Positions 1 through 64,000 of a DNA stretch of 64,000 bases are shown in pieces. Below the pieces are notes generated by a model. It had not been told where the DNA came from, did no database searches, and worked only from the letters and a program-made list of their open reading frames with translations. Made by a program: the position numbers and the translations under genes. This DNA comes from Lentimicrobiaceae bacterium. Lineage in GTDB: Bacteria; Bacteroidota; Bacteroidia; Bacteroidales; F082. The stretch lies in NCBI GenBank assembly GCA_031262365.1, contig JAISHW010000108.1, positions 1 through 64,000 on the forward strand. The letters are read 5' to 3'. Numbering within the stretch: the stretch's first letter is position 1; the number at the start of each line of letters is the position of its first letter.

Positions 1-118
1 AACTTCTAGAAATTTCAATATCAAGGCTTGCGACTGAAACAAAAGCGGAGTTTACTAATGTAAATGAGCATTTTGTTGAAGAAGCGTAACGCAGAGATTG
101 GGATTTTTAGAAGTTCCC
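1..118 (-). repeat. Dispersed 120-bp repeat, copy A
   Basis: On the minus strand this matches copy B (28536-28655) almost base for base and copy C (41571-41692) less closely. The ends are imperfect inverted repeats of the form CTTCTAAAAAT / ATTTTTAGAAG. It stops two bases from the end of the aldolase gene, so it lies immediately behind the aldolase stop codon. The left end coincides with the window edge and may be cut by one or two bases. No protein is credible from it. Confidence 0.85.
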
Positions 119-119
119 T

Positions 120-1205
120 TTAATACCTATCAGTACAATTTAAGTTGGCAAAAGCAATTTTCAAGCGTTCGATAATCGATTTTTCACCTTCGCGAAGCCA
201 CGCACGCGGATCGTAATATTTTTTGTTTGGTGCTTCTTCGCCCGTCGGATTACCTATTTGCGCTTGCAGATAAGCATGATTTTTTTGTTCGAACAAGCGA
301 ACGCCATTCCAAAACGCCCATTGCGTATCGGTATCGATATTCATTTTCACAACACCATAGCCGATAGCTTCTTTGATTTTTTCAGGTTCGGAACCCGATC
401 CGCCGTGAAACACGAAGTTTACAGGATTTTGATGTGTATTGAAATGTTGTTGAATATATTGTTGCGAATTGTGTAAGATAATCGGTTCGAGCTTTACGTT
501 TCCGGGTTTATAAACGCCGTGTACGTTTCCGAACGAAGCGGCAATTGTGAAACGATCGCTTACATTGCTCAACGTTTTGTATGCTTTGGCAACTTCTTCG
601 GGTTGGGTGTATAGGCGCGAGTTTTCGACTTGCGAGTTGTCTACACCGTCTTCTTCGCCTCCGGTAATTCCGAGTTCGATTTCGAGTGTCATGCCGATTT
701 TCGACATACGTTCGAGATAACGTTTGCTTATTTCGAGGTTTTCTTCAAGTGTTTCTTCCGAAAGATCGAGCATGTGTGAACTGAACAACGGTTTGCCGTG
801 TTTAGCAAAATATTTTTCGCCGGCATCTAAAAGTCCGTCGATCCAAGGAAGCAGTTTTTTTGCCGCGTGGTCGGTGTGTAAAATAACCGGAATACCATAC
901 ATTTCGGCTAAAAGATGTACGTGTTTTGCTCCCGAAATAGCACCTGCAATAGCTGCTTTCTGATTGTCGTTCGGAAGACTTTTTCCTGCATAAAACAACG
1001 CTCCACCATTCGAAAATTGAATAATCACGGGCGAATTGACCTCGTGAGCGGCTTCCATAACAGCATTTACTGTATTGGTTCCAACAACGTTGACAGCCGG
1101 AATAGCGTACCGGTTTGTTTTAGCGTTTTTAAATATTTTTTGCAAATCGTCGCCGGCAACAAAGCCCGGTTTGATAATCGTTGAAAGTTTTTCGATCATG
1201 ATCAT
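120..1205 (-). CDS. fbaA: Class II (class IIA) fructose-bisphosphate aldolase
   Basis: Cytoplasmic zinc enzyme that cleaves fructose 1,6-bisphosphate to dihydroxyacetone phosphate and glyceraldehyde 3-phosphate in glycolysis, and runs in reverse in gluconeogenesis. At 361 residues it has the length of the E. coli FbaA subgroup and aligns with that protein end to end by eye. HTDH at residues 110-113 holds the catalytic Asp and a zinc His; ELGITGGEEDG, GNVHG and FHGGSGS supply other metal and phosphate ligands. An alternative start two codons downstream (1199) is equally possible. It is transcribed on its own, from a promoter at the 3' end of the CPBP gene, with an untranslated leader of roughly 120 nt that is shared with the CapD-like gene at 28906. 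Confidence 0.97.
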   Translation of the reverse strand: MIMIEKLSTIIKPGFVAGDDLQKIFKNAKTNRYAIPAVNVVGTNTVNAVMEAAHEVNSPVIIQFSNGGALFYAGKSLPNDNQKAAIAGAISGAKHVHLLAEMYGIPVILHTDHAAKKLLPWIDGLLDAGEKYFAKHGKPLFSSHMLDLSEETLEENLEISKRYLERMSKIGMTLEIELGITGGEEDGVDNSQVENSRLYTQPEEVAKAYKTLSNVSDRFTIAASFGNVHGVYKPGNVKLEPIILHNSQQYIQQHFNTHQNPVNFVFHGGSGSEPEKIKEAIGYGVVKMNIDTDTQWAFWNGVRLFEQKNHAYLQAQIGNPTGEEAPNKKYYDPRAWLREGEKSIIERLKIAFANLNCTDRY

Positions 1206-1258
1206 TCTTTTTTTAATTGTTTTGGTTCAAAATAATTAAAAACACATTTTTTACTTTA

Positions 1259-1337
1259 TTGACAAGAGAAAAACCGCTTGAACCGTTATCAATTTTTCCC
1301 GTTCTCTCAAAGTTTTTATTTTTCAAAGGCAAAGTTA
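1259..1337 (-). promoter_or_regulatory. fbaA promoter and conserved structured 5' leader
   Basis: The -7 box TAACTTTG is at 1337-1330 and overlaps the CPBP stop codon. The following 70 nt match the leader at 28784-28865 in 65 of 77 aligned positions (hand count). On the transcript, GGGAAAAA (1300-1293) can pair with TTTTTCTC (1273-1266) and TTGATAA (1292-1286) with TTGTCAA (1265-1259). The order of the four segments is that of an H-type pseudoknot. The function is unknown; a cis-acting regulatory RNA is inferred. Confidence 0.7.
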
Positions 1338-2273
1338 CAATGGTTTTTCATATATGACAGCTATTTTTACTTGTTTTTTCCAGCCAATATAAAGTAACAA
1401 AGCTGTTGCGAATACGCTCGCAATAAGTAAGAAAATGTTGGAAGTAGCACCAAAATTTTCCATTTCGGTTTGAATATATCCATTGTTGTGTAGCCAATAA
1501 ACAACAACCGCCGCACTGTTGTTGAAAAAATGCATCGTAATCGGTACCCAAATCGATCGCGACCAATAATAGAAATAACCCAAAAACAATCCAAAAACAA
1601 AACGCGGCAGAAAACCGTAAAATTGTATATGTATCGCGCTGAATAAGAAAGCGGTAACAATAATTCCGAGATGTGCATTTTTGAAAATTTTCGACAACAA
1701 AGGTTGCAATACCGACCTAAAAATCAATTCTTCGCCGAGCGCAGGTAATAAACCGATCATGATCAAATTGAAGCATAAAGCGCCGGTACTTTTCTCGCTC
1801 ATAAAACGATCGGTAAGTGCTGTTGCTTGCGTTTCTTTCTCGCGCATCCATTGTTCGAACGAAGCCCACGCATCGGGCAATTTGATGTTTTCGTTCCACT
1901 CGGCTAAAAGACTTGTCGTTGGAAGTGCTATAAACATCAGCAACACACCGCTCAACAGCAATGTAACGTTACGTTCTTTTCGAAACCCTAATTCACGAAT
2001 CGGATTTTCGTTCACAAAAAACGAATACAAAAAAGCCGGAAAAATAAAGATGCCGAGTTGCCCGCAAATTTGAATAATACGCAAGATGTTCAATCCGGAT
2101 TGAGAACTCATATCTTGCATCAAAGCAGGTGTTTCGGTTCCATAACAGAGCATCGAAACAACAATGCCTAACAGCGAGCCAAAAAGCATTCCAAAAAGCA
2201 AAATGCCGACAAAAATAAAAAGTTTTGTAAGTTCGGAAGTTTGCCTGAAAAATAGAAAGAATCGCTGTTTCAT
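1335..2273 (-). CDS. CPBP-family intramembrane metalloprotease (CAAX protease-like)
   Basis: Predicted multi-pass membrane protein of 312 residues with the CPBP/Abi signature: GEELIFR with the paired Glu near residue 181, FSAIH about 30 residues later, and a third motif near the conserved HFFNN. Members include eukaryotic Rce1-type prenyl-protein proteases and bacterial immunity or processing proteins; the substrate cannot be read from sequence. The start was placed at the internal ATG at 2273, because the upstream extension from 2351 is basic and low in complexity, and the next residues (MKQRFF) begin the first hydrophobic segment normally. The aldolase promoter overlaps its 3' end. Confidence 0.85.
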   Translation of the reverse strand: MKQRFFLFFRQTSELTKLFIFVGILLFGMLFGSLLGIVVSMLCYGTETPALMQDMSSQSGLNILRIIQICGQLGIFIFPAFLYSFFVNENPIRELGFRKERNVTLLLSGVLLMFIALPTTSLLAEWNENIKLPDAWASFEQWMREKETQATALTDRFMSEKSTGALCFNLIMIGLLPALGEELIFRSVLQPLLSKIFKNAHLGIIVTAFLFSAIHIQFYGFLPRFVFGLFLGYFYYWSRSIWVPITMHFFNNSAAVVVYWLHNNGYIQTEMENFGATSNIFLLIASVFATALLLYIGWKKQVKIAVIYEKPL

Positions 2274-2374
2274 TGTTGCCGATTTTAAAATGCAAAAATA
2301 TATTAAAAAGCCGATTTTCACTTTTTTGCAGCGCGACAAGAAGTAAAACAACCGGCAGACTCGTTTCTAAATCG

Positions 2375-2382
2375 TATTTTTG
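2375..2382 (+). promoter_or_regulatory. dusB -7 promoter box
   Basis: TATTTTTG fits the Bacteroidota -7 consensus TAnnTTTG and lies 26 nt upstream of the GTG start of dusB. Confidence 0.55.
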
Positions 2383-2408
2383 CACTTTATTCATAAAGAA
2401 GCTTTAAC

Positions 2409-3389
2409 GTGGTCAAAATAGGGACTTTCGAATTCAAACGCTTTCCGCTATTGCTTGCACCGATGGAAGATGTCAGCGATCCTCCGTTTCGGCATGTGTG
2501 CAAAATGTTTGGAGCCGATTTGGTTTACACCGAATTTATTTCGTCGGAAGGTTTGATTCGCAACGCTTCGAAAAGTGTGAAAAAACTTGATTTTGAAGAG
2601 TATGAACGCCCTGTTGGAATTCAAATTTTTGGTCATGACATTGATTCGATGGTACGTGCGGCACAATATGCCGAAACAGCAAAACCAGATTTGATCGACA
2701 TCAATTTTGGTTGTCCGGTAAAAAAGGTGGCTTCGAAAGGTGCCGGATCGGGTATTTTAAACGACATTCCGAAAATGGTTCGAATGACAGAAGCCATTGT
2801 CAAAGCAACCAACACGCCGATAACCGTAAAAACACGTTTGGGTTACGACGAGCAACACAAAGAAATTATCGATATCGCCGAACGCTTGCAAGATGTTGGA
2901 ATTGCCGCGCTGACGATACACGGGCGACTTCGAACTACAAGTTACAGTAAACCAGCTGATTGGACATTAATCGGAGCTGTAAAAAACAATTCGCGCATGC
3001 ACATTCCGATATTCGGAAACGGCGATGTGATCGACGAAGGTTCTGCAAAATATTTTCGCGACACTTTTGGTGTTGACGGCTTAATGATTGGACGAGGAAG
3101 CTACGGAAATCCTTGGATCTTCAGCAAAATCCGTCATTTTCTTGACACCGGATTTGTTTTGAAATCGCCTGATATTCATGAACGTATAAAAATCAGCAAA
3201 ATACAACTCGAAAAATCGGTCGAATGGAAAGGCGAACGTCAAGCACTATTTGAAATGCGCAAACATTGGTCGCACTATTTTCGGGCATATAACAATTTTA
3301 AACCGTTCAAAATTCGTTTGATGCAAATCGAAAATTATGCAGAAATGCTTGAATTATTAGCTGAAATCGAACGCTATTATTCCGAATAA
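2409..3389 (+). CDS. dusB: tRNA-dihydrouridine synthase, DusB type
   Basis: FMN-dependent enzyme that reduces specific uridines in tRNA to dihydrouridine in the cytoplasm. The 326-residue protein has the TIM-barrel Dus signatures in order: LAPMEDVSDPPFR near residue 16, DINFGCPVKKV with catalytic Cys102, the KTRLG flavin and phosphate contacts, LTIHGR, GNGDV and GVDGLMIGRG near the end of the barrel, then a helical C-terminal RNA-binding region. The start is GTG at 2409. It is transcribed alone and divergently from the CPBP gene. Confidence 0.95.
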   Translation: MVKIGTFEFKRFPLLLAPMEDVSDPPFRHVCKMFGADLVYTEFISSEGLIRNASKSVKKLDFEEYERPVGIQIFGHDIDSMVRAAQYAETAKPDLIDINFGCPVKKVASKGAGSGILNDIPKMVRMTEAIVKATNTPITVKTRLGYDEQHKEIIDIAERLQDVGIAALTIHGRLRTTSYSKPADWTLIGAVKNNSRMHIPIFGNGDVIDEGSAKYFRDTFGVDGLMIGRGSYGNPWIFSKIRHFLDTGFVLKSPDIHERIKISKIQLEKSVEWKGERQALFEMRKHWSHYFRAYNNFKPFKIRLMQIENYAEMLELLAEIERYYSE

Positions 3390-3455
3390 TTGAGAGTTGC
3401 AGAATAGAAACTACATTCTTACACACAAACTGCTTGTTGCATCGTGCAATTTACA

Positions 3456-3463
3456 TATCTTTG
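3456..3463 (+). promoter_or_regulatory. -7 promoter box of the 3490 ATPase gene
   Basis: TATCTTTG matches TAnnTTTG. A TTG triplet lies 18 nt upstream at 3435-3437, which is a plausible -33 contact, and the ATG is 26 nt downstream. Confidence 0.55.
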
Positions 3464-3489
3464 TGCTATATTTATAAAGCACTTTTAAT

Positions 3490-4665
3490 ATGGAATCGCT
3501 GATTAGAACTTTCAGAATGCGGTTGGAGGAGTCTCCGACCCACTATGTTCGCCTCCTGCACGAGCAAATTTCGTGGGGTAGCCGCCTTGTTGCAATTCTC
3601 GGTGCAAGAGGTGTCGGCAAATCGACTCTGGTGTTGCAACACATCAAACTGCACGAGGATATTAACACCACGCTCTATGTCACGGCAGACGATATCTATT
3701 TCTCGACACATACGCTCGTGGAATTGGCAGCACAGTTCTATCAAGAGGGCGGCAAGGCTCTATATATCGACGAGATTCACAAATACAAAAACTGGTCGAC
3801 CGAGATCAAGAACATCTACGACACCTACTCCGGTCTTCGGGTTGGCTACACAGGTTCGTCGATTCTCAACCTCGAAAAAGGCGGTGCCGATCTTAGCCGT
3901 CGCAAATTGGAATACCGTCTGCCCGGACTTTCATTTCGTGAGTTTTTGATGATTGGCAAGGGGATAGACTTGCCCGTTCATTCGTTGGAGCAAATTCTTG
4001 CCGGCAAAATCGAGTTTCCTTATAAAGAACATCGCCCTATTGCGCTGTTTAAGGAGTACCTGCGCGAGGGTTATTATCCTTATTTTCTGGAAAATGGCTA
4101 CTATTTGCGCTTAAAAAGTGTCATCAATCAGGTAGTAGAAAACGACATTCCGAAATTTGGAGAGATGACAGTATCGACCGCCCAAAAGCTCAAAAAACTG
4201 CTATATATCATTGCTCAAAGCGTGCCTTTTAAGCCCAATTACTCGAAACTGGCGCGCGACTTGGATATGAATCGCAATATGGTGGCAGACCTAATGATTT
4301 ATCTCGACAAGGCAGGGCTTATCAACCTTCTGCGCGATGACACCTACGGCATTGCTTCACTCGGCAAGGTGGATAAAGTCTATTTGAACAATACGAACCT
4401 TGCTTATGCCATTTCGGATTCTACGCCGGATGTCGGTAATCTGCGTGAGACGGTGTTCTTCTCTTTAATGTCGCAGGTTGGAGAGATAACATCTTCGTCG
4501 GCTGGAGGCGACTTCCGAGTAGGCGACCGTGTTTTCGAGGTCGGTGGTCAGAACAAAAAACAGAGCCAAATTAAGAATATACCAAACTCATTTGTCGTAA
4601 AAGACGCTATTGAACACGGCTATCGCAATGTTATTCCGCTTTGGGCATTCGGATTAATCTATTGA
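3490..4665 (+). CDS. DUF4143-family AAA ATPase (first of two)
   Basis: A 391-residue protein with a Walker A GARGVGKST at residues 38-46, a Walker B LYIDEIHK near 91-98, a sensor-like TGSS after the Walker B, and a winged-helix plus DUF4143 C-terminal half (SKLARDLDMNRNMVADLM, then KVYLNNTNLAYA). Proteins of this architecture are very common in Bacteroidota accessory regions; their biochemical role is not established. Its codons look more G+C-rich than those of dusB or the HAD gene, and it sits as a single gene between housekeeping genes, so recent acquisition is plausible. It shares its architecture but little sequence with the protein at 14109-15317. Confidence 0.85.
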   Translation: MESLIRTFRMRLEESPTHYVRLLHEQISWGSRLVAILGARGVGKSTLVLQHIKLHEDINTTLYVTADDIYFSTHTLVELAAQFYQEGGKALYIDEIHKYKNWSTEIKNIYDTYSGLRVGYTGSSILNLEKGGADLSRRKLEYRLPGLSFREFLMIGKGIDLPVHSLEQILAGKIEFPYKEHRPIALFKEYLREGYYPYFLENGYYLRLKSVINQVVENDIPKFGEMTVSTAQKLKKLLYIIAQSVPFKPNYSKLARDLDMNRNMVADLMIYLDKAGLINLLRDDTYGIASLGKVDKVYLNNTNLAYAISDSTPDVGNLRETVFFSLMSQVGEITSSSAGGDFRVGDRVFEVGGQNKKQSQIKNIPNSFVVKDAIEHGYRNVIPLWAFGLIY

Positions 4666-4668
4666 TGC

Positions 4669-5319
4669 TTACAGCAAATCTTCTCTTAAAACACCATCGA
4701 CAAAAAGATCGCGAACCCGTTCGGGCTTTTGCAAATGATACGTGCGTAATCCGAGTTTTTTAGCGGCTTCAATATGTATTTCTAAATCGTCGATAAACAA
4801 AGTTTCTTCGGGAACGAGCTTGTGTTGATACAACACAAATTCGAAAATCTCAGGATTGGGTTTACTCAAGTGTAAATCAAACGAAAAATAGGCACGATGA
4901 AACAAGTCATCAAATTCATTATAACCGAAACGTAATTGCAAATCACGCAGAAAAACTTCGTAATGAATTTCATTTGAATTACTTAACAAAAAAATTGTGT
5001 ACTGTTTTTTTACTTGTTCGAGCACTTCGATGCGTTCGCGTGGAATATCGAGCAACATCGAATTCCACACATCGTCAATTTCTTGGTTACTGATCGAAAA
5101 ACCTAAAAATTCACGAAATTTCTTTCTGAAAACATCTGCCGTCAAAATGCCTCTTTCGAATTTGCTGACGATATTTTTTTCTAATTCCTGTAGCCGCTGT
5201 GGGTTGAAATTTGTAAACCCTAATTGTTTTAGATTTTCTTCAATTTGCTGAGAATCAATATCTAATATAACTCCTCCAAAATCGAATATGATGTTTTTGA
5301 TTGATCTGTTGGTGTCCAT
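4669..5319 (-). CDS. HAD-superfamily hydrolase (subfamily IA phosphatase)
   Basis: A 216-residue haloacid-dehalogenase fold protein, probably a small-molecule phosphatase in the cytoplasm. Motif I reads FDFGGVILDID, in which the second Asp of DxD is replaced by Gly; this is common in the YihX/epoxide-hydrolase-like branch. Motif II is LLSNSNE, the motif III lysine is in SKPNPEIFE, and motif IV is LFIDDLEIH. The start was set at 5319 rather than 5358, because the residues before MDTNRS do not belong to the fold. It ends three bases after the convergent ATPase gene. Confidence 0.85.
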   Translation of the reverse strand: MDTNRSIKNIIFDFGGVILDIDSQQIEENLKQLGFTNFNPQRLQELEKNIVSKFERGILTADVFRKKFREFLGFSISNQEIDDVWNSMLLDIPRERIEVLEQVKKQYTIFLLSNSNEIHYEVFLRDLQLRFGYNEFDDLFHRAYFSFDLHLSKPNPEIFEFVLYQHKLVPEETLFIDDLEIHIEAAKKLGLRTYHLQKPERVRDLFVDGVLREDLL

Positions 5320-5376
5320 AACAAAAAATGTTTCGTTTAACGTTGATTTTTTTTGCAAAAATCAAGTGCAAATATG

Positions 5377-5384
5377 TAAATTTG
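5377..5384 (+). promoter_or_regulatory. -7 promoter box of the tRNA gene
   Basis: TAAATTTG matches TAnnTTTG and lies 46 nt upstream of the mature tRNA 5' end, leaving room for a short precursor leader. Confidence 0.45.
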
Positions 5385-5430
5385 CCGCTGCAAATCAAAA
5401 TGATTTGTGGTTTTTTTTGAAAAAAATCAG

Positions 5431-5504
5431 GGTCCTATAGCTCAGTTGGTTAGAGCAACTGACTCATAATCAGTAGGTCCTAGGTTCAAGTCCTAGTGGG
5501 ACCA
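5431..5504 (+). tRNA. tRNA with CAU anticodon (tRNA-Ile2 or elongator tRNA-Met)
   Basis: A complete cloverleaf can be drawn: acceptor GGTCCTA / TGGGACC with one T-G wobble, D arm GCTC/GAGC, anticodon stem ACTGA/TCAGT around loop CTCATAA, and T stem CTAGG/CCTAG with loop TTCAAGT. The 3' CCA is not encoded. The anticodon is CAU. The context GACTCATAATC and the T loop resemble the E. coli minor isoleucine tRNA (lysidine-modified) more than elongator Met, so tRNA-Ile2 is preferred but not proven. It is not an initiator, because the anticodon stem lacks the three G-C pairs. Confidence 0.93.
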
Positions 5505-5505
5505 C

Positions 5506-5543
5506 AAAAAAGCGATTAAGAAAATTTTCTTAATCGCTTTTTT
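5506..5543. terminator. Bidirectional intrinsic terminator
   Basis: A perfect 38-bp palindrome with 19-bp arms, centred between 5524 and 5525. Each arm has GCGATTAAGAAAA with six A on the outside, so a T run follows the stem in either direction. It serves the tRNA on the plus strand and the sensor kinase on the minus strand. Confidence 0.9.
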
Positions 5544-5599
5544 AAATTTACACACATTTTTTTAAATAAAATCCTTGTGTCGCGTATAAACCTAATGTG

Positions 5600-8500
5600 T
5601 TATCCTAATTTTTGTCGATACAACTCTATAAAAAATGTTGTTCCTTTATTTTTTTCCGATTCAAACCAAATTTTTCCGCTAACCGACTGAACAATCGAAT
5701 ACACAATAGACAAACCGATTCCCATACCGCTTGATTTGGTCGTGAAGTTCGGCGAAAATATCTTACGTTGTTCCACTTCGTCTATGCCGGTTCCATTGTC
5801 GGCAAAAGCAATCACAAACTTTTCGGGAAATTCTTGCACCGAAATATCGATTTTTCCATTTTTTTGTTGTCCGATTGCCTGAACAGCATTTTTGATAATG
5901 TTGCCAAAGGCACGACCAATATTTTTTTTATCCGATGTAAAATAATGTGCTGTTTTCGAATCAAAATGGATATTAATGGCAATATTTGCTTGTTCGTTGT
6001 ACAAATCGGCAGTTTGTTGAAGCAAGGCGATTAAATCAAATGATTCCGGTTCGTTTACCGGCATTTTTTCGAAATCGGAAAAAGCTGAAGCAATCGAAGC
6101 TAAGGTGTCGATTTGCTCGATCAGAATGGTTGTTGTGCGTTTGATTTTTTGATCGATGTCGGGGTCGCCATCGTTCCACGAACGTTGCAAATATTGTACG
6201 CTTAAACGCATGGGTGTGAGTGGGTTTTTAATTTCGTGTGCTACCTGTCGCGCCATTTCGCGCCAAGCCGTTTCACGTTCCGACCGCGCCAGCAAACCGG
6301 CACTTTTTTCGAGTTCTGCTAACAAGTGATTGTATTGTTTTACCAATTGACCGATTTCATCTTTCCCACTGTACGTAATTGATTCATTTTGTTTTCCTAA
6401 GCGTACATTTTTCATTTTTTCTTGAATCATTAACAATGGCATGGTGATGCGTCGCGAAAGCAAAATTGCCATCAAAGTAGAAATACCTATCAGCAACACA
6501 AAAAGACTGACATACGCCAGCAACAAATTTGATGTTTCTTCTTGTAATTCAGTTTGTTTTGTAAAATAAGGGATGTTGAGATACGCAATCGTATTTCCAT
6601 CATGATCGAAAAACGGATGATAAGCCGAATAAAACACGCTTTCACCAATATGTTCTTTATGAATAAAATACAGTTTTTTCTCGACATTCATTTTGTAATA
6701 TGCAGCCGGATTCATCCTATCGGAACGCAATCCAAAATCAAAAATATCGGAACTTGAATACGCCAATAGTTTTCCGTCGGAATCGTAAAAGTTAATGTCG
6801 GAAAAAAACACAATCGACAGGCGTTTAAGTAGTTCGTTCATGTAAAGGGCAAAATTGTCGTCGTCAAAAGTTTCTTTGTTAAAATTTTGTTCCACTTCAA
6901 TCAAAGCCGAACGTGTCCGCTCGGCAATAAAATCGTTTGTTCGTTGGTCGTACACATTTTGAATAAAAATGATGGATGTCGGACCAATAAGTGCAAATGT
7001 TAAACCCAACGCGATCAGAACAATCGCTTGTAGCTTGATTCGAAAATTAAACTGACTGAACCAAAGCGGTTTTTGATAAAACACAAGTCCGATGACCAGC
7101 GCGCCAACAATGATTAGCAAGATTAAAAAGTATGAAAACGGAGCAATAATGTCGATGAAACTTTGTGTTGGTCGGCTCGTAGCGATTATTTTTAAGTCGT
7201 TTATTTTGTGTTGGTAATGCCGAAATCCGTCACGTTCGAAAAACGTTCCGAAAGCAATGCTGTCTTCTACGAAATTAGGGTATAAATAATTTCCGAATTT
7301 GTAATTCAAAACATCGTTTTGATAAATAGCAAACGATAAAATGGAAAAATTCGAGGCGTATGAATCGCGACGCTTATCAGTCAATAATTCGGGAAAACCA
7401 AGACCTTGCGGAATAAATTTATAATAGAATTCGATGTATAAATTTGCTTCAACTGTTTGACCATTTACCGAATCGGAAAAATGAATGGGCGAAATGTAAT
7501 ACGGTCCTACGCGCGCATCGTCGATATAATATAAATTCGGTGTTATCGGAATGGTAGAAGCCGCATTTAAAACATTGTGAAAATACAAATCGCAGTCGAT
7601 CAGATAGTTATTTGGTTGTATTTTCAGCGTTTCCTCTGGTCGGCATAAAGTTGCCGTAATCGAATAACGCGAAAAAGCTTTGTCGAAATAATCGTTGTTG
7701 AAATGATTTAGAAAAATTTCTTCGACGGCTTCTTCATTCGAAAAAATAAGATTTTTCAGAACGGAATCGGTTTCTAGTTGCGAAGGAATCGGTTCGTAAA
7801 TAAACTCAAACATCGGATCTGATTCGAGAGCTAAATTAAAAGTCGTCAAAATCTGCTCGTTATCCGATTTCGTTTCATTAATCGAATAAAATAAATTGGT
7901 TAGTAAAAAAGCATATAAAACCATGAAAATCAGAAAGAAAACAGAATATGTTTTAATGATTTTCTTTTTCTCGAACAAAATCATAACGACAAACAATACA
8001 ATTCCGATGATGAACAGCGTTGGTTTAAAATCAAACACGATGTTCGAAAAAACAAAACAAACTACAAAAACAACGAAGAGCTTCCAAACAGAATCTGTTG
8101 GTTTCATCAACAACGAAACTGTTTTTTGTAAGAATATAAAACTTGAAATTGTGTATACAATCAACAATAAAAATGCACATGAACTCAACAAGTTAAACCC
8201 AAAAAACTCCGTAAACGAAAACTGCAAATTGGTGTGAAAAATCAGATTCGAAGTAAAAAAAATAAAATACCGGTATGCAAACGTAAAAACAACCACTAAC
8301 AACAATGCTCGAAGCCATATATTGCTGATTTTATTTGTTTTATGTAGATTTTTCTTGAACTCAATGGTTAACAGCAACAGCAAATGCGCGTTCAAAATAA
8401 GAGCTCCGAAATTGAAATACGAAAATTCGGAACCTAAAAATGTCGACTCGAACAAATCTGAAGAAAAAAGGAACAGATTCAAATCAACTTTCGAAAAAAT

Positions 8501-9259
8501 AAATCTTACCAAACAAACAAGTACCGCCCAAACAAGAAAACTCAAATACGGACGTTTCCGGAAAAACAAAATTGAACGCAAAATACGATACAATAAAACA
8601 TACAAAAATGTCAGAAAAACAATAAACACAAACAACAGAAAAACAATTAGTTGCTGGTTTATTTGTGTTTCGTTTTCATCGATAATAACCGAAAACAACG
8701 CTTTTCCCGATTCGTTGCGAACTAAATAAACAGTTGTTGTATCGTCCGACAGTTCCAAATTCTGATTGGATCCAAAAACAGCATCGTTCAATTTATTCTC
8801 AAGAAAATTGTTTTCGAACGGATAATCGGAATACAACAGTTGAAATAAAAAGATTTTTTGGTCGGGTTGTCGTGCTTCCGCAAAAAACGACAAATAAAGT
8901 CCGTTGCGAATAAACAAAACCGTTTGTTCGCCGTTTTCGATCGCTTGCAATTGTTTTTCGGAAGGAATAATCCGGTTCGAGTTCCAATATTTCAATGTGT
9001 CGTTTTCGTAAACCAACACAAATGCTTGTTTTTCGTCGTCGATTTCGTTATTTGCCATTAAATCAACAAAATCTAAATCGTTGTAAGTAGCAAATAAAGT
9101 CGCTTGCTGCCGCAATTTCTGCATGGATTTCGTCAGTTTTGTTTCCATTTTTCTGACGATAGCATCAGGCTTCTGCTGTTGTTTCAAGTAAAAATCAAAC
9201 ATCAAAAAGCCTAAAAATGTCAGTATCGTAATAAAAACAAGACGTTTCTTTATATGCAT
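5600..9259 (-). CDS. Giant NtrY-like membrane sensor histidine kinase
   Basis: A 1219-residue kinase. An N-terminal membrane anchor is followed by a periplasmic segment, a block of about eight to nine hydrophobic helices (roughly residues 205-450), a second long periplasmic region, further membrane helices, and then HAMP (MPLLMIQEKM... DEIGQL). The HisKA motif is HEIKNPLTP with His1008. The HATPase domain has N (IIKNAVQAIG), G1 (DNGTGI), F (FSPNFTTK) and G2 (GMGIGLSI) boxes. The NPLTP context and HAMP order are those of NtrY-type kinases. It should phosphorylate an unlinked response regulator, since none is adjacent. The signal is not identifiable. Confidence 0.9.
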   Translation of the reverse strand: MHIKKRLVFITILTFLGFLMFDFYLKQQQKPDAIVRKMETKLTKSMQKLRQQATLFATYNDLDFVDLMANNEIDDEKQAFVLVYENDTLKYWNSNRIIPSEKQLQAIENGEQTVLFIRNGLYLSFFAEARQPDQKIFLFQLLYSDYPFENNFLENKLNDAVFGSNQNLELSDDTTTVYLVRNESGKALFSVIIDENETQINQQLIVFLLFVFIVFLTFLYVLLYRILRSILFFRKRPYLSFLVWAVLVCLVRFIFSKVDLNLFLFSSDLFESTFLGSEFSYFNFGALILNAHLLLLLTIEFKKNLHKTNKISNIWLRALLLVVVFTFAYRYFIFFTSNLIFHTNLQFSFTEFFGFNLLSSCAFLLLIVYTISSFIFLQKTVSLLMKPTDSVWKLFVVFVVCFVFSNIVFDFKPTLFIIGIVLFVVMILFEKKKIIKTYSVFFLIFMVLYAFLLTNLFYSINETKSDNEQILTTFNLALESDPMFEFIYEPIPSQLETDSVLKNLIFSNEEAVEEIFLNHFNNDYFDKAFSRYSITATLCRPEETLKIQPNNYLIDCDLYFHNVLNAASTIPITPNLYYIDDARVGPYYISPIHFSDSVNGQTVEANLYIEFYYKFIPQGLGFPELLTDKRRDSYASNFSILSFAIYQNDVLNYKFGNYLYPNFVEDSIAFGTFFERDGFRHYQHKINDLKIIATSRPTQSFIDIIAPFSYFLILLIIVGALVIGLVFYQKPLWFSQFNFRIKLQAIVLIALGLTFALIGPTSIIFIQNVYDQRTNDFIAERTRSALIEVEQNFNKETFDDDNFALYMNELLKRLSIVFFSDINFYDSDGKLLAYSSSDIFDFGLRSDRMNPAAYYKMNVEKKLYFIHKEHIGESVFYSAYHPFFDHDGNTIAYLNIPYFTKQTELQEETSNLLLAYVSLFVLLIGISTLMAILLSRRITMPLLMIQEKMKNVRLGKQNESITYSGKDEIGQLVKQYNHLLAELEKSAGLLARSERETAWREMARQVAHEIKNPLTPMRLSVQYLQRSWNDGDPDIDQKIKRTTTILIEQIDTLASIASAFSDFEKMPVNEPESFDLIALLQQTADLYNEQANIAINIHFDSKTAHYFTSDKKNIGRAFGNIIKNAVQAIGQQKNGKIDISVQEFPEKFVIAFADNGTGIDEVEQRKIFSPNFTTKSSGMGIGLSIVYSIVQSVSGKIWFESEKNKGTTFFIELYRQKLG

Positions 9260-9351
9260 TTTCGATTCTTTTTCAAATCAAAAACAAATGTAGCAAATAA
9301 TGCCTGTATGTGCGGTTTTTAACAGAATTTCAAGTGCAAAAACATAAAACC

Positions 9352-9382
9352 TTGATTGAAATGTATTTATTCGTTAATTTTG
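9352..9382 (+). promoter_or_regulatory. gldE promoter
   Basis: TTG at 9352-9354, a 20-nt spacer, then TAATTTTG at 9375-9382 fit the Bacteroidota -33/-7 arrangement. The position rules out a start codon at 9356 and supports the TTG at 9407. Confidence 0.6.
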
Positions 9383-9406
9383 CCGCGAAATTCTAATTAC
9401 ATCATT

Positions 9407-10759
9407 TTGGATAATCCTGATCCCGACCCTTACGCGAGTGTTTTGACACTCCTCTCAAGCAACCTGTTTTTAGGCGAACACACGGTTTTTCTTATTAGTC
9501 TTTTTGTTTTGATGCTTCTCTTGTTTGCGGCAGCAATGCTCACAGGAAGCGAAAAAGCTTTTTTTACCCTTCAATCCGATGACATCGACGAGCTGAACGA
9601 ATCGGAAAGTAAAAGTGATCAATTGGTTTTGAGACTTCGTGAAGAACCAAAAAAATTGTTAGCAACGATGTACATTGCTAAAACTTTGATAATCAGCGTT
9701 ACAATTATTTTATCACTCGTTTGTGGCGGTTTTCTGATCGATATACCTGACAATGCTGTTGCGGGCTTGCTGGTTCAGTTTATCGTTGTTACGTTTTTGG
9801 TGCTGATCGTTGGCGAATTGTTGCCCCGAATTTTTTTAGGAAAAAATGCGCGCCGTTTTGCCTCCTCAATGGCGTGTCCGATGGCATTGCTTGTAACGTT
9901 GCTAAAACCATTCAGCAATTTGTTGGCTTCGAATGGTAATTACATAGACAAACGCTTGTCGCAAAAAATGCACAATTTTTCAATCGATGACCTCGAAACG
10001 GCTATTGACAGTAGTTGCGACGAAACAACGCCTTCCGAAGAGAAAAAAATGTTGAAAGGAATCGTTACGTTCAACGAAATTGAAGCCCGAAGCATCATGA
10101 AATCGCGCGTTGATATATCGGCTGTTGCTATTGATATTGATTTTTCGGAACTAATCAGCGTTGTTGCAAATTCCGGTTTTTCGCGCATTCCGGTTTACGA
10201 AGGGAGCTACGACAAAATTGTCGGTATTCTTTATATCAAAGATTTGCTTCCTTATTTCGGTTCAAAAAAACTCGATTGGCAAGCACTCATTCGTCCGGCT
10301 TTTTTCGTTCCTGAAAACAAGAAAATCAACGATTTATTGCAAGAGTTTCGCTCCAAGAAAAACCATTTAGCCATCGTTGTCGATGAATATGGTGGCACCT
10401 CAGGATTGATAACGCTCGAAGATATTATCGAAGAAATTGTCGGCGAAATAAAAGACGAGTACGACGACGATTCCGATGAATCGTTTTACAATAAAATTGA
10501 CGAACAAACGTATATCTTTGAGGCACGAACAAACTTGATTGACTTTTGCAAAGTGATGCACATCAACGAACATTATTTCGAAAACGTTCAGGGTGAATCA
10601 GATACGCTTTCGGGATTGCTACTCGAAAAAGAAAGTAAAATTCCGCAAATCGGCGACAAAATAACCATTAGGCAATTTGTGTTCGAAGTAATAGATGCCG
10701 ACCAGCGTCGCATCAAACAAATCAAAGTAATGCGCTCCGAAAAAAATGATGAGACATAA
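9407..10759 (+). CDS. gldE: Gliding motility-associated membrane protein GldE (CNNM/CBS/CorC family)
   Basis: A membrane protein of about 450 residues with an N-terminal CNNM (DUF21) domain of three to four helices, a tandem CBS domain (residues about 190-320, containing SVVANSGFSRIPVYEG and HLAIVVDEYGGTSGLITLEDI), and a C-terminal CorC_HlyC domain. In Flavobacterium johnsoniae GldE lies beside and acts with GldD in gliding and type IX secretion; the same pairing is seen here. The start is the TTG at 9407 (protein MDNPDPDP...), because the promoter -7 box lies between it and the upstream in-frame TTG. It overlaps gldD by 14 nt. Confidence 0.9.
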   Translation: MDNPDPDPYASVLTLLSSNLFLGEHTVFLISLFVLMLLLFAAAMLTGSEKAFFTLQSDDIDELNESESKSDQLVLRLREEPKKLLATMYIAKTLIISVTIILSLVCGGFLIDIPDNAVAGLLVQFIVVTFLVLIVGELLPRIFLGKNARRFASSMACPMALLVTLLKPFSNLLASNGNYIDKRLSQKMHNFSIDDLETAIDSSCDETTPSEEKKMLKGIVTFNEIEARSIMKSRVDISAVAIDIDFSELISVVANSGFSRIPVYEGSYDKIVGILYIKDLLPYFGSKKLDWQALIRPAFFVPENKKINDLLQEFRSKKNHLAIVVDEYGGTSGLITLEDIIEEIVGEIKDEYDDDSDESFYNKIDEQTYIFEARTNLIDFCKVMHINEHYFENVQGESDTLSGLLLEKESKIPQIGDKITIRQFVFEVIDADQRRIKQIKVMRSEKNDET

Positions 10760-11339
10760 AACAACAACGAACTTCATCTTGCTGATTTCCGTATTTTTCG
10801 TTGTGTTTTTTGCGCGATGCGATGCCGATTATATGCCCAAACCTTACGGCTATTTTCGGATTGATTTGCCCGAACATACGTATCGACATTACGACAGCCT
10901 TGAAAAATACCAATTCGAATTTCCTGAATATGCTTTTGTTACGCATGATTTGAATTCGCCGCTCGAAAAAAACTGGATTAACATCGAATTTCCGTTATTT
11001 AAAGGAAGTCTGCACATCAGTCACAAAGAAATAAAAGGAAATCTCAACGAATACCTCGAAGATGCGCATACGATGCTTATCAAACATTTGCCGAAAGCCA
11101 ACGCCATTCGCGACAGCCTTATAATCGATTCGGCGCGTAGCGTGTATGGAATCATGTATTCAATTGAAGGGAAAGGCGTTGCTAGTCCGGTTCAGTTTTA
11201 TTTGACCGACAGCACAACGAATTATGTTCGAGGTGCTTTGTATTTCAATATCCATCCGAACAACGATTCGCTTGCACCGGTGATTTCGTTTTTAAAAAAA
11301 GATATTCTTCACTTCATCAATACGTTAGAGTGGAAATAA
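10746..11339 (+). CDS. gldD: Gliding motility lipoprotein GldD
   Basis: A 197-residue lipoprotein. It has an N-terminal hydrophobic signal ending at a Cys (FFARC), then the GldD hallmark PKPYGYFRIDLPEH within the first 20 residues of the mature protein. In Flavobacterium GldD is required for gliding and for type IX secretion. It starts inside the end of gldE, which implies translational coupling. The gene order gldE-gldD is the same as in gliding flavobacteria, but gliding itself cannot be inferred since many non-gliding Bacteroidota keep these genes. Confidence 0.9.
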   Translation: MMRHKTTTNFILLISVFFVVFFARCDADYMPKPYGYFRIDLPEHTYRHYDSLEKYQFEFPEYAFVTHDLNSPLEKNWINIEFPLFKGSLHISHKEIKGNLNEYLEDAHTMLIKHLPKANAIRDSLIIDSARSVYGIMYSIEGKGVASPVQFYLTDSTTNYVRGALYFNIHPNNDSLAPVISFLKKDILHFINTLEWK

Positions 11340-11445
11340 AATAATTTCGCTTCATACGCAAAAACTATCCTCTTTCATCGTTTCGGAGTTTGATGTAGTG
11401 GCTGCATTTTAGCACTGCTGTTGATACGAAGCACTTCGCCTTCTA

Positions 11446-12486
11446 TTATGCCAAGTCCTTGTGCTTGTTGCCGTTTGTTCCGTTCAATCCGTATTCTATC
11501 TTTGGATCAAAAAGTGTTGCTTGATATTCGTGTTCACAAGTGCTACTGTAAGTAATGCTTTTCAACGGTGTTTGTATGTGTACTTTCCTTTTCAATACGA
11601 TTGGCGCATTGTCAATTTCTTCCACATTGTTTGGTATGTAGTAAAACTCTTTCAAGCTGTCCCAATCGTTGTTGCGGAGTGTTACAACTTCGTCAAGATA
11701 GAAACTAACCCAAGTGTTGCCAAGTTTTGAAATAGGTTCTTCACGTTCTAATTTCTGCTGTGTAATCCGCACATATTCTTCGTCAAGGTCAAAACCGATG
11801 TATTGTCTTCCCAAACGTTTTGCGGCGATTGCTGTTGTTCCCGTTCCATTAAATGGGTCAAGCACAATATCGTTTTCGTCTGTACTCATTAAAATTATTC
11901 GTTCAAGCAAATGAATGGGCAACTGACAAGGGTGTTCGTCTCTAAACTTGTTGTGTTTAATTCTGTGAATATCTGTCCAAACGTCCGAAACCAAAGGTCC
12001 AAAAGGGTGAAGCATGGATTTTTTTCCACCATAATCTTTGGCGAGAATTTTTGTTTTTCTTGCTCGTTTGTGCGGATGTCTGATTTCGTGATATTTTAAT
12101 TGTTTTGCATTTTTCGCATAAAATAAAATTCCATAATGTCCCGGTTGCAACGATTTTCCCATCGGTGCAGTTGGTGCGTCCCAACTAATCCAATGTTTGA
12201 AGTCAGCACGTTTATTTAAAAATGAAGCGTAATAAGTCAGCCACTTTGGAATGTTGTGCAAGAAAATTGAACCTGTTGGTTTTGTAATGCGAACCATTTC
12301 AGAAATCCACGCTTCGCACCAATCCAAATATTCTTGCAATTTCAAACTGTCTTTGTAACTGTTGTAACCTTTTTTCAAATTAAAAGGCGGGTCGGCAAAA
12401 GTCATATCAACAGAATTGTCGGGAATTTGTTTTAGTAATTCCAAACAGTCGCCTTGCGTAATTTTATTTAAAAACTTTTCAATCAT
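11446..12486 (-). CDS. Type II DNA methyltransferase, beta class, probably N6-adenine
   Basis: A 346-residue S-adenosylmethionine-dependent methyltransferase. Catalytic motif IV is DPPF at residues 32-35 and the SAM-binding motif I is DPFNGTGTT near residue 210, followed by GRQYIGFDLD. Motif IV before motif I is the beta-class order. DPPF favours adenine-N6, although N4-cytosine cannot be excluded. A C-terminal extension of about 100 residues presumably carries target recognition. The recognition sequence cannot be read. Its start overlaps the stop of the upstream nuclease gene by 4 nt, so both come from one message. Confidence 0.9.
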   Translation of the reverse strand: MIEKFLNKITQGDCLELLKQIPDNSVDMTFADPPFNLKKGYNSYKDSLKLQEYLDWCEAWISEMVRITKPTGSIFLHNIPKWLTYYASFLNKRADFKHWISWDAPTAPMGKSLQPGHYGILFYAKNAKQLKYHEIRHPHKRARKTKILAKDYGGKKSMLHPFGPLVSDVWTDIHRIKHNKFRDEHPCQLPIHLLERIILMSTDENDIVLDPFNGTGTTAIAAKRLGRQYIGFDLDEEYVRITQQKLEREEPISKLGNTWVSFYLDEVVTLRNNDWDSLKEFYYIPNNVEEIDNAPIVLKRKVHIQTPLKSITYSSTCEHEYQATLFDPKIEYGLNGTNGNKHKDLA

Positions 12487-13457
12487 TTTTTCAATTCCTT
12501 TTTGATAAACTTTTTAAAGCGTTCAACCTCGTCTTTGTGGAAAGTAAAAACTTCATCATAAGCGGAAACCATTCGCATTAAATCTCCTTTGCGAACATAC
12601 CAACCAATACCGTCAACAAAACCAACAAACTTGGCTTTTGGATAATACTTTGAAATCAATTTTTTGATGTTTCCTTCGGTCTTTGATTTATCGCCTTGTC
12701 CCGAAGAGGTTGTTACAAGGAACGAACTTTCAATAATGATTTGCGGATTTTTCTTGTTTGGAATAATGAAATCCATTGTTCGTTTTTCAACGGGTTCATT
12801 TTTGAAAAGTTCAGTCAAATCGCCTTTTTCAAATGTAACCCCTGCTTCACTAAAAATTTCAGCTAAAAAGTATTCGGGATTGTTTTCGGCTTTCCCCGAA
12901 TAAGAACCTTTTTCCTTGTAGCGCACAAGCGTGTCAATCATTGCAGGCACTTCAAATTTCAATTTGGAAATGCTTAATTTTTTGAGTTCAAAAAGCGGAA
13001 GCGTTTGGGCTAAAAATGGGATGGTTGAACCTTCAAAAAATAAGTTTACAAGTCCTTTTCGGAAATGCGAATTGTTTTTTAAAAGGTTGGTGATTTTTGT
13101 GTTACCCCATTCTTTTAGTTCAATGTTATTTTCGTCTGTTGCCCATTTGTCTTTGTAAAGCAACTTTGAAAGTTCCTTGCTGTCTGAAACACGAACAACA
13201 GTTATCAAACGTTTCAAACTTTCGTTCGCAAAACCTGTTAAAGCAAGCAAAGCCCGAAGTCCGTTTTCTTTGTCTGCAAGTAAATCTTCAAAATGTTGCT
13301 TTTTCAGTCCTTGTGTTTCTACTTTGTTTTTGAGAACAAGAAGCGTTTCTTTAAGTGAATTGATGTAACTTTCATACGTTTCCTGAAAAGCAGGATTGTA
13401 GAAATAGAATGTGTTTTTGTCAATTACAGTCTTAAATTTTGTTTCGTTTGCTCGCAT
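12483..13457 (-). CDS. Type II restriction endonuclease (probable partner of the methyltransferase)
   Basis: A 324-residue protein directly upstream of and overlapping the methyltransferase, which is the classic restriction-modification arrangement. A candidate PD-(D/E)XK core is MDFIIPN followed about 10 residues later by IIIESSF, then TTSSGQGDKSK. This resembles the catalytic region of DpnII-like enzymes, but the match is by eye and the catalytic Lys is not certain. No other enzyme family was recognised. The -7 box ends only 4 nt upstream of the ATG, so the message is probably leaderless, which may delay or weaken nuclease synthesis. Confidence 0.7.
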   Translation of the reverse strand: MRANETKFKTVIDKNTFYFYNPAFQETYESYINSLKETLLVLKNKVETQGLKKQHFEDLLADKENGLRALLALTGFANESLKRLITVVRVSDSKELSKLLYKDKWATDENNIELKEWGNTKITNLLKNNSHFRKGLVNLFFEGSTIPFLAQTLPLFELKKLSISKLKFEVPAMIDTLVRYKEKGSYSGKAENNPEYFLAEIFSEAGVTFEKGDLTELFKNEPVEKRTMDFIIPNKKNPQIIIESSFLVTTSSGQGDKSKTEGNIKKLISKYYPKAKFVGFVDGIGWYVRKGDLMRMVSAYDEVFTFHKDEVERFKKFIKKELKK

Positions 13458-13461
13458 TTTA

Positions 13462-13469
13462 CAAAATTA
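13462..13469 (-). promoter_or_regulatory. -7 box of the restriction-modification operon
   Basis: TAATTTTG on the minus strand (TAnnTTTG), with only four bases between the box and the ATG at 13457. Transcription should begin at or next to the start codon. Confidence 0.5.
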
Positions 13470-13494
13470 GAAATATTGTTATTATAATCGTTCA

Positions 13495-14055
13495 TCAAGT
13501 ATGAAATTTATACGCTCTACAGTTGCATCCAACGTCCCCTTTGCATATCAAGTTGAGTAGCCAATCTCTGCTCCAACCTTTTTCAATGGTTTGTAGCATA
13601 TACCAAAGTCGAACATTCTTCTCTTTCACTTTTTCCATTAACAAGATATTGTGTCCCCAAGGTATTTTTGTAAGCACTTGTTGTAAATTTGCCACAGGCT
13701 GTGGTAAATCTGTACTTTGCTCGGTATCAATGCTTTGTAATTTTGCCACAGCTTGTGGCAAAATTAGATTTTCGGAATATTCCTTATAAAAAGCAAGCAT
13801 TCGCCCCAAGTTTCTTTCCGAAAACCCTTTAAGATTGGTAAACTCGTGTTGCAAATCTGCTGCCAGACGTGGAATAACTTTTGCCGACCAACCTTCTTGC
13901 CGTTGGCGTTCGGCTATTAATTTACCTACGTGCCAATAAAGCAAAATCATTTCGGCATTTACGCTAAGAGTGGCACGAAAGCGTGCGTGTTGTATAGCGG
14001 TTTTTATTTCGCCAAGCAATGATTGGTATTTTACTATTTCTATTTCTTTACTCAT
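13495..14055 (-). pseudogene. Truncated DUF1016 (YhcG-type) protein
   Basis: The first 170 or so residues form the DUF1016 N-terminal helical domain (YQSLLGEIKTAI, LLYWHVGKLI, GFSERNLGRMLAFY, IPWGHNILL, LWYMLQTIEKGWSR). In full-length members (about 350 residues) a PDDEXK nuclease domain follows. Here the reading runs on for about 20 unrelated residues after GWSRDWLLNLI and stops, so the nuclease half is missing. The break lies in the direct repeat at 13513-13552, which is also found behind the neighbouring ATPase gene, so recombination at that repeat may have removed the 3' half. Confidence 0.8.
13513..13552 (+). repeat. Imperfect direct repeat, copy 1
   Basis: About 30 of 41 positions match 15527-15567 when aligned with one gap; both begin CGCTCTA and share CCAAC-TCCC and TTTGC. 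It marks the point where the DUF1016 gene loses homology to its family. Confidence 0.6.
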
Positions 14056-14108
14056 ATTTTATTCATTTTAGGAAAATAGCCATATCGTATCCGTATTTTC
14101 TCCGAAAA

Positions 14109-15317
14109 TCATATATTCCATATTGAAATTGCGTTAATGTCAGGTAATAACGGTTGTATTTCGGGGGTGAGGCAAATTTCGCAGCCTTCGCCAATGCTCT
14201 CCGCCTTTGCAAATATCTTGAATGCGGAAATATCGGCTAAAGAAGGTGTAGCATGTTTCTTTATTTCAATGGGATAATATTTCCCGTCTCGGTAAATCAG
14301 CAAGTCTATTTCCTTGCCTTTCTCGTCTCGGTAAAAATAAAGTTGCGGCGTTTCTCCGTTGTGATAGTACGATTTCAGAATTTCCGACACCACAAAAGTT
14401 TCAAAAAACGCACCTGCCGAAATTCCTGTTTCGAGAGCTTCGGAAGTAGTCCAGCCTGCAAGGTGGGCTGCAAGTCCGGTGTCCAAAAAATAGAGTTTTG
14501 GTGTTTTGGTTAAGCGTTTGGTGCTGTTCTTGAAATAGGGTTGCAAGAGGTAAACCAAGCCGGAGGTTTTCAGCACCGAAAGCCAATTGCGCACACTCGT
14601 GGGCGAAACGCCGACATTACGAGCAATATCGTCGATATTCAGTTGCTGCCCTGTTCGCGCAGCTATCACCTTCATAAACGTAATGAAAGCCGTTTCGTTG
14701 CCGATATTGATAATTTGCCGTACATCTCTTTCAATGTAAGTCCTTATGTATGAATCGTAAAAAATGCTGCGAGATTTTGCTTCAAGATGTATTACAGCCG
14801 GAAATGAACCCTGCCAAATCGTTTTGAAGGTCTCTGCTATGTTTTTGGCGTTGAGTATCGTTTTAGGATTACAGGAAGGCAAAAACGGCTTTTGTTCGGT
14901 GGATTGTTTTGCTATTTCGTACATTGAAAAACCGAGCATATCTATGATAGCGACCCGTCCGGCTAAGGATTCGGTAACGCCTTGCATCATGTTGTATTGT
15001 TGCGAGCCGGTGAGCCATATCAATCCGTTCTCCTGTGAATTGTCGGCAATCATTTTGATATATGGAAAAAGTTCGGGCGCATATTGAATTTCGTCGATAA
15101 TGACCGGCGGCGAATAGGTGTCAAAAAAACCTTTGGGATCGGTTTTGGCAAGCAGCAAATCACTCGGATTGTCGAGCGTAACATATTTCCTGCCCTTTTC
15201 GGACAAGTGTTTGAGCAAAGTAGTCTTTCCTATTTGCCGTGCGCCGTTTACCAAAAGTACCTTAAAAGTGTCGGAAAAACTTATTATACTATCTGCAATG
15301 GTTCTATTTATATACAT
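14109..15317 (-). CDS. DUF4143-family AAA ATPase (second of two)
   Basis: A 402-residue protein with Walker A GARQIGKTT near residue 25, Walker B VIIDEIQ near 75, the sensor-like WLTGSQQ, a winged-helix region (DIARNVGVSPTSVRNWL) and the DUF4143 C-terminal domain containing the nuclease-like EIDLLIYRDGKYYPIEIKK. That last motif (D...EIK) looks like the PD-(D/E)XK-like core noted in this family. Its role is not established. It lies between imperfect direct repeats together with the truncated DUF1016 gene. Confidence 0.88.
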   Translation of the reverse strand: MYINRTIADSIISFSDTFKVLLVNGARQIGKTTLLKHLSEKGRKYVTLDNPSDLLLAKTDPKGFFDTYSPPVIIDEIQYAPELFPYIKMIADNSQENGLIWLTGSQQYNMMQGVTESLAGRVAIIDMLGFSMYEIAKQSTEQKPFLPSCNPKTILNAKNIAETFKTIWQGSFPAVIHLEAKSRSIFYDSYIRTYIERDVRQIINIGNETAFITFMKVIAARTGQQLNIDDIARNVGVSPTSVRNWLSVLKTSGLVYLLQPYFKNSTKRLTKTPKLYFLDTGLAAHLAGWTTSEALETGISAGAFFETFVVSEILKSYYHNGETPQLYFYRDEKGKEIDLLIYRDGKYYPIEIKKHATPSLADISAFKIFAKAESIGEGCEICLTPEIQPLLPDINAISIWNI

Positions 15318-15526
15318 TATTTTCCTGTATTATAGATTATTAGAGATAAAAAGCGTAAATCCACACTAAAAAAATTGATTTACGCCATTGCAAAGATAGT
15401 AATCTTTTTTAATATCCGTATCGTAGCTACATTTATTGCACAAAACACGGGTTGCGATACGTTAGGCGTTGGATATTGGTAAAAAACTTTTTCTTGTTTT
15501 CAGCCGTCTGTTTGTTGTTGCACGGT

Positions 15527-15567
15527 CGCTCTAAGATTGTACCCAACATCCCTTTTTGCGCATGAAG
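15527..15567 (+). repeat. Imperfect direct repeat, copy 2
   Basis: Matches 13513-13552 in about 30 of 41 positions in the same orientation. The two copies enclose roughly 2.0 kb carrying the DUF1016 fragment and the DUF4143 ATPase. Confidence 0.6.
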
Positions 15568-15638
15568 CCGAATATCTTCATAAATTTTCGATGAAGTCGT
15601 TCTGTTTAATTTAATAGGATAAACCCAGCTGAATTTGT

Positions 15639-15646
15639 TACTTTTG
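15639..15646 (+). promoter_or_regulatory. purL -7 promoter box
   Basis: TACTTTTG, a perfect TAnnTTTG, 45 nt upstream of the purL ATG. No purine riboswitch fold was recognised in the short leader. Confidence 0.55.
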
Positions 15647-15691
15647 CAATGGGTTTTTAGTGTATTTCATCATCTACGTAACTAACTGAAT

Positions 15692-18600
15692 ATGATTCAT
15701 TTCTTTCGTCCGTCAAACAAACACATCATCGCTCTCGAATCGAAAAATAATTTAGAAACAGATGTTGTTCAGAAACTTTCGTGGCTTTTTAGTGAAGCAC
15801 CTTATGTTGAACAAAAAACAATCGAAGGAAATTTCATCGGACCGCGCAAAGAAATGGTTACGCCTTGGAGCACCAACGCCGTTGAGATTACTCAAAATAT
15901 GGGCATTAAAGCCATTTCGCGCATTGAAGAATTTTTTTTAGATGATGGAACAATCGCTTTCGACCCAATGCTTCAAGCAAAATATGAAAAACTGACACAA
16001 CAGCTTTTCACGATTGAAAGAAAACCGGAGTCGATTTGCTATATTAATGATATTGAAGCGTATAACCAACAAGAAGGACTTGCACTCAGCGAAGACGAAG
16101 TTGTTTATCTGAAAGAAATTGCTGAAAAAATCGGACGCAAACTTACCGACAGCGAAATTTACGGATTTGCGCAAGTCAACTCCGAACATTGTCGGCACAA
16201 AATATTTAACGGCACGTTCGTTATCGACGGAAAAGAAATGCCCGAAACATTATTTGCCTTGATAAAAAAAACCTCGAAAGCACATCCGAATCGTTTGGTT
16301 TCGGCTTACAAAGATAACGTTGCTTTTGTTTTAGGTCCTCAAATCGAACAATTTGCACCTAAAACACAACATCAAGCCGATTTTTTTCAGATAAAAGATA
16401 TTGAAACGGTATTATCGCTCAAAGCCGAAACACATAATTTCCCGACAACAGTAGAGCCTTTTAATGGTGCTTCGACCGGAAGTGGCGGTGAAATCCGCGA
16501 CCGTTTAGCCGGTGGAAAAGGAAGTATTCCGCTCGCCGGAACAGCTGTTTATATGACATCGTATCCGCGTTTGGAACAAAATCGCTCGTGGGAACAAGAC
16601 AATTCTGAACGTAAATGGCTTTATCATGCGCCAGCCGATATTCTTATAAAAGCCTCAAATGGTGCTTCCGATTTTGGAAATAAATTCGGACAACCGTTGA
16701 TTAATGGAAGTTTGCTTACGTTCGAACACAACGAAAACCACCATTTTGGCTACGACAAAGTTATCATGCTTGCCGGAGGCGTTGGATTTGCCGCTCAAAA
16801 AGATAGTATTAAAGAAAAACCCGAACAGGGCGATTTGATTGTGATTCTGGGCGGCGACAATTACCGCATCGGAATGGGCGGTGGTGCTGTATCAAGTGTC
16901 GATACCGGACAGTTTTGTAACTCCATCGAACTGAATGCCGTTCAACGAGCAAATCCCGAAATGCAACGTCGCGTGGCTAATGTTGTTCGTGCAATGACCG
17001 AAATAGACGAAAATCCGATTCGTTCCATTCACGATCATGGAGCGGGCGGACATCTGAATAGCTTGTCGGAATTGGTCGAAGAGAGTGGTGGAATCGTACA
17101 TATCGACAAACTTCCCGTTGGCGATCCAACTTTGTCCGACAAAGAAATCATTGGCAATGAATCGCAAGAACGCATGGGATTACTCGTCGAAAAATCAAAA
17201 ACAAACATCATCGAACGTACAGCAGCACGCGAACGAGCTCCTTATTATGCTGTTGGCGAAGCTACCGGCGACAATCAATTACGTTTTGTTCGCGACGAAA
17301 ACAAGGCTCCTATTGACATAAAAATCGATTATCTGCTCGGAAAACCTCCAAAAACGGTTCTTTACGACAAAAACAAACCTTATGTGTTTCAAGATATTAT
17401 AGATTACAGCCGCTTAGATATTACTTATTATCTAAACGAAGTGTTGCAACTCGAAGCTGTAGCCTGTAAAGATTGGCTCACAAATAAAGTCGATCGTTCA
17501 GTAAGCGGTCGCGTAGCAACGCAACAATGTGTCGGACCAATTCAACTTCCGCTGAATAATTTGGGTGTTATGGCACTTGATTTTCAAGGAATCAAAGGTA
17601 TTGCAACAGCATTAGGACACGCGCCCGTCGCAGCTTTGATCAATCCGGAAGCCGGTTCGCGATTAGCCGTAGCCGAGGCGTTGACAAATCTTGTCTGGAC
17701 ACCGATTCAAGGCAATTTATCGGGAGTTTCGCTAAGCGCAAACTGGATGTGGCCGGCAAAAAACGAAGGCGAAAACAGCCGACTATACAAAGCCGTTGAA
17801 TCTTTAAGTAACTTCTGTATCGAATTGGGAATCAACGTTCCTACCGGAAAAGATTCGCTTTCGATGACACAAAAGTATCCTGACGGAGAAAAAGTATTAG
17901 CACCGGGAACAGTCATCGTTACTGCTGTTGGCGAATGTATCGACATCAAAAAAACAGTTCATCCTGTACTTGAAGTAAATCAAAATACAGACATCATTTA
18001 TATTGATTTTTCGCGAAACACATTTTTTAATATTGGCGGAAGCAGTTTTGCACAAACACAAAATCGGATAGGAGCACAAACGCCGGATATAACAGATGCA
18101 GCATATTTCAAAAAAACATTCAATACGATTCAACAGTTGATCGAAAAAGAACTTATTTTGAGCGGACACGATGTTTCGTCAGGAGGACTTATAACAACCC
18201 TACTCGAAATGAATTTTGCGAATACAGAAGGCGGTCTTAAACTTGATTTTTCTGTTTTTGAATGTAAAAATAGCATTGAACTTTTTTTTAGCGAGAAACC
18301 GGCAATCGTCGTTCAAGTCGAAAAAAATTCGAAAGCCAAACAACTTCTCGAAGCAAACGGAATCGATTATCTAACATTGGGAAACCCAATCGAATCGCGT
18401 AATTTGGTCATCACTCATTTTGCCGAAACATTCACTATCGACATCAATATCATGCGCGATGTATGGTATAAAACTTCCTATTTGTTCGACCAGAAACAAA
18501 GTGGCGAAACAAAAGCAAAAGAACGTTTTAGAAATTACAAACGGCAAGATTTGCGTTATAGTTTTTTGCCGACATTCACCGGAAAAGCCACCGATTTAGG

Positions 18601-19381
18601 AATTGATCCGAAGCGTCGAACACCAAGCAACATCAAAGCGGCTATTATTCGCGAAAAAGGTTGTCAATGCGATCGCGAAACGGCATACATGCTCTATCTG
18701 GCAGGCTTCGACGTGAAAGACGTACACATGACTGATTTAATCAGCGGTCGCGAAAACTTGTCGGATGTCAACATGATTGCTTTTGTCGGCGGATTTTCTA
18801 ACTCTGATGTCTTGGGTTCGGCAAAAGGCTGGGCTGGAGCTTTTTTATACAACGAAAAAGCCAAACAAGCACTCGACAATTTCTACGCCCGCGACAACAC
18901 CCTGAGCATCGGAATTTGCAATGGCTGTCAGTTGATGACAGAATTGAAACTGATTTATCCCGAACATCCTGAACATCCGATAATGAAACACAATGACTCG
19001 CATAAATTCGAATCGGGATTTATCACGGTTACTATTCCTGACAACAATAGTATTATGCTTGCATCGTTGGCAAATCAGCAACTTGGCGTTTGGGTGGCGC
19101 ACGGCGAAGGAAAATTCAGTTTTCCATATTATCAAGACAAATACAACATCGTGATGCGTTATTCGCACGAGCAATATCCGGGCAACCCCAACGGAAGCGA
19201 TTGGGCAACAGCTGCCATTTGTTCGAACGACGGTCGTCATTTGGCACTGATGCCACATATCGAACGCTCTTCATTACCTTGGCAATGGGCAGATTATCCG
19301 AAAAACAGAAAAACCGACGAAATAACCCCTTGGATCGAGGTATTTTTGAACGCACGTAAGTGGATCGAGAAAAATTCCTAA
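15692..19381 (+). CDS. purL: Phosphoribosylformylglycinamidine synthase, single-chain PurL
   Basis: Fourth step of de novo purine synthesis: ATP- and glutamine-dependent conversion of FGAR to FGAM in the cytoplasm. The 1229-residue chain carries the whole enzyme. It has an N-terminal PurS-like domain, a linker, two AIR-synthase-like halves ([41 protein letters not shown]), and a C-terminal class I glutaminase with nucleophile Cys1076 in GICNGCQ and the His/Glu pair in PHIERS near 1189-1191. Length and domain order match proteobacterial and Bacteroidales PurL rather than the split PurS/L/Q form. It stands alone; purC is at 40183. Confidence 0.97.
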
Positions 19382-19414
19382 TTCGACAATTTAAGACAGG
19401 TTTTGCTACCACAG

Positions 19415-19446
19415 AAAAAGCGTGTTTTTTGCCTACGTCGCTTTTT
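19415..19446. terminator. Terminator between convergent purL and methionine sulfoxide reductase genes
   Basis: AAAAAGCG (19415-19422) pairs with CGCTTTTT (19439-19446) across a 16-nt loop, with T runs on both strands. Confidence 0.55.
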
Positions 19447-19520
19447 GATTGTAAATATAATATAATCAATGTGTTACATGGTATTACAGCTTAAATTTTG
19501 TCCACATCGCCAAAAATCTT

Positions 19521-19979
19521 TCAAAAAACCAATGCTACAATTTTTGTAAGCCACTCGCTATCAATATTATCAAAACTATTTTTTTGCTCGCTGTCGACAT
19601 CTAATACACCGATAATGCGACTTTTTTTATCGAAAACAGGAATGACTATTTCCGAATTCGAACGGCTGTCGCAAGCAATATGACCGGCAAATTGATGCAC
19701 ATCAGGAACAACAACAGGTTTTTCGTCGCGAATGCCTTTCCAGCAAACGCCTGTATTTTCGGGCAAATCAATACAAGCCAAACTTCCTTGATACGGACCA
19801 ACTTGCAATTTTCCTTCGTTCAACAAATAAAAACCCGTCCAAAAAAAACATTCCATTTTATGATGCAAAACAGCTACAATTGTCGCCATATTCGAATACG
19901 GATTGTTACTTTTTTTGAGTAACGTTTCGAGTTGCGCATATAAGCGTTCGTAACGTCCAACTTTTTGGTTTGTTTTCAT
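19521..19979 (-). CDS. Free methionine-(R)-sulfoxide reductase (GAF-domain fRMsr)
   Basis: A 152-residue single-GAF-domain protein that reduces free, not protein-bound, methionine-R-sulfoxide. The family cysteines are present in LACIDL, GVCWKG and HIACDS. The last lies in the fRMsr signature DVHQFAGHIACDSRS, which distinguishes it from cyclic-nucleotide-binding GAF domains. It is transcribed alone, divergently from the GGGP synthase gene, from a -7 box 28 nt upstream. Confidence 0.92.
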   Translation of the reverse strand: MKTNQKVGRYERLYAQLETLLKKSNNPYSNMATIVAVLHHKMECFFWTGFYLLNEGKLQVGPYQGSLACIDLPENTGVCWKGIRDEKPVVVPDVHQFAGHIACDSRSNSEIVIPVFDKKSRIIGVLDVDSEQKNSFDNIDSEWLTKIVALVF

Positions 19980-20007
19980 GTTTCTATGTAAAACCTTTTA
20001 TTCGCCG

Positions 20008-20015
20008 CAAAAATA
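20008..20015 (-). promoter_or_regulatory. -7 box of the methionine sulfoxide reductase gene
   Basis: TATTTTTG on the minus strand, 28 nt upstream of the ATG at 19979. Confidence 0.5.
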
Positions 20016-20066
20016 TACAGTTTGAGTAACAAAATTAACCCTTCTGAAAAAACATATAAAAAGTCG

Positions 20067-20074
20067 TACTTTCG
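20067..20074 (+). promoter_or_regulatory. -7 box of the GGGP synthase gene
   Basis: TACTTTCG differs from TAnnTTTG in one base and lies 19 nt upstream of the ATG at 20094. It argues against translation from the in-frame start at 20022. Confidence 0.4.
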
Positions 20075-20093
20075 TGCTGAAAAATCCGAGCGT

Positions 20094-20825
20094 ATGAGTC
20101 TTTACGATGTGTTTAAAACGACCAAAAAAAAATTGACCGTTTTAGTTGACCCTGACAAGCCAACCGACAAAGAAATTATAAAACTGGCAAAGAGTGCCGA
20201 ACAAGCAAAAGTCGATTTTCTGTTTGTTGGAGGCAGCTTGCTGACAAGTGGAAACCTTGATAGTTGCATCAAATTGCTGAAAGAACATACAAGCATTCCG
20301 GTATTTATTTTTCCGGGAAACTCAATGATGTTAAGCAATAAAGCCGATGGATTTTTGTTTTTATCGCTCATTTCGGGACGCAATGCCGAAATGCTGATTG
20401 GTCGCCATGTGATTGCCGCTCCGTATTTGAAAATGAGTCAAATCGAAGTTTTGTCGACAGGATATATGCTCATCGACAGCGGTAAACAAACTTCCGTTTC
20501 GTATATGAGCAGCACCGTTCCAATTCCTTACGACAAAAAAGATATTGCTATTTGCACAGCAATGGCAGGCGAAATGTTAGGAATGAAACTCATTTTTATG
20601 GATGCCGGATCAGGTGCCGAAAAAGCAATTTCTACCGAAATGATTGCTGCTGTAAAACAAAGCATTAGCGTTCCGTTGCTTGTTGGCGGCGGTATTCGAA
20701 CGCCCGAAATAGCCGTAAAAAGCGCACAAGCCGGTGCCGATATCATCGTTATAGGAAATGTTTTGGAACAAGATGCTGATTTATTGGAACAATTTACCAG
20801 TGCCATTCACAACCTGAACAAATAA
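20094..20825 (+). CDS. Geranylgeranylglyceryl phosphate synthase family protein (GGGPS/PcrB)
   Basis: A 243-residue TIM-barrel prenyltransferase that joins a polyprenyl diphosphate to glycerol-1-phosphate. Signatures: LVDPDKP near the N-terminus, DFLFVGGSLLTSG, IFPGNS, YLKMSQIEVLSTGYMLID, the mid-barrel DAGSGAE, and the phosphate-binding LLVGGGIRTPE and ADIIVIGNVLEQD. Archaea use this for ether lipids. Bacteroidota have their own branch, whose physiological product is not clearly known. The ATG at 20094 was chosen over 20022 because of the promoter position and because homology begins at MSLYDVF. The gene ends 17 nt before the peptidase gene. Confidence 0.93.
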   Translation: MSLYDVFKTTKKKLTVLVDPDKPTDKEIIKLAKSAEQAKVDFLFVGGSLLTSGNLDSCIKLLKEHTSIPVFIFPGNSMMLSNKADGFLFLSLISGRNAEMLIGRHVIAAPYLKMSQIEVLSTGYMLIDSGKQTSVSYMSSTVPIPYDKKDIAICTAMAGEMLGMKLIFMDAGSGAEKAISTEMIAAVKQSISVPLLVGGGIRTPEIAVKSAQAGADIIVIGNVLEQDADLLEQFTSAIHNLNK

Positions 20826-20842
20826 TTAAAAAATATAAAATC

Positions 20843-22978
20843 ATGAAAAAATTAATCGTTTTTGCTTTTATTGTTGCTCTTTGCAATCAAACAAACGTCT
20901 TCTCACAAACAAAAAAACTCACACCAGAAGATGCCGCTTATTTGAATCGCGAACTTTATCCGAAACAAATGAATCAGCTTCAATGGCTTGGCGATGCAGA
21001 TCGCTACACGTATGTTGAAGATGGAAAACTAATGGTTCAAGATGCCGAAAAGAAAACAAACAGCACCTTGCTCACGCTTGAGCAACTGAACGAAATATTT
21101 GAAAAACAAGGACTTGAGTCTGTTAAAAATTTTCCGCGATTTCATTGGATTGATGACCACTCGGCTTGGTTTATATCAAAACGATCTGTTTTTACAATCG
21201 ATCTCAAAACAAAAACCATTACAAAAAAAGCAACGTTGCCAGAAGGTGCCGAAAATATCGAAGTAGCTCCACAATCGTTTAAAGTAGCTTACACAATCGA
21301 AAACAATTTATTTATCGCTACCGAAACCGAACAAATTCAACTTACTGATAATGCGAAAAATATCGTAGCCGGACAACCTGTTCACCGCAGTGAATTCGGT
21401 ATTGCGCAATCCAGTTTTTGGTCGAACGACAACAAAAAATTAGCTTATTACCTCATGGACGAAACAATGGTAACCGACTATCCGTTGGTCGACATCGACA
21501 CGCGCATTGCTACCGTTCACAACATTAAATATCCGATGTCGGGAATGGCAAGCCATCAGGTAAAATTGATGATTTACAACGTAGAAACAAAACAAACTAC
21601 TGCCATTCAAACCGGCGAACCGGCTGAACAATATCTGACAGCAATCACTTGGAATCCGGACAACAAAAATATTTTTATTGGTCTATTAAATCGCGGTCAA
21701 AATCATTTGAAATTCAATATGTACAATGTCGAAAATGGCACTTTCGTAAAAACCTTGTTCGAGGAAATAAGCGATAAATATGTGGAGCCTTTACATGCGG
21801 CAACTTTTTTGCCTAACAAAGCAGACCAATTTGTTTGGCAAAGTCGTCGCGACGGCTTCAACCATTTATATTTGTATAAAACCGACGGGACGCTCATCAA
21901 GCAACTTACAAAAGGAAATTGGGAAATAACCGATTTTATTGGTTTCGACAAAAAAGGAACAAACATTTTTTATGCTTCGACAGCTGTTTCGCCACTTGAG
22001 CGTCATTTTTACAAACAAAATCTGAACGCGAAAAACGGAACAAAAATAACCACCGAAGCCGGAACACACTATGTACAACCGAGCAAAAGCGGAAAATATT
22101 TTCTCGATACCTATTCGAGTGGCACCGTTCCAAACAACGTACTTGTGCTGAACGAGAACGCAAAAACACTGCATCAACTTTTCGAAGCCGAAAATCCGCT
22201 TGCCGAATACAATTTGGGCGAAACAACATTGGTTACCCTGAAATCGGACGAAGGACACGATTTATATGCCCGCATGATTAAACCAGCCAATTTCGATCCG
22301 ACAAAAAAATATCCGGTTGTGATTTATGTTTACGGAGGTCCACACTCGCAAATGATTTCGAACTCATGGCTTTATGGCGCAAATTTTTATTTAAACTATT
22401 TAGCACAAGAAGGTTACATTGTGTTTACACTCGATAATAGAGGCACGTCAAATCGCGGAACAGCATTCGAACAAGCAATCTTCCGCCGGTGCGGACAAGT
22501 CGAAATGCAAGACCAAATGACAGGAATCGCATATTTGAAAACACTTCCGTATGTCGACAGCAAACGTATCGGTGTCGATGGTTGGAGCTACGGCGGTTTC
22601 ATGTCGATTTCGCTCAAATTAAACCATCCCGAAACATTTAAAGTTGCCACAGCAGGCGGTCCCGTAATTGATTGGAAATATTACGAAATTATGTATGGCG
22701 AACGTTATATGGATTCGCCTGACGAAAATCCTGAAGGATACGAACTAACCAGCTTGCTCAACAAAGCTGATAAATTGGAAGGAAAACTGTTGGTTATTCA
22801 CTGCACAACTGATCCGGTTGTGGTTTGGCAACACAGCCTTACGTTTATCGAAGCCTGTATTAAAGCCGGAAAATTAATCGATTATTTTGTGTATCCGGGG
22901 CACGATCACAATGTGTACGGAAAGGATCGGGCGCATTTAATTCGGAAAATTACTAATTATTTCAACGAAAACTTATAA
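20843..22978 (+). CDS. Secreted prolyl oligopeptidase-family S9 peptidase (dipeptidyl-peptidase IV type)
   Basis: A 711-residue periplasmic or surface serine peptidase. The signal peptide ends near VFSQ at residue 22. A beta-propeller of about 400 residues follows, then the alpha/beta-hydrolase domain with Ser582 in GWSYGGF, Asp657 in TTDPV and the His of PGHDHNV near 689. DPP-IV-like enzymes remove X-Pro dipeptides and are abundant in peptide-fermenting Bacteroidales. Its stop codon abuts the ATG of the TPR gene, so the two are coupled. Confidence 0.93.
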   Translation: MKKLIVFAFIVALCNQTNVFSQTKKLTPEDAAYLNRELYPKQMNQLQWLGDADRYTYVEDGKLMVQDAEKKTNSTLLTLEQLNEIFEKQGLESVKNFPRFHWIDDHSAWFISKRSVFTIDLKTKTITKKATLPEGAENIEVAPQSFKVAYTIENNLFIATETEQIQLTDNAKNIVAGQPVHRSEFGIAQSSFWSNDNKKLAYYLMDETMVTDYPLVDIDTRIATVHNIKYPMSGMASHQVKLMIYNVETKQTTAIQTGEPAEQYLTAITWNPDNKNIFIGLLNRGQNHLKFNMYNVENGTFVKTLFEEISDKYVEPLHAATFLPNKADQFVWQSRRDGFNHLYLYKTDGTLIKQLTKGNWEITDFIGFDKKGTNIFYASTAVSPLERHFYKQNLNAKNGTKITTEAGTHYVQPSKSGKYFLDTYSSGTVPNNVLVLNENAKTLHQLFEAENPLAEYNLGETTLVTLKSDEGHDLYARMIKPANFDPTKKYPVVIYVYGGPHSQMISNSWLYGANFYLNYLAQEGYIVFTLDNRGTSNRGTAFEQAIFRRCGQVEMQDQMTGIAYLKTLPYVDSKRIGVDGWSYGGFMSISLKLNHPETFKVATAGGPVIDWKYYEIMYGERYMDSPDENPEGYELTSLLNKADKLEGKLLVIHCTTDPVVVWQHSLTFIEACIKAGKLIDYFVYPGHDHNVYGKDRAHLIRKITNYFNENL

Positions 22979-24145
22979 ATGATTCGTAATCAAATACATA
23001 AATATCTTTTCGTTTTTTTATTTTCAATTGCTTTTCCAAACGTAAGCGGTCAATCAGAAAAAACGGTACAATCGGAAGTTGTTATTGAAAAAAATAATTC
23101 GGAACAGAAAGACGAAATTGCTTGTAAACGCGACAGTATCAAACTATTTCGCGAAAGCGATATTGTAAAAGCATTGAAATTAAGTCGCGAAGCATACCAA
23201 ATAGCAACCGAAACACGCAAAGACAGTCTGAAAGCATACATTGTACAGGAAGAGGGGAGGCTTTATACAATTTTACACGATTATATTGAAGCGCACAAAA
23301 AATTTACCGAAGCTAAAATACTATTTCAAAAATATCGCGACTACAACGGTTTGGCTGATGTATATGCCGACATTGGCCAGTTGAGTTTTTTAGACGGAAA
23401 TTTCGACGAAGCACTTGACTTTTTTGTTCGTGCCAACACGATTCTTGTCGAAATCGCTGACGACAAAACACTCGCTTCCAACCAAATGAAACTTGCCGAT
23501 ATGTTTTTTTTGAAACAAGATTATGCGCGAGCTTTGGACTTTTATTTGTCGGCACAAACTATCTGGGAGCAAGAAAAATTGCCGTCGCGACAAGCCGATG
23601 CTTTACTTGGTATGGCAAAAGTTTTTCGGCAGACCGATCACTTGACCGATGCGCAAAATAATTTCGAAGAAGCCGAAAATTTATACCGACAAGAAAACGC
23701 GCTGTTGCCTTTGGCGCGGCTTCAAATTGCTTATGCCGAAATGCTTTTTCAAGTAAATAAAAACGCGACAAAAGCCTTAGAAAAACTCAAAGAATCAGAA
23801 ATAACGTTGCTTGAGCAGCAACAGACAACTGATTTAATCGAAAATTACCACATACAACAAGCCATTTACAAACAAAAAGAACTTTACAAAGAGGCACTAA
23901 TCGTTTCCGAAAAAAGAAATTTGTTACAAAACGACTCGTGGAACCAACGGAAACAACAAATTTTTTCCGAACTGCAAACCCGTTTTCGAACAAAAGAACT
24001 CGAGGAAATGATTGTGAATCAACAGATTCAACTACAAGAAGCATCGCGCCGATTGCTCCTAATCAAAATAACAAGCGGCGTGTTAATCGTAACCTTAATT
24101 GTTCTTCTGATTTACATTGTGCAACGAAAAAAGAAACCGTTATAA
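22979..24145 (+). CDS. Exported TPR-repeat protein with C-terminal membrane anchor
   Basis: A 388-residue protein: signal peptide to about residue 25 (NVSGQ), six or more tetratricopeptide-like helical pairs (roughly residues 60-320), a coiled-coil segment (LQTRFRTKELEEMIVNQQIQLQEA), then one membrane helix and the basic tail QRKKKPL. This is the layout of the sensory half of Bacteroidota hybrid kinases and LuxR-type regulators, but no effector domain follows. It could be a signalling stub or a scaffold for the coupled peptidase. No function is assigned. Confidence 0.8.
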   Translation: MIRNQIHKYLFVFLFSIAFPNVSGQSEKTVQSEVVIEKNNSEQKDEIACKRDSIKLFRESDIVKALKLSREAYQIATETRKDSLKAYIVQEEGRLYTILHDYIEAHKKFTEAKILFQKYRDYNGLADVYADIGQLSFLDGNFDEALDFFVRANTILVEIADDKTLASNQMKLADMFFLKQDYARALDFYLSAQTIWEQEKLPSRQADALLGMAKVFRQTDHLTDAQNNFEEAENLYRQENALLPLARLQIAYAEMLFQVNKNATKALEKLKESEITLLEQQQTTDLIENYHIQQAIYKQKELYKEALIVSEKRNLLQNDSWNQRKQQIFSELQTRFRTKELEEMIVNQQIQLQEASRRLLLIKITSGVLIVTLIVLLIYIVQRKKKPL

Positions 24146-24281
24146 TTTAAAATTAATCTTGCTTACTTTAAAATTTAGGATCGTAAGAGAAATGGAATCT
24201 TGAAACTTCGAAATCTTGGAATAGACTTGATGCTTGTCTCTTGTAACGAAATAATATTTCGACACATTCAATTGTTTTCCA

Positions 24282-24289
24282 TACTTTTG
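24282..24289 (+). promoter_or_regulatory. -7 box of the FG-GAP gene
   Basis: TACTTTTG, 22 nt upstream of the ATG at 24312. Confidence 0.5.
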
Positions 24290-24311
24290 TATCATTGAAA
24301 AAACGAAAGAA

Positions 24312-25829
24312 ATGCTACGAAAATTAATACCAATACTTTTTCTTTTCGCTTCTACCTCTTTATTTTCGCAAACGCCAACGTTCACGCTGTATCAAAATTT
24401 GGGTAAACGAATGATCCAGTCAGATGCCGTTTGGATTTCGTCAAACAGACAAGTTGATTTGGTGGTGTTGGGCGAAGATATGAACGCCAAAGGAGCTGTA
24501 TCAACCTATTATTACAAACAAGGAAAAGGACAAAAATTCGCACTAACAAACGTTGGACTTCCAGCTATTTACAACGGAAGTATTGGTGTAGCCGATTTTA
24601 ATTCGGACGGTAACCCTGCTATTTTCATTACAGGGAAAAACGCACAGGGAAAAAATATTTCGGGAATCTATTTACGCCAACTAAACGGAACATTTAAAAT
24701 CGCACCCCACCAAACGTTTATTCCGCTTTCGGGCGGATCGCTGCAAGTTGATGATCTTGATGGCGACGACGATTTCGATTTGCTGATTTGTGGTTTGGAT
24801 CAAAGAGGAAATCCACAAACATTAGTTTATACAAGCGATCTCGATTCGCTTTCGCTTGAAAACATCAAATTACCGGGCATACACCAAGGAATGGCGCGTT
24901 GGGGCGACATCAACAACGACGGTTTTAAAGACATTATCCTGACCGGAAATTCGCTACAAGGACCAATTACAAGAATTTATGTGTATTCAGCGATCGAAAA
25001 AAAATACAAACGCTTGCGGCAATCGTTTGTCGGATTGTATAATAGTGCCGTTGCTTTTGCCGATTTCAACAACGACGGACAGCTCGACTTTTTTATTGCC
25101 GGAACACAAAGCGACGGAAACCCATATACGCACGTTTTTAGAGGAAATCGCGACTTGACATTTACCGATGTAACACCCTCTGATATGCGCCAACTGAAAA
25201 ACATTTCGTTCGATATCGGCGATTTCGATGCCGATGCTGATTTCGACATCATCATCACTGGCGAAAGCAACGAACGCCCTTACACCATACTTTACGAAAA
25301 TTTTGGAAACTTCGTTTTTAAAGATTCCTTTGGCGGATTTCCTGCCGTAACAGAAGGAACCGTTCGTTTTGGCAATTTCGATAAAGATGGCGATTTGGAT
25401 ATTTATATTACAGGAATCGACGATTGCAACGATTTCTACGGCGGTATTTTCCGAAACAACCTGAATCCGCCTTTTACACCTGAAGAAGAATATATCAGCG
25501 AAGATGTTATTGAACTACCACTCGAAAATCCAGCAAGAGGACCTTATTATTATTTTGTATTCTCTTCGTGTTATTGCGATTTCGATAATAGCGGCAAGAA
25601 ATCATACAACGCTTTTGTAAGCAACATTCACCGCGAAAATAATGATTTCGAGCTGACTTACATATTCAACAATCAGATTTTGAGAAACTTTCCGGGCGGA
25701 CCGCTTATCGATGGCGGACACCGTACCTCGAACGCTTTTATCAGTATCCAAGATGCCGAAGAAGGACGCAAACAAGTCATCGACTCGTACAACTACGACA
25801 ACTTCAAGGTTCATTATATCAACTGGTAA
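24312..25829 (+). CDS. Secreted FG-GAP/VCBS repeat protein
   Basis: A 505-residue exported protein with a signal peptide ending near LFSQ (residue 20). Six or so repeats of about 55-60 residues follow, each with a calcium-binding-type core such as DFNSDGNPAIFITG, DLDGDDDFDLLICG, DINNDGFKDIILTG, DFNNDGQLDFFIAG, DFDADADFDIIITG and FDKDGDLDIYITG. Such repeats form integrin-alpha-like beta-propellers involved in adhesion or binding. A Cys-containing C-terminal region (SSCYCDFD) follows. No type IX secretion C-terminal domain was recognised. Partner unknown. Confidence 0.88.
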   Translation: MLRKLIPILFLFASTSLFSQTPTFTLYQNLGKRMIQSDAVWISSNRQVDLVVLGEDMNAKGAVSTYYYKQGKGQKFALTNVGLPAIYNGSIGVADFNSDGNPAIFITGKNAQGKNISGIYLRQLNGTFKIAPHQTFIPLSGGSLQVDDLDGDDDFDLLICGLDQRGNPQTLVYTSDLDSLSLENIKLPGIHQGMARWGDINNDGFKDIILTGNSLQGPITRIYVYSAIEKKYKRLRQSFVGLYNSAVAFADFNNDGQLDFFIAGTQSDGNPYTHVFRGNRDLTFTDVTPSDMRQLKNISFDIGDFDADADFDIIITGESNERPYTILYENFGNFVFKDSFGGFPAVTEGTVRFGNFDKDGDLDIYITGIDDCNDFYGGIFRNNLNPPFTPEEEYISEDVIELPLENPARGPYYYFVFSSCYCDFDNSGKKSYNAFVSNIHRENNDFELTYIFNNQILRNFPGGPLIDGGHRTSNAFISIQDAEEGRKQVIDSYNYDNFKVHYINW

Positions 25830-25871
25830 GCTTGCATATTAAAAAGAAAAGATCTGTTTAACTTTTTTCTG

Positions 25872-26288
25872 ATGAACAAAAAAAAACCGACACTTACCGA
25901 GCTGAATGCTATCAACAAAGGAACGATGATGGCATTTTTAGGAATGGAATACCTCGAAGTAAATGAGGGTGAAGTTTATGCCCGCATGCCCGTAACCGAA
26001 CGAAACCGACAACCGCAAGGTTTGTTGCACGGAGGAAGCTGTGTCGCTTTTGCCGAAACTGTTGGCGGCCTTGGGTCGCTTTATTTGATCGATCACGAAA
26101 ATTTCGATGTGCGCGGCTCACAAATCAACGCAAACCATATACGAGCCGTTAAAGAAGGATGGGTTTTCGCAAAAGCAACAATTATCCATCAAGGAAAATC
26201 GACACATGTTTGGAACATTGACATTTTGAACAAAGCGCACGAAATTGTGTCGACCTGCCGATTGACGAATTTTATTGTTGCGAAATAA
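25872..26288 (+). CDS. PaaI-type hotdog-fold acyl-CoA thioesterase
   Basis: A 138-residue single hotdog domain. The active-site region QGLLHGGSCVAFAETVGGLGS has the HGG plus downstream acidic residue of PaaI/ComA (menaquinone-pathway) thioesterases. The substrate might be 1,4-dihydroxy-2-naphthoyl-CoA or a phenylacetyl-type CoA; sequence alone does not decide. It begins 43 nt after the FG-GAP gene. Confidence 0.88.
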   Translation: MNKKKPTLTELNAINKGTMMAFLGMEYLEVNEGEVYARMPVTERNRQPQGLLHGGSCVAFAETVGGLGSLYLIDHENFDVRGSQINANHIRAVKEGWVFAKATIIHQGKSTHVWNIDILNKAHEIVSTCRLTNFIVAK

Positions 26289-26354
26289 AACCAAAACACC
26301 ATTTGAATCGGATTTCGATTTTTTTACCGAAAAATTGTTGTGTTTTTTACTTTT

Positions 26355-27149
26355 ATGGATTCTTATTTTTTATATAGAAAAGCTTGGATAGCTGCTCATG
26401 CACCGCATTTGGGACAAAAACTCAGCACACAACAAAGCAAAAAGTTGTTGAACCGTGGTGGTTTGTTCGTTCGCAATATATACAATTTCGACAATACCGA
26501 AAACAAAAACTTTTGGTATGTGATAAAAGATCATTTTGGCGGACTTGACGAACTTTCGTCCAGAACCAGAACAAAGGTGCGTAAAGCACTGAAAACGTAC
26601 GATATTCGAAAAATAAACAAAGAAGAAATGCTGCAAAATGGTTTCTCCGTTTTTGTTGCCGCAGCGAAAAAATACAAACGAAAAACGCGAACTTTGTCCG
26701 AAAAACAATTTTACGATTTAATCAACCAATCCAAAAATACCGACTTTTGGATGTGTTTCGAAAAAACAACACAAAATCCCGTAGCCTTAGCGATCAACAG
26801 TTTGATCGACAATACGTGCGCCTATTCCATCTTGAAAACCGACCCGAACTATTTAGGCTCCACCTATCCGAATTACGGACTACTATTTGAAATGAATCGT
26901 TATTATTTAGACGAACAAAAAATGAAATACGTAAACGATGGCTCACGAACGATAACCGAACGTTCTCAAATACAGCAATTTCTCGAAAAAAGATTTCACT
27001 TCAGAAAAGCGTATTGTAACTTAACGATTCATTATGCAACATGGATGAAACCGATTGTACGTGTTTTGTATCCATGCAGAAAATTCATTCCTTTGCAAAA
27101 TGTTAGGGATTTGTTGAATATGGAATCTATGCATCGTGGCGAAAAATAA
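26355..27149 (+). CDS. FemAB/GNAT-like protein of the exosortase-polysaccharide cluster
   Basis: A protein of about 264 residues with no strict motif match, but with the look of the GNAT/FemAB acyl- or aminoacyl-transferase fold in its second half: a central region (KTDFW-like strand, PVALAINSLIDNTCAYSIL, YPNYGLLFEMNRYYL) and a terminal YVNDGSRTITERS...FRKAYC. Similar proteins accompany sugar transferases in Bacteroidota capsule loci. The ATG at 26355 was preferred to the GTG at 26340. It overlaps the sugar transferase by 14 nt. Function unproven. Confidence 0.65.
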   Translation: MDSYFLYRKAWIAAHAPHLGQKLSTQQSKKLLNRGGLFVRNIYNFDNTENKNFWYVIKDHFGGLDELSSRTRTKVRKALKTYDIRKINKEEMLQNGFSVFVAAAKKYKRKTRTLSEKQFYDLINQSKNTDFWMCFEKTTQNPVALAINSLIDNTCAYSILKTDPNYLGSTYPNYGLLFEMNRYYLDEQKMKYVNDGSRTITERSQIQQFLEKRFHFRKAYCNLTIHYATWMKPIVRVLYPCRKFIPLQNVRDLLNMESMHRGEK

Positions 27150-27747
27150 AGAAAACCGAAAATTCTTGATCAAATATTGTTTCGATAAAATAATTGCTTT
27201 TTTGAGCTTGATTTTATTAAGTCCCGTGTTGTTCGTTATTGCTGTAATGATCAAACTGAAAATGCCCGACGGACCAATAATTTTTCGTCAAGAACGCATT
27301 GGAAAAGACGCTAAACCATTCAAAATTTACAAATTTCGAACAATGATAATGCAACACGATCATTCGCCGGTTTCTGTTTTGGGCGAAAGTCGTATAACGC
27401 CTTTTGGTGCTTTTCTGAGACGTTACAAACTGGATTGTTTGCCCGAATTTTGGAATGTTTTGCTTGGCGAGATGAGTTTGGTCGGTCCACGACCCGATGT
27501 GCCCGGCTACGCCGATAAATTGGAAGGAGAAAACCGCCGAATTTTAGAAATGAAACCGGGAATCACGGGTCAGGCAACATTGAAATACAAAAACGAAGAA
27601 AAAATTTTGGCGCAACAAGACAATCCACGTGTTTACAACGATACATACATTTATCCCGATAAAGTTCGGATAAATTTAGAATACGTCCGAAATTGGCGTT
27701 TCTCGACCGACTTGAAAATTATTTACTACACACTTTTTTCGAAATGA
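27136..27747 (+). CDS. Monotopic phosphoglycosyl transferase (bacterial sugar transferase family)
   Basis: A 203-residue small PGT of the PglC/WcaJ-core type, which moves a sugar-phosphate from a nucleotide sugar to undecaprenyl phosphate to start a surface polysaccharide or glycan. It has a re-entrant membrane helix at about residues 17-40, then IIFRQERIGKDAKPFKIYKFRTM, GEMSLVGPRPDVPGYAD and KPGITGQATLKY. The catalytic Asp-Glu dyad position reads LDCLPEF: Asp100 is present but the following Glu is Cys101, which is unusual. The start is GTG at 27136, inside the previous gene. Its stop overlaps the exosortase ATG (ATGA). Confidence 0.92.
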   Translation: MAKNKENRKFLIKYCFDKIIAFLSLILLSPVLFVIAVMIKLKMPDGPIIFRQERIGKDAKPFKIYKFRTMIMQHDHSPVSVLGESRITPFGAFLRRYKLDCLPEFWNVLLGEMSLVGPRPDVPGYADKLEGENRRILEMKPGITGQATLKYKNEEKILAQQDNPRVYNDTYIYPDKVRINLEYVRNWRFSTDLKIIYYTLFSK

Positions 27748-28361
27748 AAAACTTTAAAAAACACCTACAGAATACGCGAAACACATTCGATAAACTGTAT
27801 GCCAATCGTTTTTATCAGCCCTTGGTCGATGTGTCGCTTTTTGCCATATTGATTTTCAGTTTTCATTTTTTATACCATGCTTGGATAAATGTCAATTTCT
27901 ATCCGTTTCGAGCGCAAATAGATTGGTTGTTTCGCGAAAATTCGGCTTTGCTGTTTGATCAAAGTTGTTGGGTTTTGCAGCATCTTTTCGGAATCGACAT
28001 TGTTACACACGAACAAACGATACACATTTTGAGCAATCAAAATCAGATCACTTACGTCGAAGTAGCTCCCGAATGTACCAGCCTGAAACAATGGATGCAT
28101 TGGCTATTTTTAATGCTGTTATTTCCGGGTCCTTGGAAACACAAACTTTGGTATATTCCTTTAGGCTTGATTGTCATACAATTTGTAAATGTAATCCGCA
28201 TTGTCGGACTCTCGTTGTTATTAATTCCGTACCCAAATTCTTTTGAATTTTTGCACAATTATATTTTTAAAACATTCTTTTATTTCATGATTTTCTTGAT
28301 GTGGCTCATTTGGGTCGAATGTTTTGTACATCGAAAAAAGAAAGTAATTCATACCTCATAA
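27744..28361 (+). CDS. Exosortase/archaeosortase-family membrane protein
   Basis: A 205-residue multi-pass protein with the three conserved residues of the family: Cys111 in APECTSLKQW, Arg152 in NVIRIVG and His171 in FLHNYIF, each at the edge of a predicted membrane helix. Exosortases cleave a C-terminal sorting signal and hand the protein to an exopolysaccharide or lipid. The ATG at 27744 was taken as the start; 17 further codons upstream lie inside the transferase gene. It cannot be assigned to a named Xrt subtype by eye. No substrate with an obvious sorting signal was found in the window. Confidence 0.85.
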   Translation: MKNFKKHLQNTRNTFDKLYANRFYQPLVDVSLFAILIFSFHFLYHAWINVNFYPFRAQIDWLFRENSALLFDQSCWVLQHLFGIDIVTHEQTIHILSNQNQITYVEVAPECTSLKQWMHWLFLMLLFPGPWKHKLWYIPLGLIVIQFVNVIRIVGLSLLLIPYPNSFEFLHNYIFKTFFYFMIFLMWLIWVECFVHRKKKVIHTS

Positions 28362-28535
28362 GCAACAGGGCGAAGTTGAAATTGAAAAAAATAATGCCTT
28401 TTTAGCTCAAAAACTACCGAACAAAATTCAGAGAAATTTTATGGTATTTTCCGCCCATTAACCCTATTTTTGTACGGCTATTGAAGCAACAAAAATGGCA
28501 GCATTATTGCTGATTATTGACGAATAGAATGATGA

Positions 28536-28655
28536 GGGCTTCTAAAAATCCCAATCTCTGCGTTACGCTTCTTCAACAAAATGCTCATTTACGCCAAGTA
28601 AACGCCGCTTTTGTTTCAGTCGCAAGCCTTGATATTGAAATTTTTAGAAGCCCCC
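28536..28655 (+). repeat. Dispersed 120-bp repeat, copy B
   Basis: The best-preserved copy. Its ends form a 14-bp perfect inverted repeat, GGGCTTCTAAAAAT and its complement. The inside is nearly identical to copy A and about three-quarters identical to copy C. No transposase is encoded, so it behaves like a MITE or REP-type element. Confidence 0.88.
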
Positions 28656-28783
28656 TGATAAAGATTTTAGCATTTAAATGTTATGATAGACGCTCAAATT
28701 CTTAAAAATTTTTTTAAAAATATGTAACTTGCTGATATATATGAAAAATATTTTAATATTTATGTATACATGAAAAAATAATG

Positions 28784-28865
28784 TACCTTTGCCTTTGAAA
28801 AATAAGAAAAACTTTCGTGGAACGAGAAAAATTGATAACGCTTCAAATAATCTTTTTCTTATCAA
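28784..28865 (+). promoter_or_regulatory. capD-like gene promoter and conserved structured 5' leader
   Basis: The -7 box TACCTTTG (28784-28791) is followed by a leader that matches the aldolase leader at 65 of 77 aligned bases. GAAAAA (28826-28831) can pair with TTTTTC (28853-28858), and TTGATAA (28832-28838) with TTATCAA (28859-28865), giving H-type pseudoknot order. The untranslated region totals about 108 nt before the ATG at 28906. Confidence 0.7.
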
Positions 28866-28905
28866 AAAACAAACTTTTAGACACACCAAAAAACGTTTTA
28901 CATAA

Positions 28906-30840
28906 ATGAAAAAACAAAACAAAGGACTTATTAACGCTATAAAACAGCGATTCTTCAATCGATTCTTGCCTATTTGGGCAGTATTGCTTTTTGACATTAC
29001 TTCTGTATTTTTACTGTTTTATTTTACTGTTTTATTATTACATAATTTTGGAGACGTAGAATTCGATAAGATTAAAATATTATTTTGGGCACTATTGGCT
29101 TCTACTGTCTATCTGATCTCGTTTCTTATTTTTAAACCCTATTCGGGCATCTTACGACACACAGAAATAAAAGATACTATAAAAATCTTTATGGCTACAA
29201 CCTGTAGTTTCATAATTTTATTGATAATTGTTGCCATAAATGATTTTTTATTAAAAAGCCCTGATTGGATTTTACAACTTTCGATAATTATCATCCATTA
29301 TGTTACGACACTCTCCTTTTTAACCACAAGTCGTCTTTTAATAAAAATCATTCATTATTATTTTTTAATAAAAGAAAGCGAAATCAAATGCAATACCCTC
29401 ATTTTTGGGGCTGGTTCATCTGGTTTAATTGCACTTAAAGCATTGCAACAAAACAAAAAAAATCAATTTAAAGTAGTTGCTTTTCTTGACGACAACAAAG
29501 AAAAAGTCGGTAAAAAATTCCAAGACATCCCAATCTTATTCCCTCGCGAAGCTTTAAATGAAAAATACATAAAAAAACACAAAATAGAACAAGTAATTAT
29601 TGCAATTGAAAAATTAAGCCTCACACGTAAACAAAAATTTATCGATAAAGCGTTATTGTTAGGATTGCAAATAAAAATTGTTCCTCCGATCGAAAACTGG
29701 ATTAATAATGAATTGACGGCGACACAATTACATGAAATAAAAATAGAAGACCTATTAGGTCGCGATCAAATAAAACTGAATAATGAAATCATCGCTCAAG
29801 AAATAGAAAATAGTGTCGTAATGGTAACCGGTGCCGCCGGATCGATTGGTTCGGAAATTGCCCGGCAAATAGTAGGTTATAATCCGGCAAAAGTAATTTT
29901 ACTTGATCAGGCTGAGTCGCCTTTATACGAACTCCAATTAGATTTACAAAACAAAAAAAAATACAAATTAGTTAGTGATCGAATCGTCTGCGTTGTAGCA
30001 AACATAAAAGACAAAACCAGAATGGAAGCACTATTTTGCTTATACAAACCGCAGTTGATTTATCACGCAGCAGCATACAAGCACGTTCCGCTCATGGAAA
30101 ACTATCCGTATGAAGCACTAAAAGTCAATGTTTTCGGCACAAAAACACTTGTCGACCTTTCGTTGAAATACAACGTAAAGAAATTTATTATGATTTCGAC
30201 CGATAAAGCTGTAAATCCGACAAGCGTAATGGGAGCAAGCAAACGTATTGCCGAAATCTACGCACAATCACGCAATAACGAAACAACACGCTTTATTACT
30301 ACCCGATTTGGAAACGTTTTAGGTTCAAACGGATCGGTCATTCCCATTTTTAAAAAACAAATTGCATCTGGAGGTCCTGTAACAATAACGCATAAAGACA
30401 TCACGCGATTTTTTATGACGATTCCGGAAGCCTGTAATCTTGTTCTCGAAGCCGGAACAATGGGTAAAGACAACGAAATTTTTATTTTCGACATGGGATC
30501 GCCCGTTCGAATATATGACTTAGCCGAAAAAATGATTCGACTTTCGGGATTAGAACCGAACAAAGACATTCAAATCATCGAAACAGGATTGCGTCCGGGC
30601 GAAAAACTTTATGAAGAGCTTTTGACCGAAACAGAAAAAGAAAATATGCTGCCAACATACCACCCTAAAATCATGCGCGCAAAAACCCAAAAACACGATA
30701 TAAACGCGATAAGCAACCTCTTTCTTGAGCTCCACGAAGCACTCGTTTCTTGCGACGAAACACGCATCGTAGCAAAAATGAAAGAAATTGTTTCCGAATA
30801 CATTAGCAACAACAGCTCTTTTTGCTCTTTGGATAAATAA
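28906..30840 (+). CDS. CapD/FlaA1-like membrane nucleotide-sugar 4,6-dehydratase
   Basis: A 644-residue polysaccharide-biosynthesis enzyme. About four membrane helices come first (residues 20-150), then a CoA-binding-like Rossmann segment (GAGSSG near 165), then an extended SDR domain with VTGAAGSIGSEIA near 305, HAAAYKHVPLMENYP, and STDKAVNPTSVMGASKR. In this motif Met replaces the usual catalytic Tyr, as is normal in CapD/PglF-type UDP-GlcNAc dehydratases. The product is probably a UDP-keto-deoxysugar feeding surface-glycan synthesis. Its leader is shared with the aldolase gene. Confidence 0.92.
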   Translation: MKKQNKGLINAIKQRFFNRFLPIWAVLLFDITSVFLLFYFTVLLLHNFGDVEFDKIKILFWALLASTVYLISFLIFKPYSGILRHTEIKDTIKIFMATTCSFIILLIIVAINDFLLKSPDWILQLSIIIIHYVTTLSFLTTSRLLIKIIHYYFLIKESEIKCNTLIFGAGSSGLIALKALQQNKKNQFKVVAFLDDNKEKVGKKFQDIPILFPREALNEKYIKKHKIEQVIIAIEKLSLTRKQKFIDKALLLGLQIKIVPPIENWINNELTATQLHEIKIEDLLGRDQIKLNNEIIAQEIENSVVMVTGAAGSIGSEIARQIVGYNPAKVILLDQAESPLYELQLDLQNKKKYKLVSDRIVCVVANIKDKTRMEALFCLYKPQLIYHAAAYKHVPLMENYPYEALKVNVFGTKTLVDLSLKYNVKKFIMISTDKAVNPTSVMGASKRIAEIYAQSRNNETTRFITTRFGNVLGSNGSVIPIFKKQIASGGPVTITHKDITRFFMTIPEACNLVLEAGTMGKDNEIFIFDMGSPVRIYDLAEKMIRLSGLEPNKDIQIIETGLRPGEKLYEELLTETEKENMLPTYHPKIMRAKTQKHDINAISNLFLELHEALVSCDETRIVAKMKEIVSEYISNNSSFCSLDK

Positions 30841-30844
30841 TAAA

Positions 30845-30852
30845 TACCTTTG
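30845..30852 (+). promoter_or_regulatory. -7 box of the Wzi-like gene
   Basis: TACCTTTG, 21 nt upstream of the ATG at 30874, directly after the capD-like stop codon. Confidence 0.5.
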
Positions 30853-30873
30853 ACGTAAATTAAACTCCAAAAA

Positions 30874-32496
30874 ATGCGCACAAAAAAACTCCTTCCAATC
30901 TTATTGGTACTTATTGCTTTGCCGGCTATTTCTTTTGCTCAAGAACTACTCGTTCCGCTTAACGACGACTATCAGACTGATATTCAACAAGTTGTTTACA
31001 GATCCAAATACCGATTTCATACATCAATGCGTCCTTGGATCGAATCGGACATCGCCAAAATAATTAATTTAGACAGTTTAAAAAACACGCGACGGATCGA
31101 AAAACGTTTTAATAAACGTTGGAAACAAGAAGCTTGGGACATGGTTTTCAATAAAAACTTTTTGTCGGTTCGCGGAGATGATTTTTTTATCGCTGTAAAC
31201 CCGAACATCGATTTTCAAGTTGGAAACGATAAAAGAAGCAACGAAACCATTTGGGTAAACACACGAGGCGTAGAAATAAAAGGAACAATCGGAAAAAACG
31301 TTGCTTTTTATACCAACGTCAAAGAAAACCAAGCGGTATTTCCACAATATTTAACCGATTACAGCTACGAAAACGAAATCATTCCCGGACAAGGAAAATA
31401 CAAACGATTTAAAGGTAAAGGATTCGATTTCTCCAACACAACCGCTTACATCGCTTATGCCCCTTCGCACTGGTTAAATTTGCAACTCGGTCAAGGCAAA
31501 AACTTCATCGGCGATGGCTATCGCTCGCTTATTTTGTCGGACAACGCTTTTCCGTATCCTTTTCTCAAACTTACGGCAAAAATAGGGAACGTTCAATATA
31601 CTGTTTTGTATAATCAAATGATCGACTTGCAATCGAAATTTGAAGAAAACATCGGCTACGAACGCAAATATACAACCATGCACTATTTAAGTTGGGCAAT
31701 AACAAAACGACTAAACATTAACTTTTTCGATGCCGTTGTTTGGCAAGCAAAAGACAGCACCGGACAACGCAATTTCGATTTGCAATATTTGAATCCGATC
31801 ATTTTTTTACGCCCCGTCGAATTTAGCGTCGGATCTCCCGACAACGCTTTGATGGGACTCGGTGCAAGTTATATATTTGGACAACACACGGTTGCTTACG
31901 GACAAGTAGTTTTCGATGAATTTAGATGGAAAGAAATTAAAAACCAAAACGGTTGGTACGCCAATAAGCAAGCATTTCAACTGGGTATAAAAGCATACAA
32001 CAGCTTTGGTGTGAAAAACTTGTTTTTGCAAACCGAATACAATTATGTACGCCCTTACATGTACACACATTACCAACAAAATTATGCACATTACAATGCG
32101 GCGTTGGCGCATCCGTGGGGAGCAAATTTTTGGGAAAGTGTTTCTCGAGTCAATTATCATTACAACCGTTGGTATATGCAATACCAACTAAATTTCGGTG
32201 TTTACGGAGGTGATATCGTTGCCGAAGATGGTACCGTTTTAAATTATGGAGGCGATATTTTTAAAAATTATCGCATGTATGTAAATGAGTATGGTAACAA
32301 AGTTGGGCAAGGACTTAAAACAAATATCTTGATAAACGATTTGACGCTTTCGTGGCTCGTAAACCCGATTTACAATTTGAATATTTTTGCCAATTTGACC
32401 ATTCGAAATGTAGAAAACGACCTCATCAAAGAAAATGATGTCATTTTCCGTTTCGGCATTCGAACTTCTCTGGAGCGTTATTATTACGATTTTTAG
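30874..32496 (+). CDS. Wzi/RemB-like outer-membrane beta-barrel protein
   Basis: A 540-residue outer-membrane protein with a signal peptide ending at SFAQ (residue 22) and a long run of alternating amphipathic strands rich in Tyr, Asn and Trp, ending RTSLERYYYDF with a terminal aromatic residue as in barrel proteins. The segment LGQGKNFIGDGYRSLILSDN is characteristic of the Bacteroidota group of capsule-assembly Wzi relatives, which includes Flavobacterium RemB. A role in anchoring or passing surface polysaccharide fits the position beside the CapD-like enzyme. Confidence 0.83.
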   Translation: MRTKKLLPILLVLIALPAISFAQELLVPLNDDYQTDIQQVVYRSKYRFHTSMRPWIESDIAKIINLDSLKNTRRIEKRFNKRWKQEAWDMVFNKNFLSVRGDDFFIAVNPNIDFQVGNDKRSNETIWVNTRGVEIKGTIGKNVAFYTNVKENQAVFPQYLTDYSYENEIIPGQGKYKRFKGKGFDFSNTTAYIAYAPSHWLNLQLGQGKNFIGDGYRSLILSDNAFPYPFLKLTAKIGNVQYTVLYNQMIDLQSKFEENIGYERKYTTMHYLSWAITKRLNINFFDAVVWQAKDSTGQRNFDLQYLNPIIFLRPVEFSVGSPDNALMGLGASYIFGQHTVAYGQVVFDEFRWKEIKNQNGWYANKQAFQLGIKAYNSFGVKNLFLQTEYNYVRPYMYTHYQQNYAHYNAALAHPWGANFWESVSRVNYHYNRWYMQYQLNFGVYGGDIVAEDGTVLNYGGDIFKNYRMYVNEYGNKVGQGLKTNILINDLTLSWLVNPIYNLNIFANLTIRNVENDLIKENDVIFRFGIRTSLERYYYDF

Positions 32497-32512
32497 TTCA
32501 AAAAAGGAATAC

Positions 32513-32520
32513 TACTTTTG
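32513..32520 (+). promoter_or_regulatory. panC -7 promoter box
   Basis: TACTTTTG, 29 nt upstream of the panC ATG. Confidence 0.5.
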
Positions 32521-32549
32521 TCAATCGAAAAATTAAAGCCATTCTAAAA

Positions 32550-33392
32550 ATGCACGTATTTAAACGCATCGCCATTTTGCAAGATTTTTTAGAAACAAAA
32601 AGAAAGCAAAAATGCACAATTGGTTTCGTGCCTACGATGGGCGCACTACACGAAGGACATTTAGCACTCATGCGCCGTGCAAAATCCGAAAACGACATTT
32701 TAGTTGTCAGTATTTTTGTCAATCCGATACAATTCAACAATCCCGACGACTTACTGCGGTATCCACGCACTATCGAAAACGATTCGAAACTACTCGAAAC
32801 CGTTTTGTGTGATGCCGTTTTCGTGCCATCGGTCGAAGAAATATACCCGGTACCCGAAACAACAATTTACAACTTTGGCGCAATTGAACAGGTGATGGAA
32901 GGTGCTTTCCGCAAAGGTCATTTCAATGGTGTAGCTATTGTTGTACGGAAACTTTTCGAAATTGTAAAACCTAACAAAGCATACTTTGGCGAAAAAGATT
33001 TTCAACAACGCGCCATCATTCAAAAAATGGTCGAAAATTATGCCATTCCAACCGAAATTATTTCCTGCGAAATTGTCCGCGAACCGGACGGATTAGCCAT
33101 GAGTTCGCGTAATATGCGTTTGAATGAAACCGAGAGAACAATAGCTCCACAAATTTTTAAAACGCTAAAAAAAGCTGTTTTGAAAAAACAAGAACTTTCG
33201 CCCGAATTGATGCGTGAATATGTCGAAAAACAATTTAAAAAAATCGATGCTTTCAATGTGGAATATGTTGAAATTGCTGACGAAAAACACCTTCAACCAA
33301 TTAAAACTTGGCACGAAACAAAACACGCACGTATTTTTGTTGCTTTACAATTGGGCAACGTGCGCTTAATAGACAACATAAGAATATTTTAG
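32550..33392 (+). CDS. panC: Pantoate--beta-alanine ligase
   Basis: Last step of pantothenate synthesis: ATP-dependent joining of pantoate and beta-alanine. The 280-residue protein has the HIGH-type nucleotidyl-transferase motif [15 protein letters not shown] near residue 30, the pantoate-binding [12 protein letters not shown]-like FGEKDFQQ, and SSRN (MSSRNMRL) with the KMSKS-like position. It is followed directly by panD, which makes its beta-alanine substrate, so the two form a pathway pair. Confidence 0.96.
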
Positions 33393-33400
33393 TACTTTTG
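33393..33400 (+). promoter_or_regulatory. panD -7 promoter box
   Basis: TACTTTTG directly after the panC stop codon and 41 nt upstream of the panD ATG, suggesting that panD and the genes behind it also have their own promoter. Confidence 0.5.
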
Positions 33401-33441
33401 TCGCCCAATTAGTTGAGAGATTTCAAATCGGATACATGAAG

Positions 33442-33792
33442 ATGCACATCGACATCCTAAAATCAAAAATCCATCGGGCAACAATTACCGAAGCCGATTT
33501 AAACTACATAGGAAGCATTACTATCGACGAAGATTTGATGGATGCTGTAAATCTTATCGAAGGCGAACGTGTTCATATTTACGATATTAACAACGGCGAA
33601 CGGTTCAACACTTACATCATCAAAGGTAAACGTGGAAGTTGCGTCATTGCTATCAATGGTGCGGCAGCGCGTAAAGTTGCGGTAGGCGATAAAATAATTA
33701 TTGTATCCTATGCTTCTATGGATTTCGAAGACGCAAAACAATTCAAACCATCTATTATTTTTCCTGACGACAATAATAAAATTGCGCAATAA
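33442..33792 (+). CDS. panD: Aspartate 1-decarboxylase proenzyme
   Basis: A pyruvoyl enzyme that makes beta-alanine from aspartate. The ATG at 33442 places the self-cleavage site at Gly24-Ser25 in [11 protein letters not shown], exactly as in E. coli PanD, so it was chosen over the ATG two codons earlier. Other family residues are visible: KIHRATIT (with the essential Lys9) and [19 protein letters not shown] near the C-terminus. Its stop is immediately followed by the TTG start of the flippase-like gene. Confidence 0.97.
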
Positions 33793-34824
33793 TTGAAAAA
33801 GAGGACGTTAAACATCTTAAAAAATCTTTTCTTTCTGTTGCTGGGAGTCGCCCTTCTTTGGATTAGCTTTCGAAATATCGAACTTCAAAAACTTTGGGAA
33901 GGCATTAAAAATGCCAACTACATTTGGATTCTTGTTGCAATTGCTTGTGCAATTATTTCACACTGTTTCAGAGCATTGCGATGGAATTTGCTTATCAACG
34001 CACTCGATTATAAAACACGTTTCTCAACAACATTTTATGCTGTCATGATCGGTTACATGGCAAATTTAGTTGTTCCTCGAATGGGCGAAATCGCACGTTG
34101 TGGCGTGCTGACAAAAAAAGAAAAAATTCCATTCAACGCTCTTTTAGGAACGGTTATATCCGAGCGGCTATTCGATTTGGTCGTATTAATTCTTTTATTG
34201 GTAACCGTCATTCTCGTACAATGGCAACTTTTGGGCGATTTAGTCGTCTCGTGGTTCAATCCGCTGATTGAATCAACCACAACAAAATCTGTTTCATTAT
34301 TTATCGGACTGTTTGTCGTTTTTTGTTTGTTTATTGTAACATTTTGGATCTTTTATCGAAAAAAAATTAAACAAACAACTGTTTATCAAAAAGTTATATC
34401 CTTACTTTTAGGTTTGGTCGATGGCATGAAAACAATCAAAACCATGCATCGGAAAGGACTTTTTCTTTTTTATACGCTGATGATTTGGGTGTTTTATGTG
34501 TTGATGATATGGCTGCCTTTTTACATGTTGCCAGAAACAAGTCATCTTGATTTGGCTGCCGGAATCACATTTTTAGCAATCGGAAGTTTAGGAATTGTGG
34601 CTCCTGTTCCGGGCGGAATAGGTGCCTATCATTTTATCGGAAAAACACTTTTACATGGATTTTACCACATAAGTGAACTCGGAGCCGTTTCTTTTGTTAC
34701 AATTACACATGCGGCACAAACATTCATGCAGATTGTCGTCGGCGGACTATCTTATTTTTTACTATTTTTCGTCGATAAAAAACCACCGCTAAATGGAAAC
34801 ACAACTACAAATTCTGAAAGATAA
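33793..34824 (+). CDS. LPG-synthase-TM/flippase-like membrane protein (UPF0104)
   Basis: A 343-residue protein with about eight membrane helices and the UPF0104 signatures [27 protein letters not shown] with ERLFDL, and [15 protein letters not shown]. The family includes the membrane domain of MprF and presumed lipid or glycan flippases. The start is TTG at 33793, adjoining the panD stop. It overlaps the heptose adenylyltransferase gene by 32 nt, hinting at a link with lipopolysaccharide rather than with pantothenate. Confidence 0.82.
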
Positions 34825-35284
34825 AATCATTTCGCCTGATAAATTAGCCTCGCTATTAGCTGTTTTGCGTTTTCGCAACAAAAAAATCGTGTTCACAAAC
34901 GGATGTTTCGACATTTTGCATCGCGGACATATCGAATATTTGTCGAAAGCCGCCGATTTAGGTCATGTATTGTTTGTTGGCTTAAACACCGATCATTCTA
35001 TTCGGCGTATTAAAGGCGATTCGCGACCGGTAAACGACGAACAATCACGTGCTATCGTGTTGGCAGCTTTACATTTTGTCGATTACATCGTGCTTTTCGA
35101 TGAAGATACACCTTACGAGTTAATCAAAACAATTCAGCCGAATGTGTTAGTAAAAGGAAAAGATTACGAAGCAAAAGCCATTGTCGGCTACGATATTGTA
35201 ATACAAAACGGCGGAACAGTCGAAACAATCGACCTTGTAGAAGGTTTTTCGACAACAACAATTATCAAAAAAATCAACCAATAA
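34793..35284 (+). CDS. rfaE2: D-glycero-beta-D-manno-heptose 1-phosphate adenylyltransferase
   Basis: A 163-residue stand-alone version of the C-terminal domain of HldE. It transfers AMP to heptose-1-phosphate to give ADP-heptose for lipopolysaccharide core. Motifs: [17 protein letters not shown] (HxGH nucleotidyl-transferase site), [23 protein letters not shown] and a closing [12 protein letters not shown]. In Bacteroidota the kinase part is usually a separate gene, and it is not in this window. Confidence 0.95.
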
Positions 35285-35299
35285 ATCACGCTATTTATA

Positions 35300-35327
35300 A
35301 AAATCTCAGAAACCATTTTTGAGTTTT
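35300..35327 (+). terminator. Possible terminator after rfaE2
   Basis: AAAATCTCA and TTGAGTTTT can form an imperfect stem of about eight pairs with a short loop and T-rich end. Weak. Confidence 0.35.
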
Positions 35328-35426
35328 ATCACAATAATTCATGCTTTTGAAAGCCTTTTTAATGCAATTTTATACTTGAATTCGCCTGCAAAGAAAATCG
35401 ATTGACAAACCCTTACAAATTCAAAG

Positions 35427-35434
35427 TATCTTTG
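35427..35434 (+). promoter_or_regulatory. hydG -7 promoter box
   Basis: TATCTTTG, a perfect TAnnTTTG, 19 nt upstream of the GTG start, with TTG at 35402-35404 as a possible -33 element. Confidence 0.55.
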
Positions 35435-35453
35435 CGCGTAAAAATAAGAAGTT

Positions 35454-36881
35454 GTGAAGTTTTATCCAGAAAAATACCGTATCCCAGACGTATCGATGCA
35501 ACCATTTATCGATGACAACGAAATTTGGGATTCTATCAACAAAGCCGAAGTAACAAAAGAAAAAGTAGAGCAGATTATCGAAAAATCGCTCAACAAAAAC
35601 CGACTGAGCTTGTCCGAAGTAGCCGTTTTAGTTCAGGCATCTGATCCCGAACTCGTTGAATTAATCAAACAAGGTGCTCGCACACTCAAAGAACGCATTT
35701 ACGGCAAACGCATCGTGCTTTTTGCTCCTTTATATGTTGGAAATTATTGTTCAAACAATTGCCAATACTGCGGTTTTCGTACTTCGAACAAAGACATGAT
35801 TCGGAAAACGCTTACAAAAGATGAGCTGATAAAAAATGTCGAAGCACTTGAAGATAGCGGTCAAAAACGTTTGATTCTGGTTTATGGCGAACACCGAAAT
35901 TATTCGCCCGAATTTATTGCCGATACGGTTCGAACGGTTTATGACGTAAAAAAAGGTCATGGCGAAATTCGCCGTGTCAACATCAATGCTGCTCCACTAA
36001 CAATAGACGGCTTTCGCATCGTTCACGAAGCCGGAATCGGCACCTATCAGATTTTCAACGAAACATATCATAACGAAACGTATAAAAAAGTACATCCATC
36101 GGGCAAAAAATCCGATTTCGAATGGCGTTTAACTTCGCTCGACAGAGCAATGGAAGGAGGAATCGACGATTTAGGCATCGGCGTACTTTTCGGACTTTAC
36201 GATTGGCGTTTCGAAGTGTTAGGTTTATTGCGACATGTAAACCATTTCGAAGCGTGTTACAATATCGGACCACACACGATTTCATTTCCCCGAATCAAAG
36301 ATTATTCGGAAGGAAAAATCGACACTTCTTACTTTGTTTCCGACGAAGATTTTACACGCTTGGTTGCCATTTTGCGTTTAGCTGTCCCTTATACCGGCTT
36401 GATTCTTACGGCGCGCGAACCGGATGCGATTCGTAAAGAAGTGCTTTCGTTCGGTGTTTCGCAAATCGATGCCGGCACCAAACTCGAAATTGGCGCATAC
36501 GCCGACGATTTGGAAAAAGAAACACAAAACCTCAACAAAGAACAATTTAAAATCAACGACGACAGAACATTAAGTGCTGTTATCGACGAACTTCTCGATG
36601 GCGATTATTTGCCTTCATTCTGTACGGCTTGCTACCGAAAAGGACGCACCGGCGAGCATTTCATGGAATTTAGTGTTCCGGGATTTATCAAACGATTCTG
36701 TACACCAAACGCGCTTTTGACATTGGCTGAGTACATCGTTGATTATGCAAAACCGAAAACAGCTGAAAAAGGATGGCGTTTGATCGAAAAAAATCTGAAC
36801 CAAATAGATGATTCATTTGTCGATGAAGTAAAAGAACGACTCGAACGCATCAAAAAAGGCGAACACGATTTGTATTTTTAA
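35454..36881 (+). CDS. hydG: [FeFe]-hydrogenase maturation radical-SAM enzyme HydG
   Basis: A tyrosine lyase that makes the CO and CN ligands of the hydrogenase H-cluster. The 475-residue protein has the radical-SAM cluster motif Cys99-x3-Cys103-x2-Cys106 (CSNNCQYC) and the HydG-specific second cluster Cys390-x2-Cys393-x22-Cys416 (CTACYR ... FC). That second motif separates it from ThiH and the other Tyr lyases. The GTG start was chosen by its spacing to the -7 box. HydE, HydF and a hydrogenase are absent from the window. It is followed by the cation efflux gene after 18 nt. Confidence 0.95.
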   Translation: MKFYPEKYRIPDVSMQPFIDDNEIWDSINKAEVTKEKVEQIIEKSLNKNRLSLSEVAVLVQASDPELVELIKQGARTLKERIYGKRIVLFAPLYVGNYCSNNCQYCGFRTSNKDMIRKTLTKDELIKNVEALEDSGQKRLILVYGEHRNYSPEFIADTVRTVYDVKKGHGEIRRVNINAAPLTIDGFRIVHEAGIGTYQIFNETYHNETYKKVHPSGKKSDFEWRLTSLDRAMEGGIDDLGIGVLFGLYDWRFEVLGLLRHVNHFEACYNIGPHTISFPRIKDYSEGKIDTSYFVSDEDFTRLVAILRLAVPYTGLILTAREPDAIRKEVLSFGVSQIDAGTKLEIGAYADDLEKETQNLNKEQFKINDDRTLSAVIDELLDGDYLPSFCTACYRKGRTGEHFMEFSVPGFIKRFCTPNALLTLAEYIVDYAKPKTAEKGWRLIEKNLNQIDDSFVDEVKERLERIKKGEHDLYF

Positions 36882-36899
36882 AACGTAAAAACAAGAAAA

Positions 36900-37835
36900 A
36901 TGCAAAGAAAAAACCGAGAAAAACAAATCATTCGAGCCTCTTGGATAGGAATTATCGGAAATACGTTTTTATCGGTTATCAAAATCGTAGTCGGTTTTAT
37001 TTCGGGAAGCATGGCTTTGGTCGCCGATGGTGTTGATTCGGCAAGCGACATTCTTACGTCGTTGATTACTTTGATAACAGCCCGAATTATATCGAAACCT
37101 CCGACCGAAAAACATCCGTATGGCTATGACAAAGCCGATACCATTGCTTCAAATATTGTGGCTTTTGTAGTACTTTTTGCAGGTTTACAATTAGCCACTT
37201 CAACAATAGGAAATCTGCTCGAAGGTAAAATTAGCAAAATGCCATCGATGCTTGCCATTATTGTGGTTGTAATATCAATTGTGGGAAAATTGTTTTTAGC
37301 TTTATTCCTTTCGAAAACAGGAAAACGAATTGATAGTCCCATGCTTCGCGCTAATGGCAAAAATATGGCAAGCGATGTTATTATTTCGAGCTCTGTTTTA
37401 GTAGGCTTGGTATTTACGCATTTGTTCAAAATGCCTATATTAGATTCTATTACAGCATTATGCGTAAGTATTTGGATTATGATTGTTGCTTTGCGCATCA
37501 TTATTCAATCGAGCAAAGAGCTTCTCGATGGTGTTGATGATGCTGCCATTTACGAAAAAATCGATCAAGCCGTTAAAGCTGTTCCCGAAGCACACAATCC
37601 GCATCGGATTCGCGCCCGTAAAATGGCACAGTATTACATGATTGTACTTGATATCGAAGTTGATGGCAACAAAACCATGAACGAAGCCCATGTAATTGCA
37701 CATCAGGTAGAAGATGAGATTCGAAAACAAATTGATAACGTGTATGATATCTTAGTACATGTCGAGCCTTTAGATTCGGATCGAACGAACGAAGTTTTTG
37801 GTGTTTGTTGTAAAAGTTATAAAAACAATCTGTAA
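36900..37835 (+). CDS. Cation diffusion facilitator (FieF/CzcD-like)
   Basis: A 311-residue inner-membrane proton antiporter exporting Zn, Fe, Co or similar divalent cations. Six membrane helices are followed by a cytoplasmic ferredoxin-like domain (from about residue 210). Metal-site residues are visible in ALVADGVDSASDIL (helix II, DxxxD) and the helix V ASDVIISSSVLVG. EAHVIAHQVEDEIR and ILVHVEPL lie in the cytoplasmic domain. It lies 18 nt behind hydG and is probably cotranscribed. Confidence 0.93.
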   Translation: MQRKNREKQIIRASWIGIIGNTFLSVIKIVVGFISGSMALVADGVDSASDILTSLITLITARIISKPPTEKHPYGYDKADTIASNIVAFVVLFAGLQLATSTIGNLLEGKISKMPSMLAIIVVVISIVGKLFLALFLSKTGKRIDSPMLRANGKNMASDVIISSSVLVGLVFTHLFKMPILDSITALCVSIWIMIVALRIIIQSSKELLDGVDDAAIYEKIDQAVKAVPEAHNPHRIRARKMAQYYMIVLDIEVDGNKTMNEAHVIAHQVEDEIRKQIDNVYDILVHVEPLDSDRTNEVFGVCCKSYKNNL

Positions 37836-37868
37836 CCGATTACAAAGAAAAATTGAAATCTTTTCTTA

Positions 37869-38999
37869 TTAAAGTCTCAATAATTTTGTGATTTTCAGAC
37901 TTATATCTAATAAAATAATTGGTGCATAACCATTACGTTCAATGTGTTTAATGCCATCTTCCATCAAATCACGCATTTGAAGCAGGTTTATCGGTTTTAT
38001 GAAAGGCGAAAAATTCGTGCTGAATGTTTTTTCGTCTTCAGGAAGTTGTACCAACTCTATTAAGTTATTGTTTAACAACAAACTATTTCTGAAAATTTCG
38101 AGTGCATACAACAACAAGCCTTTTTGTTTTTCGCGACCAATCGATTTCAAATTCGCCGTAAAATCAATCAACTCCGGTACAGCAGCCCGAAAACAAAGCC
38201 GCATCCATTGCTGAAATGTTTGAAAGTTATATTTTTCGTCTTCTTTGTTTTCTAAATAACGACAAGCCTCTATCCAACTTCCTTTCGCCATAATTGCCGC
38301 ATCAATGGCTTCATTTTGAGAGCAATTATAATATGAAATAAGTTTTTCTTGCAATTGCTGTTGCGCAATTGGCGGTATTTTAACCAATTCGGCGCGCGAT
38401 TTTACCGTTGTGAGAAGCTGCTCCTGATCTTCGGCAATGAGAATGAAAAGTGTTTTTTCGGGCGGTTCTTCGAGCAGTTTTAGCAATTTATTCGCCGTTT
38501 GAACATTCATTTTTTCGACCATCCACAGAATGGCGATTTTGTATTCGCTTTCGTACGCTTTCAGGCTGAGTTTGTGCAATAATGTAGCAGCATCGCGCAC
38601 AAAAATTGATCCTTGTTTGTTTTCTATTTCTAGAAAATCGTACCAATTTTTCGTATCAATATAGGCTTGTTTTTGTAAAACAAATTCGCGCCATTCTTCC
38701 ATAAAAAGATTCGATTCAGGATCTTTTTTTACTTTTTTTGTGGTCGCCGTCGGAAACACAAAATGCAAATCGGGATGTGCCAACTTGCTGATTTTTTGAC
38801 ACGAATGACAAACACCACAACTATCCGATTCGGTTCGATCGGCACAACAAATGTATTGCACATAAGCTAAAGCCAACGCTAATTTTCCGATTCCGCCTTG
38901 TCCTAAAAACAATTGCGCGTGACTTACCCGATTTTCGAGAACCGAATGTATAAGTCGCTGTTTGACAGCTTCCTGCCCGATAACATCTTTAAATTGCAT
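37869..38999 (-). CDS. holB: DNA polymerase III delta prime subunit (HolB-like clamp-loader protein)
   Basis: A 376-residue clamp-loader subunit. The N-terminus QFKDVIGQEAVKQRL is typical of the gamma/tau/delta-prime group. The P-loop position reads GQGGIGKLALA, with Leu in place of Thr/Ser, as often in non-hydrolysing delta prime. The zinc-binding cluster is CADRTESDSCGVCHSC. A sensor-like KLLEEPPEKTLFILI follows, and the C-terminal collar domain is divergent. It acts at the replication fork to help load the beta clamp. It is convergent with the cation efflux gene. Confidence 0.88.
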   Translation of the reverse strand: MQFKDVIGQEAVKQRLIHSVLENRVSHAQLFLGQGGIGKLALALAYVQYICCADRTESDSCGVCHSCQKISKLAHPDLHFVFPTATTKKVKKDPESNLFMEEWREFVLQKQAYIDTKNWYDFLEIENKQGSIFVRDAATLLHKLSLKAYESEYKIAILWMVEKMNVQTANKLLKLLEEPPEKTLFILIAEDQEQLLTTVKSRAELVKIPPIAQQQLQEKLISYYNCSQNEAIDAAIMAKGSWIEACRYLENKEDEKYNFQTFQQWMRLCFRAAVPELIDFTANLKSIGREKQKGLLLYALEIFRNSLLLNNNLIELVQLPEDEKTFSTNFSPFIKPINLLQMRDLMEDGIKHIERNGYAPIILLDISLKITKLLRL

Positions 39000-39196
39000 G
39001 GAATTTGATATTCAATCTTCAAAAATAACCATTCTGAACGGAAAAAAAGAAGATCAATGAAATTATATCAAACTATTTTATTTTTGTAATTCTTGATTTT
39101 TAATCACCGATTCATGATCCTTGATTTTCGTACTTCGTATATTTTTAGTTCCTTTGCAAGAAAAAATTTTTCAACGACAGACGGTTCTGATTGCAC

Positions 39197-40186
39197 ATGA
39201 GCGAACAAATAATTCAAATCGAAAATGTAACTCCTTCCGATCTTTATGGACCAAACAATCTATTTCTCGACACCATTAAGTCGCTTTTTCCGAAACTCAA
39301 AATAATTGCACGAGGCAACTTTGTAAAAGTTATCGGCGATCCGGAAGAAATCACTTCTTTTTTGAACCGTTTCGAATTGCTGACGATTCATCTCGAGCGT
39401 TTTGGAACGCTTTCGGAAGATATTATCATTCAGATAATGAAAGATGATGACGAAGTCGAAATCAATCAACGATTCAGCAATCCCGATGACATACTCGTCA
39501 ATGGCGTTGGCGGATTAAAAGTAAAAGCCATTACCGCAAATCAAAAAAAAATGGTGAGTGCCGTCGAAAAAAAAGACATGGTTTTTGCTATTGGACCTGC
39601 CGGAACAGGAAAAACATACACCGCTGTCGCTTTAGCCGTTCGTGCATTGAAAAACAGGCAAGTAAAACGTATCATTCTGACGCGTCCGGCTGTTGAAGCA
39701 GGCGAAAATCTTGGTTTTTTGCCGGGCGACATGAAAGAAAAACTTGATCCGTATCTACAACCGCTTTATGATGCGTTACGCGATATGCTTCCGCCGCAAA
39801 AACTCAATTCGTACATCGAAGACAAAACCATCGAAATTGCACCTTTAGCTTTCATGAGAGGGCGCACACTCGACAATGCTTTCGCTATCCTTGACGAAGC
39901 ACAAAATGCTACCAGAAGTCAGTTAAAAATGTTTCTGACACGCATGGGACGATCGGCAAAATTCATCATCACAGGCGATATTACGCAAATCGATTTGCCA
40001 CCGAAACAACCTTCCGGCTTGCTGCAAGCAATAGATGTGTTACAACAAGTCGATGGCATCGATTTTATCATGCTCGATGATAAAGACGTTGTTCGGCACA
40101 AACTCGTTACACAAATAATTAAAGCTTACGCACGAAAAGAACAACAACAAACAATAGAAAACACAACAAATAACACGACATCATGA
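39197..40186 (+). CDS. phoH: PhoH-family ATPase/ribonuclease-like protein
   Basis: A 329-residue cytoplasmic PhoH protein. A small N-terminal KH-like segment is followed by the helicase superfamily-1-like core: Walker [12 protein letters not shown] near residue 135, [19 protein letters not shown], Walker [12 protein letters not shown], and [11 protein letters not shown]. The ATG at 39197 was used because the in-frame TTG at 39191 only adds two residues. Despite the name, no phosphate link is implied. It overlaps purC by 4 nt (ATGA), so translation is coupled. Confidence 0.93.
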
Positions 40187-41133
40187 ACGCAATCGTAAAA
40201 ACCGAATTTCAATTTCCAAATCAAAAAAGTCTGTACAAAGGAAAAGTCCGCGATGTATATAATATCAACGACAAATACCTTATCATGGTTGCAACCGACC
40301 GTATTTCTGCTTTTGATGTTGTGTTGCCAAAAGGTATTCCGTACAAAGGTCAGGTTTTGAATCAAATAGCTTCATCGTTTTTAGATGCAACAGCCGACAT
40401 TGTTCCGAATTGGAAAATAGAATCGCCCGACCCAATGGTAACAATCGGGCGTATGTGCGAGCCGTTTCCGGTCGAAATGATTATCAGAAACTATCTGACC
40501 GGAAGTTCGTGGCGCACTTACAAAACCGGACAACGGCATATTTGCGGTGTTGCTGTTCCTGATGGGATGAAAGAACATCAATGTTTTTCGGAACCAATTA
40601 TCACGCCGACAACAAAAGCCGCTCAAGGACACGATGAAGACATTACACGCGACGAAATTATCAAACGAGGTCTTGTTAGCGAATCGGATTACATACAACT
40701 CGAAAAAATCACACGCCGTTTGTTCGAAAGAGGCTCAGAAATTGCTGCCAAACACGGACTTATATTAGTTGACACAAAATATGAATTCGGAAAAATCGGC
40801 AACACGATTTACCTTATCGACGAAATTCATACACCTGACTCGTCGCGTTATTTTATCGCTGACGAATACGAAAAACGTTTCGCAAAAGGTGAACCTCAAA
40901 AACAACTTTCAAAAGAATTTGTCCGCGAGTGGCTTATGGAAAACGGATTTCAAGGTAAAGAAGGACAACCGGTTCCCGAAATGAGCGATGCCTTTGTGCA
41001 ACAAGTGTCGGAACGTTACATCGAATTGTACGAAAAAGTTACCGGATTGAAGTTTCAAAAAGTAGAAAATGAAAATGTTATCGAACGTATCGAACACAAT
41101 ATTCGTGCGTTTTTAAACAAACATGAATCGTAA
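40183..41133 (+). CDS. purC: Phosphoribosylaminoimidazole-succinocarboxamide synthase
   Basis: Seventh step of purine synthesis: ATP-dependent joining of aspartate to CAIR to give SAICAR. The 316-residue protein has [28 protein letters not shown] near the N-terminus, [14 protein letters not shown], and LVDTKYEFG with [13 protein letters not shown]. This is the long version of the family. It is overlapped at both ends, by phoH (4 nt) and by the thioesterase gene (1 nt). Confidence 0.97.
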
Positions 41134-41537
41134 TGATATCTGATATTTTTTCTATTGCGTTCAAAGTGCGCGATTACGAGTGCGACATGCAAGGAATTGT
41201 CAACAACACTAATTTTTTGCACTATTTAGAACATGCGCGACACGAATATTTAAAATCTGTTGGTCTTGATTTTGCCGAGTTAACCAAAAAAGGTGTTTTT
41301 TTAGTTGTCAGACGCACCGAAATCGACTATTTATTGCCGTTGCGGAGCAACGATACGTTTTATGTAACATGTGAATTGTTTCGCATATCGCCGTTACGAT
41401 TTGGTTTCAAACAGGAAATTTTTCGAAAAGTAGACGACAGAAAAGTAGCTTCGGCACATGTATTTGGCACTTCCATCAACAAAGACGGAAAACCTTTTTT
41501 GGCAAAAGAAATCGACAATTTGTTTGCAAAAGAGTAG
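41133..41537 (+). CDS. YbgC/4-hydroxybenzoyl-CoA thioesterase-family hotdog protein
   Basis: A 134-residue single hotdog domain. The family signature is VRDYECDMQGIVNNTNFLHYLEHAR, where the Asp before the conserved QG/HG position is the presumed catalytic acid. It is probably an acyl-CoA thioesterase. It is the last gene of the phoH-purC-thioesterase operon; a hairpin terminator follows immediately. Confidence 0.88.
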   Translation: MISDIFSIAFKVRDYECDMQGIVNNTNFLHYLEHARHEYLKSVGLDFAELTKKGVFLVVRRTEIDYLLPLRSNDTFYVTCELFRISPLRFGFKQEIFRKVDDRKVASAHVFGTSINKDGKPFLAKEIDNLFAKE

Positions 41538-41566
41538 CAATGTTGTGTACAACATTGCACTTTTAT
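41537..41566 (+). terminator. Terminator of the phoH-purC operon
   Basis: GCAATGTTG pairs with CAACATTGC around a 4-nt loop (nine pairs), followed by ACTTTTATTT. The stem begins at the last base of the thioesterase stop codon. Confidence 0.75.
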
Positions 41567-41570
41567 TTAC

Positions 41571-41692
41571 GGGTGCCTCTAAAAATCCAAAATACTGCGT
41601 TACGCTCACTCGCCAAAATGCTCATTTACGCCAAGTAAACTACGCTTTTGTCTCGGTCGCAAGCCTTGTCTTTTGAATTTTTAGAAGCTCCC
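41571..41692 (+). repeat. Dispersed 120-bp repeat, copy C
   Basis: Same orientation as copy B. It starts GGGTGCCTCTAAAAATCC and ends ATTTTTAGAAGCTCCC. The bases TTAC occur on both outer flanks and may be a target duplication. It fills the space between the terminator and the glyS stop codon at 41693. Confidence 0.85.
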
Positions 41693-43219
41693 TTACATTT
41701 TTATCTTCACTTTTTCGGTAATCACATGTTGCAATTCGTCGACGTTGATGCGTTCTTGTTGCATGGTGTCGCGGTCGCGAATTGTTACGGTATTGTCTTC
41801 GAGCGTTTGGTGATCGACTGTAACGCAAAACGGTGTTCCGATCGCGTCTTGCCGACGGTAACGTTTTCCGATTGCATCTTTTTCTTCGTAATAACACATG
41901 AAATCTTGCTTCAAGTCCGACATGATTTCACGTGCCTTTTCCGGCAATCCGTCTTTTTTCATCAACGGCAAAATGGCTACCTTATAAGGAGCCAAAGTGG
42001 GCGGAAATTTCATCACAACGCGTTCTGTTCCGTCTTCTAATTTTTCTTCGTTATAAGCAAAGCTCAACAAAGCCAGAAACATACGATCGAGACCTATTGA
42101 TGTTTCAATCACATAAGGAATGTAGCTTTCATTCAATTCAGGATCGAAATATTGTAATTTTTTTCCCGAATGTTTTGAGTGTGCCGCCAAATCGAAATCG
42201 GTGCGCGAATGAATCCCTTCCAATTCCTTAAATCCAAACGGAAATTCGAATTCGATATCGGAAGCCGCGTTGGCATAATGCGCCAATTTTTCGTGATCGT
42301 GAAAACGGTATTTCGATGCCGGAATGCCCAACGAAAGATGCCAACGCATACGTGTTTCTTTCCAGTATTCGTACCAGTTGAGTTCTTCGCCCGGACGCAT
42401 AAAAAATTGCATTTCCATTTGTTCGAACTCGCGCATGCGGAAAATAAACTGACGTGCAACAATCTCATTACGAAATGCTTTTCCGGTTTGAGCAATACCA
42501 AAAGGAAGTTTCATGCGACCGGTTTTTTGTACATTAAGATAATTGACAAAAATTCCTTGAGCTGTTTCGGGACGTAAAAATAGTTCGCTTGCTCCTTCGA
42601 CAGTCGAACCCATTTGAGTCGAAAACATGAGGTTGAATTGGCGTACTTCGGTCCAGTTTCTTGAACCTGAAATCGGACAAACGATTCCCAAGTCTTCGAT
42701 TAATTTTTTAATTCCTTCTAAATCATTTTGTTCCATCGATCGATACAATCGATGACCGATTTCTTCAATTTGTTTTTTGTATTCTAAAACACGTGGGTTG
42801 GTACTTACAAATTGTGCTTTGTCGAAAGCGTCGCCAAAGCGTTTAGCTGCTTTGTCGATTTCTTTGTTTATTTTATCTTCGATTTTCGCTATGTGATCTT
42901 CGACAAGCACATCGGCACGATAGCGTTTTTTTGAATCTTTGTTGTCGATCAACGGATCGTTGAAAGCATCGACATGTCCGGAAGCTTTCCATGTGGTCGG
43001 GTGCATGAAAATAGCCGTGTCGATTCCAACAATGTTTTCGTGAAACTGAACCATCGATTTCCACCAATAGTTTCGAATGTTGTTTTTCAGTTCGACACCG
43101 TTTTGACCATAATCGTATACAGCACTTAGTCCGTCGTAAATTTCACTCGACTGAAATACAAACCCATACTCTTTGGCATGAGCCGTTATTTTTTTGAAAA
43201 AGTCTTCTTGATTTATCAT
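41693..43219 (-). CDS. glyS: Glycine--tRNA ligase, class II homodimeric type
   Basis: A 508-residue synthetase of the alpha2 kind (not the alpha/beta heterotetramer), charging tRNA-Gly. It has the class II core with SSEIYDGLSAVYDYGQNGVELKNNI near the start, motif 2 region RPETAQGIFVNYLN and FRNEIVARQFIFRMREFEQMEMQFF, motif 3 GLDRMFLALL, and a C-terminal anticodon-binding domain (APYKVAILPLM). Its -7 box TACTTTTG is only four bases from the ATG, suggesting a leaderless message. Confidence 0.97.
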   Translation of the reverse strand: MINQEDFFKKITAHAKEYGFVFQSSEIYDGLSAVYDYGQNGVELKNNIRNYWWKSMVQFHENIVGIDTAIFMHPTTWKASGHVDAFNDPLIDNKDSKKRYRADVLVEDHIAKIEDKINKEIDKAAKRFGDAFDKAQFVSTNPRVLEYKKQIEEIGHRLYRSMEQNDLEGIKKLIEDLGIVCPISGSRNWTEVRQFNLMFSTQMGSTVEGASELFLRPETAQGIFVNYLNVQKTGRMKLPFGIAQTGKAFRNEIVARQFIFRMREFEQMEMQFFMRPGEELNWYEYWKETRMRWHLSLGIPASKYRFHDHEKLAHYANAASDIEFEFPFGFKELEGIHSRTDFDLAAHSKHSGKKLQYFDPELNESYIPYVIETSIGLDRMFLALLSFAYNEEKLEDGTERVVMKFPPTLAPYKVAILPLMKKDGLPEKAREIMSDLKQDFMCYYEEKDAIGKRYRRQDAIGTPFCVTVDHQTLEDNTVTIRDRDTMQQERINVDELQHVITEKVKIKM

Positions 43220-43223
43220 GGCA

Positions 43224-43231
43224 CAAAAGTA
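43224..43231 (-). promoter_or_regulatory. glyS -7 promoter box
   Basis: TACTTTTG on the minus strand, ending four bases before the glyS ATG at 43219. Confidence 0.55.
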
Positions 43232-43256
43232 AAAATTTGATTTGAAATTTATTCAG

Positions 43257-43318
43257 TGAGCCTCTAAAAATCCAAAATACCACGTTACGCTTCACCGTCG
43301 GTTATGCACATTTCACGC
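43257..43318 (+). repeat. Dispersed 120-bp repeat, copy D (left half only)
   Basis: The first 60 bases match copy C (CCTCTAAAAATCC start, then CGTTACGCT and ATTTACGCC-like blocks). Similarity then stops. The missing right end may be the fragment at 51740-51757, on the far side of the pst-pho block. Confidence 0.65.
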
Positions 43319-43434
43319 CTGCGGCGTTTCATCTCGTTAATCAACCACAGCAAAACCACACGAACCGAACACCACATTTCTTCATTTTTCATTCTATATT
43401 CTACATTCCCTCCCCTTCGGACAATTCTAAAATC
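43319..43434. other. Unassigned stretch between repeat copy D and the pst operator
   Basis: A junction region with no reading frame of protein character, no tRNA and no convincing hairpin. Base composition changes hereabouts toward the more G+C-rich pst-pho block. Confidence 0.4.
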
Positions 43435-43490
43435 TTAGCCTTTTCGTAACAATTTTGAAACCAACCCTTAACATCCGGTCTATACATTTG
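43435..43490 (+). promoter_or_regulatory. Candidate Pho box and promoter of the pst-pho operon
   Basis: Four pentamers, TTAGC (43435), GTAAC (43446), GAAAC (43457) and TTAAC (43468), are spaced exactly 11 bp apart. The last ends 10 nt before the -7 box TACATTTG (43483-43490), and the porin ATG follows at 43515. PhoB and PhoP sites in other phyla are 11-bp-period direct repeats placed just upstream of the -10 region in the same way. The operon encodes its own PhoB-type regulator. Confidence 0.65.
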
Positions 43491-43514
43491 TCGCATCTCA
43501 TTAAATAAAAATAT

Positions 43515-44747
43515 ATGAAGAAAATGATTGCAATGACAGGTTTACTCTTTCTCTCTTTTGCCGCTGCGGCGCAAGAGGAGAAGACACAACCTGAAAAGAG
43601 AGAAACGATCGTTGAAAAGGCGGAAAACAAGTTAAAAATCTCCGGCTACCTGCAAGGTCAAGCACAGTGGGCAGAGAGCAGAGGCATCAAAGCATTTACG
43701 GACGGAGGTTCTTTTTCGGGGGCATCCAATATGCGGTTCGGCATACGCCGTGGCCGGATAAAATTCACGTATACCGCAGGGATTGCGCAAGTGGTTTTTC
43801 AGCCCGATTTTACCGAAAAAGGGGTGGGTATCAAAGATGCGTACCTGAAAGTAACGACAAAATCGAAAGGTATCGGCGGCCAATTGGGGCTATTTGATCG
43901 CCCTTTCGGGTATGAAATCAATTACTCTTCTTCCTTGCGCGAAACGCCCGAAAGAAGCCGTGTTTTTCTCTCTTTGTTTCCGGGCGAGAGGGAGGTCGGT
44001 GCGATGATTCAATTAAACGGCAAAGGAATCTTGTCCGATTTTACCTTGAACGCAGGCCTATTCAATGGAAACGGAATAGGGGTTGAAACCGATTCCCGCA
44101 AAGATTTCATCGGGCGGTTGGCTTGGTTGAGGAAGAGAGAAAAGAGCGTGTTGGGAGCGGCTTTCTCCTACTACAACGGGGCGGTGATGAATCCGGTCGA
44201 CGAATCATACGAATACAATAAAAAGACGGGATTTGAAAAGAGAGAGGGGCAAAAATCATCGTACGAGAAAAGAGAATACTTCGGTTTTTCCGCCCAATAT
44301 AGCCAAAAATGGGCCCTCGGGACTACGCATATCCGCGCGGAATACCTTTTCGGCCAACAACCCGGCACCATTAAATCAAATGCAAACCCGGGCGGATCTT
44401 CTTTCGGCGCGGGAACCGAGCCGTTGCACCTGCGAAAGTTTAACGGATACTATGCAATGCTGGTACAAGACCTCGGCTCGTCCAAACACTCGCTGGTAGC
44501 GAAATACGACTATTATGATCCGAATACCGAAATCTCTTCCGCCGAAATAGGCCGGCTCAACCGGACGGGCAGCGAAGATGTGGCGTACGCTACGATAGGG
44601 TTCGGGTATTTATACCGCATGACGGACAATATCCGCTTGATGGGTTATTACGACATTGTTCAAAATGAGCATTGCCCTGCCCTGAAAGGGTTTGAAGAAA
44701 GAGTAAAACAAAATGTTTTCACCGCAAGAATTCAGGTTAAATTTTAA
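43515..44747 (+). CDS. Phosphate-selective porin (OprO/OprP-like)
   Basis: A 410-residue outer-membrane beta-barrel. The signal peptide ends at FAAAAQ (residue 20), a short Glu/Lys-rich segment follows, then antiparallel strands beginning KLKISGYLQGQAQWAE, with FGIRRGRIKFTYTAGIAQVVFQPDFTEKG. It ends with the barrel-closing FTARIQVKF (terminal Phe). The family imports phosphate or polyphosphate across the outer membrane. It is the first gene of the pst-pho operon, directly behind the candidate Pho box. Confidence 0.9.
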   Translation: MKKMIAMTGLLFLSFAAAAQEEKTQPEKRETIVEKAENKLKISGYLQGQAQWAESRGIKAFTDGGSFSGASNMRFGIRRGRIKFTYTAGIAQVVFQPDFTEKGVGIKDAYLKVTTKSKGIGGQLGLFDRPFGYEINYSSSLRETPERSRVFLSLFPGEREVGAMIQLNGKGILSDFTLNAGLFNGNGIGVETDSRKDFIGRLAWLRKREKSVLGAAFSYYNGAVMNPVDESYEYNKKTGFEKREGQKSSYEKREYFGFSAQYSQKWALGTTHIRAEYLFGQQPGTIKSNANPGGSSFGAGTEPLHLRKFNGYYAMLVQDLGSSKHSLVAKYDYYDPNTEISSAEIGRLNRTGSEDVAYATIGFGYLYRMTDNIRLMGYYDIVQNEHCPALKGFEERVKQNVFTARIQVKF

Positions 44748-44812
44748 AATGAACGGATGAAAATAGTCCGAAAAAACAACTCGAAAAATAATTCGATTAA
44801 ATAATTACGTAT

Positions 44813-45634
44813 ATGAGACAAAACATTCAAAAATTAGGGTTGATCGTTCTCCTCGGAATGAGTGCTTCCGGTCTGTTCGCACAAAAAATCAAAGGGTCCG
44901 ACAGTGTATTGCCCTTGGCACAAAAAGAGGCCGAAAATTACCTAAAAAAAAACAAGCAAGCGTCCGTTATCATCACGGGAGGAGGCTCCGGTGTCGGAAT
45001 ATCGGCTTTGATAGAGGGCACAACGGACGTGGCGATGTCGAGCCGAAAAATGAAGACGGAAGAAAAAATGAAACTTCGGAACGCAGGAAAAACCCCGGTA
45101 GAAACGGTTATTGCATGGGATGCGTTGGCCGTCATTGTCAACCCAAAGAATCCGGTTTCCAAGTTGACCCGCGAACAGTTGGAAGCAATTTTTACGGGAA
45201 AAATTACGAATTGGCAACAAGTCGGAGGCCCCAACCAAAAAATAGTGGTTTATTCGAGAGAAACCAGTTCGGGGACGTATGAATTTTTCAAGGAAAGCAT
45301 CCTGAAAAACAAAAATTACATGTCTTCCGTCTTATCCATGCCGGCAACAGGCGCCATTATTCAGTCGGTGAGCCAAACACCCGGTGCAATCGGATACGTC
45401 GGCATGGCCTACCTGAACAAGGACGTAAAGGCGTTAAAAATAAGCTACGACGGGAAAACATACATTGAACCCTCTTACGCAAACGCCAAAAACAAAAGTT
45501 ACCCGGTGCTGCGCCCGTTGTTGTTGTACTACACCAAAAACAACGAACAAAACGTAAAACCATTCATTGATTATGTGCTTTCGGCCGAAGGGCAACGCAC
45601 GGTAAAAGAGATCGGATACATAGATACATTGTAA
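44813..45634 (+). CDS. pstS: Phosphate ABC transporter substrate-binding protein
   Basis: A 273-residue periplasmic phosphate-binding protein. The signal peptide ends at GLFAQ (residue 23). Phosphate contacts are visible in KGSDSVLPL, ITGGGSGVGISALIEGTTDVAMSSR and SRETSSGTYEFF. The middle segment VNPKNPVSKLTREQLEAIF and ITNWQQVGG recurs in degenerate form in PstC. It starts 65 nt after the porin gene and abuts pstC. Confidence 0.95.
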   Translation: MRQNIQKLGLIVLLGMSASGLFAQKIKGSDSVLPLAQKEAENYLKKNKQASVIITGGGSGVGISALIEGTTDVAMSSRKMKTEEKMKLRNAGKTPVETVIAWDALAVIVNPKNPVSKLTREQLEAIFTGKITNWQQVGGPNQKIVVYSRETSSGTYEFFKESILKNKNYMSSVLSMPATGAIIQSVSQTPGAIGYVGMAYLNKDVKALKISYDGKTYIEPSYANAKNKSYPVLRPLLLYYTKNNEQNVKPFIDYVLSAEGQRTVKEIGYIDTL

Positions 45635-46831
45635 ATGAGAAGATTCATTGAAAAAAGTGTGGAGAAAGTATTGATGGCAAGCGGGGCAATTACCTCTCTT
45701 ACCATCTTGCTTATTGTTGTTTTTTTGTTTCGGCAGGGTGCCGGCTTGTTTCGGAATTCGGTTGTGGAAGAAAATTATTCGTTGGCAGTCAATAAAACGA
45801 ATCCGGTTGAGAAACTCACGCCGGAAGAAATAAAAAATATTTTTGACCGCGAAATCGTGAATTGGGCGCAAGTAGGAGGTCTCAACGAAGATATATCGGT
45901 CTTTCGGTTGAACGACATTACGTCTTACGTAAGCGAGGAAGCCTTGGGAGAGGAGATGCAATTTCTGTCGCATCATCTTTCCGAAATTGTCGATACGCAT
46001 CCCCACATCATTGCCTTTATTCCGAATGAGTATATCCGGAAAGATTTTAAAGGCAAAGTATTGGATGTCGGGAAGATAACGCCCTCCGATTTTTTTGCCG
46101 GGAAAGAATGGTTTCCGACGGCGCAACCGGCTCCTCTTTTCGGATTGCTCCCTCTTTTGTTGGGAACGCTTTGGGTCTCTTTTGCCGCGATTCTTTTTGC
46201 ATTGCCTTTCGGATTGGCCGTTGCGATTTACTTGGCCGAATTGGCCTCAACGCGGACACGGGCCGTATTAAAGCCGGTCATTGAATTGCTTGCCGGTATT
46301 CCTTCCGTTATTTACGGCTTTTTCGGGCTGGTGGTTGTTGTGCCGTTGATACAAAAGACATTCGATCTGCCTGTCGGAGAGACGGCATTGGCCGGATCCG
46401 TCATCCTCGCCGTTATGGCCATGCCGACCATCATAACCATCGCGGAAGATGCCATCCGGACGGTTCCTCGCGCCACGAAAGAGGCCTCCCTTGCATTAGG
46501 AGCTTCGCAGATGCAAACCATCTTCAAGGTCATTCTCCCCTACTGCGTGAGCGGAATCATGGCTGCCGTTGTGTTGGGAATAGGCCGTGCCGTCGGTGAA
46601 ACCATGGCCGTACTGATGGTTACCGGAAATTCGGCGATTATACCGACTACACTCCTCGAGCCTGTCCGAACCATTCCGGCAACCATTGCCGCCGAACTTG
46701 GGGAGGCTCCCACCGGCGGTGCGCATTACGAAGCTCTTTTCATGTTGGGGGTCATTCTTTTCCTGATTACCCTGTTCATCAGTATTCTTATTGAAATCAT
46801 TTCGGCCAAACAGATCAAACAACAACAGTAA
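45635..46831 (+). CDS. pstC: Phosphate ABC transporter permease PstC with periplasmic PstS-like insert
   Basis: A 398-residue inner-membrane permease. The first helix (residues 16-37) is followed by a periplasmic loop of about 130 residues, absent from typical PstC, containing VNKTNPVEKLTPEEIKNIF and IVNWAQVGG. These match PstS of the same operon nearly position for position. Five further helices then carry the permease core with the EAA-type loop ALGASQMQTIFKVILP and GRAVGETMAVLMVTGNS. It starts directly at the pstS stop codon. Confidence 0.94.
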   Translation: MRRFIEKSVEKVLMASGAITSLTILLIVVFLFRQGAGLFRNSVVEENYSLAVNKTNPVEKLTPEEIKNIFDREIVNWAQVGGLNEDISVFRLNDITSYVSEEALGEEMQFLSHHLSEIVDTHPHIIAFIPNEYIRKDFKGKVLDVGKITPSDFFAGKEWFPTAQPAPLFGLLPLLLGTLWVSFAAILFALPFGLAVAIYLAELASTRTRAVLKPVIELLAGIPSVIYGFFGLVVVVPLIQKTFDLPVGETALAGSVILAVMAMPTIITIAEDAIRTVPRATKEASLALGASQMQTIFKVILPYCVSGIMAAVVLGIGRAVGETMAVLMVTGNSAIIPTTLLEPVRTIPATIAAELGEAPTGGAHYEALFMLGVILFLITLFISILIEIISAKQIKQQQ

Positions 46832-46845
46832 CGCTGTAAAAAAAA

Positions 46846-47703
46846 ATGAAAAATTTAAAACAACAAAAACAAGCAGCCGTTTTTTGGATACTCCGTATCA
46901 TGACATGGCTCGTAGTCGGTATCTTGTTTTGGATACTGGGTTTCCTGCTTGTCAAAGGAATGGGCGTTCTCTCTTGGGAGTTTATTACAACCGCTCCGAA
47001 GAATGAAATGACATCGGGAGGAATCTTTCCCGCCATTGTCGGAACACTCTGTTTGGTTACAGGCTCCATGTTGGTTGCGTTCCCGATCGGGGTAATGTCC
47101 GGAATTTACCTGAACGAATATGCCCGCAACGGTTGGACGGTTCGGTTTATCCGAATTATGACCAACAATTTATCAAGCATTCCCTCTATTGTGTTCGGGC
47201 TTTTCGGCATGGCACTTTTTGTGAATACCTTGGGCTTCGGAGACAGTATTCTTGCCGGTTCCCTGACGTTAGGGCTTTTGGTTTTGCCCATTGTGATTCG
47301 GACAACCGAAGAGTCGTTAAAAGCCATTCCGGATACGTTTCGGAACGGGAGCCGGGCGTTGGGAGCCTCCCAATTGCAAACAATCTACAAGGTTGTTTTG
47401 CCGATTGCATTTCCCAATATTATGACCGGATTAATCCTTTCCATCGGCAGAGTATCCGGAGAGACGGCACCTATTTTATTTACCGTGGCCGCTTATTTTC
47501 TCCCGAAATTACCCACGTCGATTTTTGATCAGGTTATGGCGTTGCCTTACCATCTATATGTGTTGGCAACCAGCGGAACCGACCTTGAAGCCGCACGCCC
47601 GATGGCCTACGGAACGGCGTTGGTTCTCATCCTGATTGTGTTATTGATGAATATCATAGCCGGAATAATCCGGAGTTTAACGAGTAAAGATTACGTAAAA
47701 TGA
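46846..47703 (+). CDS. pstA: Phosphate ABC transporter permease PstA
   Basis: A 285-residue inner-membrane permease with six helices. Permease signatures are [25 protein letters not shown], the EAA loop [16 protein letters not shown] that contacts PstB, and [18 protein letters not shown]. No periplasmic insert is present, unlike PstC. It follows pstC after 14 nt and overlaps pstB by 4 nt. Confidence 0.96.
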
Positions 47704-48452
47704 GCATTATTTCAACCAAAAACGTTGATTTTTATTACGGAGATTTTCATGCACTCAAAGGAATCTCCATGGAAATAGAACCGAATACCGTAACGGCATT
47801 CATCGGGCCGTCGGGGTGTGGAAAATCCACTTTCTTGCGGTTGATGAACCGAATGAATGATTTGATAGACCACACGCGCATGACCGGCGAAATCCTGATC
47901 GAAGGGCAAAACATCTACGACAAAACGGTTCGGGTGGATGAGTTGCGAACCAAAGTCGGCATGGTGTTTCAGAAACCCAACCCTTTTCCGAAATCCATTT
48001 ACGAAAACGTAGCGTACGGATTACGTGTCAACGGCATAAAAGACAAGGATCTGATAACGCATACCGTCGAAGAATCTCTTCGGAATGCGGCCTTGTGGAA
48101 TGAAGTAAAAGACAAATTAAAAAAATCGGCGTTTGAATTGTCCGGCGGACAGCAACAACGCCTTTGCATTGCGCGTGCATTGGCCATAAAGCCCCGCATC
48201 CTGTTGATGGATGAGCCGGCTTCTGCGCTGGATCCGTTATCGACCTCCAAGATCGAGGACCTGATTTTCACGCTTAAAAACGACTACACCATTGTGATTG
48301 TTACCCATAACATGCAACAAGCGGCGCGTGTATCGGACAAAACCGCTTTTTTCTATTTAGGCGAATTGGTCGAATTTGACGATACGCAGCAGATTTTCTT
48401 GAAGCCGAAGATAGAAGCTACGCAAAATTACATCACCGGACGATTCGGATAA
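47700..48452 (+). CDS. pstB: Phosphate ABC transporter ATPase PstB
   Basis: A 250-residue ABC ATPase energising phosphate uptake. Walker A is GPSGCGKST near residue 37, Q-loop VFQKPNPFP, signature LSGGQQQR, Walker [14 protein letters not shown], and H-loop VTHNM. The spacing [14 protein letters not shown] and RDNIxYGLR-like [15 protein letters not shown] are PstB-specific. It overlaps pstA by ATGA. Confidence 0.97.
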
Positions 48453-48536
48453 GTGTTTGTCTATGAAATCGAATCATTCAAAAAATCCCATTTCATCGGG
48501 AATATAAACGGAATAAATACTAAAAAACAGAAAACA

Positions 48537-49199
48537 ATGAAACATACCGAGAAAGAGCTAAAAGAGCTGAAAACACACCACATTGAGATGTGGAACCTTG
48601 TTCAAAATCAAGTAAGCAAGGCTTTCGATGCGTTACGAAGAGCAGACAAAGAGTTGGCTCGGGAGGTGATTGCCCGAGAGCGGATTGTAAATGCACAGGA
48701 GTTGGTGGTAGATCATCACTGTGAAAATTTCATCGCGTTGTTTGCTCCGGTTGCCATTGACCTGCGCTTCGTGATTGCGTTGCTGAAAATTACGAACAAC
48801 TTGGAACGCATCGGCGATTTCGCCAAAGGCATTGCCGGTTTTGTGCTGTATAGGCAAAATAAGCCGATGGATGCGGATTTATTTGCCCGATTGCAGCTCG
48901 AAGCGATGATGACAACATCCGAGAAGATGTTGCAGATGGCAAGGGAGGCACTCATCAATGAAGACAGTGTTTTGTGCGGAAAAGTACTGAACATGGACGA
49001 TTCCATCGACCGAATAAACGAACAAGTAGTGCCGGTGATGGCTGATTATATTTCAAATAATTCGGTAGCAATTCAAGAAACAATGTACTTGTATGCCGTT
49101 ATCAGGCGAATAGAAAGAATCGGAGATAGGGTGAGCAATATTGCCGAAGACATCGTGTTTTTTGTAGATGCGAAAGAACTTCGGCACCAAAAAAAATAA
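48537..49199 (+). CDS. phoU: Phosphate signalling protein PhoU
   Basis: A 220-residue all-helical protein of two three-helix PhoU repeats. Metal-binding E/DxxxD patterns are visible as LRRADKELAREVI, NLERIGDFAKGIAG, and in the second repeat RRIERIGDRVSNIAEDI. It links PstB activity to the PhoR-type kinase. The start was set at 48537 (MKHTEKELKELKTH), because the 28 residues from the in-frame GTG at 48453 are not part of the family. Confidence 0.94.
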   Translation: MKHTEKELKELKTHHIEMWNLVQNQVSKAFDALRRADKELAREVIARERIVNAQELVVDHHCENFIALFAPVAIDLRFVIALLKITNNLERIGDFAKGIAGFVLYRQNKPMDADLFARLQLEAMMTTSEKMLQMAREALINEDSVLCGKVLNMDDSIDRINEQVVPVMADYISNNSVAIQETMYLYAVIRRIERIGDRVSNIAEDIVFFVDAKELRHQKK

Positions 49200-49211
49200 T
49201 AATTTTACAAT

Positions 49212-49880
49212 ATGGCAGCACGCATATTGATTGTAGACGACGAATTAGACCTGTTGGATATTTTGGGGTATAACTTGGAAAAAAACGGCTACTCGGTAGA
49301 GACTGTTTCTTCCGGAGAAGCCGCCCTTTTGGCGTTGGAAAAAAACGAACATTACGACTTGGTGTTATTGGATGTCATGATGAGGGGGATGGACGGCTTC
49401 CGAACGGCTGAGCAGATGCGCCGGAAAGGCTATCAACTACCCATTATCTTTTTGACCGCATTGGATACCGAAGCCGATTTGCTGAAAGGATTCTCCTTGG
49501 GGGCAGACGATTATATTTCAAAACCGTTTTCGGTTAAAGAGGTGATTGCGCGCGTCAAAGCGGTATTGGCACGGGTAGAAAAAAGTACCGACAAAATGAC
49601 GTTTGCCCACATTACCCTCGATCCGACCTCAAAAAAAGTATTGGTCGGCAATGAGCTTGTCAAACTGACCAAAACCGAATACCTCCTGTTGCTAACCCTG
49701 ATGCAAAACCAGGGCAGGGTGTTTTCCCGGCAAGAATTGCTGGATAAGGTATGGCGCGAAGATGCCTTTATTGAGGCCAGAACAATTGACGTACATATTG
49801 CCCGGCTTCGCAAAAAACTCTTGTCTGCCGGATCGCTTATTATTAACCGCAGTGGCTATGGATACTGCATCGAAGAATAA
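49212..49880 (+). CDS. phoB: PhoB/OmpR-family response regulator
   Basis: A 222-residue two-domain regulator. The receiver domain has the acidic pair DDELD near residue 9, phospho-acceptor Asp in LLDVMMRGMDGF near 54, Thr/Ala switch residues in FLTALD, and Lys in SKPFS. The C-terminal winged-helix DNA-binding domain ends RTIDVHIARLRKKL ... GYGYCIEE. By position it should bind the repeats at 43435-43472 and be phosphorylated by the kinase encoded next. Confidence 0.94.
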   Translation: MAARILIVDDELDLLDILGYNLEKNGYSVETVSSGEAALLALEKNEHYDLVLLDVMMRGMDGFRTAEQMRRKGYQLPIIFLTALDTEADLLKGFSLGADDYISKPFSVKEVIARVKAVLARVEKSTDKMTFAHITLDPTSKKVLVGNELVKLTKTEYLLLLTLMQNQGRVFSRQELLDKVWREDAFIEARTIDVHIARLRKKLLSAGSLIINRSGYGYCIEE

Positions 49881-49897
49881 CTAAAAAACAGTCGAAT

Positions 49898-51160
49898 ATG
49901 AGCATACCCTATAAAAGTAAATTATTTCTCTATTTCTTTGCCGTTTTTGCTTTGTTTACGGCGATTGTACTCTTCTATCAACAAATACGGGAGAAGAGAT
50001 ACAAACAAGCGTTGATCGAAACAAAAATGGATATTTACACCCACATTATTGCCGAAAAAGAAAACGAAAAAGAGCAACAAGAAGTGCTTCCCGCCAATCT
50101 CAGAATAACGATTATCAACAACGGAGGGAAAGTCCTTTATGATAATCAGGCAGATAGCGTGCCGATTTTGGAAAATCATTTCGACCGGCCGGAAATACAA
50201 AAAGCCAAAACAGCCAACGTCGGCTCCGACATTCGGCTTTCCGAATCGCTTGATGTCCCTTTCTTGTATTATGCACGCAAAACGGCGGATGGCTATGTTC
50301 GGGTTGCACTTCCATATAATGTTGAGACACAGCTTTTGCTGAAAACAGACAAAACTTTTTTAGTGCTCTCTCTTTCCCTTTTCCTGTTGTCGATCCTTTT
50401 CCTTTGGCTGATTGCCCGGCAGTTCGGGTTGGATGTAGAGCGATTGAAAACGGATATAATTCGTCAACAACAAGCCCGTGCGGCGTTAAAAACCGAGCTG
50501 ACCAGCTCCATTGCACATGAACTGCGCACACCGGTCAGCGCAATAAGGGGATACATGGAAACGCTGATTGATCCGGAAATACCGGACGAAAAAAGAATTG
50601 CATTCATTAACCGGGCGCATTTAGCCTCCATCCGGCTTTCCGAATTATTGCAAGATGTATCGTTGCTGACCAAAATGGAAGAATCCGGTCGTCTTTTTAC
50701 GAAAGAGCGGATTGACCTTTATGAAATGGCAGAGAAAGTACGCGAAGAGTTTGAGGAGTCCTTGCACGCAAATTCGGTCAAAATCGAAAACCTGATTCCG
50801 GAGGGGAGCTTCATGTACGGAAACTCGATGTTGATCTACTCCATTTTTCGTAATTTGATCGAAAACGCCATTAATTATGCGGGAAAATGGATTACCATCA
50901 CGATAGAAATTACCAAAAGCGATGATAAATGCTACTATCTGACCGTGAGCGATACCGGAAACGGCATTCCGGAAGCATACCTTCCGCGGATCTTTGAACG
51001 ATTTTTTCGGGTAAACGACGGGCGTTCTCGTGAAGACGGCGGTTCAGGATTAGGATTGGCCATTGTTCACCATGCCGTTCTTTACCATGAAGGAGAAGTA
51101 ACGGCCGAAAACAAATCCGGCGGAGGATTACAGATAAATTTTTCCCTAAAAAAAGCGTAG
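49898..51160 (+). CDS. phoR: PhoR-type sensor histidine kinase
   Basis: A 420-residue inner-membrane kinase: helix 1 (about residues 9-27), a periplasmic domain of about 120 residues, helix 2 (about 155-172), then HisKA with SIAHELRTPVSAIRGYMETL and HATPase boxes NLIENAINYA (N), DTGNGIPE (G1), FERFFRV (F) and GGSGLGLAIV (G2). No PAS domain is evident. The presence of a real periplasmic domain differs from E. coli PhoR. It is the last gene of the operon. Confidence 0.92.
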   Translation: MSIPYKSKLFLYFFAVFALFTAIVLFYQQIREKRYKQALIETKMDIYTHIIAEKENEKEQQEVLPANLRITIINNGGKVLYDNQADSVPILENHFDRPEIQKAKTANVGSDIRLSESLDVPFLYYARKTADGYVRVALPYNVETQLLLKTDKTFLVLSLSLFLLSILFLWLIARQFGLDVERLKTDIIRQQQARAALKTELTSSIAHELRTPVSAIRGYMETLIDPEIPDEKRIAFINRAHLASIRLSELLQDVSLLTKMEESGRLFTKERIDLYEMAEKVREEFEESLHANSVKIENLIPEGSFMYGNSMLIYSIFRNLIENAINYAGKWITITIEITKSDDKCYYLTVSDTGNGIPEAYLPRIFERFFRVNDGRSREDGGSGLGLAIVHHAVLYHEGEVTAENKSGGGLQINFSLKKA

Positions 51161-51322
51161 ACTTAATGACATTGAGTGCAAGATAGGCGAATCGCTTGCT
51201 GGTGTTTTTCTGGCGACTGCTACCGCAAAGCATCTGAGAACGAATGAAGATTGTTTCAGCAAAATCTTACGCTGTTATTAACCTGACGGTAATATATCGA
51301 AAATACTTTGTATATTTGCAGT

Positions 51323-51550
51323 ATGGAAAAGATAGACTTTAGGACGGTTACAGAATCAGCGCGACTTGTACTTCGTGAGCGGGCAATAAGTCTGATAAAG
51401 TCGGGCAAAGCAAAAGGCGAAGTAGCTGACCATGTTCTTTGGGCTGACCGGTATATTTTTCCCAAATATCTCGTTTACTACATCCTGAAACCTGAGTTCG
51501 GGATAAATTTAACAAAAAAGGGCAAGTTGAGAAGTTGGTTTTTCCACTGA
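51323..51550 (+). pseudogene. Helix-turn-helix fragment, possibly from an IS630-type transposase
   Basis: The first 40 residues (MEKIDFRTVTES, then RERAISLIKSGKAKGEVADHV) resemble the first HTH of IS630-like transposases. The reading then loses family resemblance and stops after 75 residues, far short of a transposase, so it is taken as a remnant. Family assignment is by eye and tentative. Confidence 0.45.
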
Positions 51551-51662
51551 GAATCGGATAGCAGGCTTTTTGTCAAAGAATGAATACGCCGCCAAAGCCG
51601 AAATGATGTTCATAAGGAAATTGTGCATAGAACGATGACGGGTATGTTCCACATTGCAAATG

Positions 51663-51739
51663 TGTCTTGTCCTGAAATAAGTTTACTCTTTTGAACCATT
51701 TTTACTCTTTTTGGTGTAAACCTATTTTAGGACAAGACA
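51663..51739. repeat. 77-bp palindromic element with 24-bp inverted arms
   Basis: Arms 51663-51686 (TGTCTTGTCCTGAAATAAG...) and 51716-51739 are inverted repeats matching at 22 of 24 positions around a 29-nt centre, which itself has a repeated TTTACTCTTTT. They look like the paired termini of an insertion sequence or a solo MITE. Confidence 0.7.
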
Positions 51740-51757
51740 GATTTTTAGAGGCTACCT
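51740..51757 (+). repeat. Dispersed 120-bp repeat, copy E (right end only)
   Basis: GATTTTTAGAGGCTACCT matches the right end of the 120-bp repeat (ATTTTTAGAAGCTCCC in copy C). It directly precedes the dnaG stop codon position, as copy C does for glyS. It may be the other end of copy D. Confidence 0.5.
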
Positions 51758-51761
51758 AAAT

Positions 51762-53708
51762 TTACTTTGTAATAACAACACCTAAAATAGCATTTATTTG
51801 CCGGCGCACGTCTTTGAGTTGTTTGATTTGGATGATAAGGTTGATTTGCTCATCAGAGTCGGTTGTTTCTTTCAGCTGGTTTTCGAGTTTTGCCAAACGT
51901 ATATTAATCAGCTTTTCCTTATACCGATAAAGCGACGTAAAAACAAGCTGATACAGAATCATTTCTTCCGTTTTAACGTGAATGTTTTTGTTGTTCCAAT
52001 GATGCAATTCGTAAGTTGTTGCCAACAAATCGGCTGCTAATTGTGCCACGTCATCATCATTGTGAGCTGTAAACAGTTGTGTATTTGCCGGAACATTTTC
52101 ATTGAATAAATCTTGGAAAATCGAAAATATTTTTTGGTGTGTTTCGTGTTCGAAGACAATCGAATCGGCTACCAAATCCGAAACAAGAAACTGCATCACG
52201 GTATCTTTAAATTGTGTCGGATTGCCATTCTCATCAACATCATCGATCAGCATTTCTTCATTACCGTAAAGCAACAACAACCGAATCAGTTCGCGTTCTT
52301 GATAAAAACACGAATCAGCTATTATCTTTGGTGTTTCGGCAATGATGGTTGTTTGCGAGGCAAGAATTTCTTCGGATATTGGTTCGTCGCCATGTGTTTT
52401 TTTAAATTTCGCACGAAGTTGCTTGTTCAGTTCGTTGACCAAAACTTGTTCTTGCGTGTCGAGCAGGCGGCTACATTCTTTCATATATGTTGCTCTGTAA
52501 AGCGCGTCGGGAATTAGCGCGATAGAAGCCACAATTTCTTTTAAAAGTTGCGCTTTCTTAATCGGATCGTTTTGCGTTTCCGAAAGCAACAAAGTGGTTT
52601 TAAAGCTGATAAAGTCTTTTTCGTTCGCTTTTATAAAATCTAAAACTTCGTTGGTGGTATGTTTTCGCACAAACGAATCCGGATCTTCGTTTTCGGGCAA
52701 TACCACAATGCGTACATTCATGCCTTCTTCGAGAATCATATCGGTACCGCGCAACGATGCTTTTATTCCGGCATTATCGCCGTCGTAAAGCATGGTTATG
52801 TTTTTTGTATAACGCTTGATCAACCGAATCTGATCTGTTGTGAGCGATGTTCCCGAACTGGCAACCACATTTTCAATTCCTGCCTGATGCATGCTCAACA
52901 CATCAGTATAACCTTCGACAAGCAAACATTGGTCGAATTTGCTGATGGCGTTTTTTGCAAAATAAATGCCGTAAAGCGAGGCACTTTTGTTGTAAATTTC
53001 CGATTCGGGCGAGTTAAGGTATTTGGCTTTTGTTTTGTCGCTCGTCAGAATACGTCCTCCAAAACCAATAACTTTTCCTGTTAGATTATGTATTGGAAAA
53101 ATCACGCGCCCTTGAAAACGGTCGAACAAACGTTCTTCAGTTCCGGTCGAAAGTCCTACTTTGAGCAACAAATTTTTCGAATAGCCTTTTGCTAAAGCGT
53201 TCGTACTGAAAGCATCACGCTGATTGAGGTTGAATCCGAGCTGAAACTTTTTGATGATGGCTTCTCTGAAATCGCGTTCTTTGAAATAACTCAATCCGAC
53301 CGAGTGTCCTTCATCGGTATGAAATAAGGTTTCCGAAAAATAGTGTTGCGCAAACAAATTCACGTTGAACATTTGTTCACGTTCGTTCTGAAGCACCAAT
53401 TCTTCAGGTGTTTGCTCGCGCTCTTCAATTTCGATAGCGTATTTTTTTGCTAAAAATCGCAAAGCTTCCGGATACGAATAATGTTCGTGTTCCATGATAA
53501 AACGCACCGAATCGCCGGCTTTTCCGCAACCAAAGCATTTAAAAATCCCTTTCGATGGCGAAACAATAAAAGAAGGTGTTTTTTCTTGGTGAAACGGGCA
53601 TACACCAATCAGGTTCGCTCCGCGTTTTTTTAGGCTCACAAATTCGCCCACAACTTCCTCTATCCGAGAAGCATCGAGAATACTTGCAATAACGTGTTGT
53701 GGAATCAT
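51762..53708 (-). CDS. dnaG: DNA primase
   Basis: A 648-residue primase that makes RNA primers at the replication fork. The N-terminal CHC2 zinc domain has CPFH ... FKCFGCG (C-x2-H-x17-C-x2-C) near residue 40. The catalytic TOPRIM core has LLVEGYTDVLS and MLYDGDNAG, and a C-terminal helicase-binding domain follows. The ATG at 53708 (MIPQHVIASIL) was chosen; about 76 upstream in-frame residues cross the dnaG and pfkA promoters and are not real. Confidence 0.96.
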   Translation of the reverse strand: MIPQHVIASILDASRIEEVVGEFVSLKKRGANLIGVCPFHQEKTPSFIVSPSKGIFKCFGCGKAGDSVRFIMEHEHYSYPEALRFLAKKYAIEIEEREQTPEELVLQNEREQMFNVNLFAQHYFSETLFHTDEGHSVGLSYFKERDFREAIIKKFQLGFNLNQRDAFSTNALAKGYSKNLLLKVGLSTGTEERLFDRFQGRVIFPIHNLTGKVIGFGGRILTSDKTKAKYLNSPESEIYNKSASLYGIYFAKNAISKFDQCLLVEGYTDVLSMHQAGIENVVASSGTSLTTDQIRLIKRYTKNITMLYDGDNAGIKASLRGTDMILEEGMNVRIVVLPENEDPDSFVRKHTTNEVLDFIKANEKDFISFKTTLLLSETQNDPIKKAQLLKEIVASIALIPDALYRATYMKECSRLLDTQEQVLVNELNKQLRAKFKKTHGDEPISEEILASQTTIIAETPKIIADSCFYQERELIRLLLLYGNEEMLIDDVDENGNPTQFKDTVMQFLVSDLVADSIVFEHETHQKIFSIFQDLFNENVPANTQLFTAHNDDDVAQLAADLLATTYELHHWNNKNIHVKTEEMILYQLVFTSLYRYKEKLINIRLAKLENQLKETTDSDEQINLIIQIKQLKDVRRQINAILGVVITK

Positions 53709-53725
53709 AAGCCGGATTTGAACAA

Positions 53726-53733
53726 CAAAAATA
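53726..53733 (-). promoter_or_regulatory. dnaG -7 promoter box
   Basis: TATTTTTG on the minus strand, 17 nt upstream of the dnaG ATG. It is divergent from the pfkA promoter. Confidence 0.5.
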
Positions 53734-53804
53734 CAATTAAACAACGAAAAGCAGTTACAAAAATCTTTTAAGAAAGATTTAGCAATAAGCAACCTACTTC
53801 TGTG

Positions 53805-53812
53805 TACTTTTG
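53805..53812 (+). promoter_or_regulatory. pfkA -7 promoter box
   Basis: TACTTTTG, 50 nt upstream of the ATG at 53863. It supports that start over the in-frame TTG at 53824. Confidence 0.55.
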
Positions 53813-53862
53813 TTGCAATATTTTTGGTTACAATAGGTGTAACCAACATAAAAACAACGCTT

Positions 53863-54978
53863 ATGAAAAGAGTCATGGTTTTAACCGGCGGAGGTGACTG
53901 TCCGGGATTGAACGCCGTAATTCGCGCTATTGTCAAACGCGCACATCAAGAAAAAGATTGGGAAGTTGTAGGCAGTATTCAGGCTTTCAACGGTGTGCTT
54001 TGGGAACCTACCGAAATAAAATTGCTAACGCCAGAAATCGTTAAAGGAATTCATTTTCAAGGCGGAACAATCATCGAAACGACGAATAAAGGCGGTCCGT
54101 TCGCTTGGCCTGTAAAAAACAACGACGGCACCTATACCACCGTCGATCGTTCGGACGAAATGATTCGCAAAATACAATACCTCGGCATCGATGCTGTAAT
54201 CAATATTGGTGGTGACGGATCGCAACGTATTTCTCAAAAACTTTACGAAAAAGGGTTGAATATCATCGGCGTGCCGAAAACAATCGACAACGACCTTTCA
54301 TCGACCGATACAACTTTTGGTTTTCAAACAGCGGTTGAAATTGCCACAGAAGCTGTCGACAAACTCGTTACGACAGCTGCCAGCCATAACCGTGTTTTCG
54401 TGGTTGAAGTCATGGGGCGTTATGCCGGATGGATTGCGCTCAACGCTGCTGTTGCCGGCGGAGCCGAAGTGTGTCTTATTCCCGAATTTCCGTACGACAT
54501 CGATATCGTAAAAGCAAAACTCGAATCGCGATTTCATCGCAACAGAGGTTTTGCAGTTGTTGTTGCTTCCGAAGGCGCACGTCCGGTCAACGGCGAAATG
54601 GTTTTCGAAAAAAGCGATGAACCGGGTTACGAAAACATCCGTTTGGGCGGTATTAGCCGACAATTAATCAAACAACTTAAAGATGCCGGATTTCAACACG
54701 ATATGCGTGAAACTGTTTTAGGACACTTGCAACGAGGCGGCATTCCGATTGCTTACGACCGTGTACTTTCGTCGCAATTCGGCGTAAAAGCATTTGAAAT
54801 GGTACTTAACAAAGAATACGGGAAAATGGTTGCTTACCGTCATCCGAATTTTGTGGCGGTTCCGCTCAAAGAAGCTATTGCACAGCCCAATCTTGTTACA
54901 CCCGACAACGCGCTCGTAAAAACAGCTTTAGGACTGGATATTTCGCTTGGTGTCGATTTTTCCAAATTAGCTGATTAG
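53863..54978 (+). CDS. pfkA: 6-phosphofructokinase (mixed-substrate group)
   Basis: A 371-residue glycolytic enzyme phosphorylating fructose 6-phosphate. Motifs: LTGGGDCPGLNAVIR at residues 7-21, INIGGDGSQ (Gly after GGD, the ATP-type residue), VPKTIDND (Lys where classical ATP enzymes have Gly), VEVMGRYAGWIAL and LGHLQRGG. The Gly plus Lys combination marks the mixed-substrate clade, whose members may be ATP- or PPi-dependent, so the phosphate donor is undecided. It is transcribed alone, divergently from dnaG. Confidence 0.94.
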   Translation: MKRVMVLTGGGDCPGLNAVIRAIVKRAHQEKDWEVVGSIQAFNGVLWEPTEIKLLTPEIVKGIHFQGGTIIETTNKGGPFAWPVKNNDGTYTTVDRSDEMIRKIQYLGIDAVINIGGDGSQRISQKLYEKGLNIIGVPKTIDNDLSSTDTTFGFQTAVEIATEAVDKLVTTAASHNRVFVVEVMGRYAGWIALNAAVAGGAEVCLIPEFPYDIDIVKAKLESRFHRNRGFAVVVASEGARPVNGEMVFEKSDEPGYENIRLGGISRQLIKQLKDAGFQHDMRETVLGHLQRGGIPIAYDRVLSSQFGVKAFEMVLNKEYGKMVAYRHPNFVAVPLKEAIAQPNLVTPDNALVKTALGLDISLGVDFSKLAD

Positions 54979-55051
54979 CGTTGTGCCTAATTTTTTTCGA
55001 TTGTTGCGCTTTTCTTTTTCAAATACATTTATCTGATTTAAAATCAATTTG

Positions 55052-55678
55052 TTATAATGTATAAAACACCGAAAACTGCAACACGTCGTTGAAAGCACCG
55101 TATTTGTTCGAATAGCGTTTTACGTTTCCTTCGACAGCGTGTTTGCGTATGGAATTGATGGAGTTGATGGTACGTAATCCGACTGAAACGCGCTCAGTGA
55201 TGAAATAACGAATGCCAAATACCGTTGCAAAATTTATGAAACGCCAGTCGTCAAGCGTGTTTTCTTCAAAAGAAATTTCTTCATAATGACCAACCAAAAA
55301 GTCTACATTCAGTCCGCCTTCAAACATAAACCGCTTCATCTGATATTGATAAATAAGCGGCAAGCTGATGTACGACAAACGCAGCAAATAAGGAGGATTT
55401 TCGTCGTCGGAAACTACCGCGTCATCTGACATATTGTAACGGGATCCTTTTTGCATAAACGTGAGTTCCATTTGCAACAACGAATGGTTGCCTATTTCTA
55501 AGTTTACGTAAAATCCTCCTGTTACTCCGGCTTTTTTAAAGCCGGAATGGCGATCGCCGGCTACCTGCGAACTGACACCTCCAAACGTAATTCCGCCACC
55601 AAACTTTTGAGCGAAAACGGATATAAAACTGCAACAAAAAAAGGCAATTAATAAAGTGCGTAATAATCGTTCTTTCAT
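55052..55678 (-). CDS. PorT-family outer-membrane beta-barrel protein
   Basis: A 208-residue exported protein with a signal peptide ending at VFAQ (residue 24) and eight or so amphipathic strands (GGGITFGGVSSQVAG, GVTGGFYVNLEIG, LLQMELTFMQKGSRY, LSYISLPLIYQYQ). It ends LQFSVFYTL. This is the outer-membrane beta-barrel family to which PorT of Porphyromonas belongs; it is a family-level match only and PorT function is not implied. Confidence 0.8.
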   Translation of the reverse strand: MKERLLRTLLIAFFCCSFISVFAQKFGGGITFGGVSSQVAGDRHSGFKKAGVTGGFYVNLEIGNHSLLQMELTFMQKGSRYNMSDDAVVSDDENPPYLLRLSYISLPLIYQYQMKRFMFEGGLNVDFLVGHYEEISFEENTLDDWRFINFATVFGIRYFITERVSVGLRTINSINSIRKHAVEGNVKRYSNKYGAFNDVLQFSVFYTL

Positions 55679-55771
55679 CTGCGTAAATTTAATTTAAAGA
55701 TACCGATAAGTAGTAGTCGTTTTGCAAGTAAAAAAAGGATTGAGAACGGTCTCGCGACGTTTTTTCTAATT

Positions 55772-56917
55772 CTAACAATCCAAATAACGTGAAATAACCA
55801 ATCGTTGTATTTCGGAAGTTCCTTCGCCGATTTGCAGCAAACGCTGATCGCGGTAAAAACGTTCGACAGGATAATCTTTCAGCAAGCCATAACCGCCAAA
55901 TATTTGTACAGCTTCGTCGGCAACTTCGCGAGCAATTTCGGAACAATACAATTTTGCCATCGCAGCTTCCATTCCGAACGGACGATTTTGATCTTTAATC
56001 CAACAAGCCTTGTAAAGCAGGTTGCGTGCCAACTCAATTTTCGTTGCCATGTCGGCAAGTTTGAATGCGATACTTTGAAATTTTCCGATTGGCTGACCAA
56101 ACTGTTTCCGTTCTTTGGCATAAGCAAGTGCCAATTCGAAAGCACCTTGTGCGCATCCCAATCCCATTGCAGCAATCGAAAGTCGTCCGGCATCGAGCGT
56201 GGCAAGCATAATTTTAGAACCTTGTCCTACAGCACCAAGCAAGTTTTCTTTCGGCACACACACATCATCGAAAAATAGTTCGGCAGTATCTGAAGCGCGC
56301 CACATCAACTTGTCGCGCATTGATTTTTGTTGAAATCCGGGTGTGTTTTTTTCGACAATGATTGTTGTAAATTGCTTTTTACCGTCCGAATCGTTTGTTA
56401 CCGTTTGAACCGTGCATCCTAAGTTGATTTCCGAAGCACCATTGGTTATAAAAACTTTCGATCCGTTGATGATCCAATTGTCGTTTTCTATGCGTGCGGT
56501 TGTTTTTGTTCCACGCGAATCCGATCCGGCTGTTGGTTCGGTCAGTCCGAAACTCCACAAATGTTTGCCGGTGCAAAGTTGAGGTAAGTATTTTTGTTTC
56601 TGTTCTTCTGTTCCGTATTCGTATAAAGGACCGATTCCTAAAGAATTGTGAGCGGCTAATGTTGCTGCTTGCGAAGCGTCAACTCTTGCAAGTTCTTCTA
56701 CAGCAATGATATACGAAAGTGTGTCCATTCCTTGTCCGCCGTATAAACCGCTGATGTGCATCCCGAAAAGTCCTAAATCGCCCATACGGTTGGTAAGTTC
56801 CGGCGAAAAGCGTTCTTCTTTGTCAAGTTGTTGTGCTACGGGCTTTATTTCGCGCTCAGCAAATTCTCTAACCATTTTTCGAATCAGGTGATTCAATTCG
56901 GATAAATCGTAGTTCAT
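55772..56917 (-). CDS. Acyl-CoA dehydrogenase, probably isovaleryl-CoA dehydrogenase (LiuA-like)
   Basis: A 381-residue FAD enzyme with the usual three domains. GLTEPTAGSDSRGT carries the flavin and substrate contacts. FGGYGLLKDYPVERFYRD and IGEGTSEIQRLVI near the C-terminus hold the catalytic Glu position of the short-chain and branched-chain group. Context with both subunits of a biotin-dependent acyl-CoA carboxylase and a crotonase points to leucine breakdown (isovaleryl-CoA to 3-methylcrotonyl-CoA). Butyryl-CoA as substrate cannot be excluded. It is the last gene of the four-gene operon, 2 nt behind the carboxylase alpha gene. Confidence 0.85.
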   Translation of the reverse strand: MNYDLSELNHLIRKMVREFAEREIKPVAQQLDKEERFSPELTNRMGDLGLFGMHISGLYGGQGMDTLSYIIAVEELARVDASQAATLAAHNSLGIGPLYEYGTEEQKQKYLPQLCTGKHLWSFGLTEPTAGSDSRGTKTTARIENDNWIINGSKVFITNGASEINLGCTVQTVTNDSDGKKQFTTIIVEKNTPGFQQKSMRDKLMWRASDTAELFFDDVCVPKENLLGAVGQGSKIMLATLDAGRLSIAAMGLGCAQGAFELALAYAKERKQFGQPIGKFQSIAFKLADMATKIELARNLLYKACWIKDQNRPFGMEAAMAKLYCSEIAREVADEAVQIFGGYGLLKDYPVERFYRDQRLLQIGEGTSEIQRLVISRYLDC

Positions 56918-56919
56918 AA

Positions 56920-58920
56920 TTATTTTTCTCCTTTTAGAACAATTAATTGCATTTTCGTATCGACAAGTTGGTTCTCTTTAACGTTTATGTGTGCTACTTT
57001 AGCGTGTGTGGGCGAAATAATACTGTTTTCCATTTTCATTGCCTCGATGATCAACATGACGGTGCCTCGCTCTACGATATCACCTTCGTGAACATTGATT
57101 TTTATTACTTTACCGGGCAATGGCGAACAAAAATTAACGGTTTCAGAGGTTTCGTCGGCACTTAAATATGTAATCGTTTGGTCAAGCTGATCGGCGCGTG
57201 AGCAAACAAAATCAAACCCGCGCAAATGTACGCAAGTATTGTTTTCGCTTGTTTCCGAAACAAAAACCGTTTCGCTACGCCCATTGAGCAGAATTTTTAA
57301 CTGATGCTTGTTTTGATTGACAAGTTGAACTTTAAACGGTTTATTTTCAATCGTTCCACAAAGATATCCGGGTTGTTTTGAAGTGATTTTAACAAGGTGT
57401 TTTTTTTCAAAAACAGCTACAAAAACGTCCATGTGGTAGCGCCAGTAACCAATTGTTTCCCAAATGTTTTCAGCGCGATCGAAAAGTTGTTTTTTATTGA
57501 AATCATACAGCAGAAAAACGGCTATAATAGCTGCAATAGGCACTTTTTTTCGCGCTTCTTCAATTGCGTACAGAAGTGTTTTTCTGTGCGAATCACAAAA
57601 AAAAGTATCCATATTATTGGTAATAAAATCGGAATTTGTAAGCAAAACTTGTAAAAACGCATTGTTGGTGTCGATGCCTTGAATAATGTATTCCGACAAA
57701 GCTTGTTGTGCTATACGAATACTTTCATCGCGATTTTTTGTATGACAAATTAACTTGCTAATCATTGGGTCGTAATGCGGACTCACAACGGTTTCGGAAT
57801 CGATACTGCTATCAATACGAACGTTTCTCTTTTGTGGTTCGTGATAGAGTGTAATCGTTCCTGGCGACGGAATAAATTCGTTTTCAGGATTTTCGGCATA
57901 AATCCGACATTCAATTGCATGACCGTCAGCAACAAGGTTTTCTTGACTAATTTGCAGCGGGTTATTCGATGCGATATGAATTTGTTGTTCGACAATGTCA
58001 ATTCCTGTAATCATTTCCGTAACAGTATGTTCTACCTGAATACGCGTGTTCATTTCGAGAAAATAGAAGTGTTGATTTGCATCGACCAAAAATTCAACCG
58101 TTCCGGCATTTTTGTATCCGATTTTTTCACAAATACGTTTTGCCGTTTCGTACATCTTCGAACGTGTTTCGTCCGAAATAGATACCGAAGGTGCTTCTTC
58201 AATAATTTTTTGATACCGTCGCTGAATGGAACATTCGCGGTCGAACAAATGCAAAACCTTGCCAAAATGATCGGCTAAAACCTGCACTTCGATATGGCGC
58301 GGCGATTCGATATATTGTTCGACAAAAACACGGTCGTCGCCAAAATAATTTTTTGCTTCACGTGCCGATTTTTTAAGCGCGCTTTCTAATTCTTCCGCTT
58401 TTCTGACTATCACAATGCCTTTGCCTCCACCGCCAGCAGCGGCTTTTATCAGCAAAGGATACGAAAATGTTTCTGCTTTCTGTAAAATTGTTTCGAGACT
58501 TCCCGTAAAACCCTCAACGACAGGAATGTTGTTTTCAAGTGCAAAAGTCCGTGCTTTGATTTTGTTTCCCATCACACGCATTGATTCGGAATCGGGACCA
58601 ATAAAAATAATGTTGTTTTGAGCGCAGGCTTCCGCAAAAAGTGGGTTTTCGGACAACATTCCGTATCCGGGATGTATGGCTTGTGCTCCCGAATCTAAAG
58701 CGGCATCGATTATTTTTTGAATGTTTAAATAGGTGTCTTTCAGTTCACCTTCGCCAAGCGGACGTGCTTCATCGGCAATGCGGCAATGCAACGAATGGGT
58801 ATCGTTATTATCAAATACAGCAACCGAAGTAATATGTAATCTTTTCAACGTGCGAATGATACGAACAGCAATTTCGCCTCGGTTGGCAATAAGGACTTTG
58901 TGTATGTTTCGTGTTTGCAT
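56920..58920 (-). CDS. Biotin-dependent acyl-CoA carboxylase alpha subunit (methylcrotonyl-CoA type, LiuD-like)
   Basis: A 666-residue protein with biotin carboxylase first (VLIANRGEIAVRI at the N-terminus, ATP-grasp KAAAGGGGKGIVIV near 165, EMNTRIQVEHTVTEM), a BT-type linker, and a C-terminal biotinyl domain with Lys629 in EAMKMENSI. It carboxylates biotin for transfer by the beta subunit. The start was set at 58920 (MQTRNIHKVLI). Methylcrotonyl-CoA rather than propionyl- or acetyl-CoA is inferred from the neighbours. Confidence 0.9.
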   Translation of the reverse strand: MQTRNIHKVLIANRGEIAVRIIRTLKRLHITSVAVFDNNDTHSLHCRIADEARPLGEGELKDTYLNIQKIIDAALDSGAQAIHPGYGMLSENPLFAEACAQNNIIFIGPDSESMRVMGNKIKARTFALENNIPVVEGFTGSLETILQKAETFSYPLLIKAAAGGGGKGIVIVRKAEELESALKKSAREAKNYFGDDRVFVEQYIESPRHIEVQVLADHFGKVLHLFDRECSIQRRYQKIIEEAPSVSISDETRSKMYETAKRICEKIGYKNAGTVEFLVDANQHFYFLEMNTRIQVEHTVTEMITGIDIVEQQIHIASNNPLQISQENLVADGHAIECRIYAENPENEFIPSPGTITLYHEPQKRNVRIDSSIDSETVVSPHYDPMISKLICHTKNRDESIRIAQQALSEYIIQGIDTNNAFLQVLLTNSDFITNNMDTFFCDSHRKTLLYAIEEARKKVPIAAIIAVFLLYDFNKKQLFDRAENIWETIGYWRYHMDVFVAVFEKKHLVKITSKQPGYLCGTIENKPFKVQLVNQNKHQLKILLNGRSETVFVSETSENNTCVHLRGFDFVCSRADQLDQTITYLSADETSETVNFCSPLPGKVIKINVHEGDIVERGTVMLIIEAMKMENSIISPTHAKVAHINVKENQLVDTKMQLIVLKGEK

Positions 58921-58946
58921 TGATGCGGTAAAAAATATTTTTTGGT

Positions 58947-59729
58947 TTATACCATCCATTTTGGTTTTCGTTTTTCGAGGAAAGCACTCATTCCTTCGAT
59001 GCCTTCGTCCAATCCGCGTTGTTTAGCAATTGTTTCGACCGTATACGAAAATGTTTCTTCTTGCGGAAGCGAGGCAACGGTTCGGATTAATTTTTTACAC
59101 GAAGCCAGTGCATTAGGTGCTGCAGCAAGCAAATGATTGACATAAAATTGTTCGACATCGGTTTTTGTTTCGTAAGTAAACGTTGCATTTACCAAATGGT
59201 ATTTTTCGGCTTCCTGAGCGGTAAATTTACGTGCGGTAAGCATCAATTCGGCAGCTATTGTTGCGCCGCAACGACGAATGATATAAGGTGAAATTGTCGC
59301 CGGTGTAATGCCCATTTTCACTTCCGTAAAAGCAAATTGGGTGTTTTCGTCGGCGAGTACCATATCGCAAGCTGCCGTTAGACCGTTTGCTCCTCCGAAA
59401 ACATTACCATGAACAACGGCAACAACCACTTTAGGACATAAAAAAATATCATAGAAAAGCGTTGCTAATTTGGAAGCATCAGCCAAATTTTCTGCCTCGC
59501 CAAACGAAGCGATTTCGCGCATATAATTTAAGTCGGCACCCGAACAAAATGAAAGCCCGTTTCCTTTCAACAGAATCACACGTATTGCTTCGTTATCTTT
59601 TAGTGTATCGAAAACTTGTGTCAATTCCTCAATCATCAACGGATTCAGCGCATTGTGCTTTTCGGGACGGTTGAGTCGTATTGTCGCTATTCGGTGTTCG
59701 ATTTTTAATGTAATGGTTTCGAAATTCAT
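58947..59729 (-). CDS. Enoyl-CoA hydratase/isomerase family protein (methylglutaconyl-CoA hydratase, LiuC-like)
   Basis: A 260-residue crotonase-fold protein with LNRPEKHNALNP, the oxyanion-hole segments FCSGADLNYM and VVHGNVFGGANGLTAACDMVLA, and the catalytic region AFTEVKMGITPATISPYII with the conserved Glu. FTEVKxGxxPATISPY is typical of the methylglutaconyl-CoA hydratase branch. The start was set at the ATG at 59729. It lies between the two carboxylase subunit genes, as in liu operons. Confidence 0.88.
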   Translation of the reverse strand: MNFETITLKIEHRIATIRLNRPEKHNALNPLMIEELTQVFDTLKDNEAIRVILLKGNGLSFCSGADLNYMREIASFGEAENLADASKLATLFYDIFLCPKVVVAVVHGNVFGGANGLTAACDMVLADENTQFAFTEVKMGITPATISPYIIRRCGATIAAELMLTARKFTAQEAEKYHLVNATFTYETKTDVEQFYVNHLLAAAPNALASCKKLIRTVASLPQEETFSYTVETIAKQRGLDEGIEGMSAFLEKRKPKWMV

Positions 59730-59755
59730 GTTGTTTTTATACGTTTTTCTTGATA

Positions 59756-61363
59756 TCACATTCTAAAAACACCAAATCGTTGTGCCGGAAACGGTTTGTT
59801 CAACGAGCTGGCAATTCCCAGAGCAATGATTTTTCGGGTATCGACAGGGTCGATAATGCCATCGTCCCAAAGGCGTGCCGTGCTGTAAAGAGCAGCTCCT
59901 TCGCGATCGTATTTTTTGAGAATTTCCTGACGTATTTTTTCTATTTCTTCAGCTGGCGGTTCGATACCTTTGTTGAGGTATTGTTCGTTTTTGACGGTCG
60001 TCAATACGCTAGCGGCTTGTTCGCCTCCCATTACCGAGATTTTTGCATTCGGCCACATGAACAGAAGTCGCGGACTGTAAGCTCTTCCAGCCATTCCGTA
60101 GTTTCCGGCACCAAATGATCCGCCAAAAATTACGGTAAATTTAGGCACATTAGCATTCGAAACAGCGTGTACCATTTTTGCGCCGTCTTTAGCAATACCG
60201 CCTCTTTCGAATGTTTTTCCGACCATAAATCCGGTAATATTTTGCAGAAAAACAAGTGGAATATTCCGCGAACAACACAGTTCGATAAAATGTGTTGCTT
60301 TAAGTGCTGATTCGGAAAATAAAACACCAAAATTGGCAATAATTCCAACCGGAAATCCCATGATATGCGCAAATCCGGTAACAACCGAAGGCGCATAACG
60401 CGCTTTAAATTCCTGAAAACGACTTCCATCGACCATTCGCATGATGATTTCGCGCGGATCGACGAGTTTACGCAAGTCGATAGGTGCTATTCCGTAAAGT
60501 TCTTCCGGATTGTAGAGTGGCTCTTCGATCGGGAGTATATCAAGTTTTTGACGTTTTTTTATTTTTAATGTTTTAAAAATATTGCGACAAATTTGCAGTG
60601 CATGTAAGTCGTTTTCAGCTAAATGATCAGCCACACCTGAAATGGAAGTATGTACATCGGCTCCGCCAAGTTCTTCGGCAGTTACAATTTCGCCTGTTGC
60701 TGCTTTTACAAGCGGCGGACCGGCAAGATAAATCGTTCCTTGATTGCGAACAATAATGGTTTCGTCGCTCATTGCCGGAACATACGCGCCTCCGGCGGTA
60801 CACATACCCATTACGATAGCGATTTGCGGAATGCCTATTGCCGACATTTGCGCCTGATTGTAAAAAAAACGTCCAAAATTATCGCGATCGGGGAAAACGG
60901 TATCTTGTTCAGGCAAATAAGCACCTCCCGAATCGACCATATACACACAAGGCAAGTTGTTTTCCATTGCAATTTCTTGTGCACGAAGGTGTTTTTTAAT
61001 CGTATATTGCATATATGTGCCGCCTTTTACGGTAGCATCGTTGGCAATAATGACCGTTTCACAACCTTGGACAATCCCAATTCCGGTAACGATTCCTGCC
61101 GAAGGAAACTGATTGTCATACAAATTGTAAGCAGCCATAGGCGAAAGTTCCAAAAAAGGTGTATTGCGGTCGATAAGCATATCGATTCGTTCGCGAGCCA
61201 GCAGCTTGTTGCGTTCTTTGTGTAGCTGAATAGCACGTTTACTACCGCCTTTTGTACTTTCCGACAAAGACTGACGGTAGGTTACCATCAAGTCGAGATA
61301 CGCATTTTTGTTGCGAATAAATTCTTCGGAACGTGTATCGATTTTTGTTTTAAGAACTTGCAA
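59756..61363 (-). CDS. Acyl-CoA carboxylase beta subunit, carboxyltransferase (methylcrotonyl-CoA type, LiuB-like)
   Basis: A 535-residue carboxyltransferase with two crotonase-like halves: [18 protein letters not shown] and [45 protein letters not shown], then [36 protein letters not shown] and [10 protein letters not shown]. These stretches are those of methylcrotonyl- and geranyl-CoA carboxylases rather than propionyl-CoA carboxylase. The start is TTG at 61363. It is the first gene of the operon, about 58 nt behind a -7 box. Confidence 0.92.
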
Positions 61364-61420
61364 TTCGTAATGATTTGATTGTTATAATGCTATTACCTGT
61401 ATATAAAGTACACTGTTTTG

Positions 61421-61428
61421 CAAAAATA
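61421..61428 (-). promoter_or_regulatory. -7 box of the leucine-degradation operon
   Basis: TATTTTTG on the minus strand, 57 nt upstream of the TTG start. It is divergent from rpoN. Confidence 0.5.
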
Positions 61429-61554
61429 CGTCCTTTTAACAAAAGATTCTTCTGAAAATAGACTTTTTGCGCTCAACGAATGAAAAACAAATGATCGTTT
61501 TATTGCGTCGTTTTTTTAAATTGTCGTATTTTCGTTGTTGAAAAAATCGTTTGT

Positions 61555-63033
61555 ATGTTAAACCAAAGATTGCAGCAGAAACTGCTTCAGAAGCTCTCGC
61601 CACAGCAAATTCTGCTGATGAAATTGCTCCAAATACCCTCTGTTTCCTTGGATCAACGTATTAAACAGGAAATTGAAGAAAATCCGGCATTAGAGTTAGA
61701 CAACGAATCGGATGTTGATGACCAGAACGACTCGCTTTTAGATGATAACGATTCAGATGAATATGATTCGGACGATAATGACGACAATTCGGACGATGAA
61801 TTTGACTTGAGCGATTACCTCGGCGACGACGATGATGACTCGTACAAACTCAAAACAAACAATTACAGTGCCGACGACGACCATTATGAAACACCGTTTT
61901 CGAGCGCACAGACATTTCAAGAATTTCTAATTCAACAACTTGGATTTCGTAAGTTAGACGAAAAAAAATATAAAATAGGTCTTTACATTATCGGAAATAT
62001 CGATGACTCGGGCTATCTAACACGTCCTGTCGAAGCGATTGTCGATGATTTGCTTTTTTCGCTGAATATTAACACGACAAAAAAAGAGATTCTCGAAACA
62101 TTGCATGTCATACAAGATTTTGAACCTTATGGTGTTGGCGCACGAAACCTTCAAGAATGTTTGCTGATACAATTGCAAAAACTACAAGAAGAAAATCCTG
62201 AAAAAGATTTGACTATCGCCATTCTGATTATCGATCGTTATTTCGAAGAATTTACAAAAAAACATTACGACAAAATACTGAAACGCGCCAATATTTCGGA
62301 AGAAACACTAAAAGAAGCTGTTTTTGAAATATTAAAACTCAACCCGAAACCGGGCAACTCGATGAGTGAAACAGTAAAATCGAATCAGTATATCGTGCCT
62401 GATTTTATGATTTTTAACAATAACGGCACATTGGAATTAAGTTTAAACAGCCGAAACGCGCCCGAACTGAAAGTAAATAAAACCTATACGGAAATGCTTG
62501 AGACATTTTCCGAAAACAAAAAAAGCCGCGAAAACAAAGAAGCTTTAGCTTTTGTAAAACAAAAAATCGACTCGGCACGCTGGTTTATCGATGCCATCAA
62601 ACAACGTCAGAACACACTTTACACAACGATGGAAGCCATCATGAACTACCAAAAAGAATATTTCATGACCGGCGACGAAACCAAACTCCGACCAATGATT
62701 TTGAAAGACATTGCCGAAATTGTCAGCTTGGATATTTCGACCGTATCGCGTGTAGCAAACAGCAAATATGTGCAAACAGCATTCGGAACATTTTTGCTGA
62801 AAGATTTTTTTAGCGAATCAATGACAACCGACGATGGCGAAGAAGTTTCGACACGAGAAATCAAGAAAATCTTAAAAGACTGTATCGAAAACGAAAAAAA
62901 ATCGAAACCGCTGACTGATGAGCAACTAACCAAAATTCTAAATGAAAAAGGTTACAACATTGCCCGTCGAACCGTTGCCAAATACCGCGAACAACTGAAT
63001 ATTCCTGTTGCGCGTTTGCGAAAACAACTTTAA
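61555..63033 (+). CDS. rpoN: RNA polymerase sigma-54 factor
   Basis: A 492-residue sigma-54. Region I at the N-terminus is Gln/Leu-rich (LNQRLQQKLLQKLSPQQILLMKLLQIP), region II is strongly acidic (about residues 48-105, long Asp/Glu/Ser runs), then the core-binding domain, the HTH region (ISLDISTVSRVANSKYVQT-like), and the RpoN box ARRTVAKYRE at residues about 472-481. It directs transcription from -24/-12 promoters with AAA activators, none of which is in this window. It is followed by the PAP2-like gene after 4 nt. Confidence 0.96.
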   Translation: MLNQRLQQKLLQKLSPQQILLMKLLQIPSVSLDQRIKQEIEENPALELDNESDVDDQNDSLLDDNDSDEYDSDDNDDNSDDEFDLSDYLGDDDDDSYKLKTNNYSADDDHYETPFSSAQTFQEFLIQQLGFRKLDEKKYKIGLYIIGNIDDSGYLTRPVEAIVDDLLFSLNINTTKKEILETLHVIQDFEPYGVGARNLQECLLIQLQKLQEENPEKDLTIAILIIDRYFEEFTKKHYDKILKRANISEETLKEAVFEILKLNPKPGNSMSETVKSNQYIVPDFMIFNNNGTLELSLNSRNAPELKVNKTYTEMLETFSENKKSRENKEALAFVKQKIDSARWFIDAIKQRQNTLYTTMEAIMNYQKEYFMTGDETKLRPMILKDIAEIVSLDISTVSRVANSKYVQTAFGTFLLKDFFSESMTTDDGEEVSTREIKKILKDCIENEKKSKPLTDEQLTKILNEKGYNIARRTVAKYREQLNIPVARLRKQL

Positions 63034-63037
63034 TTTT

Positions 63038-63673
63038 ATGTCTTCAAAACAAGCGCAACTTATTGTATCACAGTTTGTTTCAACTGTTTTTCATCCGCTT
63101 TTACTTCCTTCGTTGGCTTTTTTAATCTTGATTTTACAGCAAAATGTGTTGGAATTAGGCATTCCACCTTCGCTAAAATGGTATTTGCTTGCCGTTGTGC
63201 TGATAACTTCGTTTTTAATGCCCGCTTCGATCATTTTTTTAGTTTATAAATTAGGATTTATCAAATCGTTACAAATGGAAAAACGTTCGGACCGTGTATT
63301 GCCGCTCTTGGTTACAGCCGTGTTTTTTCTACTCACATTTTTTTTGTTAGGACACTTTTCGATAGCACCGATTTTTTTGTTCTATTTGATTGGCGCAACA
63401 ATGCTGACGTTGTTTGTTCTCGGAATATCGTTGTTTTGGAAAATCAGTTTGCACGCCACCGGTTTTGGCGGCTTTACGGCGGCTTTGCTGCTTTGCAATT
63501 GTTTTTTTTCGACTGATTTAATGTCCTATATTGCTGCAACAATTTTGATTGCCGGATTGGTTTGCTCGGCACGTCTGCTATTACACGCACATAAGCCGTC
63601 GCAAGTATATGTCGGTTTTCTGACCGGATTAGGATTTATTTCCGGACTTTTCTACGTTTCTTTTTTGCTGTAA
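63038..63673 (+). CDS. PAP2-like integral membrane protein
   Basis: A 211-residue protein with about six membrane helices. The short motifs MEKRSDRVLP, ISLHATGFGG and SARLLLHAHKPSQVYVGF resemble the three phosphatase motifs of PAP2 proteins (K..R-P, SGH, SR...H), but the second has Leu-His-Ala in place of Ser-Gly-His, so activity is uncertain. The start was set at 63038 (MSSKQAQ), just after the rpoN stop; the in-frame ATG at 63008 lies inside rpoN. Probably cotranscribed with rpoN. Confidence 0.65.
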   Translation: MSSKQAQLIVSQFVSTVFHPLLLPSLAFLILILQQNVLELGIPPSLKWYLLAVVLITSFLMPASIIFLVYKLGFIKSLQMEKRSDRVLPLLVTAVFFLLTFFLLGHFSIAPIFLFYLIGATMLTLFVLGISLFWKISLHATGFGGFTAALLLCNCFFSTDLMSYIAATILIAGLVCSARLLLHAHKPSQVYVGFLTGLGFISGLFYVSFLL

Positions 63674-63705
63674 AAGGATAAGGTGTTGCTTATTTGTACA
63701 ATGGA

Positions 63706-63778
63706 TTCCGTCCTTCGCCGGAATGACTCCTGACTTTGACACTTGGGCGACGCATTGATGAAGTCAGGAGGAGTGCCA
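63706..63778 (+). repeat. Tandem hairpins downstream of the PAP2-like gene
   Basis: ATTCCG / CGGAAT forms a small hairpin near 63712-63731. It is followed by ACTCCTGACTT and AAGTCAGGAGGAGT, which pair over about ten bases. No T run follows, so it is a REP-like or decay hairpin rather than a clear terminator. Confidence 0.45.
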
Positions 63779-63869
63779 AAAAATTAAATTAATAAATTCC
63801 ATTTGCTTTCGTGTTTAATTTATAACTTTATCGAAATTTAAACAAGCACTAAAAAAACAAAAATAAGCG

Positions 63870-64000
63870 ATGGAAATCTTTAACGAATTATTGTTTAACG
63901 CTTCGGTATTAATTGCATTTGGTATTTTTTCAGAAATTTTATTGTTGAAATTTGACCTAAAACCTTCTGTGAAGAATAGCATACAAGGGGTTGTGTACGG
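63870..64000 (+). CDS. N-terminal fragment of a membrane protein (cut by window end)
   Basis: An open frame of 43 codons from the ATG at 63870 runs off the window. It begins MEIFNELLFNASVL, a hydrophobic helix, then LLLKFDLKPSVKNSIQGVVYG. This resembles the first helix and loop of the LytS-type 5TM/7TM sensor input domain (ending GxVYG), but too little is visible to assign a family. Confidence 0.5.
   Translation, partial: MEIFNELLFNASVLIAFGIFSEILLLKFDLKPSVKNSIQGVVY

Follow-up and report, generated by a model that had tools for sequence, protein, structure and literature searches.

A candidate promoter-leader cassette dispersed before unrelated genes in one Bacteroidota lineage

A repeated stretch of about 115 bases, comprising a promoter core and the untranslated beginning of the transcript, lies before at least nine unrelated genes in the genome of a Lentimicrobiaceae bacterium. 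A preliminary description of a 64,000-nucleotide stretch of this genome (the window) had presented the shared leader as belonging to two genes, those for an aldolase and a CapD-like protein, and whilst it was correct that a common promoter core and leader stand ahead of unrelated genes, the genome contains nine full copies and not two. Sequence comparison points to a lineage-specific, dispersed promoter-leader cassette that resembles a mobile promoter, a reading that is given a probability of roughly 0.6. It has the look of a ready-made gene switch that was copied recently, and a role as a sugar-sensing RNA is not proven.

Copies in the window and in the genome

Two of the full copies lie in the window. 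The fba copy occupies positions 1223..1337 on the minus strand, where the -7 box TAACTTTG and the leader give an R1 match of 100.1 bits over model positions 1-116 (alignment A3), and downstream of it is fba itself (120..1205, minus strand), encoding a class II fructose-bisphosphate aldolase of 361 amino acids (PF01116, E 9.2e-85). The capD copy, at 28784..28879 on the plus strand, consists of the -7 box TACCTTTG and the leader, gives an R1 match of 67.5 bits over model positions 1-102 and is without the conserved 3' end ATTATCTTGAACC. The gene downstream of this copy (28906..30840, plus strand) encodes a CapD-like nucleotide-sugar dehydratase of 644 amino acids (PF02719, E 2.6e-117), and upstream of the CapD-like gene is an exosortase-like gene (27693-28361; PF09721, E 7.6e-8). 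A tRNA gene is found elsewhere in the window, at 5431-5504 (Rfam RF00005, 76 bits).

The match first reported between 28784-28865 on the plus strand and 1337-1259 on the minus strand, 65 of 77 bases, becomes 67 identities in 78 columns on recounting, and the similarity of the two leaders is beyond chance, with none of 200 dinucleotide-preserving shuffles scoring as well. The core of the shared segment stands as originally drawn, but its 3' limit has to be moved, since the fba unit (1337-1223) runs on to CTTGAACC, an end that recurs with small changes in seven copies outside the window and is absent from the capD copy. Nor is the -7 box the exact start that it was taken to be, as 34 of the 38 bases before it at fba (1338..1375, minus strand) are identical to those of the copy before gldH. 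The coding sides were said not to match, and the 150 bp downstream of the fba and capD copies are indeed at chance level; the upstream sides were said not to match either, yet within the 150 bp on their upstream side the two copies align locally, in a different register (0/200 shuffles). The last codons of the CAAX-protease gene upstream of fba are formed by cassette-like DNA shared with the gldH copy (1335-1375), and the stop codon of this gene, TAA, sits inside the fba -7 box. The encoding of a gene end by cassette-like DNA suggests that the cassette arrived secondarily at fba.

The whole genome (2.23 Mb in 119 contigs) was searched with a pattern, BLAST and a profile, which returned nine full copies, each about 96-118 bp long and scoring 67-101 bits, after which the scores drop. 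Outside the window, full copies precede genes for a prolyl oligopeptidase (pop, contig C83), the Usp protein UspA (usp, C43), an outer-membrane barrel protein (omp, C107), the lipoprotein GldH (gldH, C3), SodB (sod, C30), a DUF4878 lipoprotein (duf, C118) and a PEMT/ICMT-like methyltransferase (pemt, C27). Every one of the nine is in sense and immediately precedes a different gene, which suggests that the copies have been kept for driving or modulating the gene downstream. The conserved end falls about 11-28 nt ahead of the ATG in eight of them, with the capD copy similarly placed. Partial copies, mainly of the 3' half, precede fabD (C77) and glmS (C85), and a decayed orphan copy on C41 lies between divergent genes, ahead of another promoter and with no adjoining coding start.

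The consensus runs from the -7 box, TAACTTTG, through an A-rich start, CTTTGAGAGAACG, GRGAAAAATTGATAACGGTTCAAGCGGTTTTTCTCTTATCAAAAAAG and an A-rich spacer to TTTTTAATTATCTTGAACCA. The leader is A/U-rich and some 110-140 nt long, and its end, TTTTTAATTATCTTGAACC, lies 11-28 nt ahead of the start codon. TAnnTTTG is found at -7 in eight of the nine copies, the pemt copy deviating with TAACGTTA, and by inspection TTTG or TTG lies about 19-20 bp further upstream in several, including usp, sod and gldH. The predicted promoter is of the housekeeping Bacteroidota type, with TTG/TTTG at -33 and, at -7, the TAnnTTTG that is a feature of sigma-ABfr promoters. An upstream block designated type I reaches about -90 in pop, duf, gldH, pemt and capD, in the last of which it occupies 28699..28783 on the plus strand and is tied to the other four by shuffle tests (p 0-0.01) and identities; about 38 bp of type I are present at fba. 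A different block, type II, reaches about -41 in usp and sod, and the omp copy has no upstream block in common with the others. The 150 bp downstream of the copies are unrelated to one another. A type I block with a -7 box and no leader core precedes a HisKA-domain gene on contig C115 (L175, 250-420), where a 120-bp MITE-like repeat adjoins this promoter on its upstream side.

The leader as RNA

The complementary segments GAAAAA/TTTTTC (S1) and TTGATAA/TTRTCAA (S2) are present in both the fba and the capD leader, as had been claimed, and were interpreted as an H-type pseudoknot or switch that could tie the aldolase and capsule genes to a common signal. S2 is fully paired, with G-U allowed, in five of the nine copies, but pop, omp, gldH and duf break it, and although 58 of 63 S2 cells are paired, pairing is kept in only 5/10 varied cells, near the random-transition expectation. 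Inspection of the sequence indicates that the S1 and S2 strands abut, with linkers of 0-2 nt, so that there is next to no loop sequence with which to span the stems of a pseudoknot. Moreover, a third complementary pair, S3 (GGTTCAAG/CTTGAACC), brings the order to a-b-c-a'-b'-c', excludes both S1 and S2 and, as a crossing pair, fits as well as they do; it too is near the random-transition expectation, with pairing kept in 4/10 varied cells. Shuffle tests give p values of about 0.03-0.05 for S2 and S3 (0.04 for S2), uncorrected for relatedness and of low power with nine related copies, and S2 pairing does not clearly exceed that of shuffles. The folding energies of eight of the nine leaders are not clearly below those of shuffles (z +0.5 to -1.4), the remaining one reaching -1.95. 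The supposed link between sugar-phosphate flux and surface glycans is dropped because the other targets, SodB, UspA, an outer-membrane protein, GldH, a peptidase and others, lie outside sugars. The pseudoknot is in consequence considered very unlikely, and a leader common to two genes alone would be no evidence of a riboswitch.

A simple hairpin in the leader is possible. For the nine leaders RNAalifold models a single 11-bp hairpin, H1, in which GRGAAAAAUUG pairs with CGGUUUUUCUC and which includes S1. In the capD leader H1 (GAGAAAAATTG...TAATCTTTTTC, an extended S1) and S2 (TTGATAA...TTATCAA) fall within 28825..28865 on the plus strand, as placed from the RNAalifold consensus and the pair counts. 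On the hand alignment 92 of 98 H1 cells are paired, and 18 of the 24 varied cells still pair; shuffling the arms among the copies leaves the pairing nearly equal (p ~0.15, relatedness uncorrected). A leader peptide starting at a conserved TTG was also considered and rejected on inspection, with changes at all codon positions and frames that differ between copies.

It is conceivable, if doubtful, that the leader is a lineage-specific cis-regulatory RNA, in which H1 or alternative structures would respond to a ligand, a protein or a small RNA and so co-regulate a regulon of stress, envelope and central-metabolism genes. Such a role would suit the placement of all nine full copies in sense just ahead of start codons, the presence of the same leader behind three different upstream types, the largely intact pairing of H1 and the conservation of the 3' end even at glmS and fabD. 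Set against this are the shuffle-like energies, the failure of H1 to exceed shuffled arms, the poor retention of S2 and S3 in varied cells and the lack of a pathway common to the target genes. No family in Rfam 15 matches the cassette; the single match obtained at a permissive E-value lies on the opposite strand and was taken as chance. Moreover, identity is about 79-90% in the leader versus about 76-90% in the upstream DNA, and on these sequence identities the leader appears to be about as conserved as the upstream DNA and not clearly more so, a similarity of divergence that fits joint copying and requires no extra constraint on the RNA. A more ambitious version, in which copies of the cassette came to precede a dozen genes of the envelope, stress response and central metabolism within one Bacteroidota lineage to form a new leader-RNA regulon controlled via the leader by one trans-acting factor, is unlikely. 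That the C41 orphan might give rise to a trans-acting small RNA complementary to the 3' end of the leaders is speculation, and no promoter was seen by eye on either strand of the orphan.

Proposed spread of the cassette within one lineage

Recurrence of the leader had been proposed as a test, and the leader does recur before unrelated genes, but inside its own genome only. A sequence model run on the family's 172 other genomes found no comparable copy, matches there scoring 17-23 bits, and no other copy in an order sample of 393 genomes that includes its own, where the best other match scores 27.8 bits. These weak matches were dismissed as noise, those inspected lying inside or overlapping coding sequences or being without leader context. 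The preliminary description had made its structure stand or fall by covarying copies in related genomes; none occurs in the family and order samples, and on present data it falls. A degenerate pattern applied to GTDB genome contigs, with the genome itself masked, retrieved four records, all unrelated, and the cassette was not found in viral contigs, plasmids or phages. The fba and sod orthologues of family and order members carry unrelated leaders. The cassette would consequently have spread later than the split from other genera, with the genus represented by one sampled genome.

The 120-bp MITE-like repeat, whose ends are inverted (GGGCTTCTAAAAAT...ATTTTTAGAAGCCC), is also found in the window at 28540-28660, just upstream of the capD cassette. 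It has at least 40 copies in the genome with 93-98% identity, many of them at contig ends, indicating that repeat mobilisation has been active in this lineage. The proximity of this other repeat to the capD copy and to the C115 promoter, together with the inverted recurrence of the cassette's 3' end at pemt (17/20), would fit a cassette that is itself a non-autonomous transposon (MITE) with a chance outward promoter. This is quite improbable, however, since inverted copies of the 3' end occur at only 2/10 copies and at different positions, terminal inverted repeats are not common to the other copies, the 5' edge is variable and no full copy is reversed relative to its gene. The two inverted 3'-end copies, at about 2569 of L083 (C27; 17/20) and at 2945-2963 of L081 (C41; 16/20), flank the pemt promoter-leader and the C41 orphan and are possibly recombination sites.

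In the dispersed-cassette reading the unit would be a canonical sigma-ABfr-type promoter with its leader, copies of which would have been placed before unrelated genes during the history of a genus-level lineage, presumably through recombination or short-repeat mobilisation, either taking over the native promoters or adding to them. Where a copy was retained, the gene would be transcribed from the same promoter with the same 5' end, and genes with retained copies probably share an expression level and a growth response. Co-regulation of the cassette genes is possible. The cassette appears to have spread by copying, and the reading is supported by the modularity evident in the 3'-half copies, the C115 promoter without a leader and the decayed C41 copy. 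The cassette has neither a recognisable transposase nor consistent terminal inverted repeats, and no target-site duplications could be made out, empty sites being absent from close relatives and upstream regions within the family too diverged for comparison. Two further observations count against this explanation: the occurrence of all full copies in sense before genes calls for selection, so the leader could be functional, and the three upstream types that precede the same leader are not explained by a single copied unit alone.

If the dispersed-cassette reading is right, it provides a clear natural instance of regulatory rewiring, in which a promoter and its 5' leader were copied together before core genes, including those for aldolase, superoxide dismutase and a universal stress protein, in a single lineage. 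How fast a regulon forms, and whether genes come under shared control by receiving a copied leader, would then be open to direct tests.

Comparison with known systems

The sigma-ABfr promoters of Bacteroides contain TAnnTTTG and TTTG elements, and the 5' UTRs of B. thetaiotaomicron have a median length of 32 nt (PMC7366714). The cassette resembles these promoters in the TAnnTTTG at -7 of most copies and in the TTG or TTTG some 19-20 bp upstream in several, whereas ordinary sigma-ABfr promoters are not expected to have a leader in common. BrickBuilt of Porphyromonas gingivalis is a MITE-like element with promoter activity, 23-nt internal repeats and bidirectional promoters (PMC4596501). Like BrickBuilt, the cassette is a short intergenic repeat of the Bacteroidales with a predicted promoter and a narrow host range; unlike it, the cassette is one-directional, ends just before start codons and is without consistent terminal inverted repeats.

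The concept that comes closest to the cassette is the putative mobile promoter, promoter-region DNA that is similar before non-homologous genes of one genome and occurs across genomes; BrickBuilt is a related repeat. Putative mobile promoters were reportedly described by Matus-Garcia et al. in 2012, together with the notion of 'promoter propagation'. Passages of PMC8049555 and PMC4596501 cite that work. The cassette departs from such elements in that it was not found across the genomes, plasmids and phages searched, and in that its conserved part is mainly a transcribed leader, but it has in common with them homologous promoter DNA before non-homologous genes in one genome.
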